Notes: generated by a model not told the origin, from the sequence alone. 51,616 nucleotides of DNA from a virus (IMGVR_UViG_3300030450_002212:1-51616), one strand, 5' to 3'. Positions 1 to 51,616 are shown, numbered from the stretch's first letter. Program-made: numbers and translations.

Positions 1-453
1 TCTGTTACAGGGGTTGCAGGAACTTTCCAATCTATTGGGCCATATTCGGTTAATGTTCAAAGCAATGTAACTATATTTGTAACTGGCAATGATATTGCTG
101 CAACATCAGCATTAGGTAGTGAAGAAGTATTACTGGCTCCAAATGTTTATCCAACAGGTGAAACAGCAACTGGAGGAGTAGGAACTCCATCAATAACTAC
201 AGAAGCTATTGTTAGTGTAACCAATACCAATTTATTAATGACATCAACATTGGATGATGTTAGTGTTGGGACGGGTGTAACAGTATTCCCAACTGGAGTT
301 TCAAGCTCAGGAAGTATAGGATTTATTACTTTTGCTTGGGGTTCTGTTGTTTATCCAACAGGAGTTTACGCTACTGGTCAAATTGGCGATTTACTTCTTT
401 GGCAAGAAGTAGATAGTAGCCAAACACCAAATTGGACAAGGATTGCTGCATAA
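1..453 (+). CDS. Tail/fibre-type structural protein with PTG repeats (5' end missing)
   Basis: The frame is open from the first base, so this is the C-terminal 150 residues of a longer gene. It carries about five degenerate copies of a short repeat of the form V-[FYV]-[PV]-T-G-x-x-(A/S)-T/S-x-x-[IL]-G, for example VYPTGETATGGVG, VFPTGVSSSGSIG and VYPTGVYATGQIG. Thr/Ser/Gly/Val-rich beta repeats of this kind are usual in phage fibres and baseplate-associated proteins. Its TAA overlaps the ATG of the S74 fibre gene (TAATG), which implies translational coupling. The repeat motif also ends the small protein at 3507-3830. An internal ATG at 238 exists but the upstream frame has the same repeats, so it is not the start. 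Confidence 0.75.
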   Translation, partial: SVTGVAGTFQSIGPYSVNVQSNVTIFVTGNDIAATSALGSEEVLLAPNVYPTGETATGGVGTPSITTEAIVSVTNTNLLMTSTLDDVSVGTGVTVFPTGVSSSGSIGFITFAWGSVVYPTGVYATGQIGDLLLWQEVDSSQTPNWTRIAA

Positions 454-1670
454 TGGCTACATATAGTAATTTAGGTATAAAATTAATTGGCACAGGTGAG
501 GAATCAGGTACCTGGGGTACAAGTACAAACACAAATATGGAATTGGTTGACCAGGCAATATCTGGTTATATTAGTCATGCATTATCAGATGGTGACGCAA
601 CTTTAAACATAACTGACGGCTCTAGTTCAACTTCAAGAAATAAATACATTAATTTTACTGGAACTTTAACAGCACATAGAACAATAACATTAGGCCCAAG
701 TGATTTAGAAAAAACTTGGTATATTAAAAATGCCACGACAGGTGGTTTTAATTTAGTATTTAAACAAGGATCATCTGGCACAACTGTAACAGTTCCAAAT
801 GGTATTACTGCTATGATTTTTTCTGATGGCGGTGGATCAACAAATGGTAATATAAAAAATGGTATAGGCACTCTTTTAACAAACGGTCTTATTCCAGAAG
901 CGGACAACACGCATGATTTAGGTTCTGCTACATATGAATTTAGAAACTTATACATTGATGGCATTGCTTATTTAGATCAAGTTGATATTGATGCTGGAGT
1001 TATAGATGGTGTTGATATTGGCTCTAACGCAGCTGCTACTAATTTAACTGTTGATAGTGTTAATATTAACGGAAACGAAATACAAGCAACATCAAATCAA
1101 CTAGCTTTTGTAACTGGTGGTTCAGCTGAAAGAGTAAGAATAGATAGTTCAGGTAATATATTTTATGGTGGAAGAACGACAACAGGTGCTACAACTAACG
1201 CTACTGCATATCTTGACACAAGTACGATGTATAAATCTTATCAAGGTACTGGTACACCACATATGACATTTTTAAATGGTGCAACAACTGTAGGCACTAT
1301 TACAAACAACGGCACAAATGCCGCTTATAATACAACTTCTGATTACCGAAAGAAAAATGTAATTGGTGATATAGAAGATGCATGTGAAAGGGTTCTTGAC
1401 CTTCGACCCCTTCAATATGAGTTTAAGGATATTATTAGTCCTACAAAACAAGAAGGTTTTTTAGCTCATGAAGTACAAGAAGTTGTACCTCAAGCAGTCA
1501 CAGGTGACAAGGACGCTGTTGATCCAGTAACAGACGCACCAATCTTGCAGCAATTAGATCATTCTAAGCTGGTTCCTTTACTTACTCAGGCATTGAAAGA
1601 TGCTATCTGGAAAATCGATGACCTCGAAGAGAAAGTGGAACAATTGCAAGATGCCGTTAGCGAAATTTAA
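453..1670 (+). CDS. Tail fibre with C-terminal peptidase S74 intramolecular chaperone
   Basis: A 405-residue fibre. The N-terminal two thirds are Thr/Asn/Gly-rich with beta-strand character (DLGSATYEFRNLYIDGIAY resembles fibre shaft repeats). The C-terminal domain begins at about residue 294 with TSDYRKKNV, the signature of the endosialidase-type S74 chaperone; the expected Ser-Lys dyad is Ser296 and Lys301. It continues through a QEGFLAHEVQEVVPQAV motif and ends in a coiled-coil helix (WKIDDLEEKVEQL). In this family the domain trimerises the fibre and then cleaves itself off. I chose the ATG at 453, overlapping the previous stop, because it begins the conserved MATYSNLGIKLIGTGE start; an upstream TTG in frame is unlikely. 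Confidence 0.92.
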   Translation: MATYSNLGIKLIGTGEESGTWGTSTNTNMELVDQAISGYISHALSDGDATLNITDGSSSTSRNKYINFTGTLTAHRTITLGPSDLEKTWYIKNATTGGFNLVFKQGSSGTTVTVPNGITAMIFSDGGGSTNGNIKNGIGTLLTNGLIPEADNTHDLGSATYEFRNLYIDGIAYLDQVDIDAGVIDGVDIGSNAAATNLTVDSVNINGNEIQATSNQLAFVTGGSAERVRIDSSGNIFYGGRTTTGATTNATAYLDTSTMYKSYQGTGTPHMTFLNGATTVGTITNNGTNAAYNTTSDYRKKNVIGDIEDACERVLDLRPLQYEFKDIISPTKQEGFLAHEVQEVVPQAVTGDKDAVDPVTDAPILQQLDHSKLVPLLTQALKDAIWKIDDLEEKVEQLQDAVSEI

Positions 1671-3507
1671 TTTTAGACCTGGAATAAATAAAGAAACAAC
1701 AGACTATACAGACGAAGGTGGCTGGACAGATGGCAACCTTGTTCGTTTTCAATCTGGTCTTCCTCAAAAAATAGGTGGATGGGAAAAGTATTCTGACAAT
1801 TCTTTTCTAGGAAGTTGTAGGACATTATTTGAATGGTCTGATTTTGACGGCAACCAATATGTAGGTGCAGGAACTAATCGTAAATTTTATGTTTTAAACG
1901 ATGGTATTTATCATGACATTACACCATTAAGAGCCACACAAACTGTAACCGATCCAATGACAACAAATGGTACAACTTCCGTGCGGTTTACTGTCGCATC
2001 TCATGGTTGTGCAACTGGTGATTTTGTAACAATATCAGGACTTTCAGCACCTGTTAATGGTATTCCAATAACAGAAATAAATGCAAATCATACAGTAGCT
2101 GTTGTAGATGCCAATAATTTTGATATAACAGTAGATACGACTGCTTCTGGTTCGACTTCTAGTACTGGAGGCTCTCTAACATTTAAATTTGAAATTCCGG
2201 TAGGAGAAGACCAACAATCCTTATTAGGTGGTTGGGGAGCCAGTACATGGAACGCTGGTTCATGGGGATATGGTACTCCTTTAGCTGGATTTAGATTATG
2301 GAATCAGGATAACTACGGTGAGGACCTTATTATTAATTATCGGGGTGGAGCTATTTACCAATGGGATGAGTCTTCAGGGACGGCTTCCCGTGCCACCGAC
2401 ATTACGGCTGATGCGAGTGCCAATCTTGCACCAACAAAAGCTAACCAAGTTATCGTATCAGAAAGAGACGGACATGTTATTGCCCTCGGAGTTGATCCAA
2501 TATCAGGAGCATCAAGAACTGGAACTATAGACCCTATGATTATAGGAATCTCCAATCAAGACAGTGCTGTTGATTGGGAAATAAGAACAGACGGCACTTC
2601 AACTGCCGATCAAATAGAATTAAACTTAGGCTCAGAAATTATTGGTGGTCTACAGACAAGACAAGAAATATTAGTATGGACCGACATCGCACTGTTTTCA
2701 TTGCGATTCGTAGGCGGACCCCTTCCCTTTACCACTTCTCTCCTCGCTAGGGGTCCGTCGATTTTAGGACCTAATGCTGCTGTTAGTGGTGCTGATGCAA
2801 CATTTTGGATGGATAAATCTAACTTCTATGTATATACAGGTTCTATTCAAGCGTTACCATGTAGTGTTAAAGAATATGTATTTGGCGACCTTAACTATGA
2901 TGAACGATATAAAATATTTGGATTTTCAAATCAAACATTTGATGAGGTAGGATGGTTCTATCCTTCTGCTGGTTCTAATGAAGTTGATAGATATGTCACT
3001 TATAATTATGTCCAACAAACATGGTCTATAGGTAAGTTAGAAAGAACAGCTTGGATTGATTACGGTATCTATCAAAAACCAAGAGCTGCAAAAGGTTCAT
3101 CAACTGGTTATGTTTATTCTCATGAAACAGGATATGATGATGATGGTTCTCCAATGGATGGTGTGTTTGTACAATCTGGAGATATGGACTTACAAGATGG
3201 TGAGCAATTTGCTTTTGTTAGTAGAGTTATACCAGACTTTAAATTTATTGGAGAAGATGGAGCAGGTGCACAAACTGTTGATTTACTTGTACGAATGCGT
3301 GATACACCAGGCGGAAATCTTGTTACTGATGCAACAGTTGCAGTCGATTCAGAAACACAAGTTAAGAATATTAGGGGTCGCGGTAGACAATTTGCATTAA
3401 AAATATCTAGTTATAATGATGATTCAACAAATACAGCAAATAGATTAGGTGTTGGGTGGAGATTAGGTTCTACACGATTAGATGTTAAACCAGATGGGAG
3501 ACAATAA
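1651..3507 (+). CDS. Tail nozzle-like beta-propeller protein (P22 gp10/T7 gp12-like role)
   Basis: A 618-residue protein starting MPLAKFNFRPGINKE, overlapping the fibre gene by 20 bp. The start is set by the conserved FRPGINKETTDYTDEGGW block. The body has repeated Trp/Gly/aromatic strands typical of a propeller (for example LVRFQSGLPQKIGGW, IYQWDESSG, FWMDKSNFYVY) and ends in a beta-rich domain with GVGWRLGSTRLDV. Similar proteins are widespread in marine podoviruses. The nozzle role is inferred from architecture and gene position, not from a specific catalytic motif. One short GC-rich stretch inside it forms an inverted repeat (see 2715-2757). Confidence 0.7.
   Translation: MPLAKFNFRPGINKETTDYTDEGGWTDGNLVRFQSGLPQKIGGWEKYSDNSFLGSCRTLFEWSDFDGNQYVGAGTNRKFYVLNDGIYHDITPLRATQTVTDPMTTNGTTSVRFTVASHGCATGDFVTISGLSAPVNGIPITEINANHTVAVVDANNFDITVDTTASGSTSSTGGSLTFKFEIPVGEDQQSLLGGWGASTWNAGSWGYGTPLAGFRLWNQDNYGEDLIINYRGGAIYQWDESSGTASRATDITADASANLAPTKANQVIVSERDGHVIALGVDPISGASRTGTIDPMIIGISNQDSAVDWEIRTDGTSTADQIELNLGSEIIGGLQTRQEILVWTDIALFSLRFVGGPLPFTTSLLARGPSILGPNAAVSGADATFWMDKSNFYVYTGSIQALPCSVKEYVFGDLNYDERYKIFGFSNQTFDEVGWFYPSAGSNEVDRYVTYNYVQQTWSIGKLERTAWIDYGIYQKPRAAKGSSTGYVYSHETGYDDDGSPMDGVFVQSGDMDLQDGEQFAFVSRVIPDFKFIGEDGAGAQTVDLLVRMRDTPGGNLVTDATVAVDSETQVKNIRGRGRQFALKISSYNDDSTNTANRLGVGWRLGSTRLDVKPDGRQ
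2715..2757 (+). repeat. Intragenic 9-bp inverted repeat in a GC-rich patch
   Basis: CGGACCCCT at 2715-2723 is the exact reverse complement of AGGGGTCCG at 2749-2757, separated by 25 pyrimidine-rich bases. It lies inside the nozzle-like gene and encodes part of GGPLPFTTSLLARGPS, using C-ending codons unlike the surrounding AT-rich codons. Confidence 0.7.
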
Positions 3508-3830
3508 TGCCAAGATATGACATAAGACAGGCCTTCTCTTCTCTTCCTAGATTTAATAAGGATGATATAGATGCTGATACTTTGAATAGGTTGGTTCGTA
3601 CAATTGAACAAAACCTTTTTCAATTAGACTTAAATGTAGTACCTTCTTACACAACAACGGAAAGAAATAGTAGAAAATTTAGCCCAGGTGGGTTAATATT
3701 CAATACAACGATCGAAGTACATCAAGCGTACGATGGCAATGCTTGGCGAAATTTATATGAACAAGTGTTTTACCCGACAGGAGTAAGTGCCACAAGTTCA
3801 TTAGGAATAGTAACAGTGGTGATAACATAA
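3507..3830 (+). CDS. Small virion-associated protein with one PTG repeat
   Basis: A 107-residue protein joined at both ends by TAATG overlaps, to the nozzle-like gene upstream and to the large Gly/Ala protein downstream. The N-terminal half is charged and probably helical (FNKDDIDADTLNRLVRTIEQN). The C-terminus, YPTGVSATSSLGIVTVVIT, is a copy of the repeat in the truncated first gene of the window. Position suggests a tail or head-tail accessory protein. No family recognised. Confidence 0.75.
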   Translation: MPRYDIRQAFSSLPRFNKDDIDADTLNRLVRTIEQNLFQLDLNVVPSYTTTERNSRKFSPGGLIFNTTIEVHQAYDGNAWRNLYEQVFYPTGVSATSSLGIVTVVIT

Positions 3831-5860
3831 TGGCAACAGGATTATTAGGTTTATTAGGGAGAGCTGGTCTTGGTTTAGCAAAAACTGGAGCAAGAAAAGG
3901 TTTAAGAACTGGCTCTAAAATAGTTAAAGGTATTGGAAGTACTTTAGGTCCAGGAGCATCAAGAATACTTAAAGGAGCTAAGGCTTCTGGAACAAGAGGT
4001 AGACCATCAGTAGACCCACTTCAAAGAGTTGGTAGAAGTGGTGTTGATATTGGGAGGGCAATACCTGGTGTAGGTAAAGAAGCTGTAACAGCAACTACAA
4101 AAGGATTGCAAAGTTTATGGGCATCAATTCTTGCAAAAGCTCCTAATAAAGTTGCGGCTTTAAAAGAATTTCGAACAGCAGCTGCAAAACAATTTCCTAA
4201 TTCTGCAAATCTTGTAAATAGTTCTATTGCATTAATAAAAAGTACAGGAGGAACTGTAGCCAATGCACCTTGGGCGAAATGGGGAGCATCAGCAGTAGAA
4301 CAAGCAGGTAGAGCAGCTACAGGAGCTAAAAATATTGCTGGAAGAGCAGGCGGTGCTGCACCAAAATTTTTAGCAAGAAGTCCAGCTGAACGACAAGCGA
4401 TGAACACTGTAAAAGGTAAAGTTGGAGAGCAAGCAGCAAGAATAGGTTCTGCAATAAAAGATAGGGCTCCAGCACTTTCTGGTGGAATAGTTAATTTAGG
4501 AAATAAAGCAAAATCTATGGCAGGCACTGTTGGGTCTCAGGCGAAATCTATAGCAGGTAATATTGGGTCTAAAATACCAAAACTAGGACCAGCGGTTAAT
4601 GCACCTAATGCATCACTAATGGGCGGTGGTATGGGAGGAGTAGTCGGATCGGCAGCAGCCAGAGCAGCCCCAAGAGTAAGTGGAATTGCTAACGCAGGTG
4701 TTGCAAATCCAATATTTGTAGGTGGTGCGGGTACTCAACCCGCAGGAGCAGGTATAGCTAATATAAGTAGAGGTTTTGGTACACCAAAAGCTGGAGTCTT
4801 TGCATCATATATGGATAAGGCAGCAGCACAAGGTATTGCAGGTCCAGCAGCAGCAGCTGCAAGAGCTAAAGCAGGCTTTGGAGAATACATGGGAGCAAGC
4901 AGAGCAGGTGCAGGAGGCGCAGGAGGCGCAGGAGGCGCAGGTATATGGTCTGATGGCACATTAAGAGGTATAGATCGCTTATTATTAAGAGGAATAGCGG
5001 CACCTTTTGTTTTAGGAGGTAAAGCCTTAAAATATCCAGGTATATTAGGAGCCACTGGTTTAGGAGTTGGTGCATATTATGGTTTAAAAGATGATCCAAC
5101 CCCATCCGAACAAATGAGAAAAGGTATTTATTCTTTAGCCGGTAATGAAAAAAATATGGGTCGCTCCTTACAGGACTTAGGAACATTATATGCTGCTGGT
5201 CAAATAGGCGGAGCATTAGGAGGAAGAAACGCTGAAGGATTAAGCAGTCAATTGATGGGTAATTATATTGGCGGAGAATTATTTGGAGAAGAAGGTTTCC
5301 CAAATATCCCATCTAGAGCAGGTCTAAATTATGCTGGTGGAACACCTGAAGGTATTTTCCAGAATCCAGCACAAGATGCTATCAAAGCAAGATTTGGTAA
5401 TGAAATGATGGATGATGAACAAATCTTAAAAAGATATTCAGAAGTTCTAGATAAAGTTAGAAAACAAAAAACTTTAAGTTCTGATGACATTAACTTTATG
5501 ATGATGTTTGAAGCATTAAACAAACCTACAAACCTTCCAACAGATAGGTTTGAAAGTAACGCTGGACTTCTAAATGCTATGGCAAGAAATGATGTTCAAA
5601 ATCAATTTGGTGGTAGATTTGAAGTGATTGATCCAAACGCATTATATCCTACTTGGCAACAACCTAGAGTCCCTATAAATGCAGCTAGTGGCGGAGAAGC
5701 AACTGGCCCTGGAACAGGCACAAGTGATTCTATTCCCGCTAGATTATCAGACGGAGAATTTGTTATGACAGCAGATGCTGTTAGAAATGCAGGTAATGGA
5801 AGTAGAAAAGAAGGCGTTAGAAAAATGTATGAGTTAATGAATAACTTGGAGGCAAGATAA
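3830..5860 (+). CDS. Large Gly/Ala-rich internal virion-type protein
   Basis: A 676-residue protein. The first 300 residues are Ala/Gly/Lys-rich and basic, there is a triple Gly-Gly-Ala repeat near residues 360-371, and a hydrophobic segment lies around 387-419 (GILGATGLGVGAYYGL). The last 55 residues carry a block I recognise from many marine phage virion proteins: GPGTGTSDSIPARLSDGEF followed by VMTADAVRNAGNGS and a short helix. Composition, size and location after the nozzle-like gene fit a DNA-ejection or internal core protein. No enzyme motif seen. It starts on a TAATG overlap. Confidence 0.7.
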   Translation: MATGLLGLLGRAGLGLAKTGARKGLRTGSKIVKGIGSTLGPGASRILKGAKASGTRGRPSVDPLQRVGRSGVDIGRAIPGVGKEAVTATTKGLQSLWASILAKAPNKVAALKEFRTAAAKQFPNSANLVNSSIALIKSTGGTVANAPWAKWGASAVEQAGRAATGAKNIAGRAGGAAPKFLARSPAERQAMNTVKGKVGEQAARIGSAIKDRAPALSGGIVNLGNKAKSMAGTVGSQAKSIAGNIGSKIPKLGPAVNAPNASLMGGGMGGVVGSAAARAAPRVSGIANAGVANPIFVGGAGTQPAGAGIANISRGFGTPKAGVFASYMDKAAAQGIAGPAAAAARAKAGFGEYMGASRAGAGGAGGAGGAGIWSDGTLRGIDRLLLRGIAAPFVLGGKALKYPGILGATGLGVGAYYGLKDDPTPSEQMRKGIYSLAGNEKNMGRSLQDLGTLYAAGQIGGALGGRNAEGLSSQLMGNYIGGELFGEEGFPNIPSRAGLNYAGGTPEGIFQNPAQDAIKARFGNEMMDDEQILKRYSEVLDKVRKQKTLSSDDINFMMMFEALNKPTNLPTDRFESNAGLLNAMARNDVQNQFGGRFEVIDPNALYPTWQQPRVPINAASGGEATGPGTGTSDSIPARLSDGEFVMTADAVRNAGNGSRKEGVRKMYELMNNLEAR

Positions 5861-7104
5861 TGAATCAGTTTACAGGTACTCTTCCAAGTGTTTCCGATGC
5901 AACTTACGGTGGTGATGTCAGTTATAATATGGCTGATCCTTATGTTCGTGCTTTAACAGAATTTTTATTTAATCAAGGTTTTGCTTTTTCATCACAACCA
6001 CCTCCGATAGAAGCATTAACAACAATGGTTGCTCCATTTAATCCTTTAGAACAAGCAGCACTTGACTTAACTTCTCAAGGTGTAGGTTCTTATGCTCCTT
6101 ATTTCCAAAGAGGAATGGAGGCATATGAAGGTGCTTTTCCTTTCTTAGGTGAGGGTTCTAATATAATGAGAGAGGCAGGTCCTCTTTATCAAGAATCCAT
6201 TATGGGTTTAAGAGATGCAGCTAATTTAGCTAGAAGTGGTTTACAACCGTCTGAAAGAGGTATCTACGAAGCTATTAATATGCTCAATGCAGGTCTTGGT
6301 TCTTTTGATGATGAAGCAGCAAATTTTTATATGAATCCATATGTAGAATCAGTTCTTCAAGATCAATTAGAAGAAGTTGACGAATTTTATGATAATAAGA
6401 TAACAGAATTATCATTAAAAGCTGCGGGTTCTGGTCTTAGAGGTTCTACAAGAGCTAATATGATTGCTCTTGATTTAGAACAGAAGAAAGAAGAAGATAG
6501 ACAAAAAATTCTTAATCAAGGAATGTCAACTGCATTTGGTCAAGCTCAAAATCAATTTAACATAGAACAACAAGCATTAAGAGGTTCTGCACCAACTATG
6601 GCTGGATTAGGTCAAAGTTTTGGTCAAGCTCGTTCTGGACTTGCTGGTCTGCTTTCGCAGTTATCAACAGGCATTGCATCTGGTGGAACAAATTTCTCAC
6701 AATTAGGAACTGGATTAGCAGGATTTGCTCCAGCTATGCAAAGTTTAGGTTCTGGATTTATAGGTGCTGGAGGTACTCTACAAGGATTACAAGGTGCAGA
6801 TATTGCAGCCCTTGCTAATGCTGGCAGAACTGCAAGAGGTTATGAACAAGCACTTTATGATACACAAAGACAAAATGCTCATAATATCTACATGGACCCA
6901 TATAACCGAACAAATTACTTAATGGGTCTAGCACAAGGTATTCCAATGAACTCAATGGCAATGGGACAACAACAAGCACCAACCCCAAGTCCAATGCAAA
7001 GTACATTGGTTGGATATGCTCCTTATGTAAATCCATATAGTACTCTTACGAACATGTTGCCATCTTGGGCTGGAGGACAAAAATCTTCAGTGTATGGAGG
7101 GTAA
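5860..7104 (+). CDS. Helical internal virion/ejection-type protein
   Basis: A 414-residue protein, TAATG-coupled to the previous gene. The middle is helical and charged, with the pattern NPYVESVLQDQLEEVDEF, then GSGLRGSTRANMIALDLEQ and Gln-rich helices. The second half is Gly/Ala/Gln-rich. This NPY...helix...GS-R...Q-rich layout recurs in marine podovirus proteins predicted to be ejected with the DNA. The specific function is unknown. Confidence 0.7.
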   Translation: MNQFTGTLPSVSDATYGGDVSYNMADPYVRALTEFLFNQGFAFSSQPPPIEALTTMVAPFNPLEQAALDLTSQGVGSYAPYFQRGMEAYEGAFPFLGEGSNIMREAGPLYQESIMGLRDAANLARSGLQPSERGIYEAINMLNAGLGSFDDEAANFYMNPYVESVLQDQLEEVDEFYDNKITELSLKAAGSGLRGSTRANMIALDLEQKKEEDRQKILNQGMSTAFGQAQNQFNIEQQALRGSAPTMAGLGQSFGQARSGLAGLLSQLSTGIASGGTNFSQLGTGLAGFAPAMQSLGSGFIGAGGTLQGLQGADIAALANAGRTARGYEQALYDTQRQNAHNIYMDPYNRTNYLMGLAQGIPMNSMAMGQQQAPTPSPMQSTLVGYAPYVNPYSTLTNMLPSWAGGQKSSVYGG

Positions 7105-8877
7105 ATGTTTAATCCACCAGTAATAAAACCAAAAAAATATGCAGGAGGTGGTGCAGTAGTTTCTGGACCTGCTGGACTAGCTTTAGGAAATCAATTTATA
7201 GAACCAATTGTTGCTCCCAATGCTCCAGAAAGTATTCAAAGAGATTTAGATTCTTTAACTAATGATTTAAAAGAAATTAATTCTAGAAATAGAAAAGTTA
7301 AAACAGCAACTACGAAAGTAGATGAAAAAAAAGAATATGAAGATATTGAAGAATTTAGAAATTGGATAAAAGAAAATACTGAAACTGATGATGAATCTGG
7401 ACAAGTATTTTTTATTCAACCTAAAACAGGTGAAAAAGTTCCTATTGATAGTTCTCCAGAAGGCAATGTTTTATTGTACGAAGTTTTTAAAGAACAAACT
7501 GGCAGAGCGGGTGATGCTTGGGATGCTATTGCAGATTTAGACATTAGACAGTTTCAACAATCACCAGAGGGAGTAGGCCAAACAACTCCTAGAGGTCAAT
7601 CCGTAACTGATGCGGACAAAGAACCAGAAGATGAAAGGTCTGGAGAGTTTAGAGAAAGACTTGAATCATTAAGAGAAAGTAAAATGAAAGGAGATGTGTT
7701 TAACAAACAATCTCCAGTAGGAAATCCAGAAGCAATGGCAGCTTATGCGTCCGTTCCTTTTGACGGAAGTGTTGTTGGTACTGTAGCTAAAGGTGAAGCT
7801 ATGAGAGGATTAGCAAGATCAGAAGCTATTAGAGCTAACGAAGAATCCAAACAAATTTTAGCTTACAGAAAACCAGGAGAAAAAACATTTTCACTGACTC
7901 CAGAACCAGTGACATTACAAGAGGCTACTGAATTAGGTTATGAGTTAGCTCCAAAAGAAATGGCTCAAGAAAACTTTATGCAAAAAGCAATCCTAGCTGG
8001 AAGAGTTCCAATGAGCGAAGATGATCCTAAAACTGAAAAAGAACAATTACAAACTGATTTATTAAGAGAGAAATTAAGAAAAGCAAGATCAGCTCTTGAT
8101 GAAGATGTTGATAGTCCATTTATGCATAAGAAATTTGTAAAAGTAGAACTTCCTGGTTTATATACAAATAGCGGTAAAGATAATTTACAGTTTAATGTAA
8201 GGTTACAAGAAAATGAAAAGGGTGATGTTCAATATGATCCAGATGTAAATTTAAATCCAATTATTAGGGATATCTACAAAGCAGAAGAGTATGCTGCTAG
8301 AACTAAAGAAGAAATTGACATGGCTAAGGAAATGATATCTGCATATACAGTTGGTTCAGCACAATTAATTGATAAAGGGGTAGCAGCTCTTGCTGGTATC
8401 CTCGGAATGGATAGAAGAGAAATATATGATGAAAATGGTAATCAAACTATTCCAACAGCCACTATACTAAGAAGATGGGCAAAAAGATTTACAGCACAAA
8501 ACATTACAACAATTCTTGGAGAGTCTAACAGAACAATATCCGATGCGGATAGAAAAAGAGCTGATGACATTGTTTCTATATTAGGGCCTACTACAGATAT
8601 AGCAGACGCTATGGCTGCTCTTAATGAATTAGTAAAAATATTTGAGGCTCCTTCCCGTAATGCAAATATAGCATTACAATCTTTATATTCTTTAGCTGAA
8701 ACTTCACCACAAGGTGGGTATTTAGATAAAATATTAAATATGGAAAGGTCAGTAGTGGATCAAATAAGAAAAAGCGGAATGCCTTTAGTTGTTCCTCAAT
8801 CAAGTCAATTTTATTTTCAAGAAACAGGTAGACCAACAGGTATTACGAGAACAATAGATTTAACAACAGGTGGATAA
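7105..8877 (+). CDS. Charged helical structural protein, unknown function
   Basis: A 590-residue protein starting directly after the previous stop, with GGAGG about 5 bases before the ATG. It opens with a Lys/Gly-rich leader (KPKKYAGGGAVVSGP) followed by long acidic and basic helices, including a coiled-coil-like stretch around residues 45-85. I recognise no domain. The run of coupled genes around it (3507-14908) suggests an internal virion or tail component. Confidence 0.7.
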   Translation: MFNPPVIKPKKYAGGGAVVSGPAGLALGNQFIEPIVAPNAPESIQRDLDSLTNDLKEINSRNRKVKTATTKVDEKKEYEDIEEFRNWIKENTETDDESGQVFFIQPKTGEKVPIDSSPEGNVLLYEVFKEQTGRAGDAWDAIADLDIRQFQQSPEGVGQTTPRGQSVTDADKEPEDERSGEFRERLESLRESKMKGDVFNKQSPVGNPEAMAAYASVPFDGSVVGTVAKGEAMRGLARSEAIRANEESKQILAYRKPGEKTFSLTPEPVTLQEATELGYELAPKEMAQENFMQKAILAGRVPMSEDDPKTEKEQLQTDLLREKLRKARSALDEDVDSPFMHKKFVKVELPGLYTNSGKDNLQFNVRLQENEKGDVQYDPDVNLNPIIRDIYKAEEYAARTKEEIDMAKEMISAYTVGSAQLIDKGVAALAGILGMDRREIYDENGNQTIPTATILRRWAKRFTAQNITTILGESNRTISDADRKRADDIVSILGPTTDIADAMAALNELVKIFEAPSRNANIALQSLYSLAETSPQGGYLDKILNMERSVVDQIRKSGMPLVVPQSSQFYFQETGRPTGITRTIDLTTGG

Positions 8878-11800
8878 TGGCTGTAACTAAATATTATAAA
8901 TCATTTGATGGAGAGGATATTGAAGTCAAACAGTCTGGCGAGGTACTTACCGATAGTGAAGAAAGTGCTTTAAGACAACAATTAGGGGGTGATTTTTCAG
9001 AAGTTGAAAAACCATCTGGCGGTGTTAAAACATCTGTTGAAAAAAGTATTAGAGGAACTCCAAAAATATATACCCAAGGTGGAAGGTTTAGAGGTGCTGA
9101 TTATAAAAAAGGAGTTAATAATGATAGATTTAGAGCTGGTTTTGCAAACACAAATAACTTTAATGAAAAAGTTAATTTTTTAGATAAATCTGTTGGTCAA
9201 GGTGGTTATGTTGTTGATAAACAACAAAATTTTCTTTTAACACCAGACGGCCAAAGAGCTTTAGGTTATGAACCAGAAAGTGAAAATTTATTAGCTATTG
9301 ATTCTGATAAATTTGAAGGAGAAGATTTTATAGATTTAATTGGTGAGGTAGGAGCACCTATGCTTGCATCTATTGCTGGTAGTTATGCTGGTATGGCTGC
9401 CTCTGGTGCATTGTTAGCTGGAACTGTATTTCCAGCTTTAACGCCTTTTGTTGGATTTAGTGGTTTGCTTACAAGAATGGTTGTAGGAGCTGGTACTACT
9501 GGTGCCGCTGCAGCAACAGGTACTTTAATTGATGAAGGTCAACAATGGATGAGAGGAATATCAGAAGAAGCTGCAGATGATGTTATTGCAAGAGCTGGAA
9601 GAGAAGCTGGTTATGCTGCTGTTGGTGAAACATTAGGTCTTGGAGTATCTCGTTTAATAGGAAGAGGTCTAAAAAGTGGTCCTAGATATCTTTCAGGAGA
9701 AGCTGGTAGATTGGAAGATGTTGGGTTAAGAAAAGACTATGTGAAAGGTTTAGACCCAAAGGGTGATGGAACTTTTGGTGAATCTGGTGGAATAATATCA
9801 CCTTATTATGGAGAAGGATCGCCTGGAGGAAGAAAATCAATTACACGCCGTATGACGCAAATTGCTCAACAAATTTTTAGAACTCAAGAAAAAATTGATA
9901 AATACAATGAAAAGAGTTTATTTAAACAATTAAAAAAACAAGTATCTATGGATAAAGAGTTAAACAAAGAAGTATCAGATGAAATGATTCTAAATTATGT
10001 TAGAGAGGCTTCAGGTAATTATAAAGCTAAATTAAGTAAGTCTGCTGAAAATTTTAGCGATATGATTGGTTATAGAGTTGGTGCCGCAACAGATGAAATA
10101 AGCAATAAAATAATTGCGGGTAAAGAAAAAGCAGGAATGAATTGGTATGATGATTTATACAAACATTACAATGAGTTGCAAGATTATGTCGCTGTGACAA
10201 GCACACTAGCATTTGATGATGCTCAAAAAAGAGCTTTTCAAATATTTAAAGGTTTAAAACCTGAGATAGACAAGTCTCTTACAAAAATTAAACCATCTGA
10301 ATTACCCAAGGATTTTACTCCTCCACAAGCTGGGCCTAAATATCCAGAAGGTTTTGATGCAAGAGGTGTTCCACAATTTAAAGAGATAGATCAAAGAATA
10401 AATCAATTAAAAAAGAAAAAGACATTATCAGCACCAGAAAAAAATACACTTAATTATTTAGAAAATTTACAAGGGTCATCAGAAATAACAGGTATAAATA
10501 AAGTTCCACCAGTAAAAGATGCTGAAGGATCAATAATAACACGAGGTTACAATCAAATAACAAGAGAGCCTATTAATGTTCTTAATGATTTAGATGGAAA
10601 TCCTGTATTTGCATATTCATTAGATGAAGCAAATGAACAAATTAAGTATATTCTTCCTACAAACCTTACAAAAGCAGTGCAAGACCTTAAAAAAACTATA
10701 GGAGGGGGTTTGCGTTTAAGTGAGGGTCCTTTAAAAACTATTTGGGATTTACCACAGGGTGGAAATGTACTTATGTCCCCAACAGAAATGAACTCTGTTG
10801 TTCAACAAATGAGAAAAATTACTATTGCAGCCGATGGAGAAAGGTTTAATCCAACAGCTTTATGGGATGCAGCTTTAGATGATGTAGCTGTAAGTAATGC
10901 TCAATTATCTAGTATGGCTAGAATGAAATTACCAGACATTAAACCACCCCCTAAATTTGATCCAACAAAAATAACTCCAGGACAACAAAAAAGATTAGAT
11001 GATATTCCAAAAAAATCTCCTCTTTATAAAAAAGCAAAAGAATCGTTCATAGAAGACAATAAAAGAAAAGGAGGTCCTACCTCTCCAGATAACACAGCAG
11101 CCGAACAACTTAAAGCTGCTCAACCTGTTTTAAAATCTTTAGAAGAATATTCAACAATGGTTAGACAAATAACACAAGACAATAGAAATGCGTATGAATT
11201 GTTTGAGGGGGTTAATGTTACTGCATTAGCAGATCAATATGTTGCTGGAAAAGCAAATGCAATTGCGGACGGAACTTTATTTAACAAGGTTGTTGGTGTA
11301 AACAGTCCTAGATTATTAGAAAACTTTTTAGACTCTATTGAAAAAATTAGAAGAAGAAAAGATATGACTATATATACTGGTAAGATAGGAGATGATGTAG
11401 GTATTACCGATCCTACTAAATTAGAAAAAATTGATACTATAAATCCTAAAAGTCAAATTGCACGAGAAATATTTGAAACACAATATGTTAAAGAAGGAGA
11501 TGAAATTGTAGAGCAAACATTTGAAGGAATAGAAGGTGGTCGGGGTATGGGTTTAAATTTAGCAAAAGAAGGAGCAGAAAGACCAACTACTCTTCCTGGT
11601 CAATCCTTACAAGATGTTAATATCAGAACCCAAGCAGAAAGAAGTGTAATACTTAATCAAATTGATCAAGCAGACCCAAAAGAACTAAGAGAGCTTGTAA
11701 GACAAAATTTATATGAAGACTGGTTAAAAAGAGTAGGTGCTGTAGAAGGAGAAACTCAGCTTTTGGGCGACTCAATGCATGTTAATCTTGAAAAATTTGC

Positions 11801-13085
11801 AGATGATATAATAAATAAATCAAGGCAATCTGAAAAAGGAGGAACATCTGTTTTAAGAATATTAACTGGAGATAATGAAACTGCTGATATGTGGCTTGAA
11901 TTTGCCAACACTGTAAAAAAATCTGATAGAGAGGTAGCACAACAATTTATTAATACAGGTTTTAAAGAACCTATAATAGGAACAGAAAAGAAAACTTTAA
12001 AAGAAATGGTTGAAGGTATCGGAAATGAAATCAACTATCAAAATAAACAACTTGCTGATGAGTTCTTTAAAGACATAAGTTCGGAACAAGGATTTAATAT
12101 TGGTGCAGGAGATCAGCAAGGTTTTATAAATTCGTTTTCTCATTTAGACGGCAAACAAATATCAGAAATAATAGAGTTAGTTCCAGAAACAGAACTAGAT
12201 GCCGCAGGAAAAATTATGGGAGGCGTTAACCCAAGAGAGAATGTAAGAAGAGCTATTACAACAAAATTATTTGAACCTTTGTTTGATGCTAATGGAGAAA
12301 TAACTAAAGATACAATAAACAACATTGGAAATATCCTAGGATATAAAGGTAAAAGTCTCAGTAGAGTTAAAAACCCTCAATTTACTAAAGCAAAATTTAA
12401 TGCTTTATATGGTGAAGGTGCTACAAATCCTTACGACAAATTAGATACATTTTGGAAGAATTATGTGAAGATACCTGATACACAGGGAGTAGGTGGATTG
12501 GTTGCTGCTGGATTAGCTGCGAGTATTGCCGGTATTCCTATAGCCTTTCTTTTTGGACCTCTTGGTGTAGCAGGACTAGCTGCTCTAAGTACAAAAGCTG
12601 CTTCAGTTAAAGTTGTTGCATCAGCTATGGGTAACCCAAAATTCTTAAAAACTCTAGCTGAAGTTAGATTCCCAGATGAGGCATCATGGCGATTGGGAAG
12701 AACATCAGAAAAATTTGAACAGGGAATGACTGCTGTAACTCATGCATTAAGAAATTCTATAAGAGAACAACAAGATGACGCAGAAAGAAGATTTTCTGGA
12801 GCTCGAATGACATTTGAAGGAGCCACAGAATCAGCACCCAATATGGCATTAGGTGATGTAATTAGAGAACAAGGTGTAGGTGTTTTAACTAAACCATCGG
12901 CACTCCCACAGGTAGCTAAGGCAGCTATTAATACATTGGGAGGAAAAAATTCAGGAGCTTACAGAAACTTACCTAATGTTCAATCATTTAATGTTGACAC
13001 AAATATATTCCAAGAGTTGGAAAGAAGAAAGGCATTAGCAGGAAATAATCCTAATACACAAGCACTGATAGATAGAGGTAGATAA
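8877..13085 (+). CDS. Giant internal virion protein (1402 aa)
   Basis: The longest gene in the window, TAATG-coupled. Two hydrophobic, Gly/Ala-rich segments lie at about residues 160-215 (PMLASIAGSYAGMAASGALL) and 1204-1241 (LVAAGLAASIAGIPIAFLFG). Everything between them is charged and probably helical. Large size, helical body and potential membrane-inserting ends resemble the role of T7 gp15/gp16-type ejection proteins, but I see no transglycosylase or peptidase motif, so that link is by analogy only. Confidence 0.7.
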   Translation: MAVTKYYKSFDGEDIEVKQSGEVLTDSEESALRQQLGGDFSEVEKPSGGVKTSVEKSIRGTPKIYTQGGRFRGADYKKGVNNDRFRAGFANTNNFNEKVNFLDKSVGQGGYVVDKQQNFLLTPDGQRALGYEPESENLLAIDSDKFEGEDFIDLIGEVGAPMLASIAGSYAGMAASGALLAGTVFPALTPFVGFSGLLTRMVVGAGTTGAAAATGTLIDEGQQWMRGISEEAADDVIARAGREAGYAAVGETLGLGVSRLIGRGLKSGPRYLSGEAGRLEDVGLRKDYVKGLDPKGDGTFGESGGIISPYYGEGSPGGRKSITRRMTQIAQQIFRTQEKIDKYNEKSLFKQLKKQVSMDKELNKEVSDEMILNYVREASGNYKAKLSKSAENFSDMIGYRVGAATDEISNKIIAGKEKAGMNWYDDLYKHYNELQDYVAVTSTLAFDDAQKRAFQIFKGLKPEIDKSLTKIKPSELPKDFTPPQAGPKYPEGFDARGVPQFKEIDQRINQLKKKKTLSAPEKNTLNYLENLQGSSEITGINKVPPVKDAEGSIITRGYNQITREPINVLNDLDGNPVFAYSLDEANEQIKYILPTNLTKAVQDLKKTIGGGLRLSEGPLKTIWDLPQGGNVLMSPTEMNSVVQQMRKITIAADGERFNPTALWDAALDDVAVSNAQLSSMARMKLPDIKPPPKFDPTKITPGQQKRLDDIPKKSPLYKKAKESFIEDNKRKGGPTSPDNTAAEQLKAAQPVLKSLEEYSTMVRQITQDNRNAYELFEGVNVTALADQYVAGKANAIADGTLFNKVVGVNSPRLLENFLDSIEKIRRRKDMTIYTGKIGDDVGITDPTKLEKIDTINPKSQIAREIFETQYVKEGDEIVEQTFEGIEGGRGMGLNLAKEGAERPTTLPGQSLQDVNIRTQAERSVILNQIDQADPKELRELVRQNLYEDWLKRVGAVEGETQLLGDSMHVNLEKFADDIINKSRQSEKGGTSVLRILTGDNETADMWLEFANTVKKSDREVAQQFINTGFKEPIIGTEKKTLKEMVEGIGNEINYQNKQLADEFFKDISSEQGFNIGAGDQQGFINSFSHLDGKQISEIIELVPETELDAAGKIMGGVNPRENVRRAITTKLFEPLFDANGEITKDTINNIGNILGYKGKSLSRVKNPQFTKAKFNALYGEGATNPYDKLDTFWKNYVKIPDTQGVGGLVAAGLAASIAGIPIAFLFGPLGVAGLAALSTKAASVKVVASAMGNPKFLKTLAEVRFPDEASWRLGRTSEKFEQGMTAVTHALRNSIREQQDDAERRFSGARMTFEGATESAPNMALGDVIREQGVGVLTKPSALPQVAKAAINTLGGKNSGAYRNLPNVQSFNVDTNIFQELERRKALAGNNPNTQALIDRGR

Positions 13086-14908
13086 TGCCAGCTGTCGCCA
13101 ATCCTATAACATTTTCTCCTACAAGCGGACAACCTATTACATTTGCTGATTTACCAGTAAAAGGAAATAAAAGATTACCTACAAAAGGCATTCCCTCTTA
13201 TGGTTATACAGTAGGAAGCACAAAACCTTTTAGACCAGGAGTTGGTTTAACTTCTGGAAACAGAGGAACAGTGTCTAGCGGTTACACCGTACCAACTTAT
13301 AATGTCATGGAAAACGCAGGTATGAATGAATACGGCAGCTATGACATGCCGGGAACTGGCGATCAAATAGCAGAAATGCTTAAAGGAACTGTGAATGAAG
13401 GATTGATTGAGGGTGGTATAGGTACTTTAGGAGCTGCTTTAACTGGAAGAAATTTAACAGGGGTGGATTTAGGAGACACTCCTATTCTTGGTGAGATACC
13501 TGGAATTGGCACAGGATTAAAATGGCTTGATTATAAACTTGATCCATCATGGGCAAATGCAAAAGACCTAGCAGGTGGTTGGGGGAGAGGAACAGGAAAA
13601 TATATAGTAGATTATCCTGGGGAAGTAGCTAAATGGTGGGGAGACACTTTAACTTGGCCTGCAAATTTAGCAACTAATCTTGGTGCGGGTATTGCTGGTC
13701 TTACATCAAGCGTTGGTTTTGGACCTCCTCTTACAACAGGTACATCAGCAGTGGGCTCTTCTACTGGAGCGGCAAGTCCAGGTATATTATTTAATACACA
13801 AGGACAACCTGTTCAGGTTAGCCTTTTGGATGCAGCAAAAGCTGGTTCTAATAAACTATTTGGAACAAATTTTAATGTAAAAGGAAATAATATTTATACA
13901 GGAAATAAGATAGGTGGTCCTGGTGGAGAAAAATTAGCAGTAGATAATCCTTATACAACTTTAGGTGATCCTTGGAGTAAAACATATAAAGGTGTTGGAG
14001 GATTTTTTAATCAACCTAGAACATGGATTACTGGACAAGACAAAGTTGGTCTATTTGGTAAAAATGTTGGGAATCCTGGGATATCAAGTATTGGTAATGT
14101 TTTAGGTACTGTAGGGGGGACTTTATCATTAATTGATTTTATTGATGATCCATCTCTTGCTTCAGGTCTTGGAACCCTAGCTGGATTTGGGGCATCTGGA
14201 ATACCTGGAATAGCTACAACAACAACAGCGGCAGGAGCCACATCTGCAACTTGGTTAGCAACAGCAGCCCCATGGCTCGCAGGTGCTGCATTAGTTGCTT
14301 CTTTATTAATGAATAAAAAACCATCTAACAAAACAGGCTACACATCAATTGATCTAGATGAATTTAAACCTGTAAGTTTTGGCATGGAAGGTAAAAAGTA
14401 TAGTAAAGAAAATGTAGATCAAACATCAAAAATAATGGAACCAATAATTCCGTTAATTCAACAATTAGAAGAACAATATGGCGTTGATTTACAAGGAGAT
14501 ATTCAAATTAACTATGGTGGTAGAGATGGTCTTGCATATAACATAGGTAATAGAGATGTTACAGGATTTAGAAATAGATTAGATTATTTTGATGGTAGAG
14601 ATCAATCAACACGAGATGGTGGTTCTATATTTAGAAAAACATTTAAAGGTGAAAATGCTGGTAAAGATTTTTACAAATCTCTGTTAGGTGATTTAGAAAC
14701 ATTAGCTAAACAAAAACAAGCTGAGGGTGGCGGTGTAATTGATTTATCTGGTTACAGAGGTGTACAAAGACAAATCCCACAAGGTGCTTTTAGTTATGGA
14801 TTACCAGGTGGTAGTGGTAGTTCTGGTAATATAACTGCTGGTGGAGCCCCCGCTGCAACCCAGCCAAAAGGTAAACAAGGTGTTTTTTCATGGGGTTATG
14901 GTGACTGA
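13085..14908 (+). CDS. Gly-rich virion-associated protein with hydrophobic segment
   Basis: A 607-residue protein, TAATG-coupled to the giant gene. The N-terminal 400 residues are Gly/Thr/Pro-rich; a hydrophobic stretch at about 385-410 (WLAGAALVASLLMN) could span a membrane; the C-terminal third is charged and ends in a Gly/Ser/Ala tail. It is the last large gene of the internal-protein run. No family recognised. Confidence 0.65.
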   Translation: MPAVANPITFSPTSGQPITFADLPVKGNKRLPTKGIPSYGYTVGSTKPFRPGVGLTSGNRGTVSSGYTVPTYNVMENAGMNEYGSYDMPGTGDQIAEMLKGTVNEGLIEGGIGTLGAALTGRNLTGVDLGDTPILGEIPGIGTGLKWLDYKLDPSWANAKDLAGGWGRGTGKYIVDYPGEVAKWWGDTLTWPANLATNLGAGIAGLTSSVGFGPPLTTGTSAVGSSTGAASPGILFNTQGQPVQVSLLDAAKAGSNKLFGTNFNVKGNNIYTGNKIGGPGGEKLAVDNPYTTLGDPWSKTYKGVGGFFNQPRTWITGQDKVGLFGKNVGNPGISSIGNVLGTVGGTLSLIDFIDDPSLASGLGTLAGFGASGIPGIATTTTAAGATSATWLATAAPWLAGAALVASLLMNKKPSNKTGYTSIDLDEFKPVSFGMEGKKYSKENVDQTSKIMEPIIPLIQQLEEQYGVDLQGDIQINYGGRDGLAYNIGNRDVTGFRNRLDYFDGRDQSTRDGGSIFRKTFKGENAGKDFYKSLLGDLETLAKQKQAEGGGVIDLSGYRGVQRQIPQGAFSYGLPGGSGSSGNITAGGAPAATQPKGKQGVFSWGYGD

Positions 14909-15011
14909 AGAAAATAAATGCTGCAAAGAAGTGCCTGAAGAAGAGAAAACTATTGACTATAAGTGTCAAGGCGTGTGTAAATCAAATCCAGAGGAGAGTA
15001 AAGAGAAATGA
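14898..15011 (+). CDS. 37-aa acidic Cys-containing small protein
   Basis: A short frame starting at ATG-GTG within the last codons of the previous gene and ending just before the next start. It encodes MVTEENKCCKEVPEEEKTID and a further 17 residues, with a CC pair and a CQGVC motif that could bind metal. The tight packing between two genes supports it, but its length leaves the call uncertain. A GTG at 14901 is an alternative start. Confidence 0.45.
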   Translation: MVTEENKCCKEVPEEEKTIDYKCQGVCKSNPEESKEK

Positions 15012-15014
15012 GAA

Positions 15015-15965
15015 ATGAGACAAACTTTACGAGACCTTTTAGTTATTTTTGTATCAGTAGCAGCTGTTAGTTCTATTGTTATAGCTGAGGACAGCAACAT
15101 AACAAATACGACAACGACGACTTCTACAGTAACTTCAAATAATACCAACACAAACAACAACACAAATGTGAACCAATCGACCAGCACAAACACAAACACA
15201 AATTTTAATACCAACAACACCACAATTTCTCAGACTAATAATTCCACATCAAACAATACAAATGTGAACACATCAACGGTGACGAGCACGATTAATCAGA
15301 CGCAAAATGTTAACAACACTTCTTTGATAACTAACAACGCAACTTCAGAAAATACCAACTTGAATACCAATAATTCAACAAATGTTTCGACAAATACTAA
15401 CAACAACAACAATGTCAGCTCATCAACTTCCGATGTTACAACGAGCAATCAAAATGTGAACACAAATAACAATACTTCACAAAATGTGAACACAAATACA
15501 TCAACAAGTAATAGTTCACAAAAAGTGACACAAAGAGTTAAAAGTCCGCCTCCGTCAGCGGTGGCTCCTTCCATCATGTCCTATTCCCAAGACCTATGCA
15601 CTTCGGGGGCCTCATCGGCAGTCCAAACACAGTTCTTTGGTATATCTACCGGAAGAAGTGTACGGGACGAAAACTGCGAACGCTTAAAACTTTCCAAAGG
15701 TCTCTATGATATGGGGATGAAGGTTGCAGCCGTTGCTTTACTTTGTGAGGATGCTCGCGTGTGGCGTTCGATGATGCAAGCGGGAAGTCCCTGTCCGTAT
15801 CAAGGCAAGATAGGTGAAGAGGCAAAGATTGCGTGGCAAGAAAACCCACAAGACAGACCAGACTGGGATGAGGTAAAAAAAGAACTTACTGGTTATGAAA
15901 TAAAAGCATATAGAAAAGGCGACTTCTGTAAGAAGTATCCTAAGCACAAGATATGTTCCGGCTAA
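15015..15965 (+). CDS. Exported protein: signal peptide, long Asn/Thr linker, Cys-rich C-terminal domain
   Basis: A 316-residue protein. Residues 1-25 look like a signal peptide (LLVIFVSVAAVSSIVIAEDS). Residues 26-170 are an extreme Asn/Thr/Ser low-complexity tract. The C-terminal 145 residues form a compact domain with SYSQDLCTSGASSAVQTQFF, a DENCERLKLSKGLYDMGMK helix, SPCPYQGK and a final CKKYPKHKIC; six cysteines suggest disulfides in the periplasm. I recall this C-terminal domain from many marine phages, always without known function. Codons in the domain (15540-15800) are richer in GC than the flanks, as if the domain moved between phages. Confidence 0.75.
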   Translation: MRQTLRDLLVIFVSVAAVSSIVIAEDSNITNTTTTTSTVTSNNTNTNNNTNVNQSTSTNTNTNFNTNNTTISQTNNSTSNNTNVNTSTVTSTINQTQNVNNTSLITNNATSENTNLNTNNSTNVSTNTNNNNNVSSSTSDVTTSNQNVNTNNNTSQNVNTNTSTSNSSQKVTQRVKSPPPSAVAPSIMSYSQDLCTSGASSAVQTQFFGISTGRSVRDENCERLKLSKGLYDMGMKVAAVALLCEDARVWRSMMQAGSPCPYQGKIGEEAKIAWQENPQDRPDWDEVKKELTGYEIKAYRKGDFCKKYPKHKICSG

Positions 15966-17872
15966 TCACACTATTATTTTTAACGACATCTGCATGGGCA
16001 ACTGATCCTGTATTTACGATTGGTGCTGATCCTATCATTGATATAACTGGAACTGGCCAAGGATTAAGCCTTGGAGACGATAACATGTCAGGGATGAAAA
16101 ATATCGGTTTCGATTTCACCTTCTATGATCAGACTTTTTCTCAAGTAAATATATCTATGAACGGGTTCTTTACCTTCCAGTCAAATTTTTCTGTGCCAAG
16201 GGTAAGAAATTACAGATCGGAAACGCTCCCAGCTACTTCATTTAACTACTCTGTCTTTCCTGCATGGAGTGATTTTATTAGAAGGTCTAGTGGCAACCAA
16301 TCTCCCTACATACAGACCTTTGGACAAACAGCAGATACAGATCAATATTTTGTCATCATGTGGGACAATGTTTCTGAATACAGTAATGGGTTAAAGAGTA
16401 CCTTTCAAGCTATACTGTACGAAACGACTAATGAAATTTCTTTTCGCTATGATGAACTCCGTATTCAGAATCACGATTTGACCATCGGAATCCAAGGCAA
16501 CAACGAAGCCGTAACCTATATGCGGTATGAAGACACTAATAGTACAACCTTTGTTGAGACAGATGATTTTAGTGTAAGTACAGCTATTGATGAGTCTTTT
16601 AGCAACCTTTCTTCTGAATGTTTAATTGATTCTAGCTTTTCTACATTGTGTGATGTGTATGATTTAAGCAACAATTCTCAGGATGATGACTATCTTTATG
16701 GGATAAGTGAGGATATAATATATGGATATGATGAAGATACGACATTTTACGGACTCAATATGGACGACAATGAACAACCTTTCGCCATTTCAGTTGTTTT
16801 TGCGGATGACGGTGATTGGGGTGATGATGGTAGTTATGATGATGCTTTTCTTATCTTTAACGATATTGAACCTGGTCAAGAGTTTGAATTAGAAGATGAT
16901 ACATTATTTATACATCTTGATAGCGAGTATGATATTGAGTTCCTTGATCCATTGCCTACTGTGGAAGAAGGATTTTTAGAAATAATCGAAATCGAAGAAG
17001 AAGAATTTATCCAACATTTTGAAGAAGTACAAGAAAGAATGGAAGAAGACTTTCTTGTCTTTATGGAAGAAGAGATATCTGAGGAAGAATTTGTTGAAGT
17101 TGTAGAAGAATTTTTTGATGAAGAAGAAGCAATAGAGGAAGAGGAAGAGGCTTTAGACGAAGCCATAGAAGAAATAACACCAGAGGAAGTAGAGGAAGAG
17201 CGAGAAGAAAGAGGAGCTACGAGAAGAAATATAATAACAACAAGAAACCTTGTCTCTGACCTCGTTACAAGCGTTGTTAGAGGTAGTTACACATCTGCAA
17301 ATAGCACAAATGACAGTAATAACAGTGGCTCTGTAAGCGTTTCTGGTACGACAGTAGGGAATGTTAATTCACCTACCGTGTCGAACCAAGTTGCTGCTGA
17401 TCAAGTGCAGACTAATACTGTATTACAATCTATTACTGTAATGCCAATGCCTGGTGTTGATAATACACCGTCTGTTGTTATGGCTGAGGTTCAAGTAACA
17501 ACTATGGAGAACCAGATAGAGAGCGTTACATCTTCTGTTATGACTGCATCGGAAGCAGACCAAGTAGCAGACCAAATTGTAGCTCAGAATATACAGTCTC
17601 AACAGGAAGAAAACGAAAGAAGTCAAAACGAGTCTGGAGAATATAGTACGCAAGGACAAGCTAACTTATTGGCTTATATGGGTTATTCAGCTGGGTTCAA
17701 TGCTTATCAAAATATGAATATACCTGATGGTTCAAATTGGTATGAACCAAGAACTATATATGCAAATGTAATTTTAGATGATAATATAGCCGGATATTAT
17801 AACCTAGTAGGAACAAACTTAGACCAACAAGCTGACCTAATAGGAACACAAGACATGGAGTTTTTTAGATAA
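15953..17872 (+). CDS. Exported protein with NIDO-like beta domain and long acidic helix
   Basis: A 639-residue protein overlapping the previous gene by 13 bp. A clear signal peptide (MFRLITLLFLTTSAWA) is followed by a beta domain at about 25-200 with NISMNGFFTFQS, VFPAWSDFI and FVIMWDNVSEY, similar in pattern to nidogen-like (NIDO) extracellular domains; that match is tentative. Residues 335-425 are an almost continuous Glu-rich helix, then a Ser/Asn/Val-rich region and a small conserved C-terminal domain (YMGYSAGFNAYQNMNIPD). It probably acts at or outside the inner membrane, with the preceding exported protein and the two membrane proteins that follow. Confidence 0.75.
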   Translation: MFRLITLLFLTTSAWATDPVFTIGADPIIDITGTGQGLSLGDDNMSGMKNIGFDFTFYDQTFSQVNISMNGFFTFQSNFSVPRVRNYRSETLPATSFNYSVFPAWSDFIRRSSGNQSPYIQTFGQTADTDQYFVIMWDNVSEYSNGLKSTFQAILYETTNEISFRYDELRIQNHDLTIGIQGNNEAVTYMRYEDTNSTTFVETDDFSVSTAIDESFSNLSSECLIDSSFSTLCDVYDLSNNSQDDDYLYGISEDIIYGYDEDTTFYGLNMDDNEQPFAISVVFADDGDWGDDGSYDDAFLIFNDIEPGQEFELEDDTLFIHLDSEYDIEFLDPLPTVEEGFLEIIEIEEEEFIQHFEEVQERMEEDFLVFMEEEISEEEFVEVVEEFFDEEEAIEEEEEALDEAIEEITPEEVEEEREERGATRRNIITTRNLVSDLVTSVVRGSYTSANSTNDSNNSGSVSVSGTTVGNVNSPTVSNQVAADQVQTNTVLQSITVMPMPGVDNTPSVVMAEVQVTTMENQIESVTSSVMTASEADQVADQIVAQNIQSQQEENERSQNESGEYSTQGQANLLAYMGYSAGFNAYQNMNIPDGSNWYEPRTIYANVILDDNIAGYYNLVGTNLDQQADLIGTQDMEFFR

Positions 17873-18111
17873 TGACCGAAGAAGTTAAAATAGTAGAGGT
17901 AGAAAAGAAGTCTTGGTATAATAATGCTGAGGGCTTTGACAAGTGGAGAGTTTTTCCACGAATATTAATAACATTATATGGCGTTATGTTTTATAAAACA
18001 TGTGATTGGTTTATGACTTTACCTGATCCGACTAATGCACAATCAGCTTTTGTATCTATAATTGTAGGTGCTGGGGCTGCTTGGTTTGGTCTGTATATAG
18101 GTAAAAAATAA
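17872..18111 (+). CDS. Small two-helix membrane protein (holin-like)
   Basis: A 79-residue protein starting on a TAATG overlap. A charged N-terminus is followed by two hydrophobic segments (ILITLYGVMFYKTCDWFM and AFVSIIVGAGAAWFGLYIG) and a Lys-rich end. Size and topology fit a holin or other small phage membrane protein. It follows the exported gene pair directly, so a joint envelope function is also possible. Confidence 0.7.
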   Translation: MTEEVKIVEVEKKSWYNNAEGFDKWRVFPRILITLYGVMFYKTCDWFMTLPDPTNAQSAFVSIIVGAGAAWFGLYIGKK

Positions 18112-18138
18112 TGTCAAGAAATTTATATGGAGTAAACA

Positions 18139-18405
18139 ATGAAAAATATCTTGCCTAAATTACAACAGTACATCACGATAATAGGGGTAATCACTGCCAT
18201 TGGAGGTGGTTTTTACACCTGGGGACAGTTCAATTTGCGTCTCGATAATATTGAGAAAAAGAAAATTAAAGCAGTTGATCTAACTCCGGTTAAAACAAGT
18301 ATTGCTGAACTATCGACAAAGGTCGACAACATAGAACAAAGATTAGATAGAACAGAAGACAGGATTGATAAACTCGGCAATAACGATAACCCACTAGCTA
18401 GGTAA
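18139..18405 (+). CDS. Small membrane protein with C-terminal coiled coil
   Basis: An 88-residue protein: one membrane segment at about 12-31 (ITIIGVITAIGGGFYTWG), then a heptad-patterned helix (VDNIEQRLDRTEDRIDKLG). Proteins of this shape occur in phage lysis regions and next to exported phage proteins. A weak SD (TGGAG) precedes the ATG. Its stop region overlaps the stop of the minus-strand primase-helicase by 8 bp, marking the convergence of the two transcription units. Confidence 0.7.
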   Translation: MKNILPKLQQYITIIGVITAIGGGFYTWGQFNLRLDNIEKKKIKAVDLTPVKTSIAELSTKVDNIEQRLDRTEDRIDKLGNNDNPLAR

Positions 18406-20470
18406 CCTTACCTGCTCTCAATTCCCCATATCCATGAGCAAATGGTCCTTCAGGTACATCAAGGTATTTTGCTTGACCTGTGTTTTCTTTAAGTCTTGCA
18501 CGAACTATTAATCTGTCATCAATTAATTCAGAAACATATCTTCTAAATGTACTTTGAGAAACACCTTTTAGTTCAAGTGGCATCTCTCCTTCACGGGCAA
18601 CAAAACCATCCTCTCCTGTAACAGTAAAAGGATTTCCTTTTTGTGCTGCTAGTTTGATTATTTGAACTAAGGTTCTAAGTCTAAGAGTTTTATCTTGTTC
18701 ATCAACCATAGAAATATCTTGTGAAGTGCCTTCTAATAAACCAGACTCTTCATCCCTAACAAAGATACGAACTTCTCTGTTAACAGGACCGTTAGATTTA
18801 ACAACAGCACCATAGATAACTTTATTCCTTTTAAATGGAACTTCCATTTTATGACAGACTGTCTTAGCCTCACTCTCTGGAGCGGGCCATAAACCAATAG
18901 CAAAACGAACACCATCAACAAGTGCTGATGTTCCTCTTATTAAATTTCTTGCGTGTTCTGGTGTACGAACAGGATATTTCATATCAATCTTGGTCATGTG
19001 ATGGACCATGAGAAATGTGGCTTTAGTTTTTGTGGCTAAGCTGGCAAAATATCCTGTTACGAATGCACCATGTGAAGGGTCTGCGTTGATATCTGCTAGA
19101 ATAAAACTAGCAAGAGGATCAACAACAACGAGAGCCAAATTATCAATTTGCAATAGTTGTCGCTCAATCTGTTTCCACTCATCCGTGATAATAGGTCGAC
19201 CGTTTTCGATTGCAACGATAGGAGTAACTCCACCGTGGTCCGGGAAAGGGACAGTATATAACTCACACCCTGTTTCCCTAAATCTACGACCTTCAGTGTC
19301 CAATTTTTCAATTCGTCTATGTATTTCATCTTTTTCATCCTCTGCGGTTAAAATGACGACATTGCCATTATTTACTATTGTAGCATCAAAAGCAGTGTCG
19401 ATGCCGATATTACCATATGCTATCTTCATACCCAAGTCTAAAGTCAAAAGACCTTTACCTGTATCTCCAGACGCTGCTAAAATTCCAGCTACGCCTTTTG
19501 GTAAAGTTGCCTCTAATAAATATTCATAAGACGGAGCTTCACCCTGAACTAAATTCTTAACTGATAAAGAGTTATTTAATAAATTAACGGGAGAAGAACC
19601 TTCTGTTCTTAGTAATTCATCTATATCATAATTCTCTTCTATTGCATCTGCCGCATCCCAACCTTTTTGTTTTTCCTTTGGGACATCTATAACTCTAATA
19701 GAAGAACATAAATGCAATAAATAATTAGATAATTTTTCTGCGTATTTAAATCCAGCATCATCATTGTCCGGCCATATAATTAAATGTTTACCTGTAAGAA
19801 CACTCCAATCTGTTTTATCTAAATTAGTATTGGCACCCCCCATAGCACTCGCAGCTACAATGTTTTTCTTCGCTAAATAATCAACACACTTCTCGCCTTC
19901 AACAAAAACAACTGTATCAGCGTTTTTAATTTTAGGGATATTATAAAGAGGTCTAATCTCAGGCATTTTATATTCGCCTGTAACTAAACGAGGTCTAAAG
20001 GTTTTCTCTCCATTGCCAGATTCTAATCTTAATACCGTACATATTAATTCATCATTACGATCTAAGTATTTGTATTCTATTGTATTTTGTTGCGATAAAG
20101 TTTTTGTTGTTTTGATAGGTTCAGATGCTAAAGGTATAGCAAATTTATTAGAAATATCTCTAATAGATTCAGCAAAGTTACAATGATAAACTTTTTGCCA
20201 GACATCAATGAAGTCACTGAAGGATTGCCCTCCATTAAATTCACTACCAACTCCATCTTTCTCTAAATTAAAAGAACATGAATCCCCAGGAGCACCATTT
20301 AAATCTCCAACAACAAACTCATTACCTCTTAATTTCCCATTAGGAAACATATGAGTAAATATTCTTTGTAAAGAACCCCTAGACCGATCTTTAAACCCTT
20401 TTATATCAAACTTAACAGAATCTTCATGCCCAACTTGGTTGAAGTCCAGTTTGTTTTTTTCCTTCGTCAT
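18398..20470 (-). CDS. Primase-helicase: TOPRIM domain fused to RepA-like ATPase
   Basis: A 690-residue replication protein. The N-terminal half has a primase TOPRIM core: VFVEGEKC at about 188-195 (catalytic Glu) and WPDNDDAG at about 233-240 (metal-binding Asp). The second half is a RecA-fold helicase of RepA/AAA_25 type: Walker A ASGDTGKGLL at about 333-342 and Walker B ALVVVDPLASF near 446-456, with an HHMTK motif downstream. A winged-helix-like C-terminus (STFRRYVSELIDDRLIVRA) may bind DNA. I chose the ATG at 20470; an in-frame GTG at 20527 lies deeper inside the nuclease gene. It overlaps the upstream nuclease gene by 47 bp. It should unwind DNA and prime synthesis; no DNA polymerase is visible in the window. 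Confidence 0.88.
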   Translation of the reverse strand: MTKEKNKLDFNQVGHEDSVKFDIKGFKDRSRGSLQRIFTHMFPNGKLRGNEFVVGDLNGAPGDSCSFNLEKDGVGSEFNGGQSFSDFIDVWQKVYHCNFAESIRDISNKFAIPLASEPIKTTKTLSQQNTIEYKYLDRNDELICTVLRLESGNGEKTFRPRLVTGEYKMPEIRPLYNIPKIKNADTVVFVEGEKCVDYLAKKNIVAASAMGGANTNLDKTDWSVLTGKHLIIWPDNDDAGFKYAEKLSNYLLHLCSSIRVIDVPKEKQKGWDAADAIEENYDIDELLRTEGSSPVNLLNNSLSVKNLVQGEAPSYEYLLEATLPKGVAGILAASGDTGKGLLTLDLGMKIAYGNIGIDTAFDATIVNNGNVVILTAEDEKDEIHRRIEKLDTEGRRFRETGCELYTVPFPDHGGVTPIVAIENGRPIITDEWKQIERQLLQIDNLALVVVDPLASFILADINADPSHGAFVTGYFASLATKTKATFLMVHHMTKIDMKYPVRTPEHARNLIRGTSALVDGVRFAIGLWPAPESEAKTVCHKMEVPFKRNKVIYGAVVKSNGPVNREVRIFVRDEESGLLEGTSQDISMVDEQDKTLRLRTLVQIIKLAAQKGNPFTVTGEDGFVAREGEMPLELKGVSQSTFRRYVSELIDDRLIVRARLKENTGQAKYLDVPEGPFAHGYGELRAGKVT

Positions 20471-21224
20471 TTTTATTATCCCAACATTTGTTTTTAAACT
20501 CGCACCATCTACATATAAAATTATCACTCTTCGCTGCCGCTCTAGGCATTAACTCGTTATTCTCAACGGCTTTTAATATATTTACTGCTGAATCAGATAC
20601 TCGCTGAGCCACCTTAGCATTAAATGGTACTTTTTCAAAATATATCTCTTGCGTATTCTTATTAATAACCGTAAATAAAGCAGGGTTAGATGTTAAACCC
20701 ATATAGGCTTGATATATTACAACCTGTGCATAGTAAACAAAATTAGTTACCTCCACTCCTTTCGATTTAAATTCATTGAATTTTTTATCATTCGCTGATT
20801 TACACTCCCATAGAAATGGGTATTCCCAAGCTACAGGACCGTCTGTAATAATTCCATCAACATGCCCTTGAACCTCTCCATCGGCTGTATCAAAGCCAAA
20901 TTGTCTTCCTTGTTTGTCATGTGTTAAAACATTAAAATTTGCTTGTACAAGCCATGCAACACCAAGTTCCTCAAAATTATGGCCAACTTGGAAAATCCTT
21001 AAAGTCTTTCCGTTAAAATCTTTTCCTTCATCTTTCTCTGTTTGCATATATCTATACTGTAATTTTCTCTTACACGGTTCTCCTAAAGAAGATGCTCCTA
21101 AGTATCTTCTTCTTGGCTCTCTCTTGTTTGCCTCTATAAGACCTTTATCTATAAAGGGAGTAATAACATCACTAACATCTCCATTATTGATAGGAGGATT
21201 AAAATCTAATTCTTCTTTTACCAT
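20424..21224 (-). CDS. PD-(D/E)XK nuclease with Fe-S cluster (Cas4/RecB-like)
   Basis: A 266-residue nuclease. Visible active-site residues are Asp123 in GHVDGII and the E-x-K motif Glu140-Cys141-Lys142 in LWECKSAN, with a downstream QVVIYQAYMG helix. Four cysteines, C51 (GEPCKRK) and C238/C241/C247 (CRWCEFKNKC), have the one-plus-three spacing of the Fe-S cluster in Cas4 and AddB nucleases. It sits among Sak4-like and ssDNA-binding genes, so the likely job is end-processing in phage recombination. It ends in PSWA, close to the PAWA end of the ssDNA-binding protein. Confidence 0.9.
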   Translation of the reverse strand: MVKEELDFNPPINNGDVSDVITPFIDKGLIEANKREPRRRYLGASSLGEPCKRKLQYRYMQTEKDEGKDFNGKTLRIFQVGHNFEELGVAWLVQANFNVLTHDKQGRQFGFDTADGEVQGHVDGIITDGPVAWEYPFLWECKSANDKKFNEFKSKGVEVTNFVYYAQVVIYQAYMGLTSNPALFTVINKNTQEIYFEKVPFNAKVAQRVSDSAVNILKAVENNELMPRAAAKSDNFICRWCEFKNKCWDNKNDEGKKQTGLQPSWA

Positions 21225-21694
21225 GGGATATCATCATCAAAAGGCTCATGATATTTTTTATTTTTCCCAGAGCCTGTTACTTTACCTCTTTCTGTTGGTA
21301 TCTCTACACCATTAACATTGAGAAAATCTTCTACTTTATCCTCAACGCCAATATGTTCATGGAGATGATCTCTATATGAGTTAAGAGTTGTTATAATAAT
21401 TTTTTGTATTTGTTCTTTAGTAATAGAAGATAGTGGATTATTCCAACCTATCTCTTCTAATACTGATGCCAAATCCTTGATAGTGTCATCTACAGCTTTT
21501 CTTTCTGGAACCAAATCTTCGTAAGACATTCTTCTTTTCTCCTTGTTATATTTAGACATTACATCTAAAGCAGCTTTACATCCATAAAAACCGACTACTT
21601 CATCCGGCTTAAAACCTGCATTATCAAATAAAATGAAAGGCACACTCCTAGTATATGTACATAACCCACAGACTCTTCTCCTCTTTAAATCCAT
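21218..21694 (-). CDS. Replication-associated protein with SSB-like C-terminal tip
   Basis: A 158-residue protein with a CGLC motif near the N-terminus, a helical centre (IGWNNPLSSITKEQIQKIII) and a disordered basic linker ending EPFDDDIPW. The last seven residues nearly match the FDDDIPF tip with which bacterial SSB recruits partner proteins. The body loosely resembles the phage DUF6511 type, low confidence. It overlaps the nuclease gene by 7 bp. An AAGGTAG sequence 7 bases upstream may serve as SD. Confidence 0.75.
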   Translation of the reverse strand: MDLKRRRVCGLCTYTRSVPFILFDNAGFKPDEVVGFYGCKAALDVMSKYNKEKRRMSYEDLVPERKAVDDTIKDLASVLEEIGWNNPLSSITKEQIQKIIITTLNSYRDHLHEHIGVEDKVEDFLNVNGVEIPTERGKVTGSGKNKKYHEPFDDDIPW

Positions 21695-21710
21695 TATAAA
21701 CTACCTTGAA

Positions 21711-21744
21711 TTGTGGAGTTTTCTGATAGACAGGTACTCCACAA
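21711..21744 (-). promoter_or_regulatory. Hairpin between ssDNA-binding gene and next gene
   Basis: TTGTGGAGT (21711-21719) and ACTCCACAA (21736-21744) form a perfect 9-bp stem with a 16-base loop, in the only gap of this operon longer than 20 bases. No T-run follows on the minus strand, so it is more likely an mRNA processing or stability element or an attenuator than a simple terminator. Confidence 0.5.
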
Positions 21745-21776
21745 ACCTGCTAATAAAGGTGACCTATACCTTCTAT

Positions 21777-22397
21777 CTAAGCCCAAGCAGGTTTACCGCC
21801 CGCAGACTGATCCGTTGCCGGTTGTGGGGAGGGTTGTTGGTCAGCCTGACCTATTGGAGCGGCTGAAACCTTAGCTTTGACTGTTCCGTCTGGACCTAAT
21901 GGTTGTTTATATTCCGGCATAGCTGGAGTTACGACTCTTGATAACTTATTGTTATCTTTGTCATTATAGGTTTCTATACCTACTTCAACTTTTGCGTATA
22001 AACCATTTAAATCCATGTAAGTTGATAATGTGCGTGCGGCTTTCGCTGGTTCGCTCATATCCTTCGGCTCAATGTTATAACAAGATTCAAGTAATGCACG
22101 AATAGTTCTTTTAGAAATATTACCAGCTTTACTATTACCTTGATCATCAAGACTTCCTCCTGCAACTGTAAGATTACCCCAGAATTTTCTTCTTTCGTAT
22201 TCTCCATTAGTTACAGTGTACTCACAATCCAAGTATTGAGCGTCCGATCTTTGGGATTGTTTTAGTATTCCCTCTGGACCTGCTCCTCCTGGTCGTATTG
22301 TTAATAGTACATCAACAATGGTTCCTTCTGGAATTGGTGAAAAATCTGATGAAACTCCATCAAATTGTTCTTCTGCTGTATTAAAATCTAAAGTCAT
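21777..22397 (-). CDS. Probable single-stranded DNA-binding protein
   Basis: A 206-residue protein with a beta-rich N-terminal domain (PIPEGTIVDVLLTIRPGG, YLDCEYTVTNGEYERRKFWG) like phage DUF669-type ssDNA-binding proteins, and a Pro/Gln/Ala-rich tail ending GGKPAWA. The gene lies directly behind the Sak4-like ATPase (1-base stop-start overlap), the usual neighbour of phage SSBs. The call rests on fold pattern and context rather than on a diagnostic motif. Confidence 0.65.
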   Translation of the reverse strand: MTLDFNTAEEQFDGVSSDFSPIPEGTIVDVLLTIRPGGAGPEGILKQSQRSDAQYLDCEYTVTNGEYERRKFWGNLTVAGGSLDDQGNSKAGNISKRTIRALLESCYNIEPKDMSEPAKAARTLSTYMDLNGLYAKVEVGIETYNDKDNNKLSRVVTPAMPEYKQPLGPDGTVKAKVSAAPIGQADQQPSPQPATDQSAGGKPAWA

Positions 22398-23269
22398 TAT
22401 GCTACCTCTTTCTGTTTGGTTGGTTGATTTGGAATTGTGTGGTCAAATTTTTGAGTTACAGTACCACCTTTGGTAGGCATTAATTTTTGTAATAACTTAC
22501 CAAGATGTGGAGGTTCTGTTGGATCAAGTAAACCACTTCTATCTTTAGCAGGGAAACCATATTCATTGTCAGTATGGCATACAAATTCACGCCATGTTGT
22601 ACCTTGCTCATCTTTATTGATTTGCATGGTAATCATTTCATCAACGATACCTGGTAATTCCCTACCTGTTTTAGACCCTTCAATCTGTAATGAATAAACG
22701 GCCTTATTAAATTCGTCTTGATATTCATCAAGTATGCCGACGAAAATAATATTCTTGTTACGGATGTGCTGTAAATGTGTCAGCCAATCCATCATTTCAC
22801 GACCATGAAGACCATAAACTGCAAAGTTATTAATCTTCCTAGTCTTGTCAGTATAAACTTCGTCTTGCTGTTTACACCAACGGAAACATAAACGACCAGC
22901 AACAGTAATCGAATCAATAAACAATGTAGTATATTTATTGGTTGCTTCTGTTGGATCGCCATATTCTTTTACAAGATGATCGTAGTGTGCCTGAGAATAA
23001 GGCTGATCATCTGCAAGACTTGGGTTAGGACCTCCATAATAACATGCAAAGTCCCTAGCCTCTTGCCAAGTTTTAGGACGGATAGTGTCACCTTTCCACC
23101 CACCATTCTTTTCAAGGGCTAAATCTCCCGCTTCAAAGTCCATAAATAAGGTCTCTTCTTCTGGGAGAGTGTAAAGAAGGCTAGTCTTACCAACACCGGC
23201 TTTACCGGCTATGACAATCTTAGCTCCTTTGTCTTCTCTTTGTCGTTCTGACGCTTTAATTATTTTCAT
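22397..23269 (-). CDS. Sak4-like RecA-fold ATPase (single-strand annealing/recombination)
   Basis: A 290-residue P-loop protein. Walker A is AGKAGVGKTS at about 21-30, followed by a strand with FMDFEAGD; Walker B is TTLFIDSIT with Asp119. This is the AAA_24/Sak4 pattern of phage recombination ATPases. Together with the ssDNA-binding protein and Fe-S nuclease it makes a recombination set. The C-terminus is Lys/Pro-rich. Confidence 0.85.
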   Translation of the reverse strand: MKIIKASERQREDKGAKIVIAGKAGVGKTSLLYTLPEEETLFMDFEAGDLALEKNGGWKGDTIRPKTWQEARDFACYYGGPNPSLADDQPYSQAHYDHLVKEYGDPTEATNKYTTLFIDSITVAGRLCFRWCKQQDEVYTDKTRKINNFAVYGLHGREMMDWLTHLQHIRNKNIIFVGILDEYQDEFNKAVYSLQIEGSKTGRELPGIVDEMITMQINKDEQGTTWREFVCHTDNEYGFPAKDRSGLLDPTEPPHLGKLLQKLMPTKGGTVTQKFDHTIPNQPTKQKEVA

Positions 23270-23285
23270 AGTTTTACCTCTCTAA

Positions 23286-23522
23286 TTAGTTAATTAAACT
23301 TTTTCTTCTATTATCTATTGATTCTGTATCGCTTTCGCTCAACGGCTCTATAGTAATACGAACAGCGGGGAGTCTTATACCAGGCGTAAACTTATCTTTA
23401 TCGAAGCAATGCACAACCTCAACGATTCGTTGCATTTTATTTTTACCGACAAAGTTAAATAAACCTGTAAAGGATGCCTCCCCCAACGCTGTCAGGATAT
23501 TTTCAATATCCTTTTTAGTCAC
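23286..23522 (-). CDS. 78-aa conserved-looking hypothetical protein
   Basis: Between the Sak4-like gene and the 158-residue gene, overlapping the latter by 8 bp. Sequence has a helix (KKDIENILTALGEASFTGLFN) and a beta-rich second half with charged turns. No family recognised; operon position suggests a part in replication or recombination. Confidence 0.65.
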   Translation of the reverse strand: MTKKDIENILTALGEASFTGLFNFVGKNKMQRIVEVVHCFDKDKFTPGIRLPAVRITIEPLSESDTESIDNRRKSLIN

Positions 23523-23991
23523 GAGACAACTCCTCTACCTTAATACTATAATAAGGTCCTTTTGCCTCGACTGTTCGTGATTCATCGACAATAAGGCGGT
23601 ATTGGGTTTCCAATTCCTTATACTTATTTTCGGGAATCTTAACAGTTACAACAGAAATGCTTTTTGCGACTTCTGGAGGTAATTTCTCCAGTGCTTCCCA
23701 CAATGTTGGTTCCCATGTTGTAACTTTTCGGTATTCCCCTTTTACAGTAAAACCTTCCTCTGTAAAAGAGTGACTACCTGTGTCTTTGTTTTCCGATTCT
23801 AAATGACCCATAAGACGCTGCCCGTATTTACGGTCGCATACTTTATGTTCTAATTTACGGAAAAATTCAGACACGCCTTTAAAATATTTACCTTGTTCGG
23901 TTAAATCTTTTAAAAGTTTTGGATCACTTGCAATGTCATCAATGTTCTTTGAATCCCAATCGCTCACAATCCCTTTCGCTATATTTTTCAT
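23515..23991 (-). CDS. First gene of the replication operon, unknown function
   Basis: A 158-residue charged protein, promoter-proximal in the minus-strand replication operon. It has a helical N-terminus (LLKDLTEQGKYFKGVSEFFR) and a beta-rich C-terminus. It faces the divergent HTH gene across about 100 bp, so it is probably regulated from that intergenic region. No family recognised. Confidence 0.65.
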   Translation of the reverse strand: MKNIAKGIVSDWDSKNIDDIASDPKLLKDLTEQGKYFKGVSEFFRKLEHKVCDRKYGQRLMGHLESENKDTGSHSFTEEGFTVKGEYRKVTTWEPTLWEALEKLPPEVAKSISVVTVKIPENKYKELETQYRLIVDESRTVEAKGPYYSIKVEELSRD

Positions 23992-24093
23992 TTTATACCT
24001 CGCTAATTAATTTATTTATCTAATTTACTTTTTATTCTATTTACGCTATATATTGTTCCGTTTGTGAAACAACTATGGGAGTTTATACTACAA
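23992..24093 (-). promoter_or_regulatory. Divergent early control region
   Basis: About 100 AT-rich bases separate the minus-strand replication operon from the plus-strand HTH gene. It holds a small perfect dyad GTTTGTGAAAC at 24060-24070, a plausible operator half-site arrangement, and several TATA-like boxes. I could not fix a -35/-10 pair with certainty. Confidence 0.4.
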
Positions 24094-24390
24094 ATGATAA
24101 CCGCTCGTCAACTAAAATTTTCACGAAATATTTTAAGGTTATCGACCAGAGAATTATGTGCTTTATCTGGGGTTTCCCCTTCGACTATTTCAAGGGCCGA
24201 GAATGGAGCCGATGTCAAGTATTCGACTATTAAGAAACTTGCCAAAGTTTTTCAGAGTAAGGGGATAACTTACCCGACAAGTAAGTCCTTAAAACACTTA
24301 GGAGTGCTGGTAAACTTTGATGATTCTCAAAATAAATCATGGGAAACAAAAGATCAGAGCGTCGGCTCTTATTGGCAACGCTCGCAATAA
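24094..24390 (+). CDS. XRE-type HTH transcriptional regulator
   Basis: A 98-residue protein with a Cro/CI-type helix-turn-helix: ARQLKFSRNILRLSTRELC then GVSPSTISRAENG, the recognition helix. It is transcribed away from the replication operon and probably binds the shared control region. I prefer the ATG at 24094 because it begins the usual MITARQLK start of these regulators; a GTG at 24064 would add ten residues. The C-terminal 40 residues show no dimerisation or cleavage domain, and with no integrase visible it need not be a lysogeny repressor. Confidence 0.75.
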   Translation: MITARQLKFSRNILRLSTRELCALSGVSPSTISRAENGADVKYSTIKKLAKVFQSKGITYPTSKSLKHLGVLVNFDDSQNKSWETKDQSVGSYWQRSQ

Positions 24391-24497
24391 ACATATTAAT
24401 TATCCTTACAAATTCTATGGCTGATGAAGACCAAAACCTGGTGTTCTTCATGAAGCGTCGTACTAACTCTGAATGGGAGTATGTCATAGAAGTTTAA
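24339..24497 (+). CDS. 52-aa possible exported or membrane peptide
   Basis: Overlaps the end of the HTH gene in another frame. It starts MGNKRSERRLLLATLAINIL and continues with ILTNSMADED, a signal-peptide or membrane-anchor pattern with a plausible cleavage site after SMA, then a short charged tail. No clear SD. It fills the gap up to the convergent minus-strand gene, which favours it, but confidence is limited. Confidence 0.4.
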   Translation: MGNKRSERRLLLATLAINILIILTNSMADEDQNLVFFMKRRTNSEWEYVIEV

Positions 24498-24892
24498 TCT
24501 CTTTCAAAATCTACATGAATAACATTTTCATCATTAATGTTTTCATCTAGCTCTTCTGTATCATTTCCAAAAGATAAATCCATTTCACTATCAAAATCTA
24601 TTTCAATTTCTTCCTCGTCCTCTTCTGGTATCCCTCCTTTTTTCCTAACTATTATGTCTTCAAATCCTCTAATCTTTGTAACATCAACATCTCCTCCAGA
24701 CATAATAGCATTTAGGCAAGCTGTCATCATAGCAATGGCAGCTCCTGGACCTTTCTCTTGTGAATACTGACTAATAGAAATCATTATGTTCATGATAGTT
24801 ATTTGACCAGCCGTAAAGCCACGGTCAATCATGCTGTCATAATGTATTCTAGTTTTCCAAGCTAATTCATTAACTTGTTTATCTTCTGTCAT
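24494..24892 (-). CDS. Hypothetical protein with strongly acidic C-terminus
   Basis: A 132-residue protein: helical N-terminal domain with Ile/Met/Ala-rich segments (GFTAGQITIMNIMISI) and a tail rich in Glu/Asp. The acidic tail could mimic nucleic acid or bind a basic partner, which is inference. Its start overlaps the stop of the RHH gene by ATGA, so the two are co-translated. Confidence 0.65.
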   Translation of the reverse strand: MTEDKQVNELAWKTRIHYDSMIDRGFTAGQITIMNIMISISQYSQEKGPGAAIAMMTACLNAIMSGGDVDVTKIRGFEDIIVRKKGGIPEEDEEEIEIDFDSEMDLSFGNDTEELDENINDENVIHVDFERD

Positions 24893-25053
24893 CCGTCAAT
24901 GCGGCCGTTAATAACAACTTCCGAATGTCTTTTGTCAATCATACCTGCGAGCTCTCTTCCCTTGGCTCTATTATTCTTAGCAGCTATCTCTGATAGTTTT
25001 TTGTATGAATTATGGTTAAGAGCAATACTCTTATATTTTTGTATGTCTGGCAT
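24889..25053 (-). CDS. Ribbon-helix-helix-type small DNA-binding protein
   Basis: A 54-residue protein starting MPDIQKYKSIALNHNSYKKL, i.e. a short strand then two helices in the Arc/CopG style. An AGGAGA sequence sits 6 bases before the ATG. It is read from its own minus-strand promoter (25079-25106) with the acidic-tail gene behind it. Probable local regulator; family assignment is by pattern. Confidence 0.6.
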   Translation of the reverse strand: MPDIQKYKSIALNHNSYKKLSEIAAKNNRAKGRELAGMIDKRHSEVVINGRIDG

Positions 25054-25078
25054 ATCATTTTCTCCTTATTTGTTCCTA

Positions 25079-25106
25079 TGTATATATAGACTTATGGGAT
25101 AATCAA
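25079..25106 (-). promoter_or_regulatory. Minus-strand promoter for the RHH gene
   Basis: Read on minus: TTGATT (25101-25106), 16-base spacer, TATACA (25079-25084). It lies just after a terminator and 26 bases before the RHH start codon. Confidence 0.55.
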
Positions 25107-25170
25107 GTAAAAAAGTTAAAAAAGTGGGGGTCGGCTATGTGTTATTGAAAGGAAAGGATGTCCGACCCCC
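25107..25170 (-). terminator. Terminator after the GcrA gene
   Basis: GGGGGTCGG (25126-25134) pairs perfectly with CCGACCCCC (25162-25170). On the minus strand the stem is followed by ACTTTTTTAACTTTTTT. The loop is long (27 bases). The stem core GTCGG/CCGAC recurs in terminators of the 35-37 kb cassettes. The remaining bases 25171-25248 hold no gene. Confidence 0.65.
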
Positions 25171-25248
25171 AGCAACGAAGGAACCACAATTATATTGGGA
25201 TACATAATCGTGGGAGCCCCCCATATGTAGTATGTTCGCAACTATCCG

Positions 25249-25473
25249 TCAACTAGATATTGCAGGTTTTTTCATAAAGTTATATGTGGGCATAGTAACT
25301 GTAGTTAAATGTGGTGGTCTGTGGGAGGTTAATCCAAGTCTATGAACCTTCCCAATAACAGAATTTCTACTTATGTCCCCAAAAAACATTGCTATTTCTG
25401 TAGCTGTTTTTCCCTCGGCCCATAGTGTTTTTAATTTCTCCACTCGCTGCTCATCCCAATTTATTCTTGCCAT
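25249..25473 (-). CDS. gcrA: GcrA-family cell-cycle regulator
   Basis: A 74-residue protein whose first 48 residues match the GcrA N-terminal DNA-binding domain: NWDEQRVEKLKTLWAEGKTA, then IAMFFGDISRNSVIGKVHRL. GcrA is an alphaproteobacterial transcription factor that works with sigma-70 at promoters methylated at GANTC by CcrM. This copy lacks most of the C-terminal RNA polymerase-binding part (host GcrA is about 170 residues). A GGAG-rich SD precedes the ATG. It may redirect or compete with host GcrA; that is inference. Confidence 0.88.
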   Translation of the reverse strand: MARINWDEQRVEKLKTLWAEGKTATEIAMFFGDISRNSVIGKVHRLGLTSHRPPHLTTVTMPTYNFMKKPAISS

Positions 25474-25508
25474 TCCTATCTCCTTCGTTGAATATTATTT
25501 ATAAATCA

Positions 25509-26957
25509 TTACTCCATATTCTGCAAGATATGCTCAATAACTTTTACGGTAAATCCGTTACCAAGCATCTTGTATCGCTGTGTATTTGATACTCCCTCAC
25601 TATAGTTATCGGGTACCGTTTGAAGACGCTCGCATTCCAATGGTGTGAGCTTACGCCAAGTTAGTTCTTCTTTTTTTACCCTAACTAAAGTAGCATTGTT
25701 TCCACTTGGCTGAGTTAAAGCTACTGATTTTTTATCCGTTCCAACATAACCCTTTCCACCAAAGTTCCTTGGATTGATAGCAATCTCGTCATTATATTCT
25801 TTTAAATTAACTTTTTTCTTAACAGCAACTTTAGGGTCTTTATTTAAAACTTTCGGTATATTTCCGCTACCACTACCTGCCTTTAATGCTCTAGTCTTAT
25901 CACTATCAGGGCTATAGGTTTGTTGTTCAAAGAACCAAGACCTTCCACTTGTGCCTTTCTTTATGTTTGAAATACCATTCTCTGATGTTTGAATAGCAAC
26001 TTTAGGTTCTCTATGGCCACCACCCATTGTTGTAAGTGTAGGTGACTTACCATCTTCTGAGTATACTCGCTTGATAATATCGTAGCCTTTTAAGTCTGCG
26101 GCAACCCCAACTTGTTTAGGTGTATCGTAAGTAGGGATCATCGTTCTCTGTTTTCTTTCAATACTATTCCAAGCAGCAGCTCCATTATAAGATGCTGTTA
26201 AAGCATAAGACTTACCATCTTTGGTCGTCATCTTTTTTAAATCTTCCTCAGCTTTCTTTTTTACATAAGTTGATATCTGTCCTTTATACATAGTTGCATT
26301 AAGACAATTAGATTTTTCATCAATACTTTTAACTAAAGAACCTCTGTCTCTACCCGCAAATTCATTTTTTAAGTATTGAGGTCTTTCGCCCCACTCTTCA
26401 GAAGGCTCTAATATATCTCTTAAAACAATTCCCAAATCTTCTGGTTGTTCAATGTTTTTTATGTTTGTCCAATACAGCCTGTTACGACTTTGGGCTGATA
26501 CTAAAGATGAATTAATTTTGATAGGCTCTATCCCACCAAACAAAGTTCCGTTCCCAGCTTCGGGATAGACCTCTGATATTTGTTGATTGATGACTTCTAT
26601 ATGTTCTTTTTTCATACGGACATTTTCAAGAAGAAAATATTTTGGCTTAACTTCTTTTAATAATCTTATGAACTCAAAAAACAATGCAGAACGAGGGTCA
26701 TCAAATGCGAGCTGCTTACCCGCAAATGAAAAACCTTGGCATGGCGAGCCAGCGACTATTAAATCTATCTCAGGTAAATCTTCGCCTTTGATATCTTTAA
26801 TGTCGCCTAACTGTATTGTGTCTGGAAAATTTTTCTGAGCAATTTGAATAGCATACTTATCTATTTCACTAGCATAATATGTTTCAACATTAACCCCTAA
26901 ATTTTTCAAAGCCAACTGAGTGCAACTCATGCCGTCAAATAGACTTAACACTTTCAT
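25509..26957 (-). CDS. DNA cytosine-5 methyltransferase
   Basis: A 482-residue C5 methyltransferase. Motif I is SLFDGMSCTQLAL at about 5-17; catalytic Cys73 lies in GSPCQGFSFAG; ENVRM at 111 is the motif VI Glu; QSRNRLYW at 156-163 is motif VIII; LTPLECERLQTVP and MLGNGFTV are motifs IX-X. The N-terminus is of the phage/DNMT3-like type. The target-recognition region (about 200-425) contains several degenerate copies of a K-S-x-x-L-T pattern (YALTASYNG, PTLTTMGGG, VALTQPSGN). I chose the internal ATG at 26957 that begins MKVLSLFDG. It probably protects phage DNA from restriction. Confidence 0.93.
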   Translation of the reverse strand: MKVLSLFDGMSCTQLALKNLGVNVETYYASEIDKYAIQIAQKNFPDTIQLGDIKDIKGEDLPEIDLIVAGSPCQGFSFAGKQLAFDDPRSALFFEFIRLLKEVKPKYFLLENVRMKKEHIEVINQQISEVYPEAGNGTLFGGIEPIKINSSLVSAQSRNRLYWTNIKNIEQPEDLGIVLRDILEPSEEWGERPQYLKNEFAGRDRGSLVKSIDEKSNCLNATMYKGQISTYVKKKAEEDLKKMTTKDGKSYALTASYNGAAAWNSIERKQRTMIPTYDTPKQVGVAADLKGYDIIKRVYSEDGKSPTLTTMGGGHREPKVAIQTSENGISNIKKGTSGRSWFFEQQTYSPDSDKTRALKAGSGSGNIPKVLNKDPKVAVKKKVNLKEYNDEIAINPRNFGGKGYVGTDKKSVALTQPSGNNATLVRVKKEELTWRKLTPLECERLQTVPDNYSEGVSNTQRYKMLGNGFTVKVIEHILQNME

Positions 26958-26958
26958 G

Positions 26959-27168
26959 TTATGCAATCCAACATTTGTGAGTGCCACATTCACCTTCTTC
27001 AGCGTCTGCACCACAATGCATACAAACTCCATGCTTGGCTGCTTCTTTTCTATTCTCCTCTTGGATCATAGAATCTATGTGTGCATCACGAGCCCATTCT
27101 TCAGCTGTCATGCCATCTACTGTTGGTTCTTCTTCTTCGTCTGCGATAAAAAGTATTTTGTTACTCAT
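26959..27168 (-). CDS. Small acidic protein with Cys/His metal site
   Basis: A 69-residue protein ending two bases before the methyltransferase start, so the two are co-transcribed. It has an acidic N-terminus and a C-terminal CMHCGADAEEGECGTHKC with CxxC...CxxxxC/H spacing expected for zinc. SD AAGGAG precedes the ATG. Confidence 0.7.
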   Translation of the reverse strand: MSNKILFIADEEEEPTVDGMTAEEWARDAHIDSMIQEENRKEAAKHGVCMHCGADAEEGECGTHKCWIA

Positions 27169-27213
27169 AATTAAACTCCTTCTTTAAAAAATATTAAACA
27201 ATAACCAATATCT

Positions 27214-27242
27214 TTTATATGGTATAAAGAGGGATAAAGCAA
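27214..27242 (-). promoter_or_regulatory. Promoter for the methyltransferase/GcrA operon
   Basis: On the minus strand TTGCTT, 17-base spacer, TATAAA (-10 at 27214-27219), about 40 bases before the ATG at 27168. Confidence 0.6.
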
Positions 27243-27246
27243 CCCC

Positions 27247-27438
27247 TTAAATAAAATTATTACAAGCTCTTAAAATAATCTCAACATGTTTAATGTTCTT
27301 CATACTCTTTTGAACATCTATATATGTATCGAAATCTTCTGGCGACACCTCAAGTGCCATTTCCATTTTACCACCCGCTGAGGTAGTAAACCTTCTAAGT
27401 TCTTCTAGCTCTTGTTTTGCCTTTTCTGGTGTAATCAT
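27247..27438 (-). CDS. 63-aa hypothetical helical protein
   Basis: Starts MITPEKAKQELEELRRFTTS and is mostly helical and charged. I chose the ATG at 27438, overlapping the lipoprotein gene by 4 bases (ATGA-type). Last gene of the minus-strand unit before the methyltransferase promoter. No family recognised. Confidence 0.6.
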   Translation of the reverse strand: MITPEKAKQELEELRRFTTSAGGKMEMALEVSPEDFDTYIDVQKSMKNIKHVEIILRACNNFI

Positions 27439-27641
27439 TTCTCTCTCCAAGTATCTAAGGGAGGGCAGCCATGCTCCTCCACTTGAATACTATGCATATT
27501 ACCTTCTTCATCTATTGCCGTTCCTATATGAATTGGAACACACCCTACATCTTCGGTTGTGCTGCATCCCATTAAACTAAAAATAATTGAAAAAAATATA
27601 TAAAAAACTAAACAGTTAATTATAAATCTAAAAGCCATCAT
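27435..27641 (-). CDS. Small lipoprotein
   Basis: A 68-residue protein with a hydrophobic N-terminus (FIINCLVFYIFFSIIFSL) followed by MGCST, an acceptable lipobox with Cys as the modified residue. The mature part is short and has two more cysteines. GGAGGGGAAG lies just before the tandem ATGATG. It could be an outer-membrane spanin-like or superinfection-exclusion lipoprotein; neither is shown by the sequence. Confidence 0.65.
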   Translation of the reverse strand: MMAFRFIINCLVFYIFFSIIFSLMGCSTTEDVGCVPIHIGTAIDEEGNMHSIQVEEHGCPPLDTWREK

Positions 27642-27790
27642 CTTCCCCTCCAATAAACTTCAATGAGTTTGTTAATTATTAATAAAACTTCTTCATTACT
27701 TTTCCAATGGTGTTTCAAGTGTTTCCCATCTCTTTTGCTAATCATCATATAAACATCATTTACTTCAATAAATGATTTATTCTCTGCCAT
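27638..27790 (-). CDS. 50-aa hypothetical protein
   Basis: MAENKSFIEVNDVYMMISKR and a helical end (LLIINKLIEVYWRGR). It overlaps the lipoprotein start by 4 bases and the upstream gene by 14 bases, as expected in this tightly packed operon. Confidence 0.55.
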   Translation of the reverse strand: MAENKSFIEVNDVYMMISKRDGKHLKHHWKSNEEVLLIINKLIEVYWRGR

Positions 27791-28109
27791 CTTTTTTCCT
27801 TCCCCAATGCTCTCTTCTTTTTTTATGTTGTGAATTATAATTTTTTTGTTTTATTAAAATGAAACCATATTCGTCAGCCATTTTTTTTGTTTTTAAAATA
27901 TACTTATTATCAGACTGTTTTTTTAAAATAATATTTACTCTCTTTTGAAATTGTTGTCTGTTAAATTTATTAAGTTCATCTTCTGATTCAAATTTAAAAA
28001 CAATACATTCATCTTCAGCTAAATCGTTTACAGCAGTATAATATTTATAATACTTACTGTTTACGGCATAAATATCCATTTCTGATATTTTTTTAATCTC
28101 GCATTTCAT
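27777..28109 (-). CDS. Basic hypothetical protein
   Basis: A 110-residue protein starting MKCEIKKISEMDIYAVNSKY, Lys/Tyr-rich, with a strongly basic C-terminus (QHKKRREHWGRKKDGRE) that could bind nucleic acid. AAAGGAAAAG precedes the ATG at 28109; an earlier in-frame start is possible but lies inside the small zinc-ribbon frame. Confidence 0.6.
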   Translation of the reverse strand: MKCEIKKISEMDIYAVNSKYYKYYTAVNDLAEDECIVFKFESEDELNKFNRQQFQKRVNIILKKQSDNKYILKTKKMADEYGFILIKQKNYNSQHKKRREHWGRKKDGRE

Positions 28110-28246
28110 TTCTTTTCCTTTCCCATACTTAAAGCTATTTTCCAAGATTCATTAGTCTTCGTATTACATATAGGGCAAGACTCTGTTTGCAGCTTCTTGC
28201 ACATATGACATTCAAACTTATCTCTTGGCTGTTGATAAATACCCAC
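28106..28246 (-). CDS. 46-aa zinc-ribbon-like protein
   Basis: Starts at GTG and encodes GIYQQPRDKFECHMCKKLQT, then SCPICNTK: two CxxC pairs seven residues apart, a small zinc ribbon. It overlaps the next gene by ATGA. The GTG start and weak SD lower confidence. Confidence 0.5.
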   Translation of the reverse strand: MGIYQQPRDKFECHMCKKLQTESCPICNTKTNESWKIALSMGKEKK

Positions 28247-28264
28247 TTTAAACCTGGCCTCGGA

Positions 28265-28324
28265 GTGCAGTGCAGTGCAACGCAATGCGTGGCAATGGAG
28301 GGGAGTGGGTTGCAGTGGATTGCA
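28265..28324 (-). repeat. Degenerate pentamer repeat array, GC-rich
   Basis: Twelve consecutive 5-base units on plus: GTGCA x3, ACGCA, ATGCG, TGGCA, ATGGA, GGGGA, GTGGG, TTGCA, GTGGA, TTGCA, then GGGCC. The block is far more GC-rich than its surroundings and lies in the 96-base gap between two minus-strand genes. Confidence 0.7.
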
Positions 28325-28342
28325 GGGCCCCGCCTAGCACAG

Positions 28343-28555
28343 TTAAATTTTTAATGTTTCCCATTTAAATTCTTTTGCCTTTTTCCTTGCTAAGGATTTC
28401 GTCTTAGCAGTTCCAACACAAACCCAACGACCTGTATACCATGACCAGTGCGACCAATCTTCAAGTCGCAGCTTGACCCATATATTATACATGTCATCAT
28501 ATTTACGCTGCCTTAGTTCAATTATCTTCGGTTCTACGAACGCTTTTTTTGCCAT
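28343..28555 (-). CDS. Small Trp/Lys-rich hypothetical protein
   Basis: A 70-residue protein with DWSHWSWYTGRWVCVGTA and a basic helix (KTKSLARKKAKEF), possibly a small nucleic-acid-binding beta-helix fold. It overlaps the next upstream gene by 22 bases. Confidence 0.6.
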   Translation of the reverse strand: MAKKAFVEPKIIELRQRKYDDMYNIWVKLRLEDWSHWSWYTGRWVCVGTAKTKSLARKKAKEFKWETLKI

Positions 28556-29103
28556 TTGTCTACCTTATATTTACCAAATGGACCTTTCCTATCCGGTCGG
28601 TAGTCTCCTAAGCCAATTCTCGTTCCTGCGTCGTCTATTATTTGCCTCATTAATGGTAATGAAACTATTTCTGGGTTAAGTGTTGCATCAAATTCCAATC
28701 TCCAGTCATTAAATTTAGGTCTATATGCTAAGATACGACCTCCCGTTGCCGGTATCCTTACGGGCCTCTCATCAACTTCCCATCCCTTTGTTTTAATAGG
28801 TAACATTGTACCTTTAATATCAAAACAAGATGGAATCATTGATTTCTGCATTGTTGTTACCGATCTATTTTTAATTTTATGAAACCTACCTCCTTCTATT
28901 ATGGATGCAAGTATGTTGGGTTGAGGGATACAAGGCTTACCTTTATCCAGGTATAGCTTCTCTTCAGCTTGTTCCTTGGGAGAAAGAGGTTCACCCATGT
29001 TGTTTGAACTGATACCCGTTGTTGCAGCGAGTGCAGCTTTATCCGTAAATTTATTGCATATAAGCGGTGATACACCACTAATGATGACCTTAATATTTAT
29101 CAT
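28534..29103 (-). CDS. Conserved phage protein of unknown function (RAMP-like pattern)
   Basis: A 189-residue protein of a family I recognise from many phages and prophages: IKVIISGVSPLICNKF at the start, QAEEKLYLDKGKPCIPQPNI, VDERPVRIPATGGRIL, and a Gly-rich end IGLGDYRPDRKGPFGKY. The strand-helix start and terminal Gly-rich loop recall Cas7/RAMP folds, but this is only a pattern resemblance. SD GGAGAAAC lies before the ATG. Confidence 0.75.
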   Translation of the reverse strand: MINIKVIISGVSPLICNKFTDKAALAATTGISSNNMGEPLSPKEQAEEKLYLDKGKPCIPQPNILASIIEGGRFHKIKNRSVTTMQKSMIPSCFDIKGTMLPIKTKGWEVDERPVRIPATGGRILAYRPKFNDWRLEFDATLNPEIVSLPLMRQIIDDAGTRIGLGDYRPDRKGPFGKYKVDKWQKKRS

Positions 29104-29118
29104 TGTTTCTCCTCGACG

Positions 29119-29361
29119 CTAGTGTAGCGTGTCTTTTTTTAGTGATAAAAAGTTATACTCTTGTATAACAACCGTTAGCAGTTCCATTAATATCTTTGCT
29201 TTTTCTCCGTTGAAGGAACCACTCTTTAATTCCATTTGTAGATTTTCAGTTAACCTTTCTAATGCAACAGCAAAAGAAGCCATAGCTTCTTCTTCACTGA
29301 TTGCAGTAGGTATCCAGTCTGGTATTTTTATATCATCATCCATTTTTCGCATTATAATCAC
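29119..29361 (-). CDS. 80-aa hypothetical helical protein
   Basis: Acidic N-terminus then helices (EEEAMASFAVALERLTENLQ). A GTG at 29361 overlaps the upstream TGA (ATGTGA) and has AAGGGG 6 bases before it; an ATG at 29352 is the alternative. No family recognised. Confidence 0.65.
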   Translation of the reverse strand: MIIMRKMDDDIKIPDWIPTAISEEEAMASFAVALERLTENLQMELKSGSFNGEKAKILMELLTVVIQEYNFLSLKKDTLH

Positions 29362-29603
29362 ATTTGCCCCTTTTTCACAAATGTTGGATGAATTAATAGT
29401 ATCTCATATCCCGTAATTTCTTTTCCAAATTTAGGATGCCATTCGACTTCCTCTCGGACGAAATCGTTTGAAGTGCCATCGTCGAAGAAGGGAGCAAACA
29501 ACTTTCTATAAGTCGATCCGTCGTCTTTTTTAAAAGTTACCAGAACTCCAAAGACTTTGTCGTTAGGATCAGGTTTAATGTCTAGAACTTTTATCGTCAT
29601 CAT
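29358..29603 (-). CDS. 81-aa hypothetical protein
   Basis: MMTIKVLDIKPDPNDKVFGV continuing in a beta-rich, charged sequence with EVEWHPKFGKEITGYEILL. SD AAAGGAAAG precedes the start. Co-translated with the next gene. No family recognised. Confidence 0.65.
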   Translation of the reverse strand: MMTIKVLDIKPDPNDKVFGVLVTFKKDDGSTYRKLFAPFFDDGTSNDFVREEVEWHPKFGKEITGYEILLIHPTFVKKGQM

Positions 29604-29706
29604 CTTTCCTTTGAAAATTATATGTTGGCAGCGAAACTTTTAAACCTTTTCGCTTAAAGTGTGCTTGTGATATTTTAATCTTTTTTGTTAAGAGATAATC
29701 TTTCAT
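29575..29706 (-). CDS. 43-aa very basic small protein
   Basis: MKDYLLTKKIKISQAHFKRK and a C-terminal DDDDKSSRH. It fills the 70-base gap between two genes and overlaps each by about 30 bases. Only a weak SD; moderate support. Confidence 0.4.
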   Translation of the reverse strand: MKDYLLTKKIKISQAHFKRKGLKVSLPTYNFQRKDDDDKSSRH

Positions 29707-29902
29707 ATTTTGTACCATCCTCGCTTTTTAAAAATGTTCTTTTTCCACATTGTAAAATGTAGTGAGCTTTTAAAGGGTCCATATCGTGTAAAAAATCAAA
29801 CGCCTTATCTTTTAGCTCTTCATTGTCTTTTGCATAAAATGAAGTTACCATTTCGACATTAACTACAATTTTAACACTGTATTCTTTATATTCCTTTACC
29901 AT
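29675..29902 (-). CDS. 75-aa hypothetical protein, promoter-proximal
   Basis: I place the start at MVKEYKEYSVKIVVNVEMVT (29902); an upstream in-frame ATG at 29971 would run through the promoter and the repeats. The product has a beta strand followed by a helix (ELKDKAFDFLHDMDPLKAHY). There is no SD: the candidate -10 is close to the ATG, so the mRNA may have a very short leader. Confidence 0.6.
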   Translation of the reverse strand: MVKEYKEYSVKIVVNVEMVTSFYAKDNEELKDKAFDFLHDMDPLKAHYILQCGKRTFLKSEDGTKYERLSLNKKD

Positions 29903-29907
29903 GTAAA

Positions 29908-29936
29908 TGGTATAACACGGAATTACATATATACCA
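29908..29936. promoter_or_regulatory. Overlapping divergent promoters
   Basis: Plus strand: TGGTATAAC with -10 at 29911-29916, the same extended -10 as the 35-37 kb cassettes, reading toward the small terminase. Minus strand: TGGTATATA with -10 at 29928-29933, reading toward the 29902 gene. Confidence 0.5.
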
Positions 29937-29959
29937 AACAAAAAAGATATTTTTTTAAA

Positions 29960-30147
29960 GTGCTTGACCACTTGACCACTTGCTCATTGAGCTACCTGAG
30001 CAGTGAGCAAGCACCTTCCTTTATAAGTTGTTGTTTTTGTTATATAAAAAAAAGTGCTTGTCCACTAGCTCAATCGGGGTGTTTTAAGGTGAGCAAGCAG
30101 ATTAAGTTACTGAAAAATAAGCAAATGTTCAGCTTGTCCAGCTTGCC
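29960..30147 (+). repeat. CTTGWCCA iteron/inverted-repeat region upstream of terS
   Basis: CTTGACCA at 29963 and 29971 and CTTGCTCA at 29979 stand in tandem every 8 bases; CTTGTCCA/CTAGCTCA at 30057-30072 and CTTGTCCA at 30133 follow. Each of the two larger modules is closed by an inverted TGAGCAAG (30004-30011 and 30090-30097), giving outer arms GTGCTTG...CAAGCAC (29960/30008). The whole sits directly before the small terminase gene, where a packaging or replication site would be expected. No protein-coding frame is supported here. Confidence 0.65.
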
Positions 30148-30148
30148 T

Positions 30149-30188
30149 ATATAATATATATATGTATGGGTGGGCTAACGCCCCACCC
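30149..30188 (+). promoter_or_regulatory. TATA-rich start region and leader hairpin of terS
   Basis: CTATATAATATATATATG at about 30147-30164 contains a -10-like TATAAT, and GGGTGGG (30168-30174) pairs with CCCACCC (30182-30188) in the leader, 25 bases before the terS start. Confidence 0.5.
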
Positions 30189-30213
30189 CATTACTAACAT
30201 TACCGGAAGGACA

Positions 30214-30735
30214 ATGAATATGGAAGATGAAAAAATAGAAATAACAGAAGTGGAAGAAGTTAATCAAACAGAATCAGGCCTGTCTGTAAGTTTAACACAA
30301 CAACAACAAAAATTTGTAGAAAATGTAGTTTATCATGATATGTCACAAACTGAGGCTGCTAGAAAGGCTGGTTATAACCACCCAGCAGTTCAAGCTAATC
30401 GTAATATGAAAAATAAAAATATTATGATAGCCATAGATGAATTAAGATATGAAGCACAACATAGAAATCATGTAACTTTAGATCGTTCACTTCGGGATTT
30501 AAAATCTATTCGGGACGCAGCTGTATTGGATGGAAGTTGGGGCCCAGCTATTAAAGCCGAAGAACTACGCATGAAAGCTGTCGGGCTCCTGGTAGAGAAG
30601 AAAGCCGTACTACATGGTCGGGTAGAGTCATTGACTAAAGACGAGGTCTTAAAAGAGCTTAAAAAACTTCAAGATAAAGCAAAACATCAGTCGGGTATTG
30701 AATTAGATAAATCGGGTAAACTAATAACTAATTAG
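30214..30735 (+). CDS. terS: Terminase small subunit
   Basis: A 173-residue protein. After an acidic N-terminus comes the Terminase_2-type block LTQQQQKFVENVVYHDMSQT and EAARKAGYNHPAVQANR, a helix-turn-helix that recognises the packaging site; then helices for oligomerisation and a basic tail. GGAAGGA precedes the ATG at 30214; an upstream start at 30166 would include the leader hairpin. It is the only plus-strand gene between 24.5 and 35.0 kb and is 9.4 kb from the large subunit. Its stop overlaps the convergent 30728-30904 gene through the palindrome CTAATTAG. Confidence 0.85.
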   Translation: MNMEDEKIEITEVEEVNQTESGLSVSLTQQQQKFVENVVYHDMSQTEAARKAGYNHPAVQANRNMKNKNIMIAIDELRYEAQHRNHVTLDRSLRDLKSIRDAAVLDGSWGPAIKAEELRMKAVGLLVEKKAVLHGRVESLTKDEVLKELKKLQDKAKHQSGIELDKSGKLITN

Positions 30736-30904
30736 TCGGACTCTCATGTTCTTCTAAAAATTGATAACATTCTTGAATTTTTTCATCAATTTCCCTTTGT
30801 TCTTTTATATCCCCTGTTATGATTATAACAGCGACTACAACAAAACATATGAAATACATACCTAACTTTTCATACCATTTGAAAATCGGGGTTTTTTTAT
30901 CCAT
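30728..30904 (-). CDS. 58-aa single-span membrane protein
   Basis: A short charged N-terminus, a membrane helix (LGMYFICFVVVAVIIITG) and a charged C-terminal helix. It is the last gene of the long minus-strand unit and overlaps the preceding gene by 8 bases. Function unknown. Confidence 0.6.
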   Translation of the reverse strand: MDKKTPIFKWYEKLGMYFICFVVVAVIIITGDIKEQREIDEKIQECYQFLEEHESPTN

Positions 30905-31094
30905 GTCTGGCTTTCCTTTTCAACTTTTTTGCTTTCATATTTTTTTTTCTAATTAAATATCGAGCCTCAATGTCAATTACATATTTTTCCCATTTCGTCC
31001 CTCTAAGTTTTGCATAATCCATTTTTGGTCTCCTATGTGATTTAGTTTTACCTTTATCTCTAATTGTTTTGTTTGGTAGTAATCTCTTACCCAT
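30897..31094 (-). CDS. 65-aa Lys/Arg-rich protein
   Basis: Strongly basic throughout (NKTIRDKGKTKSHRRPKMDY, KKNMKAKKLKRKARHG), suggesting nucleic-acid binding. It overlaps both neighbours by 8 bases. Confidence 0.6.
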   Translation of the reverse strand: MGKRLLPNKTIRDKGKTKSHRRPKMDYAKLRGTKWEKYVIDIEARYLIRKKNMKAKKLKRKARHG

Positions 31095-31254
31095 TATCCT
31101 TCTCCATTCTCCATATTAAAAAATTAACACATTCCCTAATTTCCCTCATATGAAATCGCTTTTCCTCTATGCAATCTTCTATTCCTATTGTTTGTTCTTC
31201 TTTACTTAATAAAACATTAATATGTTTTAATGCTTGTATATATTTCTTAGCCAT
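31087..31254 (-). CDS. 55-aa hypothetical helical protein
   Basis: MAKKYIQALKHINVLLSKEE and a second helix with two cysteines. Starts on a one-base TAATG overlap with the upstream gene. Confidence 0.55.
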   Translation of the reverse strand: MAKKYIQALKHINVLLSKEEQTIGIEDCIEEKRFHMREIRECVNFLIWRMEKDNG

Positions 31255-31559
31255 TATTCATCTCCTTCCATAAAAATACCCATAAGGTTTAAAATGTATT
31301 CAACTTCATCTACTGTTTCATTAAAAATTTGTTGTCCTTCTTCTGTGTAATAAATGACATCATCTTTTTCTATAATGTAATCTTCGTAATTATGACCCAA
31401 TGCTTTTGTCATTACATAATCTGAAAGTTCAGAAGTTAGTTCTAACCAATTATCGCTTGGTAGTTCTGCTATTGGTTTTCTTTGTTCCCAATCTATCGGT
31501 AATTTTAAAATAGTTTTAGACAAATTTGTTAAACCATTTTGTGTTTCATTCTCAGTCAT
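31254..31559 (-). CDS. 101-aa acidic hypothetical protein
   Basis: Acidic helices (SDNWLELTSELSDYVMTKAL, VDEVEYILNLMGIFMEGDE). Co-translated with both neighbours (ATGA upstream). No family recognised. Confidence 0.65.
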   Translation of the reverse strand: MTENETQNGLTNLSKTILKLPIDWEQRKPIAELPSDNWLELTSELSDYVMTKALGHNYEDYIIEKDDVIYYTEEGQQIFNETVDEVEYILNLMGIFMEGDE

Positions 31560-31699
31560 TCCACATCTCCTTGTTGAAATCTTTTAATTGATATTTTTAT
31601 TTGTTTATTAAATTCTTCTTTGCTAATTTCACCTTCATCATATTTTTCCCATAACTTTCCAATATCAAAGGCAAAATCTTCTTCGTTGTTCATGTTCAT
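31556..31699 (-). CDS. 47-aa hypothetical protein
   Basis: MNMNNEEDFAFDIGKLWEKY followed by a SHOCT-like short helix pair (DEGEISKEEFNKQI). It fits exactly between its neighbours, sharing ATGA with the downstream gene. Confidence 0.55.
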   Translation of the reverse strand: MNMNNEEDFAFDIGKLWEKYDEGEISKEEFNKQIKISIKRFQQGDVE

Positions 31700-31954
31700 C
31701 TATTCAGCTCCCTCATCATAAACATCAATATCGTGCATAGCATTATCCAAACAAGTATCAACACCCCATTGAGTTTTAAAATCATGATAAATTACCTCTT
31801 CTGTATCTTGTAAGGTTACTTCATAGCCATGCGTTCCGTATTCATTTCCTTCTAATTCATCTACATCTATATCCTCTATATTTATAGACGGTTTTTGTTT
31901 ATAAATATCTATAACGAAATTACCAGAAACAATTTTTTGTTTAACTAAATTCAT
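31700..31954 (-). CDS. 84-aa acidic hypothetical protein
   Basis: I chose the ATG at 31954, which overlaps the upstream TGA and has GAGGAG 8 bases before it. Acidic, rich in Asp/Glu/Tyr; no family recognised. Confidence 0.6.
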   Translation of the reverse strand: MNLVKQKIVSGNFVIDIYKQKPSINIEDIDVDELEGNEYGTHGYEVTLQDTEEVIYHDFKTQWGVDTCLDNAMHDIDVYDEGAE

Positions 31955-32142
31955 TTCCACATCTCCTCATATAATTGTTGGGCTAATTCTAATTCACCAC
32001 TCCAATAAGCGAATACACTATCTGACATTACCTCTAACTTAATTTTGCCATTAAGAATATCCCCAATCAATAAATTACTGTCGGTACTATCAAACTTTTC
32101 AAGCCAACTATCTATTTGTTCGTCCATTATTTTATATGCCAT
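31951..32142 (-). CDS. 63-aa acidic hypothetical protein
   Basis: MAYKIMDEQIDSWLEKFDST and a C-terminal SGELELAQQLYEEMWK helix. One-base TAATG overlap with the next upstream gene. Confidence 0.6.
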   Translation of the reverse strand: MAYKIMDEQIDSWLEKFDSTDSNLLIGDILNGKIKLEVMSDSVFAYWSGELELAQQLYEEMWK

Positions 32143-32372
32143 TACTTTTCTCCTTCTAAAAAAATCTTATCTCTTTCTTCTTCGGTCTTAAACCATGACC
32201 ATTGAACATCTGATCCATAATAATTATCTATTGCGTCATTTAAAGTTTGTTTTCCATACCATTCAACAAAGCCATATATATATCCATTGTTATCATCTCT
32301 ATTAAACTTGTATGCTTGTGTGTCATACCAATTAAATTTTAAACAATTTGTTATATCATAATCAATTTCCAT
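32142..32372 (-). CDS. 76-aa Tyr/Asp/Trp-rich hypothetical protein
   Basis: Aromatic and acidic (NGYIYGFVEWYGKQTLNDAI, VQWSWFKTEEERDK). Joined by one-base overlaps on both sides. Confidence 0.6.
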   Translation of the reverse strand: MEIDYDITNCLKFNWYDTQAYKFNRDDNNGYIYGFVEWYGKQTLNDAIDNYYGSDVQWSWFKTEEERDKIFLEGEK

Positions 32373-32536
32373 TATTCTTCCTTTCTAAATTCATCAATTT
32401 CGTTAGCACACCAACCACAAACATAACCTTCATCAACATACTCATCTTTATCGTTCATAGTAATTCGGGGATAACGGTCAATAAATCTACCACTACCCCA
32501 ACTGCAATCTTCTTTACACTCTAGGCATAATTCCAT
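32372..32536 (-). CDS. 54-aa zinc-binding-type protein
   Basis: CLECKEDC near the start and VCGWCANEID near the end give two Cys pairs about 35 residues apart, a treble-clef-like arrangement. One-base TAATG overlaps on both sides. Confidence 0.6.
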   Translation of the reverse strand: MELCLECKEDCSWGSGRFIDRYPRITMNDKDEYVDEGYVCGWCANEIDEFRKEE

Positions 32537-32835
32537 TATTCCCACCCTATTAATTCTTTTACATCAACTAATAATCTGTCTATTTCTGTTTCTCCATTTT
32601 CAATATTAACAGTTATTAATAACTTATTGTCGGTGTAGTCGGACTTTTCAATTCTGATAGCAATTTCACTATCATAATCAACCCACATAACTCCGTCAGA
32701 TTTATCTATTTTGTCGGTAAAAACCTCATAGACCTTATCTGTCGGTATAATTTGTTTTATAAATTTTTCGGCTTCAGGTTGGCTATCAAATGCTTCGTCC
32801 AACATATACCCCTTAGTTCCAATTTTATATTTCAT
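32536..32835 (-). CDS. 99-aa hypothetical protein
   Basis: Beta-rich N-terminus with KYKIGTKGYMLDEAFDSQPE (possible phage small alpha-beta fold) and acidic turns. No family recognised. Confidence 0.6.
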   Translation of the reverse strand: MKYKIGTKGYMLDEAFDSQPEAEKFIKQIIPTDKVYEVFTDKIDKSDGVMWVDYDSEIAIRIEKSDYTDNKLLITVNIENGETEIDRLLVDVKELIGWE

Positions 32836-32836
32836 T

Positions 32837-33229
32837 TTATTTCCTTTCCTCTAAATTATGTTTCCAACCTTTCCACAAAAAAAAGTCTTGATATGCTAAA
32901 CTTAATGCCCCCTCTATATCCCAAATATCGTGAGAATCTCTAAAAAACCAATCTTCAGGGTCGCTTATATGAGATACCTCATATGAGTAATTAGCTATAA
33001 ATGGGGTATTAGTATAATTATCTACAACATCTCTTTGAAATTTTTCAAAAGCATCTTCATCTAAAACATTCCAATCGGGTTTCGGGACATCATGTTCCCA
33101 TTCATGTTTGGTAACGGTAACAATAAATGTTTCTGTTACACCATCTCTTTCATCATTAAATTTTATTGATGCTTCATCTACAAATAATAATTTTAATTTT
33201 AATAATTTTATATTTATTTCATCTTTCAT
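32837..33229 (-). CDS. 130-aa hypothetical protein
   Basis: Charged start, then a beta stretch (ETFIVTVTKHEWEHDVPKPD) and aromatic C-terminus. SD AGGAAAG. No family recognised. Confidence 0.6.
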   Translation of the reverse strand: MKDEINIKLLKLKLLFVDEASIKFNDERDGVTETFIVTVTKHEWEHDVPKPDWNVLDEDAFEKFQRDVVDNYTNTPFIANYSYEVSHISDPEDWFFRDSHDIWDIEGALSLAYQDFFLWKGWKHNLEERK

Positions 33230-33280
33230 TTTATTTCCTTTCCTAAAAATTGTGTGGGGTTATTTCTAACCCCACTTTTA

Positions 33281-33766
33281 TTAAAATTGGTTATTAATTC
33301 CTAGCTCTTGGTCAAGATAACCACAAAAACCCATACCATCTTCTCGGTAAAACCATTGAATATGTAATGAGTTTTCTTCATTATTAAATTTAAAAACATC
33401 ATGCAATTTTTTCAAAATCCCTTCAGGTGGACACCATGCAGTATTGAAGTGATAACTTATATAATCTTCGTCATACTCAAAATCAATTTCGTCTGTATTT
33501 AATTCCCACTTAGTTCCCCAATGCATATTTTTCCAATCATACCAATTATCTGCCCCAAACTGTATTAACCATTTCTTAGAGTTAGCTTTCTGCTCATCAG
33601 ATTTTAATTCTTCAGAGCCACTTACAGTTCCTTCTAGTTCTTTAGGCATAGGGTAAATTTTATTAAAATCAAAAGCACTTTTTTTAGATTTAACAAACTT
33701 GATAAATTTTTTAACTTCTTTTTTATCGCCACTAATCGTTACTTCGTTTTCACACCAATTAGGCAT
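33281..33766 (-). CDS. YubB/Api92-type ferredoxin-like domain protein (DUF1281-like)
   Basis: A 161-residue protein with the hallmark start MPNWCENEVTISGDKKEV, then FDFNKIYPMPKEL and WCPPEGILKKL, all typical of this phage and plasmid family. Its function is unknown. It overlaps the next gene by 8 bases. Confidence 0.8.
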   Translation of the reverse strand: MPNWCENEVTISGDKKEVKKFIKFVKSKKSAFDFNKIYPMPKELEGTVSGSEELKSDEQKANSKKWLIQFGADNWYDWKNMHWGTKWELNTDEIDFEYDEDYISYHFNTAWCPPEGILKKLHDVFKFNNEENSLHIQWFYREDGMGFCGYLDQELGINNQF

Positions 33767-34199
33767 TATTCATCTCCTTCAATAAATATTTTCTATCTAA
33801 GATTAAATCCCACCTATCATCATGTACCTCAACTTTTAATGCACAATCTTTTTCTGATAGTAATGCAATCCATGCTTCTTTAACTTCTAACTTTTCAGCA
33901 AAATCATCTCCACCAACTGCATAGCGACACTTATCCCAAACATCTTCTACTTTTGGGTCATATCCTTTTGCATAGCAAACTCTGTTTTTACCTTTTTTAT
34001 AAAGTTTTGATTTGGTGTTTCCACTCATAAGATATATTCCTTCATCTTTAACAAGAGTAAAACTTGGTATTGCTTTTTTCTGCTTTACCTCATCTTCATC
34101 TTCATACAAAGACTCGTAGGGTAATTCCCACTCCTCTGCATCTAAAGTATCTTTTGCGATAGCTTTTATATCTTTTCCTTCAAAGATTAATGTTGTCAT
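33759..34199 (-). CDS. 146-aa hypothetical protein
   Basis: MTTLIFEGKDIKAIAKDTLD with a charged body and a short helical end. Co-translated with the 34196-34348 gene by ATGA. No family recognised. Confidence 0.6.
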   Translation of the reverse strand: MTTLIFEGKDIKAIAKDTLDAEEWELPYESLYEDEDEVKQKKAIPSFTLVKDEGIYLMSGNTKSKLYKKGKNRVCYAKGYDPKVEDVWDKCRYAVGGDDFAEKLEVKEAWIALLSEKDCALKVEVHDDRWDLILDRKYLLKEMNNA

Positions 34200-34348
34200 G
34201 ATTTTTTCCTTTCCTTAATATCATGTTGAGAACAGTAATATGCTAATTGCTCTCGGTTTTTAATAAACTTAAATTTTTCTAGCCAATATAAATATCGTTC
34301 TGTTTGATACATTAAATCGGTAGGCATATATTCCATAAATTGTTTCAT
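34196..34348 (-). CDS. 50-aa hypothetical protein
   Basis: MKQFMEYMPTDLMYQTERYL with aromatic and basic helices, ending just inside the next gene (ATGA). SD GGAGATG precedes the start. Confidence 0.55.
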   Translation of the reverse strand: MKQFMEYMPTDLMYQTERYLYWLEKFKFIKNREQLAYYCSQHDIKERKKS

Positions 34349-34549
34349 CTACTCATCTCCTTCGTATAAATTAACAAAAACATAACCATTACTATCGTTG
34401 TGAACATCAATCATATCAATTCCATTTCTTTCCTCTAACACCACAATAATAGTATCGGGAGATGCTTCAATCTTAGTTAAAAAATCGTCAATATCTCCGT
34501 TAGCTTCTTTCCACTCTTTTGCGAGGGTTTTTTGATATAAATATGACAT
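34349..34549 (-). CDS. 66-aa hypothetical protein
   Basis: MSYLYQKTLAKEWKEANGDI with an acidic C-terminus. One-base TAATG overlap with the first gene of the operon. Confidence 0.6.
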   Translation of the reverse strand: MSYLYQKTLAKEWKEANGDIDDFLTKIEASPDTIIVVLEERNGIDMIDVHNDSNGYVFVNLYEGDE

Positions 34550-34668
34550 TATTTTACCTTTTCTAAAATTTTTAAAACAAGTTTTAATTGTTCCTTGTTA
34601 AGATCATTAATACCTTTTTTATTAATAAGTTTTTTATCTTTAAAACTTGCTAGTTCTTTATTTATCAT
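34549..34668 (-). CDS. 39-aa Lys-rich leader gene of the minus operon
   Basis: MINKELASFKDKKLINKKGI then a short amphipathic helix. AAAGGAAATG upstream is a good SD. It is the first frame after the operon promoter at 34696-34724. Confidence 0.5.
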   Translation of the reverse strand: MINKELASFKDKKLINKKGINDLNKEQLKLVLKILEKVK

Positions 34669-34695
34669 AACATTTCCTTTCTAAAGTTATACTAT

Positions 34696-34724
34696 TTTAT
34701 ACCATGATTTTACATAGCAACAAA
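34696..34724 (-). promoter_or_regulatory. Promoter of the long minus-strand operon
   Basis: On minus: TTGTTG, 16-base spacer, extended -10 TGGTATAAA (-10 at 34696-34701), preceded by AATCA. The same CATGGTAT core occurs in the plus-strand cassettes. Confidence 0.65.
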
Positions 34725-34767
34725 GCTAATTATAGATAATTCTATGGGATATCTTATAAGATAAACT

Positions 34768-34800
34768 AAACCCCTCAAAGAGAGGGGGTTTCTTATTTTT
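34768..34800 (+). terminator. Terminator-type hairpin between divergent units
   Basis: AAACCCCTC and GAGGGGGTTT pair around a 5-base loop and are followed on plus by a T-rich run (TCTTATTTTT). A 12-bp palindrome ATCTTATAAGAT lies just upstream at 34751. Genes on both sides point away from it. Confidence 0.6.
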
Positions 34801-34838
34801 TTCTATGAAACAAATAAGTCATAAGTGAAACAAGGTAA

Positions 34839-34876
34839 TCGGGGTCGGGTCGGCTCGTATCGGGGTCGGGTCGGGC
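34839..34876 (+). repeat. TCGGG repeat block 1, G-quadruplex candidate
   Basis: Two clusters of TCGGG/TCGGGG give five G-tracts of 3-4 bases (34841, 34847, 34862, 34868, 34873), the last three with 2-base loops. Confidence 0.65.
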
Positions 34877-34962
34877 TATAGTATTAGGTGTTATGGTTTA
34901 GGTTTATGTTCAAGTTATGAACCAGAACTACAACCAAAACTACTACACTACATAACAAAATA

Positions 34963-34971
34963 TGGTATAAC
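34963..34971 (+). promoter_or_regulatory. Cassette promoter 1 (extended -10 TGGTATAAC)
   Basis: -10 TATAAC at 34966-34971, preceded by TATGG, about 33 bases before the start codon of the GP88-like gene. Confidence 0.65.
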
Positions 34972-35004
34972 ATACTGTTATTAACTTTTAAGGAAGGTAA
35001 GAAA

Positions 35005-35634
35005 ATGCAAATAATTAATGTATCAAAATTAAACGGCAAATTGGCGGGTTTTCGTGCCATTGGAACGAATACCAAAACGAATGCTTATTGTAATAAAATG
35101 TATAATTCCAAAGGCGACATCATTTGTAAGTTTTGTTATAGTCACAAGGCTTTAGAAATTGCCTACAATAAAAACCTAGAACCATTTCTTGAACATAATA
35201 GTGAAGTTTTAGGGAATAACATTATAACCGAATTTGTTTATAGACAAGGTGCGAATGTCACGACAAAGTTAAACGATGCATATTTTCGTTTTTCTCAACA
35301 TGGTGAGGTTATCAACATGAATCATCTTATAAATTTAATGAACATTGCGAAAGATAACCCTAAAACCACATTCGGGTTTTGGACTAAGAGAAAAGATCTC
35401 CTTAATAAGTATACAAAAGAAAATGACATCCCCGAAAATGTAATCATGGTATACAGTAACCCAAAGATTAACAATGTTATGTACGAACCGCCGAAAAATT
35501 TCGACAAGGTTTTTAATAATGTATGGGCAGAATTTGAAACCGAAAAGCAAAATTGTACGGGTCAACGGTGCATGGATTGTTTGCGATGTTATGACAAAGA
35601 CAAAGACGATGTCATTATTGAAGCCGTAAAATAG
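35005..35634 (+). CDS. GP88-like Cys-rich protein
   Basis: A 209-residue protein. It has CKFCYSHKALE near residue 45, FRFSQHGEVINMNHLINLM in the middle and a Cys-rich end (CTGQRCMDCLRCYDKD). Order and motifs resemble the phage gene product 88 family, whose function is unknown; the cysteine clusters could hold zinc or an Fe-S centre. SD AAGGAAGG. Monocistronic: own promoter and own terminator. Confidence 0.7.
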   Translation: MQIINVSKLNGKLAGFRAIGTNTKTNAYCNKMYNSKGDIICKFCYSHKALEIAYNKNLEPFLEHNSEVLGNNIITEFVYRQGANVTTKLNDAYFRFSQHGEVINMNHLINLMNIAKDNPKTTFGFWTKRKDLLNKYTKENDIPENVIMVYSNPKINNVMYEPPKNFDKVFNNVWAEFETEKQNCTGQRCMDCLRCYDKDKDDVIIEAVK

Positions 35635-35635
35635 T

Positions 35636-35678
35636 CGGGGTCGGGTCGTCGGGTCGGGTTTATACAATCCGACCTTTT
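35636..35678 (+). terminator. TCGGG block 2: G-quadruplex motif plus terminator
   Basis: Four G-tracts (35637-35640, 35643-35645, 35651-35653, 35656-35658) with loops of 2, 5 and 2 bases fit the canonical G-quadruplex pattern. GGTCGG (35652-35657) pairs with CCGACC (35669-35674) followed by TTTT. The G-tracts and the stem share bases, so the two structures exclude each other. Confidence 0.65.
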
Positions 35679-35744
35679 GCCTATATAATAGGTTAAGGAT
35701 AATAAATAATCCATTAAACCAGAAGGAAGGTCCCCGGGAAATCA

Positions 35745-35753
35745 TGTTATATT
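35745..35753 (+). promoter_or_regulatory. Cassette promoter 2 (extended -10 TGTTATATT)
   Basis: -10 TATATT at 35748-35753, preceded by AAATCATG; 24 bases before the next start codon. Confidence 0.6.
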
Positions 35754-35777
35754 AAGTTTTTAATGAAAGGAAATATT

Positions 35778-36149
35778 ATGAGAAAAAAATTAACTTTAGA
35801 TGGCGTTTACACGGGTTTTGAACAGCATGACCCTTGGGATAGATTATGTGGCTTCCATCATTCTTGGAAATGCACCGAGTGCGGCAACCCAACTCAAGGG
35901 ATGATTAAGGCAACCAATGATTTAAATGACACCGAAATTGAGAACATGGAAGGTGTCAATATTATGGAGGACGATTGGGGCCAAGTTGTCCTTACTTTAG
36001 ATGGAGGTATTTATTGTATGTATTGTTCTGCTGGGTGGGATATTAAGAATGTTAGGCTTGACTTTCCCAGTTATAATGCCCGTAATTCTTGCTCCCAGAA
36101 TAGGGAGGACGCTATGAGATTTGATCAAGAAACTATGTACGATTATTAG
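35778..36149 (+). CDS. 123-aa protein with two CxxC zinc pairs
   Basis: CTECGNPTQG near residue 33 and YCMYCSAGWD near residue 79 form two CxxC knuckles. Other parts are acidic. Start ATG at 35778 with GAAAGGAAA just before; an in-frame ATG 15 bases earlier covers the SD. No family recognised; possibly a small transcription or translation modulator. Confidence 0.65.
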   Translation: MRKKLTLDGVYTGFEQHDPWDRLCGFHHSWKCTECGNPTQGMIKATNDLNDTEIENMEGVNIMEDDWGQVVLTLDGGIYCMYCSAGWDIKNVRLDFPSYNARNSCSQNREDAMRFDQETMYDY

Positions 36150-36188
36150 TCGGGAGTCGGGAGTCGGGTTTCCATGTCCCGACTTCTT
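36148..36188 (+). terminator. AGTCGGG triple repeat with sliding hairpin
   Basis: Three tandem AGTCGGG copies (36148-36168) and one complementary CCCGACT (36178-36184) followed by TCTTCCCTC. Any copy can pair, the nearest with a 9-base loop. Two GAGTC sites lie inside. Confidence 0.65.
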
Positions 36189-36255
36189 CCCTCTTCATCC
36201 AAGGGATAAGGTATATATAACAACAACAATATTATACACACCACCAGGAAAAACA

Positions 36256-36264
36256 TGGTATTAT
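36256..36264 (+). promoter_or_regulatory. Cassette promoter 3 (extended -10 TGGTATTAT)
   Basis: -10 TATTAT at 36259-36264 in AAAAACATGGTATTATATAT, 26 bases before the start codon. Confidence 0.7.
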
Positions 36265-36275
36265 ATATCTATTGA

Positions 36276-36286
36276 AAGGAGGTGAT
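36276..36286 (+). promoter_or_regulatory. Maximal Shine-Dalgarno sequence
   Basis: AAAGGAGGTGATT is complementary to essentially the whole anti-SD end of 16S rRNA and lies about 5 bases before the ATG at 36290. Far stronger than other SDs in the window. Confidence 0.75.
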
Positions 36287-36289
36287 TAT

Positions 36290-36481
36290 ATGTCAGACCA
36301 TTTAGAAACAATTAGAAACGAGCTAGAAGATGTCCTTATTAGATATCTTAGAGCTCTAGCTCCAGAACAAGGAGCTGACAATCAGCTAGAAGAAATTCAA
36401 GATTCAGTAGATAGTCTTGAAAGTAAAGTAGAAGATATAGAAAATCGTTTAGATGATGCTTCAGTTTCGATAGACATCTAG
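36290..36481 (+). CDS. 63-aa acidic coiled-coil protein
   Basis: MSDHLETIRNELEDVLIRYL followed by a heptad helix (EIQDSVDSLESKVEDIENRL). The maximal SD before 36290 sets the start; an in-frame ATG at 36272 would swallow the SD. Small, acidic and apparently highly translated, so it may act in large amounts on a host target. Confidence 0.7.
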   Translation: MSDHLETIRNELEDVLIRYLRALAPEQGADNQLEEIQDSVDSLESKVEDIENRLDDASVSIDI

Positions 36482-36489
36482 CTGATGTC

Positions 36490-36520
36490 GGGAGTCGGGT
36501 TACAATATCCGACTCCCTCT
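36490..36520 (+). terminator. Terminator with perfect 9-bp GGGAGTCGG stem
   Basis: GGGAGTCGG (36490-36498), 10-base loop, CCGACTCCC (36509-36517), then TCTTT. Same GTCGG core as the neighbouring cassettes. Confidence 0.7.
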
Positions 36521-36527
36521 TTCCATC

Positions 36528-36551
36528 TTACCTTAACCACGGTTAAGGTAA
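36528..36551. repeat. 24-bp near-perfect palindrome
   Basis: TTACCTTAACC and GGTTAAGGTAA are exact reverse complements separated by two bases (AC), 20 bases upstream of the next promoter: an operator-like site. Confidence 0.7.
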
Positions 36552-36569
36552 TATACAACAACTGACTAT

Positions 36570-36597
36570 TTGATTACAAAACAAAACATGGTATTAT
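36570..36597 (+). promoter_or_regulatory. Cassette promoter 4
   Basis: -35 TTGATT (36570-36575), 16-base spacer, extended -10 TGGTATTAT (-10 at 36592-36597), in AAAACATGGTATTATAT: the best -35/-10 pair of the set. Confidence 0.75.
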
Positions 36598-36627
36598 ATA
36601 TTAAATCAACCGATAAGGAGAAGAATA

Positions 36628-36708
36628 ATGCTTAACTTTATGAAATTCGTTCTGGTGCTTTGGTGTATCATGGCAACGATTATCTTATACATTGGTTTTA
36701 CTGTTTAA
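36628..36708 (+). CDS. 26-aa membrane micropeptide
   Basis: MLNFMKFVLVLWCIMATIIL then YIGFTV: one hydrophobic helix. Strong SD (AAGGAGA) and a dedicated promoter support it despite its size. A second MLNF-type peptide is at 39526. Possible holin/antiholin or membrane-stress modulator; unknown. Confidence 0.6.
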   Translation: MLNFMKFVLVLWCIMATIILYIGFTV

Positions 36709-36710
36709 CT

Positions 36711-36800
36711 AACCTGGGTTCGGGTCGGTTCGGGTAGCAGTTTATCCTTGCATGTTACTTATCCAGATGGTTGATGACATCTGGGAACCGATCCGATTTA
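36711..36800 (+). repeat. Cassette spacer with imperfect CGGGTCGGTTC stem and inner hairpin
   Basis: CGGGTCGGTTC (36721-36731) pairs, with one mismatch, with GAACCGATCCG (36785-36795). Inside lies a perfect stem CCAGATG...CATCTGG (36764-36785 area). No T-run follows, so terminator activity is uncertain. Confidence 0.5.
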
Positions 36801-36821
36801 ATTTCACTTAATGGCAAAACA

Positions 36822-36830
36822 TGGTACTAT
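36822..36830 (+). promoter_or_regulatory. Cassette promoter 5 (extended -10 TGGTACTAT)
   Basis: -10 TACTAT at 36825-36830 in GCAAAACATGGTACTAT, 27 bases before the start codon. Confidence 0.65.
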
Positions 36831-36856
36831 CTATTTATTAAATGAAAGGAAACGAC

Positions 36857-37129
36857 ATGATTAAAAACTTTGAAAACATTAAAAAGGATACTTTGATCCA
36901 TACCAAACAGCTAGGTGTTATCACTAGGGCTAAATCCCTTGAAAGCATCAAGCAAGGAAGAGGATTTAAAAACATTCTTCTTTGTTATTGTTATGGGGAA
37001 GATATCGGCATGTTCAATGAGCACGGCAGTATTTATGTAGAAGATATCGTTCAGGTATTTGATAAAGACCAAGAAGATAATTGGAATTTATACGACGGAA
37101 GAGATGCCAAAGAAATATCCAAAATATAG
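36857..37129 (+). CDS. 90-aa hypothetical protein
   Basis: MIKNFENIKKDTLIHTKQLG, beta-rich centre (NILLCYCYGEDIGMFNEHGS) and acidic end. The ATG at 36857 has GAAAGGAAA before it. Own promoter and terminator. No family recognised. Confidence 0.65.
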   Translation: MIKNFENIKKDTLIHTKQLGVITRAKSLESIKQGRGFKNILLCYCYGEDIGMFNEHGSIYVEDIVQVFDKDQEDNWNLYDGRDAKEISKI

Positions 37130-37147
37130 ACAACTAACCTAGGTTGG

Positions 37148-37208
37148 GGGAGCGTCGTCAATTAGCATATTATTGACCTCGCTCCCTTAATCGGGTCGGG
37201 TTGTCGGG
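37148..37208 (+). terminator. Long hairpin followed by TCGGG repeats
   Basis: GGGAGCG and GTCAAT (37148-37162) pair with ATTGAC and CGCTCCC (37172-37186), with only a 2x2 internal loop. Three TCGGG units follow (37191-37208). Confidence 0.65.
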
Positions 37209-37295
37209 TCTAATGAAGGATGAACATACATATACATACATAGGTTAGGGCCTTACTAATAACAGTGAATTAGTTATTTCCATAATAGAATATTA

Positions 37296-37304
37296 TGGTA
37301 TTAT
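37296..37304 (+). promoter_or_regulatory. Cassette promoter 6 (extended -10 TGGTATTAT)
   Basis: -10 TATTAT at 37299-37304 in AATATTATGGTATTATC, about 50 bases before the next gene. Confidence 0.65.
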
Positions 37305-37355
37305 CTAGTTATTGTATAAAGACTTTTATTAACAACTTAGAGAAGGAGACATTAA

Positions 37356-37772
37356 ATGGACTTAATACAAAAAACGACCCAATTGCTCGAAAATGATGCA
37401 AGTGGTAAAAAGAGCCTAACGCCTAAGCAGATAGTGGAAACATTTATTCAGCTTAGAGATGCTAACTTAAAGATACAATCTAATAAGGCTGTATTTGATA
37501 AGATGACTAAGAGCGTATTAGAGCAAGAGCCTAACAATCGCTTTGAATTAGAATACATATCAAATAAAACGCAACTTACTAGAATTGTAAGTCTTGAAGT
37601 AAGGAAGGCTAGTATCAAGACTGTTAAGCAAGTTTTAGATGGCTTACAGACAGGATTATACAGACCTTCTAAAGCCAAGAACTCTATCCTTGTAACGGCT
37701 TACGATGATAATAATCATGAGGTTCAATACATAACTAAGGTAGGATCACAGTTTATTAAGGTAAGCGACTAA
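37356..37772 (+). CDS. 138-aa hypothetical protein, last cassette
   Basis: Helical N-terminal part (KKSLTPKQIVETFIQLRDAN) and beta-rich C-terminus (YRPSKAKNSILVTAYDDNNH). SD AGAAGGAGA before the ATG. The gene is followed immediately by the candidate structured RNA. No family recognised. Confidence 0.65.
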   Translation: MDLIQKTTQLLENDASGKKSLTPKQIVETFIQLRDANLKIQSNKAVFDKMTKSVLEQEPNNRFELEYISNKTQLTRIVSLEVRKASIKTVKQVLDGLQTGLYRPSKAKNSILVTAYDDNNHEVQYITKVGSQFIKVSD

Positions 37773-37783
37773 ATCAGACGCTA

Positions 37784-37890
37784 GATAATGGCGGGAAACC
37801 GCCATTATCGGGCTAGGTTCCCTAGAGGGTTAGAAATGGCAGAATACCGCCATTTTGAGCCCCCTACCCCTCTGCTCCACTTCGAGGAGT
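37784..37890 (+). ncRNA. Candidate structured RNA (three hairpins)
   Basis: Hairpin 1: GATAATGGCGG-GAAA-CCGCCATTATC, a perfect 11-bp stem with GNRA tetraloop (37784-37809). Hairpin 2: AGAGGGTTAG (37824-37833) pairs 9 of 10 with CTACCCCTCT (37864-37873) and encloses AAATGGC/GCCATTT (37834-37855). Hairpin 3: CTCC/GGAG around a 7-base loop (37875-37889). No reading frame crosses it and no T-run ends it. GC content is well above the flanks. An alternative small hairpin CTAGG/CCTAG (37813-37825) competes with hairpin 2. Confidence 0.55.
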
Positions 37891-37963
37891 GAAACGACGA
37901 GAAGTAGGTTTTAGACATACGATTGCAACTTTTAAATTTTTAAGGTACCCTGTGGGACTCCGA

Positions 37964-37989
37964 TTGACTTTTTAAAAAAAAATTATAAT
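37964..37989 (+). promoter_or_regulatory. Promoter of the Pro/Gln-rich gene, possibly leaderless
   Basis: TTGACT at 37964-37969 and a consensus TATAAT at 37984-37989 (14-base spacer, short). The ATG at 37998 lies only 8 bases after the -10, and there is no SD. Confidence 0.45.
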
Positions 37990-37997
37990 ATATACGC

Positions 37998-38381
37998 ATG
38001 AACTTTAATCCAAATAATATGAACCAACCCTTTCAACAGGGTCCCTTGAATCATGCAATGAGTGGAGGGCAGGCTTACAACCCTGGTCGTGGTGGTCAAG
38101 TGTTACAGCAACAACCAAACATGCATCCGGCAACTAAACCCCCAGCTCCGACACCCACACCTCATGGTCATAATCCACAACAACAGCAAAGAGTCCCACC
38201 AAGAAATCCTCAACCAGTAATGCAACAAGGACCAATGACTCCTATGGTAGAAACCAAATCAGTTATGGATGTTCCTTTAGATTTAAATAAAATTCGTGGT
38301 TTTAGTAATTATGTTCGTGGTTTAAAGAATCCTACCCCTCAAAACTATCCAGATATTAATGTTTTCGGAACATATTTTTAA
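37998..38381 (+). CDS. Pro/Gln/Asn-rich protein
   Basis: A 127-residue, mostly disordered protein (MNFNPNNMNQPFQQGPLNHA, repeated PQ/PN runs) with an ordered-looking C-terminus (VPLDLNKIRGFSNYVRGLKN). Such proteins occur in virions as flexible linkers. Lack of an SD suggests a leaderless message or a start further downstream. Confidence 0.6.
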   Translation: MNFNPNNMNQPFQQGPLNHAMSGGQAYNPGRGGQVLQQQPNMHPATKPPAPTPTPHGHNPQQQQRVPPRNPQPVMQQGPMTPMVETKSVMDVPLDLNKIRGFSNYVRGLKNPTPQNYPDINVFGTYF

Positions 38382-38443
38382 CATAATTAACAGTTAACAA
38401 TTATTAAATAAAGTTGTATAAAATATTATACAAGAGGTTAACA

Positions 38444-38578
38444 ATGAAAAATTTATTTTTAGTTCTTATGGTAGGGGTTTTAGCTGGATGTGCAGCATCT
38501 GCAATTAATATATCAGCAAATATTCCGGAGTCACAAGAAATAGACATACAGATTTCCACAAAATCTACCGACGAGTAG
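38444..38578 (+). CDS. 44-aa small lipoprotein
   Basis: MKNLFLVLMVGVLAGCAASA: short signal with an LAGC lipobox, then a 28-residue mature peptide. AGAGG lies 6 bases before the ATG. It heads a run of membrane genes, which suggests a lysis module (spanin-type outer-membrane part), inferred from position. Confidence 0.65.
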   Translation: MKNLFLVLMVGVLAGCAASAINISANIPESQEIDIQISTKSTDE

Positions 38579-38581
38579 GTT

Positions 38582-38767
38582 ATGGAAAAAATGACAGATC
38601 ATGCTCTTGAGCTTCTCAAGATAATACTTTACATATGTGGAGTATTTTCTGTCTATTGTGGTCTTCAATTTATGATTCAACCTGATTGGCCCATGTTCTT
38701 TTTTCTCTTGCCAATTAATGTACTTTTTATCTATTATGTAAATCTTAGATTTAAAGGAGAGATTTAA
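38582..38767 (+). CDS. 61-aa two-helix membrane protein
   Basis: Two hydrophobic segments (LLKIILYICGVFSVYCGL and FFFLLPINVLFIYYVNL) separated by a short loop. Holin-like. TAATG overlap with the next gene. Confidence 0.65.
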   Translation: MEKMTDHALELLKIILYICGVFSVYCGLQFMIQPDWPMFFFLLPINVLFIYYVNLRFKGEI

Positions 38768-39246
38768 TGCTGTCACTTTTTGGAAGCCTCTTGGGCTTCG
38801 GAACTTCATTCCTCCCCACGCTCTTGGGTTTCTTCGAGCAGGGACAGAAAAATCGTCACCAATTAAAATTATTGGAGGCTCAGGCAAAGCATGCAGAGGT
38901 CCTAAGTCAATTGAAACTTGAAGAGCTCGACGCAGCAGCTGATGTAGAAGAATCTCGTTCTATCTACGAACATGCTGCTCAACTTGCTAGAAGTAATAAG
39001 TCTTCCTTTATATCTGCACTACAAGCATCCGTGCGACCCGTCGTTACTTATTTCTTTTTCATACTGTTTGGTATTATTAAGGGATTGGCAGTTTATGTTG
39101 CTGTAATAGAAGGTGACGATGTAAGCCAGGCTATATTGAATAGCTGGGACGAGGAATCAAAAATTTTATTTTCGACCATAATTTCGTTCTGGTTTGGGCA
39201 ACGGGGCATGAAATCAATCAGAAAGGCAAGAAATGGCAAAAGCTAA
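38767..39246 (+). CDS. Holin of the GTA three-helix type
   Basis: A 159-residue protein: a hydrophobic start (FGSLLGFGTSFLPTLLGFF), a long charged helix (RHQLKLLEAQAKHAEVLSQL), then two more membrane segments (VVTYFFFILFGIIKGLAVYV and ILFSTIISFWFGQRGMK). This order matches the GTA_holin_3TM family. It would form the membrane lesion in lysis; no endolysin was recognised nearby. Confidence 0.75.
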   Translation: MLSLFGSLLGFGTSFLPTLLGFFEQGQKNRHQLKLLEAQAKHAEVLSQLKLEELDAAADVEESRSIYEHAAQLARSNKSSFISALQASVRPVVTYFFFILFGIIKGLAVYVAVIEGDDVSQAILNSWDEESKILFSTIISFWFGQRGMKSIRKARNGKS

Positions 39247-39436
39247 GACAAAAAAAACTACTAAGAAAGCACCAGCTAAGAAGAGAGCTAGGAACTCTAA
39301 AGGGCATTATGTCCCCGATGATCCAAAGACTCCAAATAATGAAGCATATGGAGAAAAACCAGCTTCTAAAACTAGGTGGTTAATCCCAGTATTGGTGATT
39401 TTAGGAGTTATTGCAGTGTTATTTATCACTGGTTAA
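39233..39436 (+). CDS. 67-aa basic protein with C-terminal membrane helix
   Basis: Lys/Ala-rich start (KTKKTTKKAPAKKRARNS), GHYVPDDPKTPNNEAYGEKP, then one membrane segment (WLIPVLVILGVIAVLFITG). It overlaps the holin by 14 bases. This type recurs in marine phages near lysis genes; role unknown. Confidence 0.65.
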   Translation: MAKAKTKKTTKKAPAKKRARNSKGHYVPDDPKTPNNEAYGEKPASKTRWLIPVLVILGVIAVLFITG

Positions 39437-39525
39437 TTATTTCTAAAATAAATACTATTTATTCATCTTATTTAGTTGATTAATGTAATGATAGGTATAT
39501 AACACTCTTAACTAAAGGGTGTTAA

Positions 39526-39591
39526 ATGCTTAATTTTATTACAATAATATCATTTTCGACTGTTGCTCTTTGTGTATCTCAACTGATATAG
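39526..39591 (+). CDS. 21-aa hydrophobic micropeptide (MLNF type)
   Basis: MLNFITIISFSTVALCVSQL I, preceded by a hairpin AACACTC/GGGTGTT and no strong SD. Its start resembles the 36628 micropeptide. Weak support. The rest of 39437-39638 holds no gene. Confidence 0.3.
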   Translation: MLNFITIISFSTVALCVSQLI

Positions 39592-39618
39592 TCAATATTT
39601 AGTTGCATAAATATTAAA

Positions 39619-39633
39619 CCTACTATATGTAGG
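39619..39633 (+). promoter_or_regulatory. SD-covering hairpin before the HNH gene
   Basis: CCTAC-TATAT-GTAGG, a perfect 5-bp stem. The AGG that would act as SD for the ATG at 39639 is inside its 3' arm. Confidence 0.5.
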
Positions 39634-39638
39634 AATTT

Positions 39639-40127
39639 ATGGAGAGTTTACGCAAGTGTAATATATGCGAATCAACTAAACCTATTGAATCATTTGAAAA
39701 AATGTATTCAAGGAAAGGTTCTCCTTGCTACCGCAGGACATGCATGAAGTGTAATAGAGTTGAAAGAAATAAAAAAACTAATAAAAGTCCTTTATCTTTT
39801 TTAAGAAGAAACTTCACACAATTACGATCTGCTAGAAAAATCAAAGGTGAAAAAACTTGGGACTTATTATGGCATGATGTTGTAGAAAAATGGACTAGCT
39901 GTGAAGGTAAGTGCGAAGTGAGCGGAGTAAAGATGACACATCTTCGAGACGGTAGTGGAAAAAAATTATATACAAATGTTTCAATAGATAGAATAGATAA
40001 TGATATAGGTTATAATAAAGAAAATATTCGTTTAGTATGTTGGGCAGTTAATAGTATGAAACACAGCATGTCAGACACGGAATTAATGTTATGGGTATCG
40101 AGAATACATGAAACAAGCAGAAGTTGA
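39639..40127 (+). CDS. HNH endonuclease next to terL
   Basis: A 162-residue protein. N-terminal zinc site C7/C10 and C35/C38 (CNIC, CMKC), a basic centre, then an HNH core: CEVSGVKMTH, VSIDRIDNDIGYNKENI and VCWAVN, with D117, R118, D120, N129 and C134 in the usual places. It overlaps terL by 20 bases. HNH genes beside terminases either take part in packaging cleavage or are free-standing homing genes; its own hairpin-controlled start favours the latter. Confidence 0.85.
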   Translation: MESLRKCNICESTKPIESFEKMYSRKGSPCYRRTCMKCNRVERNKKTNKSPLSFLRRNFTQLRSARKIKGEKTWDLLWHDVVEKWTSCEGKCEVSGVKMTHLRDGSGKKLYTNVSIDRIDNDIGYNKENIRLVCWAVNSMKHSMSDTELMLWVSRIHETSRS

Positions 40128-41589
40128 TTACAGTAGTTTAGACGAAGAACAAGTTCGTTACGCTCTTCAGTTAGAAGAGAGATTAAATTTCTTGGAAGAA
40201 AAGGATGCTGCTCGTAATGACTTTTTAACTTATGTAAGAAAATTATGGCCCGATTTTATTGAAAGCAGTCATCACAAAATTTATGCAAAAAAATTACAAG
40301 ACATAGCGTCTGGTAAATTAAAAAGATTAATTATTAATATGCCACCTCGACACACGAAGTCTGAGTTTGCATCAATATATTTTCCATCATACATGTTAGG
40401 TTTGAATCCTAAATTAAAAATAATTCAAGCAACACATACAACGGAACTTGCTACAGGTTTCGGTCGTAAGTGTAAAATGCTTGTTGATACTCCAGATTAT
40501 AAAACCGTCTTTCCAGAAACAAAAGTTTCCCCTGAGTCTAAAGCCGCTGGGCGTTGGGCAACTACAAAAGGTGGTGAATATTTTGCGGCGGGGGTTGGTG
40601 CAGCGATCACGGGTCGTGGTGCTGACCTCCTTGTTATTGACGATCCTCATTCTGAGCAAGATGCTTTATCTGCTTCGGCAATGGAGAATTGTTATGAGTG
40701 GTATACTTCCGGTCCAAGACAAAGACTTCAACCAGGAGGTCGTATTGTTATTGTTATGACACGATGGTCAACCAAAGATTTGACAGCAGAGGTATTAAAA
40801 AAACAAGGCGAAGAAAATGCAGACCATTGGGAGGTCGTAGAGTTCCCTGCAATATTTGAAGATGGAAATATTTTATGGCCCAACTTCTGGTCTGAAGAAG
40901 AATTGTTAAAAGTTAAAACTTCCCTTCCTGTTTCTAAATGGAATGCCCAGTGGTTACAGCAACCTACAATGGAAGAAGGTGCTATCATTAAAAGAGAGTG
41001 GTGGCAAATTTGGGAAGATGACGATCCACCAGACTGTGAATATATATTGCAATCATATGATACTGCGTTTTTAAAATCTGAAACTGCTGACTACAGTGCA
41101 ATAAGCACTTGGGGTGTATTTTATCCTAATGATGATGATGGTCCTCGTGTTATATTATTAGATTGCTGTAAAGGTCGATGGGAATTTCCTGAGTTAAAAA
41201 AGATAGCTATGGACTCATATTCTGAGCATAAACCTGATATAGTTTTGATAGAGGCTAAGGCTTCTGGACTTCCTTTAACTCAGGAGTTGAGAAATATGGG
41301 GATTCCTGTTATAAATTTTACACCAGGTGGGCGACGCTCTGGACAAGATAAAGTTTCAAGAGTCCATGCATGTGCACCTATGTTTGAGTCTGGTCTTGTA
41401 TGGCGACCAGAATATCAATGGGCGGAAGAGATGGCTGAAGAATGTGCATCCTTTCCATTCGGAGAAAATGATGACTTGGTAGATTCCATGTCGCAGGCTA
41501 TACTACGGTTTCGTGAAGGTGGCTTTGTTAGGCATCCAAGCGATGAAATCTGGGACGAAGATCGTCCCCTTAAAAAGGAGTATTATTAA
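40108..41589 (+). CDS. terL: Terminase large subunit
   Basis: A 493-residue packaging motor and nuclease. ATPase part: Walker A-like MPPRHTKSE at 78-86, Walker B LLVIDDP at 174-180, coupling motif VMTRWSTKD at about 217. Nuclease part (RNase H fold): Asp318 in SYDTA, Glu382 in IEAKASG and Asp456 in ENDDLVDS. It pairs with the small subunit 9.4 kb upstream and feeds DNA through the portal. Confidence 0.95.
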   Translation: MKQAEVDYSSLDEEQVRYALQLEERLNFLEEKDAARNDFLTYVRKLWPDFIESSHHKIYAKKLQDIASGKLKRLIINMPPRHTKSEFASIYFPSYMLGLNPKLKIIQATHTTELATGFGRKCKMLVDTPDYKTVFPETKVSPESKAAGRWATTKGGEYFAAGVGAAITGRGADLLVIDDPHSEQDALSASAMENCYEWYTSGPRQRLQPGGRIVIVMTRWSTKDLTAEVLKKQGEENADHWEVVEFPAIFEDGNILWPNFWSEEELLKVKTSLPVSKWNAQWLQQPTMEEGAIIKREWWQIWEDDDPPDCEYILQSYDTAFLKSETADYSAISTWGVFYPNDDDGPRVILLDCCKGRWEFPELKKIAMDSYSEHKPDIVLIEAKASGLPLTQELRNMGIPVINFTPGGRRSGQDKVSRVHACAPMFESGLVWRPEYQWAEEMAEECASFPFGENDDLVDSMSQAILRFREGGFVRHPSDEIWDEDRPLKKEYY

Positions 41590-41590
41590 A

Positions 41591-41803
41591 ATGCCAAAAG
41601 TAGGAAAAAAACATTTCCCTTATACTGAAGAAGGGTATGCACAAGCTGCGGCTCATGCAGATAAAACCGGTAAGAATATTGAAACTGGTTATTCATCAGG
41701 TGGGGAAGTAAAATATGTTAAAGTTCCAGAAGGTCCAGGTGGCGGTACCATGAAGGGTATGGGTGCTGCAACTAAGGGCGGTAAGTTTCAAGGAACTTTT
41801 TAA
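41591..41803 (+). CDS. 70-aa basic Gly-rich protein
   Basis: Starts MPKVGKKHFPYTEEGYAQAA and ends in a Gly/Lys tail (PGGGTMKGMGAATKGGKFQG). An earlier in-frame start would lie inside terL; the ATG at 41591 right after its stop is the better choice. Small proteins of this kind precede portal genes in many marine podoviruses. Confidence 0.65.
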   Translation: MPKVGKKHFPYTEEGYAQAAAHADKTGKNIETGYSSGGEVKYVKVPEGPGGGTMKGMGAATKGGKFQGTF

Positions 41804-41817
41804 TATAAGGAAATAAC

Positions 41818-44337
41818 ATGGCTGAGAATCCATTTGGACAAGGTGGTCCGGAACAAGAGGAACTTCCTATTGAGGGAAATCCTATTGACACTGCTGAAGT
41901 TCCGCCTGCTCTTGCAGAGGCAATAGCAAGTGGTGAAATGACAGAACTAGAAGATGGTTCTGTAGAAGTTGGTGAATTTGTAGAAGAAGAATTTGCTCCA
42001 GATCAAATTCCATTTGATGCTAATTTAGCAGAATATATGGAAGAAGGAGATTTAGGTCCAATATCTTCTGATTTAGTGAGTGCAGTAGAAAGTGATATTG
42101 ACGCTCGTGAAGATTGGGAAAAGATTTATGAGAAAGGTTTAAACCTTTTAGGTGTAGAAGAAGATGATAGAAGTGAACCATTTGAGGGGGCTTCTGGTGT
42201 TACTCATCCTGTACTAGCTGAAAGTGTTACTCAATTCCAAGCACAAGCCTATAAAGAATTATTACCGGCAGGTGGACCTGTTCGTGTAGATATAATAGGC
42301 GATCCTAATCCAGAAACAGAAAAACAAGCACAAAGAGTTCAAGATTATATGAACTTCCAAATTTGTTACAAGATGGAAGAGTATGACCCAGAACTTGATC
42401 AATTGTTATTCTACCTACCTTTGAGCGGCTCAGCTTTTAAAAAGGTTTATTATGACGAAACGAAACAAAGGCCAGTGGCTCGATTTGTTCCTAGTGAGGA
42501 TATTATTGTGCCTTACAGCTCTGTCGATTTGGCAAACGCTGTTCGCCTAACACATAGACTGAAGATGACAGGAAATGAAGTTCGTAAACTTCAAGTTGCT
42601 GGTATCTACAGAGATGTTCCTGTTCGACCAACACATGTCTATTCTGATTTAGAAGAGACTATTGAAAAAGTATCTGGAGAATCTGCTACCAGTACTTATG
42701 AAGATGATGAGTTAGAGATTTATGAAATACATACTTTCTTAGACTTAGAAGGTTTTGAAGATGTTGGACAAGACGGAGAACCTACAGGAATTAAAATTCC
42801 TTATATAGTAACTATTGATGTTGGTTCATCAAACATACTTGCTATTAGAAGAAACTATCAAGAACAAGACCCACAAAAAACTCCTAACCAATATTTTGTA
42901 CATTACAAATTTTTACCTGGTCTAGGATTCTACGGATTTGGTTTACCACATATTATTGGAAACCTTTCTCGTTCCGCTACATCTATTCTTCGTCAGTTAA
43001 TTGACGCTGGAACATTAGCGAACTTACCAGCTGGTTTTAAAGCTAGAGGTATTAGGGTTAGAGATGAATCTGATCCATTACAACCTGGTGAGTTTAGAGA
43101 TATTGATGCTCCAGGCGGAGATTTGAGAGCGTCTATTATACCACTACCATTTAAAGAACCATCTGGAACTTTATTACAGTTATTAGGAATAATAGTTGAA
43201 AGCGGTAAGAGATTTGCATCTGTTGCCGACATGCCTTTAGCAGAACAGAATAGTGCACCAGTAGGTTCTACTGTTGCAATGCTAGAGCGTGGCACTAAGA
43301 TTATGTCAGCTATTCACAAAAGATTACACTATGCACAGAAGGTAGAGTTTAATCTTTTAGCTGAATTATTCCGTGATTATATGCCGCCAACATATCCATA
43401 TGAAGTAGGTGGTGGCGATCCAAATATTAAAGAAGCAGACTTTGATGACAGAATTGATGTTATGCCTGTATCAGACCCTAACATTTTTTCAACAGCTCAA
43501 AGAATTGCTATTGCTCAAACAAGTTTACAGCTCGTTCAATCGAACCCACAAGTTCATGGCCCTGGTGGAATGTATGAAGCATATAAAAGAATGTACGAAG
43601 CGTTGGGCGTGCGTAATATTGAAAAGGTATTACCACCTCCTCCACAACCTCAACCGACAGACCCTGCTATTGAAAATGCGAAAGCTATACAAGGGCAGGG
43701 ACTACAGGCGTTTCCAAAACAAGATCATCAGGCTCACATTGAAACTCATCTAACATTTATGAGAACACCTGCGGTTATGGCAAATATAAATATTATTGGT
43801 CTTCTTACTTCACATATATATGAACATGTTGCTTTACAAGCTAGAGAATTAGTAGAGGCAGAGTTTGGTCCTAAGTTACAAGAATTACAACAACAGTATC
43901 AAGGTCAAATCCCAGAAGAGATTATGCAACAAATTCAAGCAGAAATAGAAAACGAAGTAGCTCAGAGAATTTCGGAATTAGCAGCTAACTTATCTGAAGT
44001 TCTTGCACCAGGAGATGGCGAAGACCCACTTGTAGAAATACGAAAACAAGAACTAGCATTACAGGGTGCACGATTACAGCAAGATGCAAAAGAGTTTGAA
44101 ACGAATACAGTTATAAAAACTCAACAAGATCAGATAAACAATGAATTAACAGCACAAAGAAATTCTATTTCACAACAAACTGCTGATGAAAGAACGCAAG
44201 TTGCGAGAGAAAGAATAGACGCTCAAGAAGAAATGGCAGCGTCAAGAATTGCTATTGAGCTAGAAAAACTTAATAAAGAAAGAGTTCAAGAAGCAATTGA
44301 TGTTAAACGATTGAGAGATTTATCTCAAAGAAATTAG
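41818..44337 (+). CDS. Portal protein
   Basis: An 839-residue portal. After an acidic N-terminus, the core runs from about residue 80 (DIDAREDWEKIYEKGLNLLG) through GFGLPHIIGNLSRSATSILR and VGSTVAMLERGTKIM, with a Gln/Glu-rich helical C-terminus of about 150 residues, the barrel or extended crown. It follows terL and precedes the co-chaperonin and scaffold, as expected for the head module. Confidence 0.88.
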   Translation: MAENPFGQGGPEQEELPIEGNPIDTAEVPPALAEAIASGEMTELEDGSVEVGEFVEEEFAPDQIPFDANLAEYMEEGDLGPISSDLVSAVESDIDAREDWEKIYEKGLNLLGVEEDDRSEPFEGASGVTHPVLAESVTQFQAQAYKELLPAGGPVRVDIIGDPNPETEKQAQRVQDYMNFQICYKMEEYDPELDQLLFYLPLSGSAFKKVYYDETKQRPVARFVPSEDIIVPYSSVDLANAVRLTHRLKMTGNEVRKLQVAGIYRDVPVRPTHVYSDLEETIEKVSGESATSTYEDDELEIYEIHTFLDLEGFEDVGQDGEPTGIKIPYIVTIDVGSSNILAIRRNYQEQDPQKTPNQYFVHYKFLPGLGFYGFGLPHIIGNLSRSATSILRQLIDAGTLANLPAGFKARGIRVRDESDPLQPGEFRDIDAPGGDLRASIIPLPFKEPSGTLLQLLGIIVESGKRFASVADMPLAEQNSAPVGSTVAMLERGTKIMSAIHKRLHYAQKVEFNLLAELFRDYMPPTYPYEVGGGDPNIKEADFDDRIDVMPVSDPNIFSTAQRIAIAQTSLQLVQSNPQVHGPGGMYEAYKRMYEALGVRNIEKVLPPPPQPQPTDPAIENAKAIQGQGLQAFPKQDHQAHIETHLTFMRTPAVMANINIIGLLTSHIYEHVALQARELVEAEFGPKLQELQQQYQGQIPEEIMQQIQAEIENEVAQRISELAANLSEVLAPGDGEDPLVEIRKQELALQGARLQQDAKEFETNTVIKTQQDQINNELTAQRNSISQQTADERTQVARERIDAQEEMAASRIAIELEKLNKERVQEAIDVKRLRDLSQRN

Positions 44338-44346
44338 GAGACTAAG

Positions 44347-44451
44347 ATGGCTGAAGAAAAGAAAACTAAAGCTAAATCTAAAGCAAAAAGCAAAGACCCA
44401 CTAGGTAGAGTTGGTCTTGTTAGAGCTGTTAGAACAGCAACCAAAAAATAA
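44347..44451 (+). CDS. 34-aa very basic small protein
   Basis: MAEEKKTKAKSKAKSKDPLG and RVGLVRAVRTATKK. TAGGAG lies about 6 bases upstream of the ATG. Short and lysine-rich; possibly a DNA-binding or capsid-internal peptide. Confidence 0.5.
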   Translation: MAEEKKTKAKSKAKSKDPLGRVGLVRAVRTATKK

Positions 44452-44475
44452 TTATTTTTTAAGAGGAGAAAAAAA

Positions 44476-44676
44476 ATGGTTGATGGGGTTGAATTAATCC
44501 AAAAAATATTACATATTATCCGTGAACAAAAGGAGAGTGTTCACGATAAAGTAACTTCAGGGAACTGCAAAGATTGGGAAGCATATCGGTCGTGCATAGG
44601 TCAATTACAGAGTCTGGCTTATGTGGAGCAAGAGATAATCGCTCTGGTGTCACAGGAGGATAGTGACGATGGCTAA
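44476..44676 (+). CDS. 66-aa hypothetical helical protein
   Basis: VELIQKILHIIREQKESVHD followed by CKDWEAYRSCIGQLQSLAYV: two helices with two cysteines. Strong SD (AAGAGGAG). Often seen in this position of marine phage head modules; function unknown. Confidence 0.65.
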   Translation: MVDGVELIQKILHIIREQKESVHDKVTSGNCKDWEAYRSCIGQLQSLAYVEQEIIALVSQEDSDDG

Positions 44677-45157
44677 AACTAAACTTTATGTACCTGATAG
44701 GTATGCCGATAAAAAAGTGGAGAAGAAAGTAGAAAAGGAAGAGAAGCCTGAACTACAAGTATCCGATGCTTACACTGAAGAAAACAAAAGAATACTTGAT
44801 CCAAGTCTTCTTAAAAAATCCGCAAAAGAAAGAATACCGCAACCCACAGGATATCGTGTGGTGCTAATGCCTTTCCAAGGATTTGAAAAATCTAAAGGTG
44901 GCATTGTTATTCCCGACGAGACACGAGAAAGAGAATCTTTAGCTACGGTCGTAGCTTATGTGGTCAAACTAGGCCCTGATGCTTACAAAGATAAAAAGAA
45001 ATTCCCTAACGGAGCTTACTGTAAAGAAGGCGAGTGGGTAATTATTAGTAAGTACGCTGGAACAAGAATTAAACTTGAAGATGGTGAAATCAGGATTTTA
45101 AATGATGACGAGATTCTTGGAACTATCTTGGAACCAACTGATGTTTTTACAATATAG
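44669..45157 (+). CDS. GroES-like co-chaperonin
   Basis: A 162-residue protein with a charged 50-residue extension and then a Cpn10-type domain: PTGYRVVLMPFQGFEKSKGG, a mobile-loop-like IVIPDETRERESLA, VAYVVKLGPDAY and a C-terminal KLEDGEIRILNDDEILGTIL. I chose the ATG at 44669 because AGGAGG sits 9 bases before it; a GTG two codons earlier is in frame. T4 gp31 is the precedent: a phage GroES replacement that lets host GroEL fold the capsid protein. No GroEL gene is present. The position before scaffold and capsid supports this role. Confidence 0.8.
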   Translation: MAKTKLYVPDRYADKKVEKKVEKEEKPELQVSDAYTEENKRILDPSLLKKSAKERIPQPTGYRVVLMPFQGFEKSKGGIVIPDETRERESLATVVAYVVKLGPDAYKDKKKFPNGAYCKEGEWVIISKYAGTRIKLEDGEIRILNDDEILGTILEPTDVFTI

Positions 45158-45166
45158 GAGTGTCTA

Positions 45167-46096
45167 ATGAATGATGAAACAGAAGAAGCAAAAATAGTTG
45201 AGGTTGAAGAAGAACTTACTATTGACGAAAGCCAACCGGCTATAGTTGATGTTAGTGGTACGGAAACTGAAGCTACTGGTGAGCCCGTCTCTCAAGGATT
45301 AAGTGAAGAAGAACTTGATAAAAGAAGAGATAAAACCCAGAAAAGAATCAATAAACTTGTTGCTCAACGAAAAGAGTCCGAAGAAAGAGAAGCTGCTGCT
45401 TTACAATTTGCTCAACAGCAAAAAACAGAAGCTGACGCTTTAAGAGGACAACTTACAAATTTAAATACAGGTTACAGTGCAGAAGCATCTAGCAGAATTG
45501 ATTCTCAAGAATCTCAAGCTAAAGCTGCTTTTAAAGAAGCATATGAAGCTGGTGAAGTTGATAAAATGGCTGATGCTCAGCAAGTAATGGCTAAGATTGC
45601 AATTGAAAAAGAAAGATTAAGAATTTTCAAAGGTAATCAAGAAAAACAACAACAAGTAAGACAGGCACAACAACAATATCAACAACAGGCTGGTGCTCAA
45701 CAACAACAAGATTATGCTCCTCAACCTCAACCAGATGCAAAAGCAGTTGATTGGGCTGAGAGAGATGAGAATAATTGGTTTGGAAAAGATCGTGCTATGA
45801 CAGCTACGGCTTTTACAATTCACCAACAGCTTGTTGAGGAAGAAGGATTTGATCCAAATACTGATGACTATTATTCAGAAATTGATAAAAGGATTAGAAC
45901 TGAATTTCCGCATAAATTTGAAGGGAAAACTACCCGTACTCAGACAGTCGCTCCAGTATCACAAGGAAAGACTAGCCAAAAGAGTAAAAAAAGTGTTAAA
46001 TTAACCCCAGCACAAATTTCTGTAGCTAAAAAACTTGGCGTACCGCTAGATGCATACGCTAAAGAAGTTGCAAAAATTGATGCAAGAAATTCATAG
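45167..46096 (+). CDS. Capsid scaffolding protein
   Basis: A 309-residue protein: acidic N-terminus, long Gln/Glu/Lys coiled-coil centre (EELDKRRDKTQKRINKLVAQ; Gln-rich stretch near 165-190) and a basic C-terminal segment (KSKKSVKLTPAQISVAKKLG) able to bind the capsid lattice. Composition and position between portal and capsid are typical of scaffolds. Confidence 0.75.
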   Translation: MNDETEEAKIVEVEEELTIDESQPAIVDVSGTETEATGEPVSQGLSEEELDKRRDKTQKRINKLVAQRKESEEREAAALQFAQQQKTEADALRGQLTNLNTGYSAEASSRIDSQESQAKAAFKEAYEAGEVDKMADAQQVMAKIAIEKERLRIFKGNQEKQQQVRQAQQQYQQQAGAQQQQDYAPQPQPDAKAVDWAERDENNWFGKDRAMTATAFTIHQQLVEEEGFDPNTDDYYSEIDKRIRTEFPHKFEGKTTRTQTVAPVSQGKTSQKSKKSVKLTPAQISVAKKLGVPLDAYAKEVAKIDARNS

Positions 46097-46102
46097 AGGT
46101 AT

Positions 46103-46609
46103 ATGATGTCAGAAGAAAATAACGAATACGAATTTATAGATGCAGAAGCCAAAGAGGCTACTGCAACAGATAGAAACGCTCGGTCAACAGACACAAGAGC
46201 CTCTAGCGAACGCCCCGTGCAATGGCGGCCACCCAATAAATTGCACGCCCCAACCCCACCCGCTGGTTATGTCCATAGATGGATTAGAGCCGAAGTTCTA
46301 GGTTATGATGATAAGAATAATATTCATTCAAGAATGACCGAAGGTTATGAACTCGTGCGTTCAGATGAGTATGAGGGTAGCGTCTTTCCAACTGTCGAGG
46401 ATGGTAAATATACCGGAGTCATTGGTGTAGGCGGTTTACTTCTGGCAAGAATACCAGAAGAGTTCGTTGAACAACGCAAACAATATTACGCTAATCGTGC
46501 TAAACAGCAGATGCAAGCGGTTGATAATGATTGGATGCGTGACAACAATCCCGCAATGCCTAAATTTGAGGCAGAGCGGAGTTCAAAAGTAACCTTTGGT
46601 TCTAAATAA
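46103..46609 (+). CDS. Head-module protein, unknown function
   Basis: A 168-residue protein with an acidic disordered start and a conserved-looking domain (PVQWRPPNKLHAPTPPAGYV, HRWIRAEVLGYDDKNN). A double ATG (46103 or 46106) follows AGAGG. I have seen this domain repeatedly beside scaffold genes of marine phages; no assigned role. Confidence 0.65.
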   Translation: MMSEENNEYEFIDAEAKEATATDRNARSTDTRASSERPVQWRPPNKLHAPTPPAGYVHRWIRAEVLGYDDKNNIHSRMTEGYELVRSDEYEGSVFPTVEDGKYTGVIGVGGLLLARIPEEFVEQRKQYYANRAKQQMQAVDNDWMRDNNPAMPKFEAERSSKVTFGSK

Positions 46610-46638
46610 ATAGAATCAAAATCTAATAGGAGTAGCTA

Positions 46639-47229
46639 ATGGCTAACAAAGATGCTCCATTTGGGTTAAGACCCGCTGCCTTACTTGGCGGTGGTGCTTA
46701 CACCGGCGGTCAAAGAGAATATGAAATATCAAATGCTGATACCACTAAGATTTATCAAGGTGATATCGTAAAAGGTTTAACGACTGGATATATCAAAAGA
46801 ATGGCTGCCGCTGATGGTGGACTTGTAGTGGGCGTATTTAATGGGTGCCAATTTACAGATTCATCAACAGGAAAACCTAGATGGTCAAACTATTGGATTG
46901 GTGATAGTGCAGTGACTAGCACTGTTAAGGCTTATGTAGTAGACGATCCTCATATCATTTGTGAAGTGCAAGCAGACGCTGCATTCACTATAGCTGGCGT
47001 TTTCGCTAACTATGATATTGTGGATAATACTGGTACAGGAGATGCTAACAGTGGTATTTCATATGCAGAGCTAGATGTAGGAACAGCAGCAACAACTGCG
47101 ACCCTTCCTCTAAAAGCTCTTGCAGTATCTACCGATCCTGACAATGATGATACAGGTTCTACAAACACTAATGTTGTAGCCCTTATCAACAACCATTTCG
47201 CTTCTGCTGGTACAACTGGCTTAAATTAG
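46639..47229 (+). CDS. Capsid-associated (decoration-type) structural protein
   Basis: A 196-residue beta-rich protein: PFGLRPAALLGGGAYTGGQR, then YEISNADTTKIYQGDIVKGL and a Thr/Ala-rich end. Such proteins directly upstream of the major capsid gene are usually decoration or head-stabilising proteins. SD TAGGAG. Confidence 0.65.
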   Translation: MANKDAPFGLRPAALLGGGAYTGGQREYEISNADTTKIYQGDIVKGLTTGYIKRMAAADGGLVVGVFNGCQFTDSSTGKPRWSNYWIGDSAVTSTVKAYVVDDPHIICEVQADAAFTIAGVFANYDIVDNTGTGDANSGISYAELDVGTAATTATLPLKALAVSTDPDNDDTGSTNTNVVALINNHFASAGTTGLN

Positions 47230-47240
47230 GGAGATAAACA

Positions 47241-48149
47241 ATGGCTATATCAAGAGCACAACTTGCTAAAGAACTAGAGCCTGGTCTAAACGCTCTCTTT
47301 GGCTTAGAGTACAGCAAATACGGAGACGAAGCTGCGGAAATTTTTGAAAGTGAATCATCAGATAGAGCTTTCGAAGAAGAAGTAATGCTTTCCGGATTTG
47401 GAGCGGCCCCGACAAAATCAGAAGGTGCAGGAGTTGAATACGACTCAGCAACTGAAGTTTATACAGCTCGTTACACACACGAAACTGTAGCAATGGCATT
47501 TGCCTTAACTGAAGAAGCTGTCGAAGACAACCTCTACGACCGTCTGTCAAATCGCTATACTCGTGCATTAGCACGATCAATGGCACATAGTAAGCAAGTA
47601 AAAGGAGCTTCCATTTTAAATAATGGATTCGACAACAATTTTACTGGTGGTGATGGCAAGGAATTACTTGCAACAGACCATCCGCTTTCTGTTGGGGGGA
47701 CCTTTGCAAATGAACCAACCACAGCAACCGATCTAAACGAAACTGCTTTAGAAAACGGTCTTATTTCAATCAGTCAATTTACTGATGAAAGAGGCCTAAT
47801 CGTAGCACTTCGTGGCAAAAAACTTGTTATCCCTGCGGAACTTCAATTCGTAGCTGAAAGATTAATGAAATCTGAAGGCCGAGTTGGAACTGCTGATAAC
47901 GACATTAATGCACTTAGATCATCAGGTGCGATTCCAGAAGGGTATACTGTTAATCACTTTTTAACAGACCCTGACGCATTTTTCATTCTTACAGATGCAC
48001 CAAACGGGCTAAAACACTTTACCCGTGCACCTCTAAGAACTGCAATGGAAGGTGAATTTAACACAGGTAACATGAGATTTAAGGCTAGGGAGCGTTACAG
48101 CTTCGGATGGTCTGATCCTCGTGCGATCTACGGTTCAGAAGGTGCTTAA
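47241..48149 (+). CDS. Major capsid protein (HK97-like)
   Basis: A 302-residue protein with no Pro/Gly-rich delta domain of its own, consistent with the separate scaffold. Landmarks: an N-arm and E-loop-like acid region, ETVAMAFALTEEAVEDNLYD (spine helix), KGASILNNGFDNNFTGGDG, LLATDHPLSVGGTF, and the terminal RFKARERYSFGWSDPRAIYG typical of Mu gpT-like/HK97 capsids. The strong terminator follows it. Confidence 0.88.
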   Translation: MAISRAQLAKELEPGLNALFGLEYSKYGDEAAEIFESESSDRAFEEEVMLSGFGAAPTKSEGAGVEYDSATEVYTARYTHETVAMAFALTEEAVEDNLYDRLSNRYTRALARSMAHSKQVKGASILNNGFDNNFTGGDGKELLATDHPLSVGGTFANEPTTATDLNETALENGLISISQFTDERGLIVALRGKKLVIPAELQFVAERLMKSEGRVGTADNDINALRSSGAIPEGYTVNHFLTDPDAFFILTDAPNGLKHFTRAPLRTAMEGEFNTGNMRFKARERYSFGWSDPRAIYGSEGA

Positions 48150-48170
48150 TTAATTAAGCACAATTCTTTA

Positions 48171-48202
48171 AAGGGGCTAGGGATGCTTAGCCCCTTTTTT
48201 TA
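48171..48202 (+). terminator. Strong terminator after the major capsid gene
   Basis: AAGGGGCTA (48171-48179), 8-base loop, TAGCCCCTT (48188-48196) followed by a run of T. Textbook Rho-independent form. Confidence 0.9.
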
Positions 48203-48203
48203 T

Positions 48204-48232
48204 TTGCATTATCCTTTTTTATTCTGTATTTT
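48204..48232 (+). promoter_or_regulatory. Promoter after the capsid terminator
   Basis: TTGCAT, exact 17-base spacer, TATTTT (48227-48232), about 57 bases before the next start. A 5-bp hairpin CGACC/GGTCG lies in the leader. Confidence 0.55.
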
Positions 48233-48288
48233 AGAGATATCCCTAGACGACCAATTAAGGTCGACTTTAACGACTAAGGAGAAATAAA

Positions 48289-48744
48289 ATGGGTCAAACA
48301 ACTTTTTCCGGACCTATCAAGGCCGGCACAATCAAAGATACCACAGGTACAACGGTTGGCACTGATGTTACTAATGTTGGTTCTGTCTTAATGGCACAAT
48401 CAGTAGTTATCGACATTATTGGAGCTTCTGCACTAGATCAAGCTGTTGCAGTAGTTCCTGCTAATTCACAGGTGGTAGATGTAATATTAAATGTAACAAC
48501 TGTTAACAATGATGGTAGCACTGCTACTGTTGCTCTTGGAACAGCTACTGATGCTGATGCTTTCTTACCTGCAACTAATGTTAAAGCTCTTGGAACAACA
48601 CATGGAACTTTAGATACTGAAGCCACTGATGTTGGTACAACTGATTTAAGAATTTTTGCAGATTTTACAGCAGGCACTGGTAATGGTGCAACAGGTGCTG
48701 CGACTGTAACAGTACTTTACATACAAAATAACAACCTATCTTAG
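48289..48744 (+). CDS. Thr/Val/Ala-rich structural protein
   Basis: A 151-residue, almost lysine-free beta-rich protein (TTVGTDVTNVGSVLMAQSVV, DGSTATVALGTATDADAFLP), of the kind found in decoration and fibre-like virion proteins. SD AAGGAG. No specific family recognised. Confidence 0.7.
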   Translation: MGQTTFSGPIKAGTIKDTTGTTVGTDVTNVGSVLMAQSVVIDIIGASALDQAVAVVPANSQVVDVILNVTTVNNDGSTATVALGTATDADAFLPATNVKALGTTHGTLDTEATDVGTTDLRIFADFTAGTGNGATGAATVTVLYIQNNNLS

Positions 48745-48753
48745 GAGGTATAA

Positions 48754-49083
48754 ATGGCTGGAAATTATTTAAGCCATCAGCAAGGTACAAACGCAACTAC
48801 GATAGTTGTTGCGGGTGATACTAATAATGCTAACACCGCTGCTAAAGGTACAAACCAAGTTGTTTACTTTAGAGGTATATATTTAGAAGCAGACTCTACA
48901 GATGGCACGGTTGAAATTCAATCAAAAAACCCTGCCGGAACATGGACTGCTGATAGTATCTTTAAGGTAAATAGCGGAGGTAGTGATAGTTTTTACACAG
49001 ATGATGGAATAAGACTAAAAAGAGGTATGAGGGTGGTATCAAGTACTGGTATTACAAATTGCCTTGTGACATACACCGCATAA
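48754..49083 (+). CDS. 109-aa beta-rich structural protein
   Basis: GTNQVVYFRGIYLEADSTDG, SDSFYTDDGIRLKRGMRVVS: short strands, Thr/Gly-rich, probably virion surface. SD AGGAGG. Follows the previous gene by 9 bases. Confidence 0.65.
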   Translation: MAGNYLSHQQGTNATTIVVAGDTNNANTAAKGTNQVVYFRGIYLEADSTDGTVEIQSKNPAGTWTADSIFKVNSGGSDSFYTDDGIRLKRGMRVVSSTGITNCLVTYTA

Positions 49084-49092
49084 GGAGAAGAA

Positions 49093-50181
49093 ATGCCTAT
49101 TTTTCAAGAATCATTAAATCCTTTTGGTAAAGCATTTGGCGATATGTCTCCATCTGGTAGAAACAATGCATACGCTAATTCAATAATGTTTAATGCAGTA
49201 GGTAATAAGATACGAGAAGGTAGAAAATTAGCAGCTAGAAATAATTTAAGTTATGGCGGTGTTGATGATAATGGTGAGCATATTTTTGCTCCAGCTGGTG
49301 TTTATCAACCAATACAAGAAGCAGCAGAGGGAATTGCAGGATTTAAAAATAGATTAGATTATGCTGGACCACCAGCTCCTATTGATCCTAATCTTGAAAT
49401 GATAGGCGGTCCGTTAACAGGACCTCCACCTTTACCTGTTTTTGATTTTGATTATCCTGAACCAGCTCCTCCTACTAATTCACAGGTGACTGATCCTTAT
49501 TTTCAACAACCAATAACAGATGATCCTTATCAATATGCTCAACCAGCTTTTAATGTAAACCCACTACCGCCACCACCACCAATCACACCTGTTGAATTTC
49601 CTACAAAAACTCAAGAACAACTGCTTTTTGAAGAAGTTATGGCTTCTTCAGACCCTTTCGGCAGAGTTTTCTCAGACGAAGGACCAATAGGTAATGTTCT
49701 TGGAGTAGAAAGTGATTTTGGTCCTACTGAAGCACCTGGTGAAGGAACATTTGGTCCTGGTGTTGGACTTATCGAAGACCAAATTGGAGACCCATCTATT
49801 CGACCCCCAATACCTACGGATACAACAATTATAGGAGATAATCCATTTTACACTGGAGCAACAAATGTTGCACAACCACCAAACATGACTCCAGTAGCAC
49901 CAAGTTTTAGTTTAGATGTAGGTGTGGGTGGTTACGGTACACCGACAAACACTGCTGGATTTGGTAATATGGGTGGTTATTTTACACCATCAACGACAAC
50001 CAATTCTCCTGTTGGTGCACCATTTTTACCAACAATAACTTCATCTACACCTAATCAGGCAATATATGATTATTATACACAACCAGCTACTACGGCTGCA
50101 CCTCAAACAACTACAACACCACTTCCAACTGTTAATTCATTTGCTGGATTTAACGGCTTTGGTGGGTTTGGAGGATTCTAA
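49093..50181 (+). CDS. Pro/Gly/Thr-rich virion-type protein
   Basis: A 362-residue protein: an ordered N-terminus (NPFGKAFGDMSPSGRNNAYA) and a long Pro/Thr/Gly-rich disordered remainder ending FNGFGGFGGF. Its TAA overlaps the next ATG. The run of such genes after the capsid suggests virion surface or connector parts. Confidence 0.65.
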   Translation: MPIFQESLNPFGKAFGDMSPSGRNNAYANSIMFNAVGNKIREGRKLAARNNLSYGGVDDNGEHIFAPAGVYQPIQEAAEGIAGFKNRLDYAGPPAPIDPNLEMIGGPLTGPPPLPVFDFDYPEPAPPTNSQVTDPYFQQPITDDPYQYAQPAFNVNPLPPPPPITPVEFPTKTQEQLLFEEVMASSDPFGRVFSDEGPIGNVLGVESDFGPTEAPGEGTFGPGVGLIEDQIGDPSIRPPIPTDTTIIGDNPFYTGATNVAQPPNMTPVAPSFSLDVGVGGYGTPTNTAGFGNMGGYFTPSTTTNSPVGAPFLPTITSSTPNQAIYDYYTQPATTAAPQTTTTPLPTVNSFAGFNGFGGFGGF

Positions 50182-51616
50182 TGCCTTTTGATCTCGGTAT
50201 TACTTACGACGCAAATGGTAACATTTTAATTAACGGAGCTCCTATTCCTGGAACTGGTCCAGTTGATTTAAATATTACACCTGGAACTTTTCCAACAACA
50301 AACGCAGCTGGCATTCCTTATGTTGCATCTGGTGTTCAAGGACAAGGCGGTCCTGCTCCATCTTTAGATCTGGATTACACAGATGCGATGGATATTTTAA
50401 ATAGTCCTTTTGCACAAACAAGTGTATTTAACGATCCAGATTTAGATGGTTTTGAAGATAATAGTGGTGATCCTAATTTATTTGAAGATTTACTTTTACA
50501 AGGTGCTGCTACAAGACCTAATTTAAACAATACAAGTAACACTAGTAATACTGTAAATACTGTAAATACTGTAAATACTGAAAATATAGATGGTTCACCA
50601 CCACCTATAACAACCTATACAGATGCTACTGATTTTTTACAGAAATCAGATACCGTTCAAAAAACGCTGCCCGAAGGTGTCAAAGTTGATAATCTATTAG
50701 ATAATGAAGATGGTACATTTACTTATATTCTTACTAATGGGGCTCTATTAACTTACGATAATCAAGGAAATCTTACAGCTAATCCTAATGTAGAAGGATT
50801 CCAATATGATAACACTGGCCCGTGGATGATGAGAGACAATATTGATCTTTATGATTCTAGTAGCCCAACATTTGGCAATACATCTATGGAGGACATAGTA
50901 GGTTGGCTTAATGCACAAGGATTAAGTTCCGTTGGTCAAAACTTTAAAAACCAATTAGGTTCTCATGCTGATGCTCAAGCAATAGAAGACAGTTTCTTTA
51001 ATCAAGACATGGCTAAAAGAAGTGAATTTAGAAATCTTTTAAAAGATTTTGACATGAGCGGATATTTACAAAGTCCTGGTTATCAAGAGTATTTAGGTTT
51101 AAGAAGAGCAGCAGAATCTGGCGCAACAGGTCCAGAAATTGGTGTTACAACAAGCACTAATTCTAATAATCTTGATTATCAAGATTTATTTCAAAACTTA
51201 ATGCAAGAATATCAAAGTTTACTTAATCAACAAAACCAACCAGCAGAACCTACTTTAACACAGCCGGTTAATCCTCCTTTCAACTTTAGACAACCTAGTT
51301 ATGGTATTGGCGGTCTTATGGGTTATGGAAATCCTTTCTTTGGCGGATATGGTTACGGTTATGGTATGAATCCTTATGCAGGTGGCATTGGTTCTTTCTA
51401 CGGCAATATGGGTAGTGGATGGTCGCCTTCTCAATATGGAAGTCCTTTCTTTGGAGGTTATGGAGGCTATGGAGGCTATGGAGGCTACGGAGGCTATGGA
51501 AGCAATAACTATAATCAATTACCTTATAACCCTTATTCAACATTATATAATCAATATACTTCCCCAGGATATACAGGAGACATGTATACAACAGATTATC
51601 AGTCTTATTTAGACAC
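50181..51616 (+). CDS. Gly/Tyr/Asn-rich structural protein (3' end missing)
   Basis: Starts MPFDLGITYDANGNILINGA on a TAATG overlap and stays open to the last base (478 codons seen). Features: a TVN tandem (TVNTVNTVNTENI, near residue 125), a middle region with helices (SEFRNLLKDFDMSGYLQSPG) and a Gly-Tyr region with five GGY units from tandem 9-bp TATGGAGGC repeats at about 51464-51509. Structural role by composition and neighbours; family unknown. Confidence 0.65.
   Translation, partial: MPFDLGITYDANGNILINGAPIPGTGPVDLNITPGTFPTTNAAGIPYVASGVQGQGGPAPSLDLDYTDAMDILNSPFAQTSVFNDPDLDGFEDNSGDPNLFEDLLLQGAATRPNLNNTSNTSNTVNTVNTVNTENIDGSPPPITTYTDATDFLQKSDTVQKTLPEGVKVDNLLDNEDGTFTYILTNGALLTYDNQGNLTANPNVEGFQYDNTGPWMMRDNIDLYDSSSPTFGNTSMEDIVGWLNAQGLSSVGQNFKNQLGSHADAQAIEDSFFNQDMAKRSEFRNLLKDFDMSGYLQSPGYQEYLGLRRAAESGATGPEIGVTTSTNSNNLDYQDLFQNLMQEYQSLLNQQNQPAEPTLTQPVNPPFNFRQPSYGIGGLMGYGNPFFGGYGYGYGMNPYAGGIGSFYGNMGSGWSPSQYGSPFFGGYGGYGGYGGYGGYGSNNYNQLPYNPYSTLYNQYTSPGYTGDMYTTDYQSYLD

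Follow-up and report, generated by a model that had tools for sequence, protein, structure and literature searches.

Why should six neighbouring small genes of one phage each carry their own copy of the same promoter-like core, and what would read it? The question arises in a linear, possibly incomplete virus contig of 51.6 kb (36.6% G+C), the whole of which is called the window here, where the six genes sit one after another on the plus strand, in the interval bounded by terS (30.2 kb) and terL (40.1 kb). The large terminase subunit (TerL) shares 55-62% identity with those of HTVC027P and HTVC023P, pelagiphages of the HTVC023P type (55-60% for these two), and of 023Pt_psg01 and DSL-LC04, and the order of TerL, portal, GroES and then structural-type genes matches that of HTVC023P-type pelagiphages. 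Matches of other window proteins to Sak4, a Cas4-type exonuclease and a primase/helicase agree with this placement; no HTVC023P-type DNA polymerase A was seen among the scanned proteins of this possibly incomplete contig. Judged by its proteins and gene order, the contig is an HTVC023P-type, pelagiphage-like podovirus, and its host, by kinship only, is probably SAR11.

The TerS-TerL interval of HTVC023P and DSL-LC04 likewise holds small, widely spaced genes, and in HTVC023P and HTVC027P several of these are preceded by TTGACA boxes (PMC9599517, PMC12753301). In those two phages and in 023Pt_psg01, the boxes before several TerS-TerL genes are paired with other -10s, and the TGGTATTAT flavour was not seen before the genes of this interval. 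Neither a megablast of the array region against isolate phages nor an Rfam scan of 29.5-40 kb returned a match. Because automatic gene calls missed or shortened several cassette genes, the coordinates in Table 1 come from ORFs read by hand. Base-by-base comparison covers two very close relatives, L004 and L005, whose GP88-type proteins are 89-91% identical to that of the window.

Table 1. Promoters, genes and hairpins of the array and its surroundings; each gene row begins at the start codon, rank is the matrix rank within the window, and MFE is in kcal/mol.
Feature	Position	Strand	Observation
Possible terS promoter TGGTATAAC, long leader	29908..29916	+	~300 nt before likely start; conserved in L005
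Same-core promoter CATGGTATAAAAT, divergent leftward small-gene operon	34694..34709	-	rank 9; identical core in L004, L005
Cassette 1 promoter TGGTATAAC, extended -10	34958..34973	+	rank 6; kept in L004, one change in L005
Cassette 1 gene, 209 aa, GP88 family (PF17338)	35005..35634	+	Pfam E 1.6e-9; 89-91% identical in L004/L005
GTCGGG repeats and predicted hairpin after cassette 1	35638..35675	+	MFE -30.2, z -1.8
Cassette 2 promoter candidate TGTTATATT, weak	35740..35755	+	string present; outside matrix top 30
Cassette 2 gene, 123 aa, no family match	35778..36149	+	whole cassette missing in L004, L005
GTCGGGAGTCGGG repeats and predicted hairpin after cassette 2	36150..36206	+	MFE -25.8, z -2.1
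Cassette 3 promoter AAACATGGTATTATAT	36251..36266	+	rank 2; kept in L004/L005, upstream spacer unrelated
Cassette 3 gene, 63 aa, coiled-coil-like acidic protein	36290..36481	+	ORF list, relatives
Two predicted hairpins after cassette 3	36488..36555	+	MFE -33.6, z -6.5
Cassette 4 promoter, TTGATT-N16-TATTAT with TG	36570..36597	+	rank 1; 22-bp core also in L004/L005
Cassette 4 gene, only 26 aa, membrane-type peptide	36629..36709	+	conserved in L004/L005
Predicted hairpin after cassette 4	36720..36796	+	MFE -39.3, z -5.1
Cassette 5 promoter, TTCACT-N16-TACTAT with TG	36803..36832	+	rank 4
Cassette 5 gene, ~90 aa, no family match	36858..37129	+	ORF list, relatives
Predicted hairpin after cassette 5	37142..37200	+	MFE -39.3, z -6.0; T-run terminator here in L005
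Cassette 6 promoter, TTTCCA-N16-TATTAT with TG	37277..37304	+	rank 3
Cassette 6 gene, 138 aa, no family match	37356..37772	+	family scan
Predicted hairpin after cassette 6	37784..37809	+	MFE -35.9, z -4.6

The shared core and its -35 partner

All six -10-like strings that a sequence-only reading had located (34963, 35745, 36256, 36589, 36822 and 37296) are present and, much as it had stated, end 24-51 nt before the start codons. Every site has TG-N before a hexamer with four to five of six matches to TATAAT, as an extended -10 element does, and TGGTA(T/C)(T/A)A(T/C) is common to five of the six, the one at 35745 being the weak member. The longer context, AAAACATGG or AAAAACATGG, had been claimed for most sites and stands before only three (36256, 36589 and 36822).

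With a 16-nt matrix built from eight sites of relatives (TerL ~84-91% identical) and none from the window, five of the six sites were recovered within the top six of ~103,000 window positions. The six best matches are all intergenic in a window that is 85% coding and only ~15% intergenic, so that the motif is not as frequent inside genes as between them. The summed rank score of the six leaders was 25.2, against 14.1±1.8 (maximum 22.9) for 300 column-permuted matrices, and a de novo search of 23 non-redundant leaders from five relatives returned an ATATGG core with a log-likelihood of 99.9, compared with 49-61 in shuffles.

Apart from the cassettes, the best-scoring matches lie only at the divergent leftward operon and at a single antisense site. 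The operon promoter had also been read as sharing the core, which its place in the ranking bears out. The antisense site, a strong copy at 27215-27230 (+) with rank 5, lies in a gap between leftward genes, and no gene was found on its own strand. A further site at 29908, proposed as the promoter before terS, exists and is kept in L005, but its distance from the likely terS ATG (30214) is long and it falls outside the top 30. In the long terS leader itself (29940-30120) there are inverted repeats and recurring TTGACCACTTG/GAGCAAGCA segments, and L005 has kept this leader.

Across 25 unique sites of relatives, a TTGACA signal stands exactly 16 bp from the core (3.28 of 6 matches, against 1.91±0.15 in a shuffled null), in a test that is conservative since a few of the sites are probably false. 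The full TTGACA-N16-TATTAT arrangement with TG occurs in L110, L112 and L037, and TTGAC(A/T)-N17-GATAAT-like forms in some units of L092 and L017. In the window, a partial -35 match is found at 36589, 36822 and 37296 and no convincing box at 34963, 35745 or 36256. Since the same motif follows TTGACA at 16 bp in relatives, the most fitting reading of the window sites is that of ordinary sigma-70 promoters with an extended -10, which supports the proposal of TG-extended, sigma-70-type promoters over coordinated single-gene units. The operon that starts at 37998 is preceded by a different promoter-like box (TTGACTTTTTAAAAAAAAATTATAATATATA, 37955-37992), conserved in close relatives, and this distinct box suggests that there are probably two promoter classes.

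Hairpins, leaders and the exchange of units

The proposal that each gene has a hairpin of its own agrees with folding, which predicts one after all six genes (MFE -25.8 to -39.3 kcal/mol, z -1.8 to -6.5). Few window hairpins show the T-run expected of a classical intrinsic terminator, and we infer from the predicted folds that transcription may terminate at them. At the end of cassette 5, L005 carries a textbook terminator (GGGCAATTTATGATTGCCCTTTTTTTT) in place of the long GC-rich hairpin of the window and L004. The replacement supports the idea that this hairpin, too, acts as a terminator. GTCGGG-rich repeats return at several boundaries between units (34842-34880, 35638-35655, 36150-36163, 36487-36499 and 37193-37210) in this genome of 36.6% G+C. 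Between the two divergent promoters lies an imperfect inverted repeat (34884-34950), nearly invariant in L004 and L005 and recognisable in L095, which is possibly an origin or a regulator site.

The order of units is kept in L004 and L005, and their content differs. Cassette 2 (~35.65-36.16 kb) is missing as a unit from both, the promoter of cassette 3 is kept in both although the spacer preceding it is unrelated, and the 22-bp cassette 4 promoter (AAACAAAACATGGTATTATATA) has behind it, in both, a 130-aa gene that the window lacks. Leaders before genes of unrelated product are homologous, with 72 of 365 pairs above z = 6 compared with 5 of 378 within-gene control pairs, and this homology extends down to the ribosome site. 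Leader similarity within the window is higher (mean z 4.2) than to other genomes (1.5-2.9); the same holds for L095, and L092, a close relative, has little within-genome leader homology (mean z 1.8). In four further relatives (L094, L102, L104 and L107), the marker gene is preceded by genes of structural type rather than by cassettes, and a search for relatives with the 37356-37772 protein found none.

From these comparisons, the cassettes are modular and have been gained, lost and swapped between relatives, a point absent from the earlier reading, and the region resembles a rack into which small genes, probably acting early, are plugged, to be read by the ordinary RNA polymerase of the host. 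We therefore favour, with a probability of about 0.77, a modular array of single-gene units under host sigma-70 extended -10 promoters, in which the repeats serve as homology blocks for exchange. Each unit would comprise a promoter, a short leader, a ribosome site, one small gene and a hairpin. The promoter would be one for the host's housekeeping sigma-70, with a TTGACA-like box 16 bp from TGG-TATTAT, the box presumably having decayed in several units of the window phage; common promoters would switch the units on at the same time, probably as soon as infection starts. Repeats of promoter/leader and hairpin sequence would be the blocks of homology through which units are gained, lost and re-paired with other genes. 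As an outcome, such gain, loss and re-pairing is shown by the comparison of these sequences, and recombination may be the mechanism behind it.

The principal competitor grants ordinary sigma-70 promoters and holds that their likeness reflects common function or recent local duplication, the repeats having no special part in exchange. The base-level comparison, which covers two very close relatives and shows the outcome of exchange, gives this reading some weight, though it is clearly the less likely: whole leaders are homologous as far as the ribosome site where the genes behind them are unrelated, and the L004/L005 comparison contains both unit-wise gain or loss and gene replacement.

What else could read or bind the sites

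The motif might instead be mainly the operator of a phage repressor or activator that overlaps the -10, with a phage-specific flavour like the stoperators of Cluster A mycobacteriophages. Its conservation does extend beyond the bare -10 hexamer, L092 and L017 have several cassettes with a different flavour, ATATGGGATAATAT, and ATGGGAT or its complement is enriched in the gaps of L112, L092 and L012 (P ~1e-3). The window also encodes a short GcrA-type DNA-binding protein, 74 aa (25249-25473, -), whose match to GcrA (PF07750, E 2.7e-15) spans positions 1-55 of the 155, the DNA-binding part without the rest; its gene adjoins one for a C5-cytosine methyltransferase (25509-27032). Yet a -35 held at a constant distance of 16 or 17 bp suits a promoter, and each flavour differs by a single change from TATAAT within TGn-TATAAT, so that we consider an operator improbable. 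Two specific versions of it were rejected: a group-wide ATGGGAT operator, as neither the window nor the isolates show an excess of this string in their gaps, and GcrA/CcrM control through GANTC, the known GcrA/CcrM site, which is absent within 60 nt of all six sites.

A related and slightly more doubtful idea is that the lineage-specific flavour (ATGGTATTAT here, ATGGGATAATAT in L092 and L017) would be kept by a phage factor, for example the truncated GcrA-like protein, acting with host sigma-70; if so, incoming genes must be re-fitted with the resident leader.

An altered RNA polymerase, which the sequence-only reading had offered as its second option, or an RNA polymerase or sigma factor encoded or modified by the phage, would suit the strong common core and the weak -35s of the window. 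We regard this as very unlikely. Among the window proteins scanned, which are part of the ORFs of a possibly incomplete contig, there was no match to an RNAP or sigma family and no T7-type single-subunit RNAP; complete TTGACA boxes stand at sigma-70 spacing in relatives; and HTVC027P encodes no RNAP and, by RNA-seq, uses that of its host throughout infection (PMC12753301). That AT-rich intergenic DNA simply resembles promoters by chance, a notion to which a loose sigma-70 scan (22 sites against 15.7±3.9 in shuffles; uninformative, so that specific motif tests were used instead) lends itself, is scarcely credible against those tests, the conservation amid diverged spacers and the leader homology.

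Timing of expression and comparison with known systems

By analogy with HTVC027P, the cassette genes of the favoured modular array are likely to be expressed early, and a role in early host takeover is plausible for them. In that phage, RNA-seq places gp30 in the early and late phases and gp33 and gp34, which form one temporal class, in the early-middle phase; all three lie in the TerS-TerL interval, and the early genes are all of unknown function (PMC12753301). HTVC027P (L008) has a repeated leader of its own, TTGACA with TATAGGAT/TAGGATAAT, before gp33, gp34, gp36 and gp38 (16955-17095 and 16175-16774 on the minus strand, 18704 and 19256 on the plus strand). In roseophage CRP-5, a GP88-type homologue is encoded second from the left end, ahead of the primase. 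A recognisable promoter cassette would thus mark small genes that are probably expressed together and early, and provides a handle for finding such genes in metagenomes.

In the literature, we did not find such cassettes described for pelagiphages; the one promoter statement located is about Skadi-1, for which four sigma-70 promoters but no terminators are given. The core shares with bacterial sigma-70 extended -10 promoters the TGn-TATAAT-like hexamer and, in relatives, TTGACA at 16-17 bp, and differs in being conserved past the general consensus (ATGG, ATAT flank). The Start Associated Sequences of Cluster K mycobacteriophages are likewise short repeats before genes of different families, beside large intergenic gaps, but they lie at translation starts, which suggests a role in translation initiation (PMC3203893), whereas the cassette sites lie upstream of the starts and match a promoter. 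The haloarchaeal virus HGTV-1 has a conserved promoter-like box and an inverted repeat before many ORFs; it differs in being an archaeal virus with a TATA-type archaeal box (PMC3950731).

Closest are the PeSLs of T4-type phages, promoter/stem-loop 'mobile regulatory cassettes' credited with the shuffling of small genes (Arbiol 2010; Comeau 2014, via PMC4503421, PMC3950731). Both systems place an early-type host promoter and a stem-loop between small variable genes, and both have repeats common to unrelated genes and linked to modular shuffling; the cassettes differ in having about one unit per gene, a TG-extended promoter with 16-bp spacing, and other hairpin sequences. The window phage belongs to another group, without T4 genes, its TerL grouping with HTVC023P-type podoviruses. 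The cassettes work in the manner of PeSLs and are not counted among them by descent. What is new here is the presence of modular, exchangeable units in an abundant group of marine phages, of a kind known from the PeSL-type cassettes of T4-type phages, suggesting an independent origin of PeSL-like gene exchange outside the T4-type phages.
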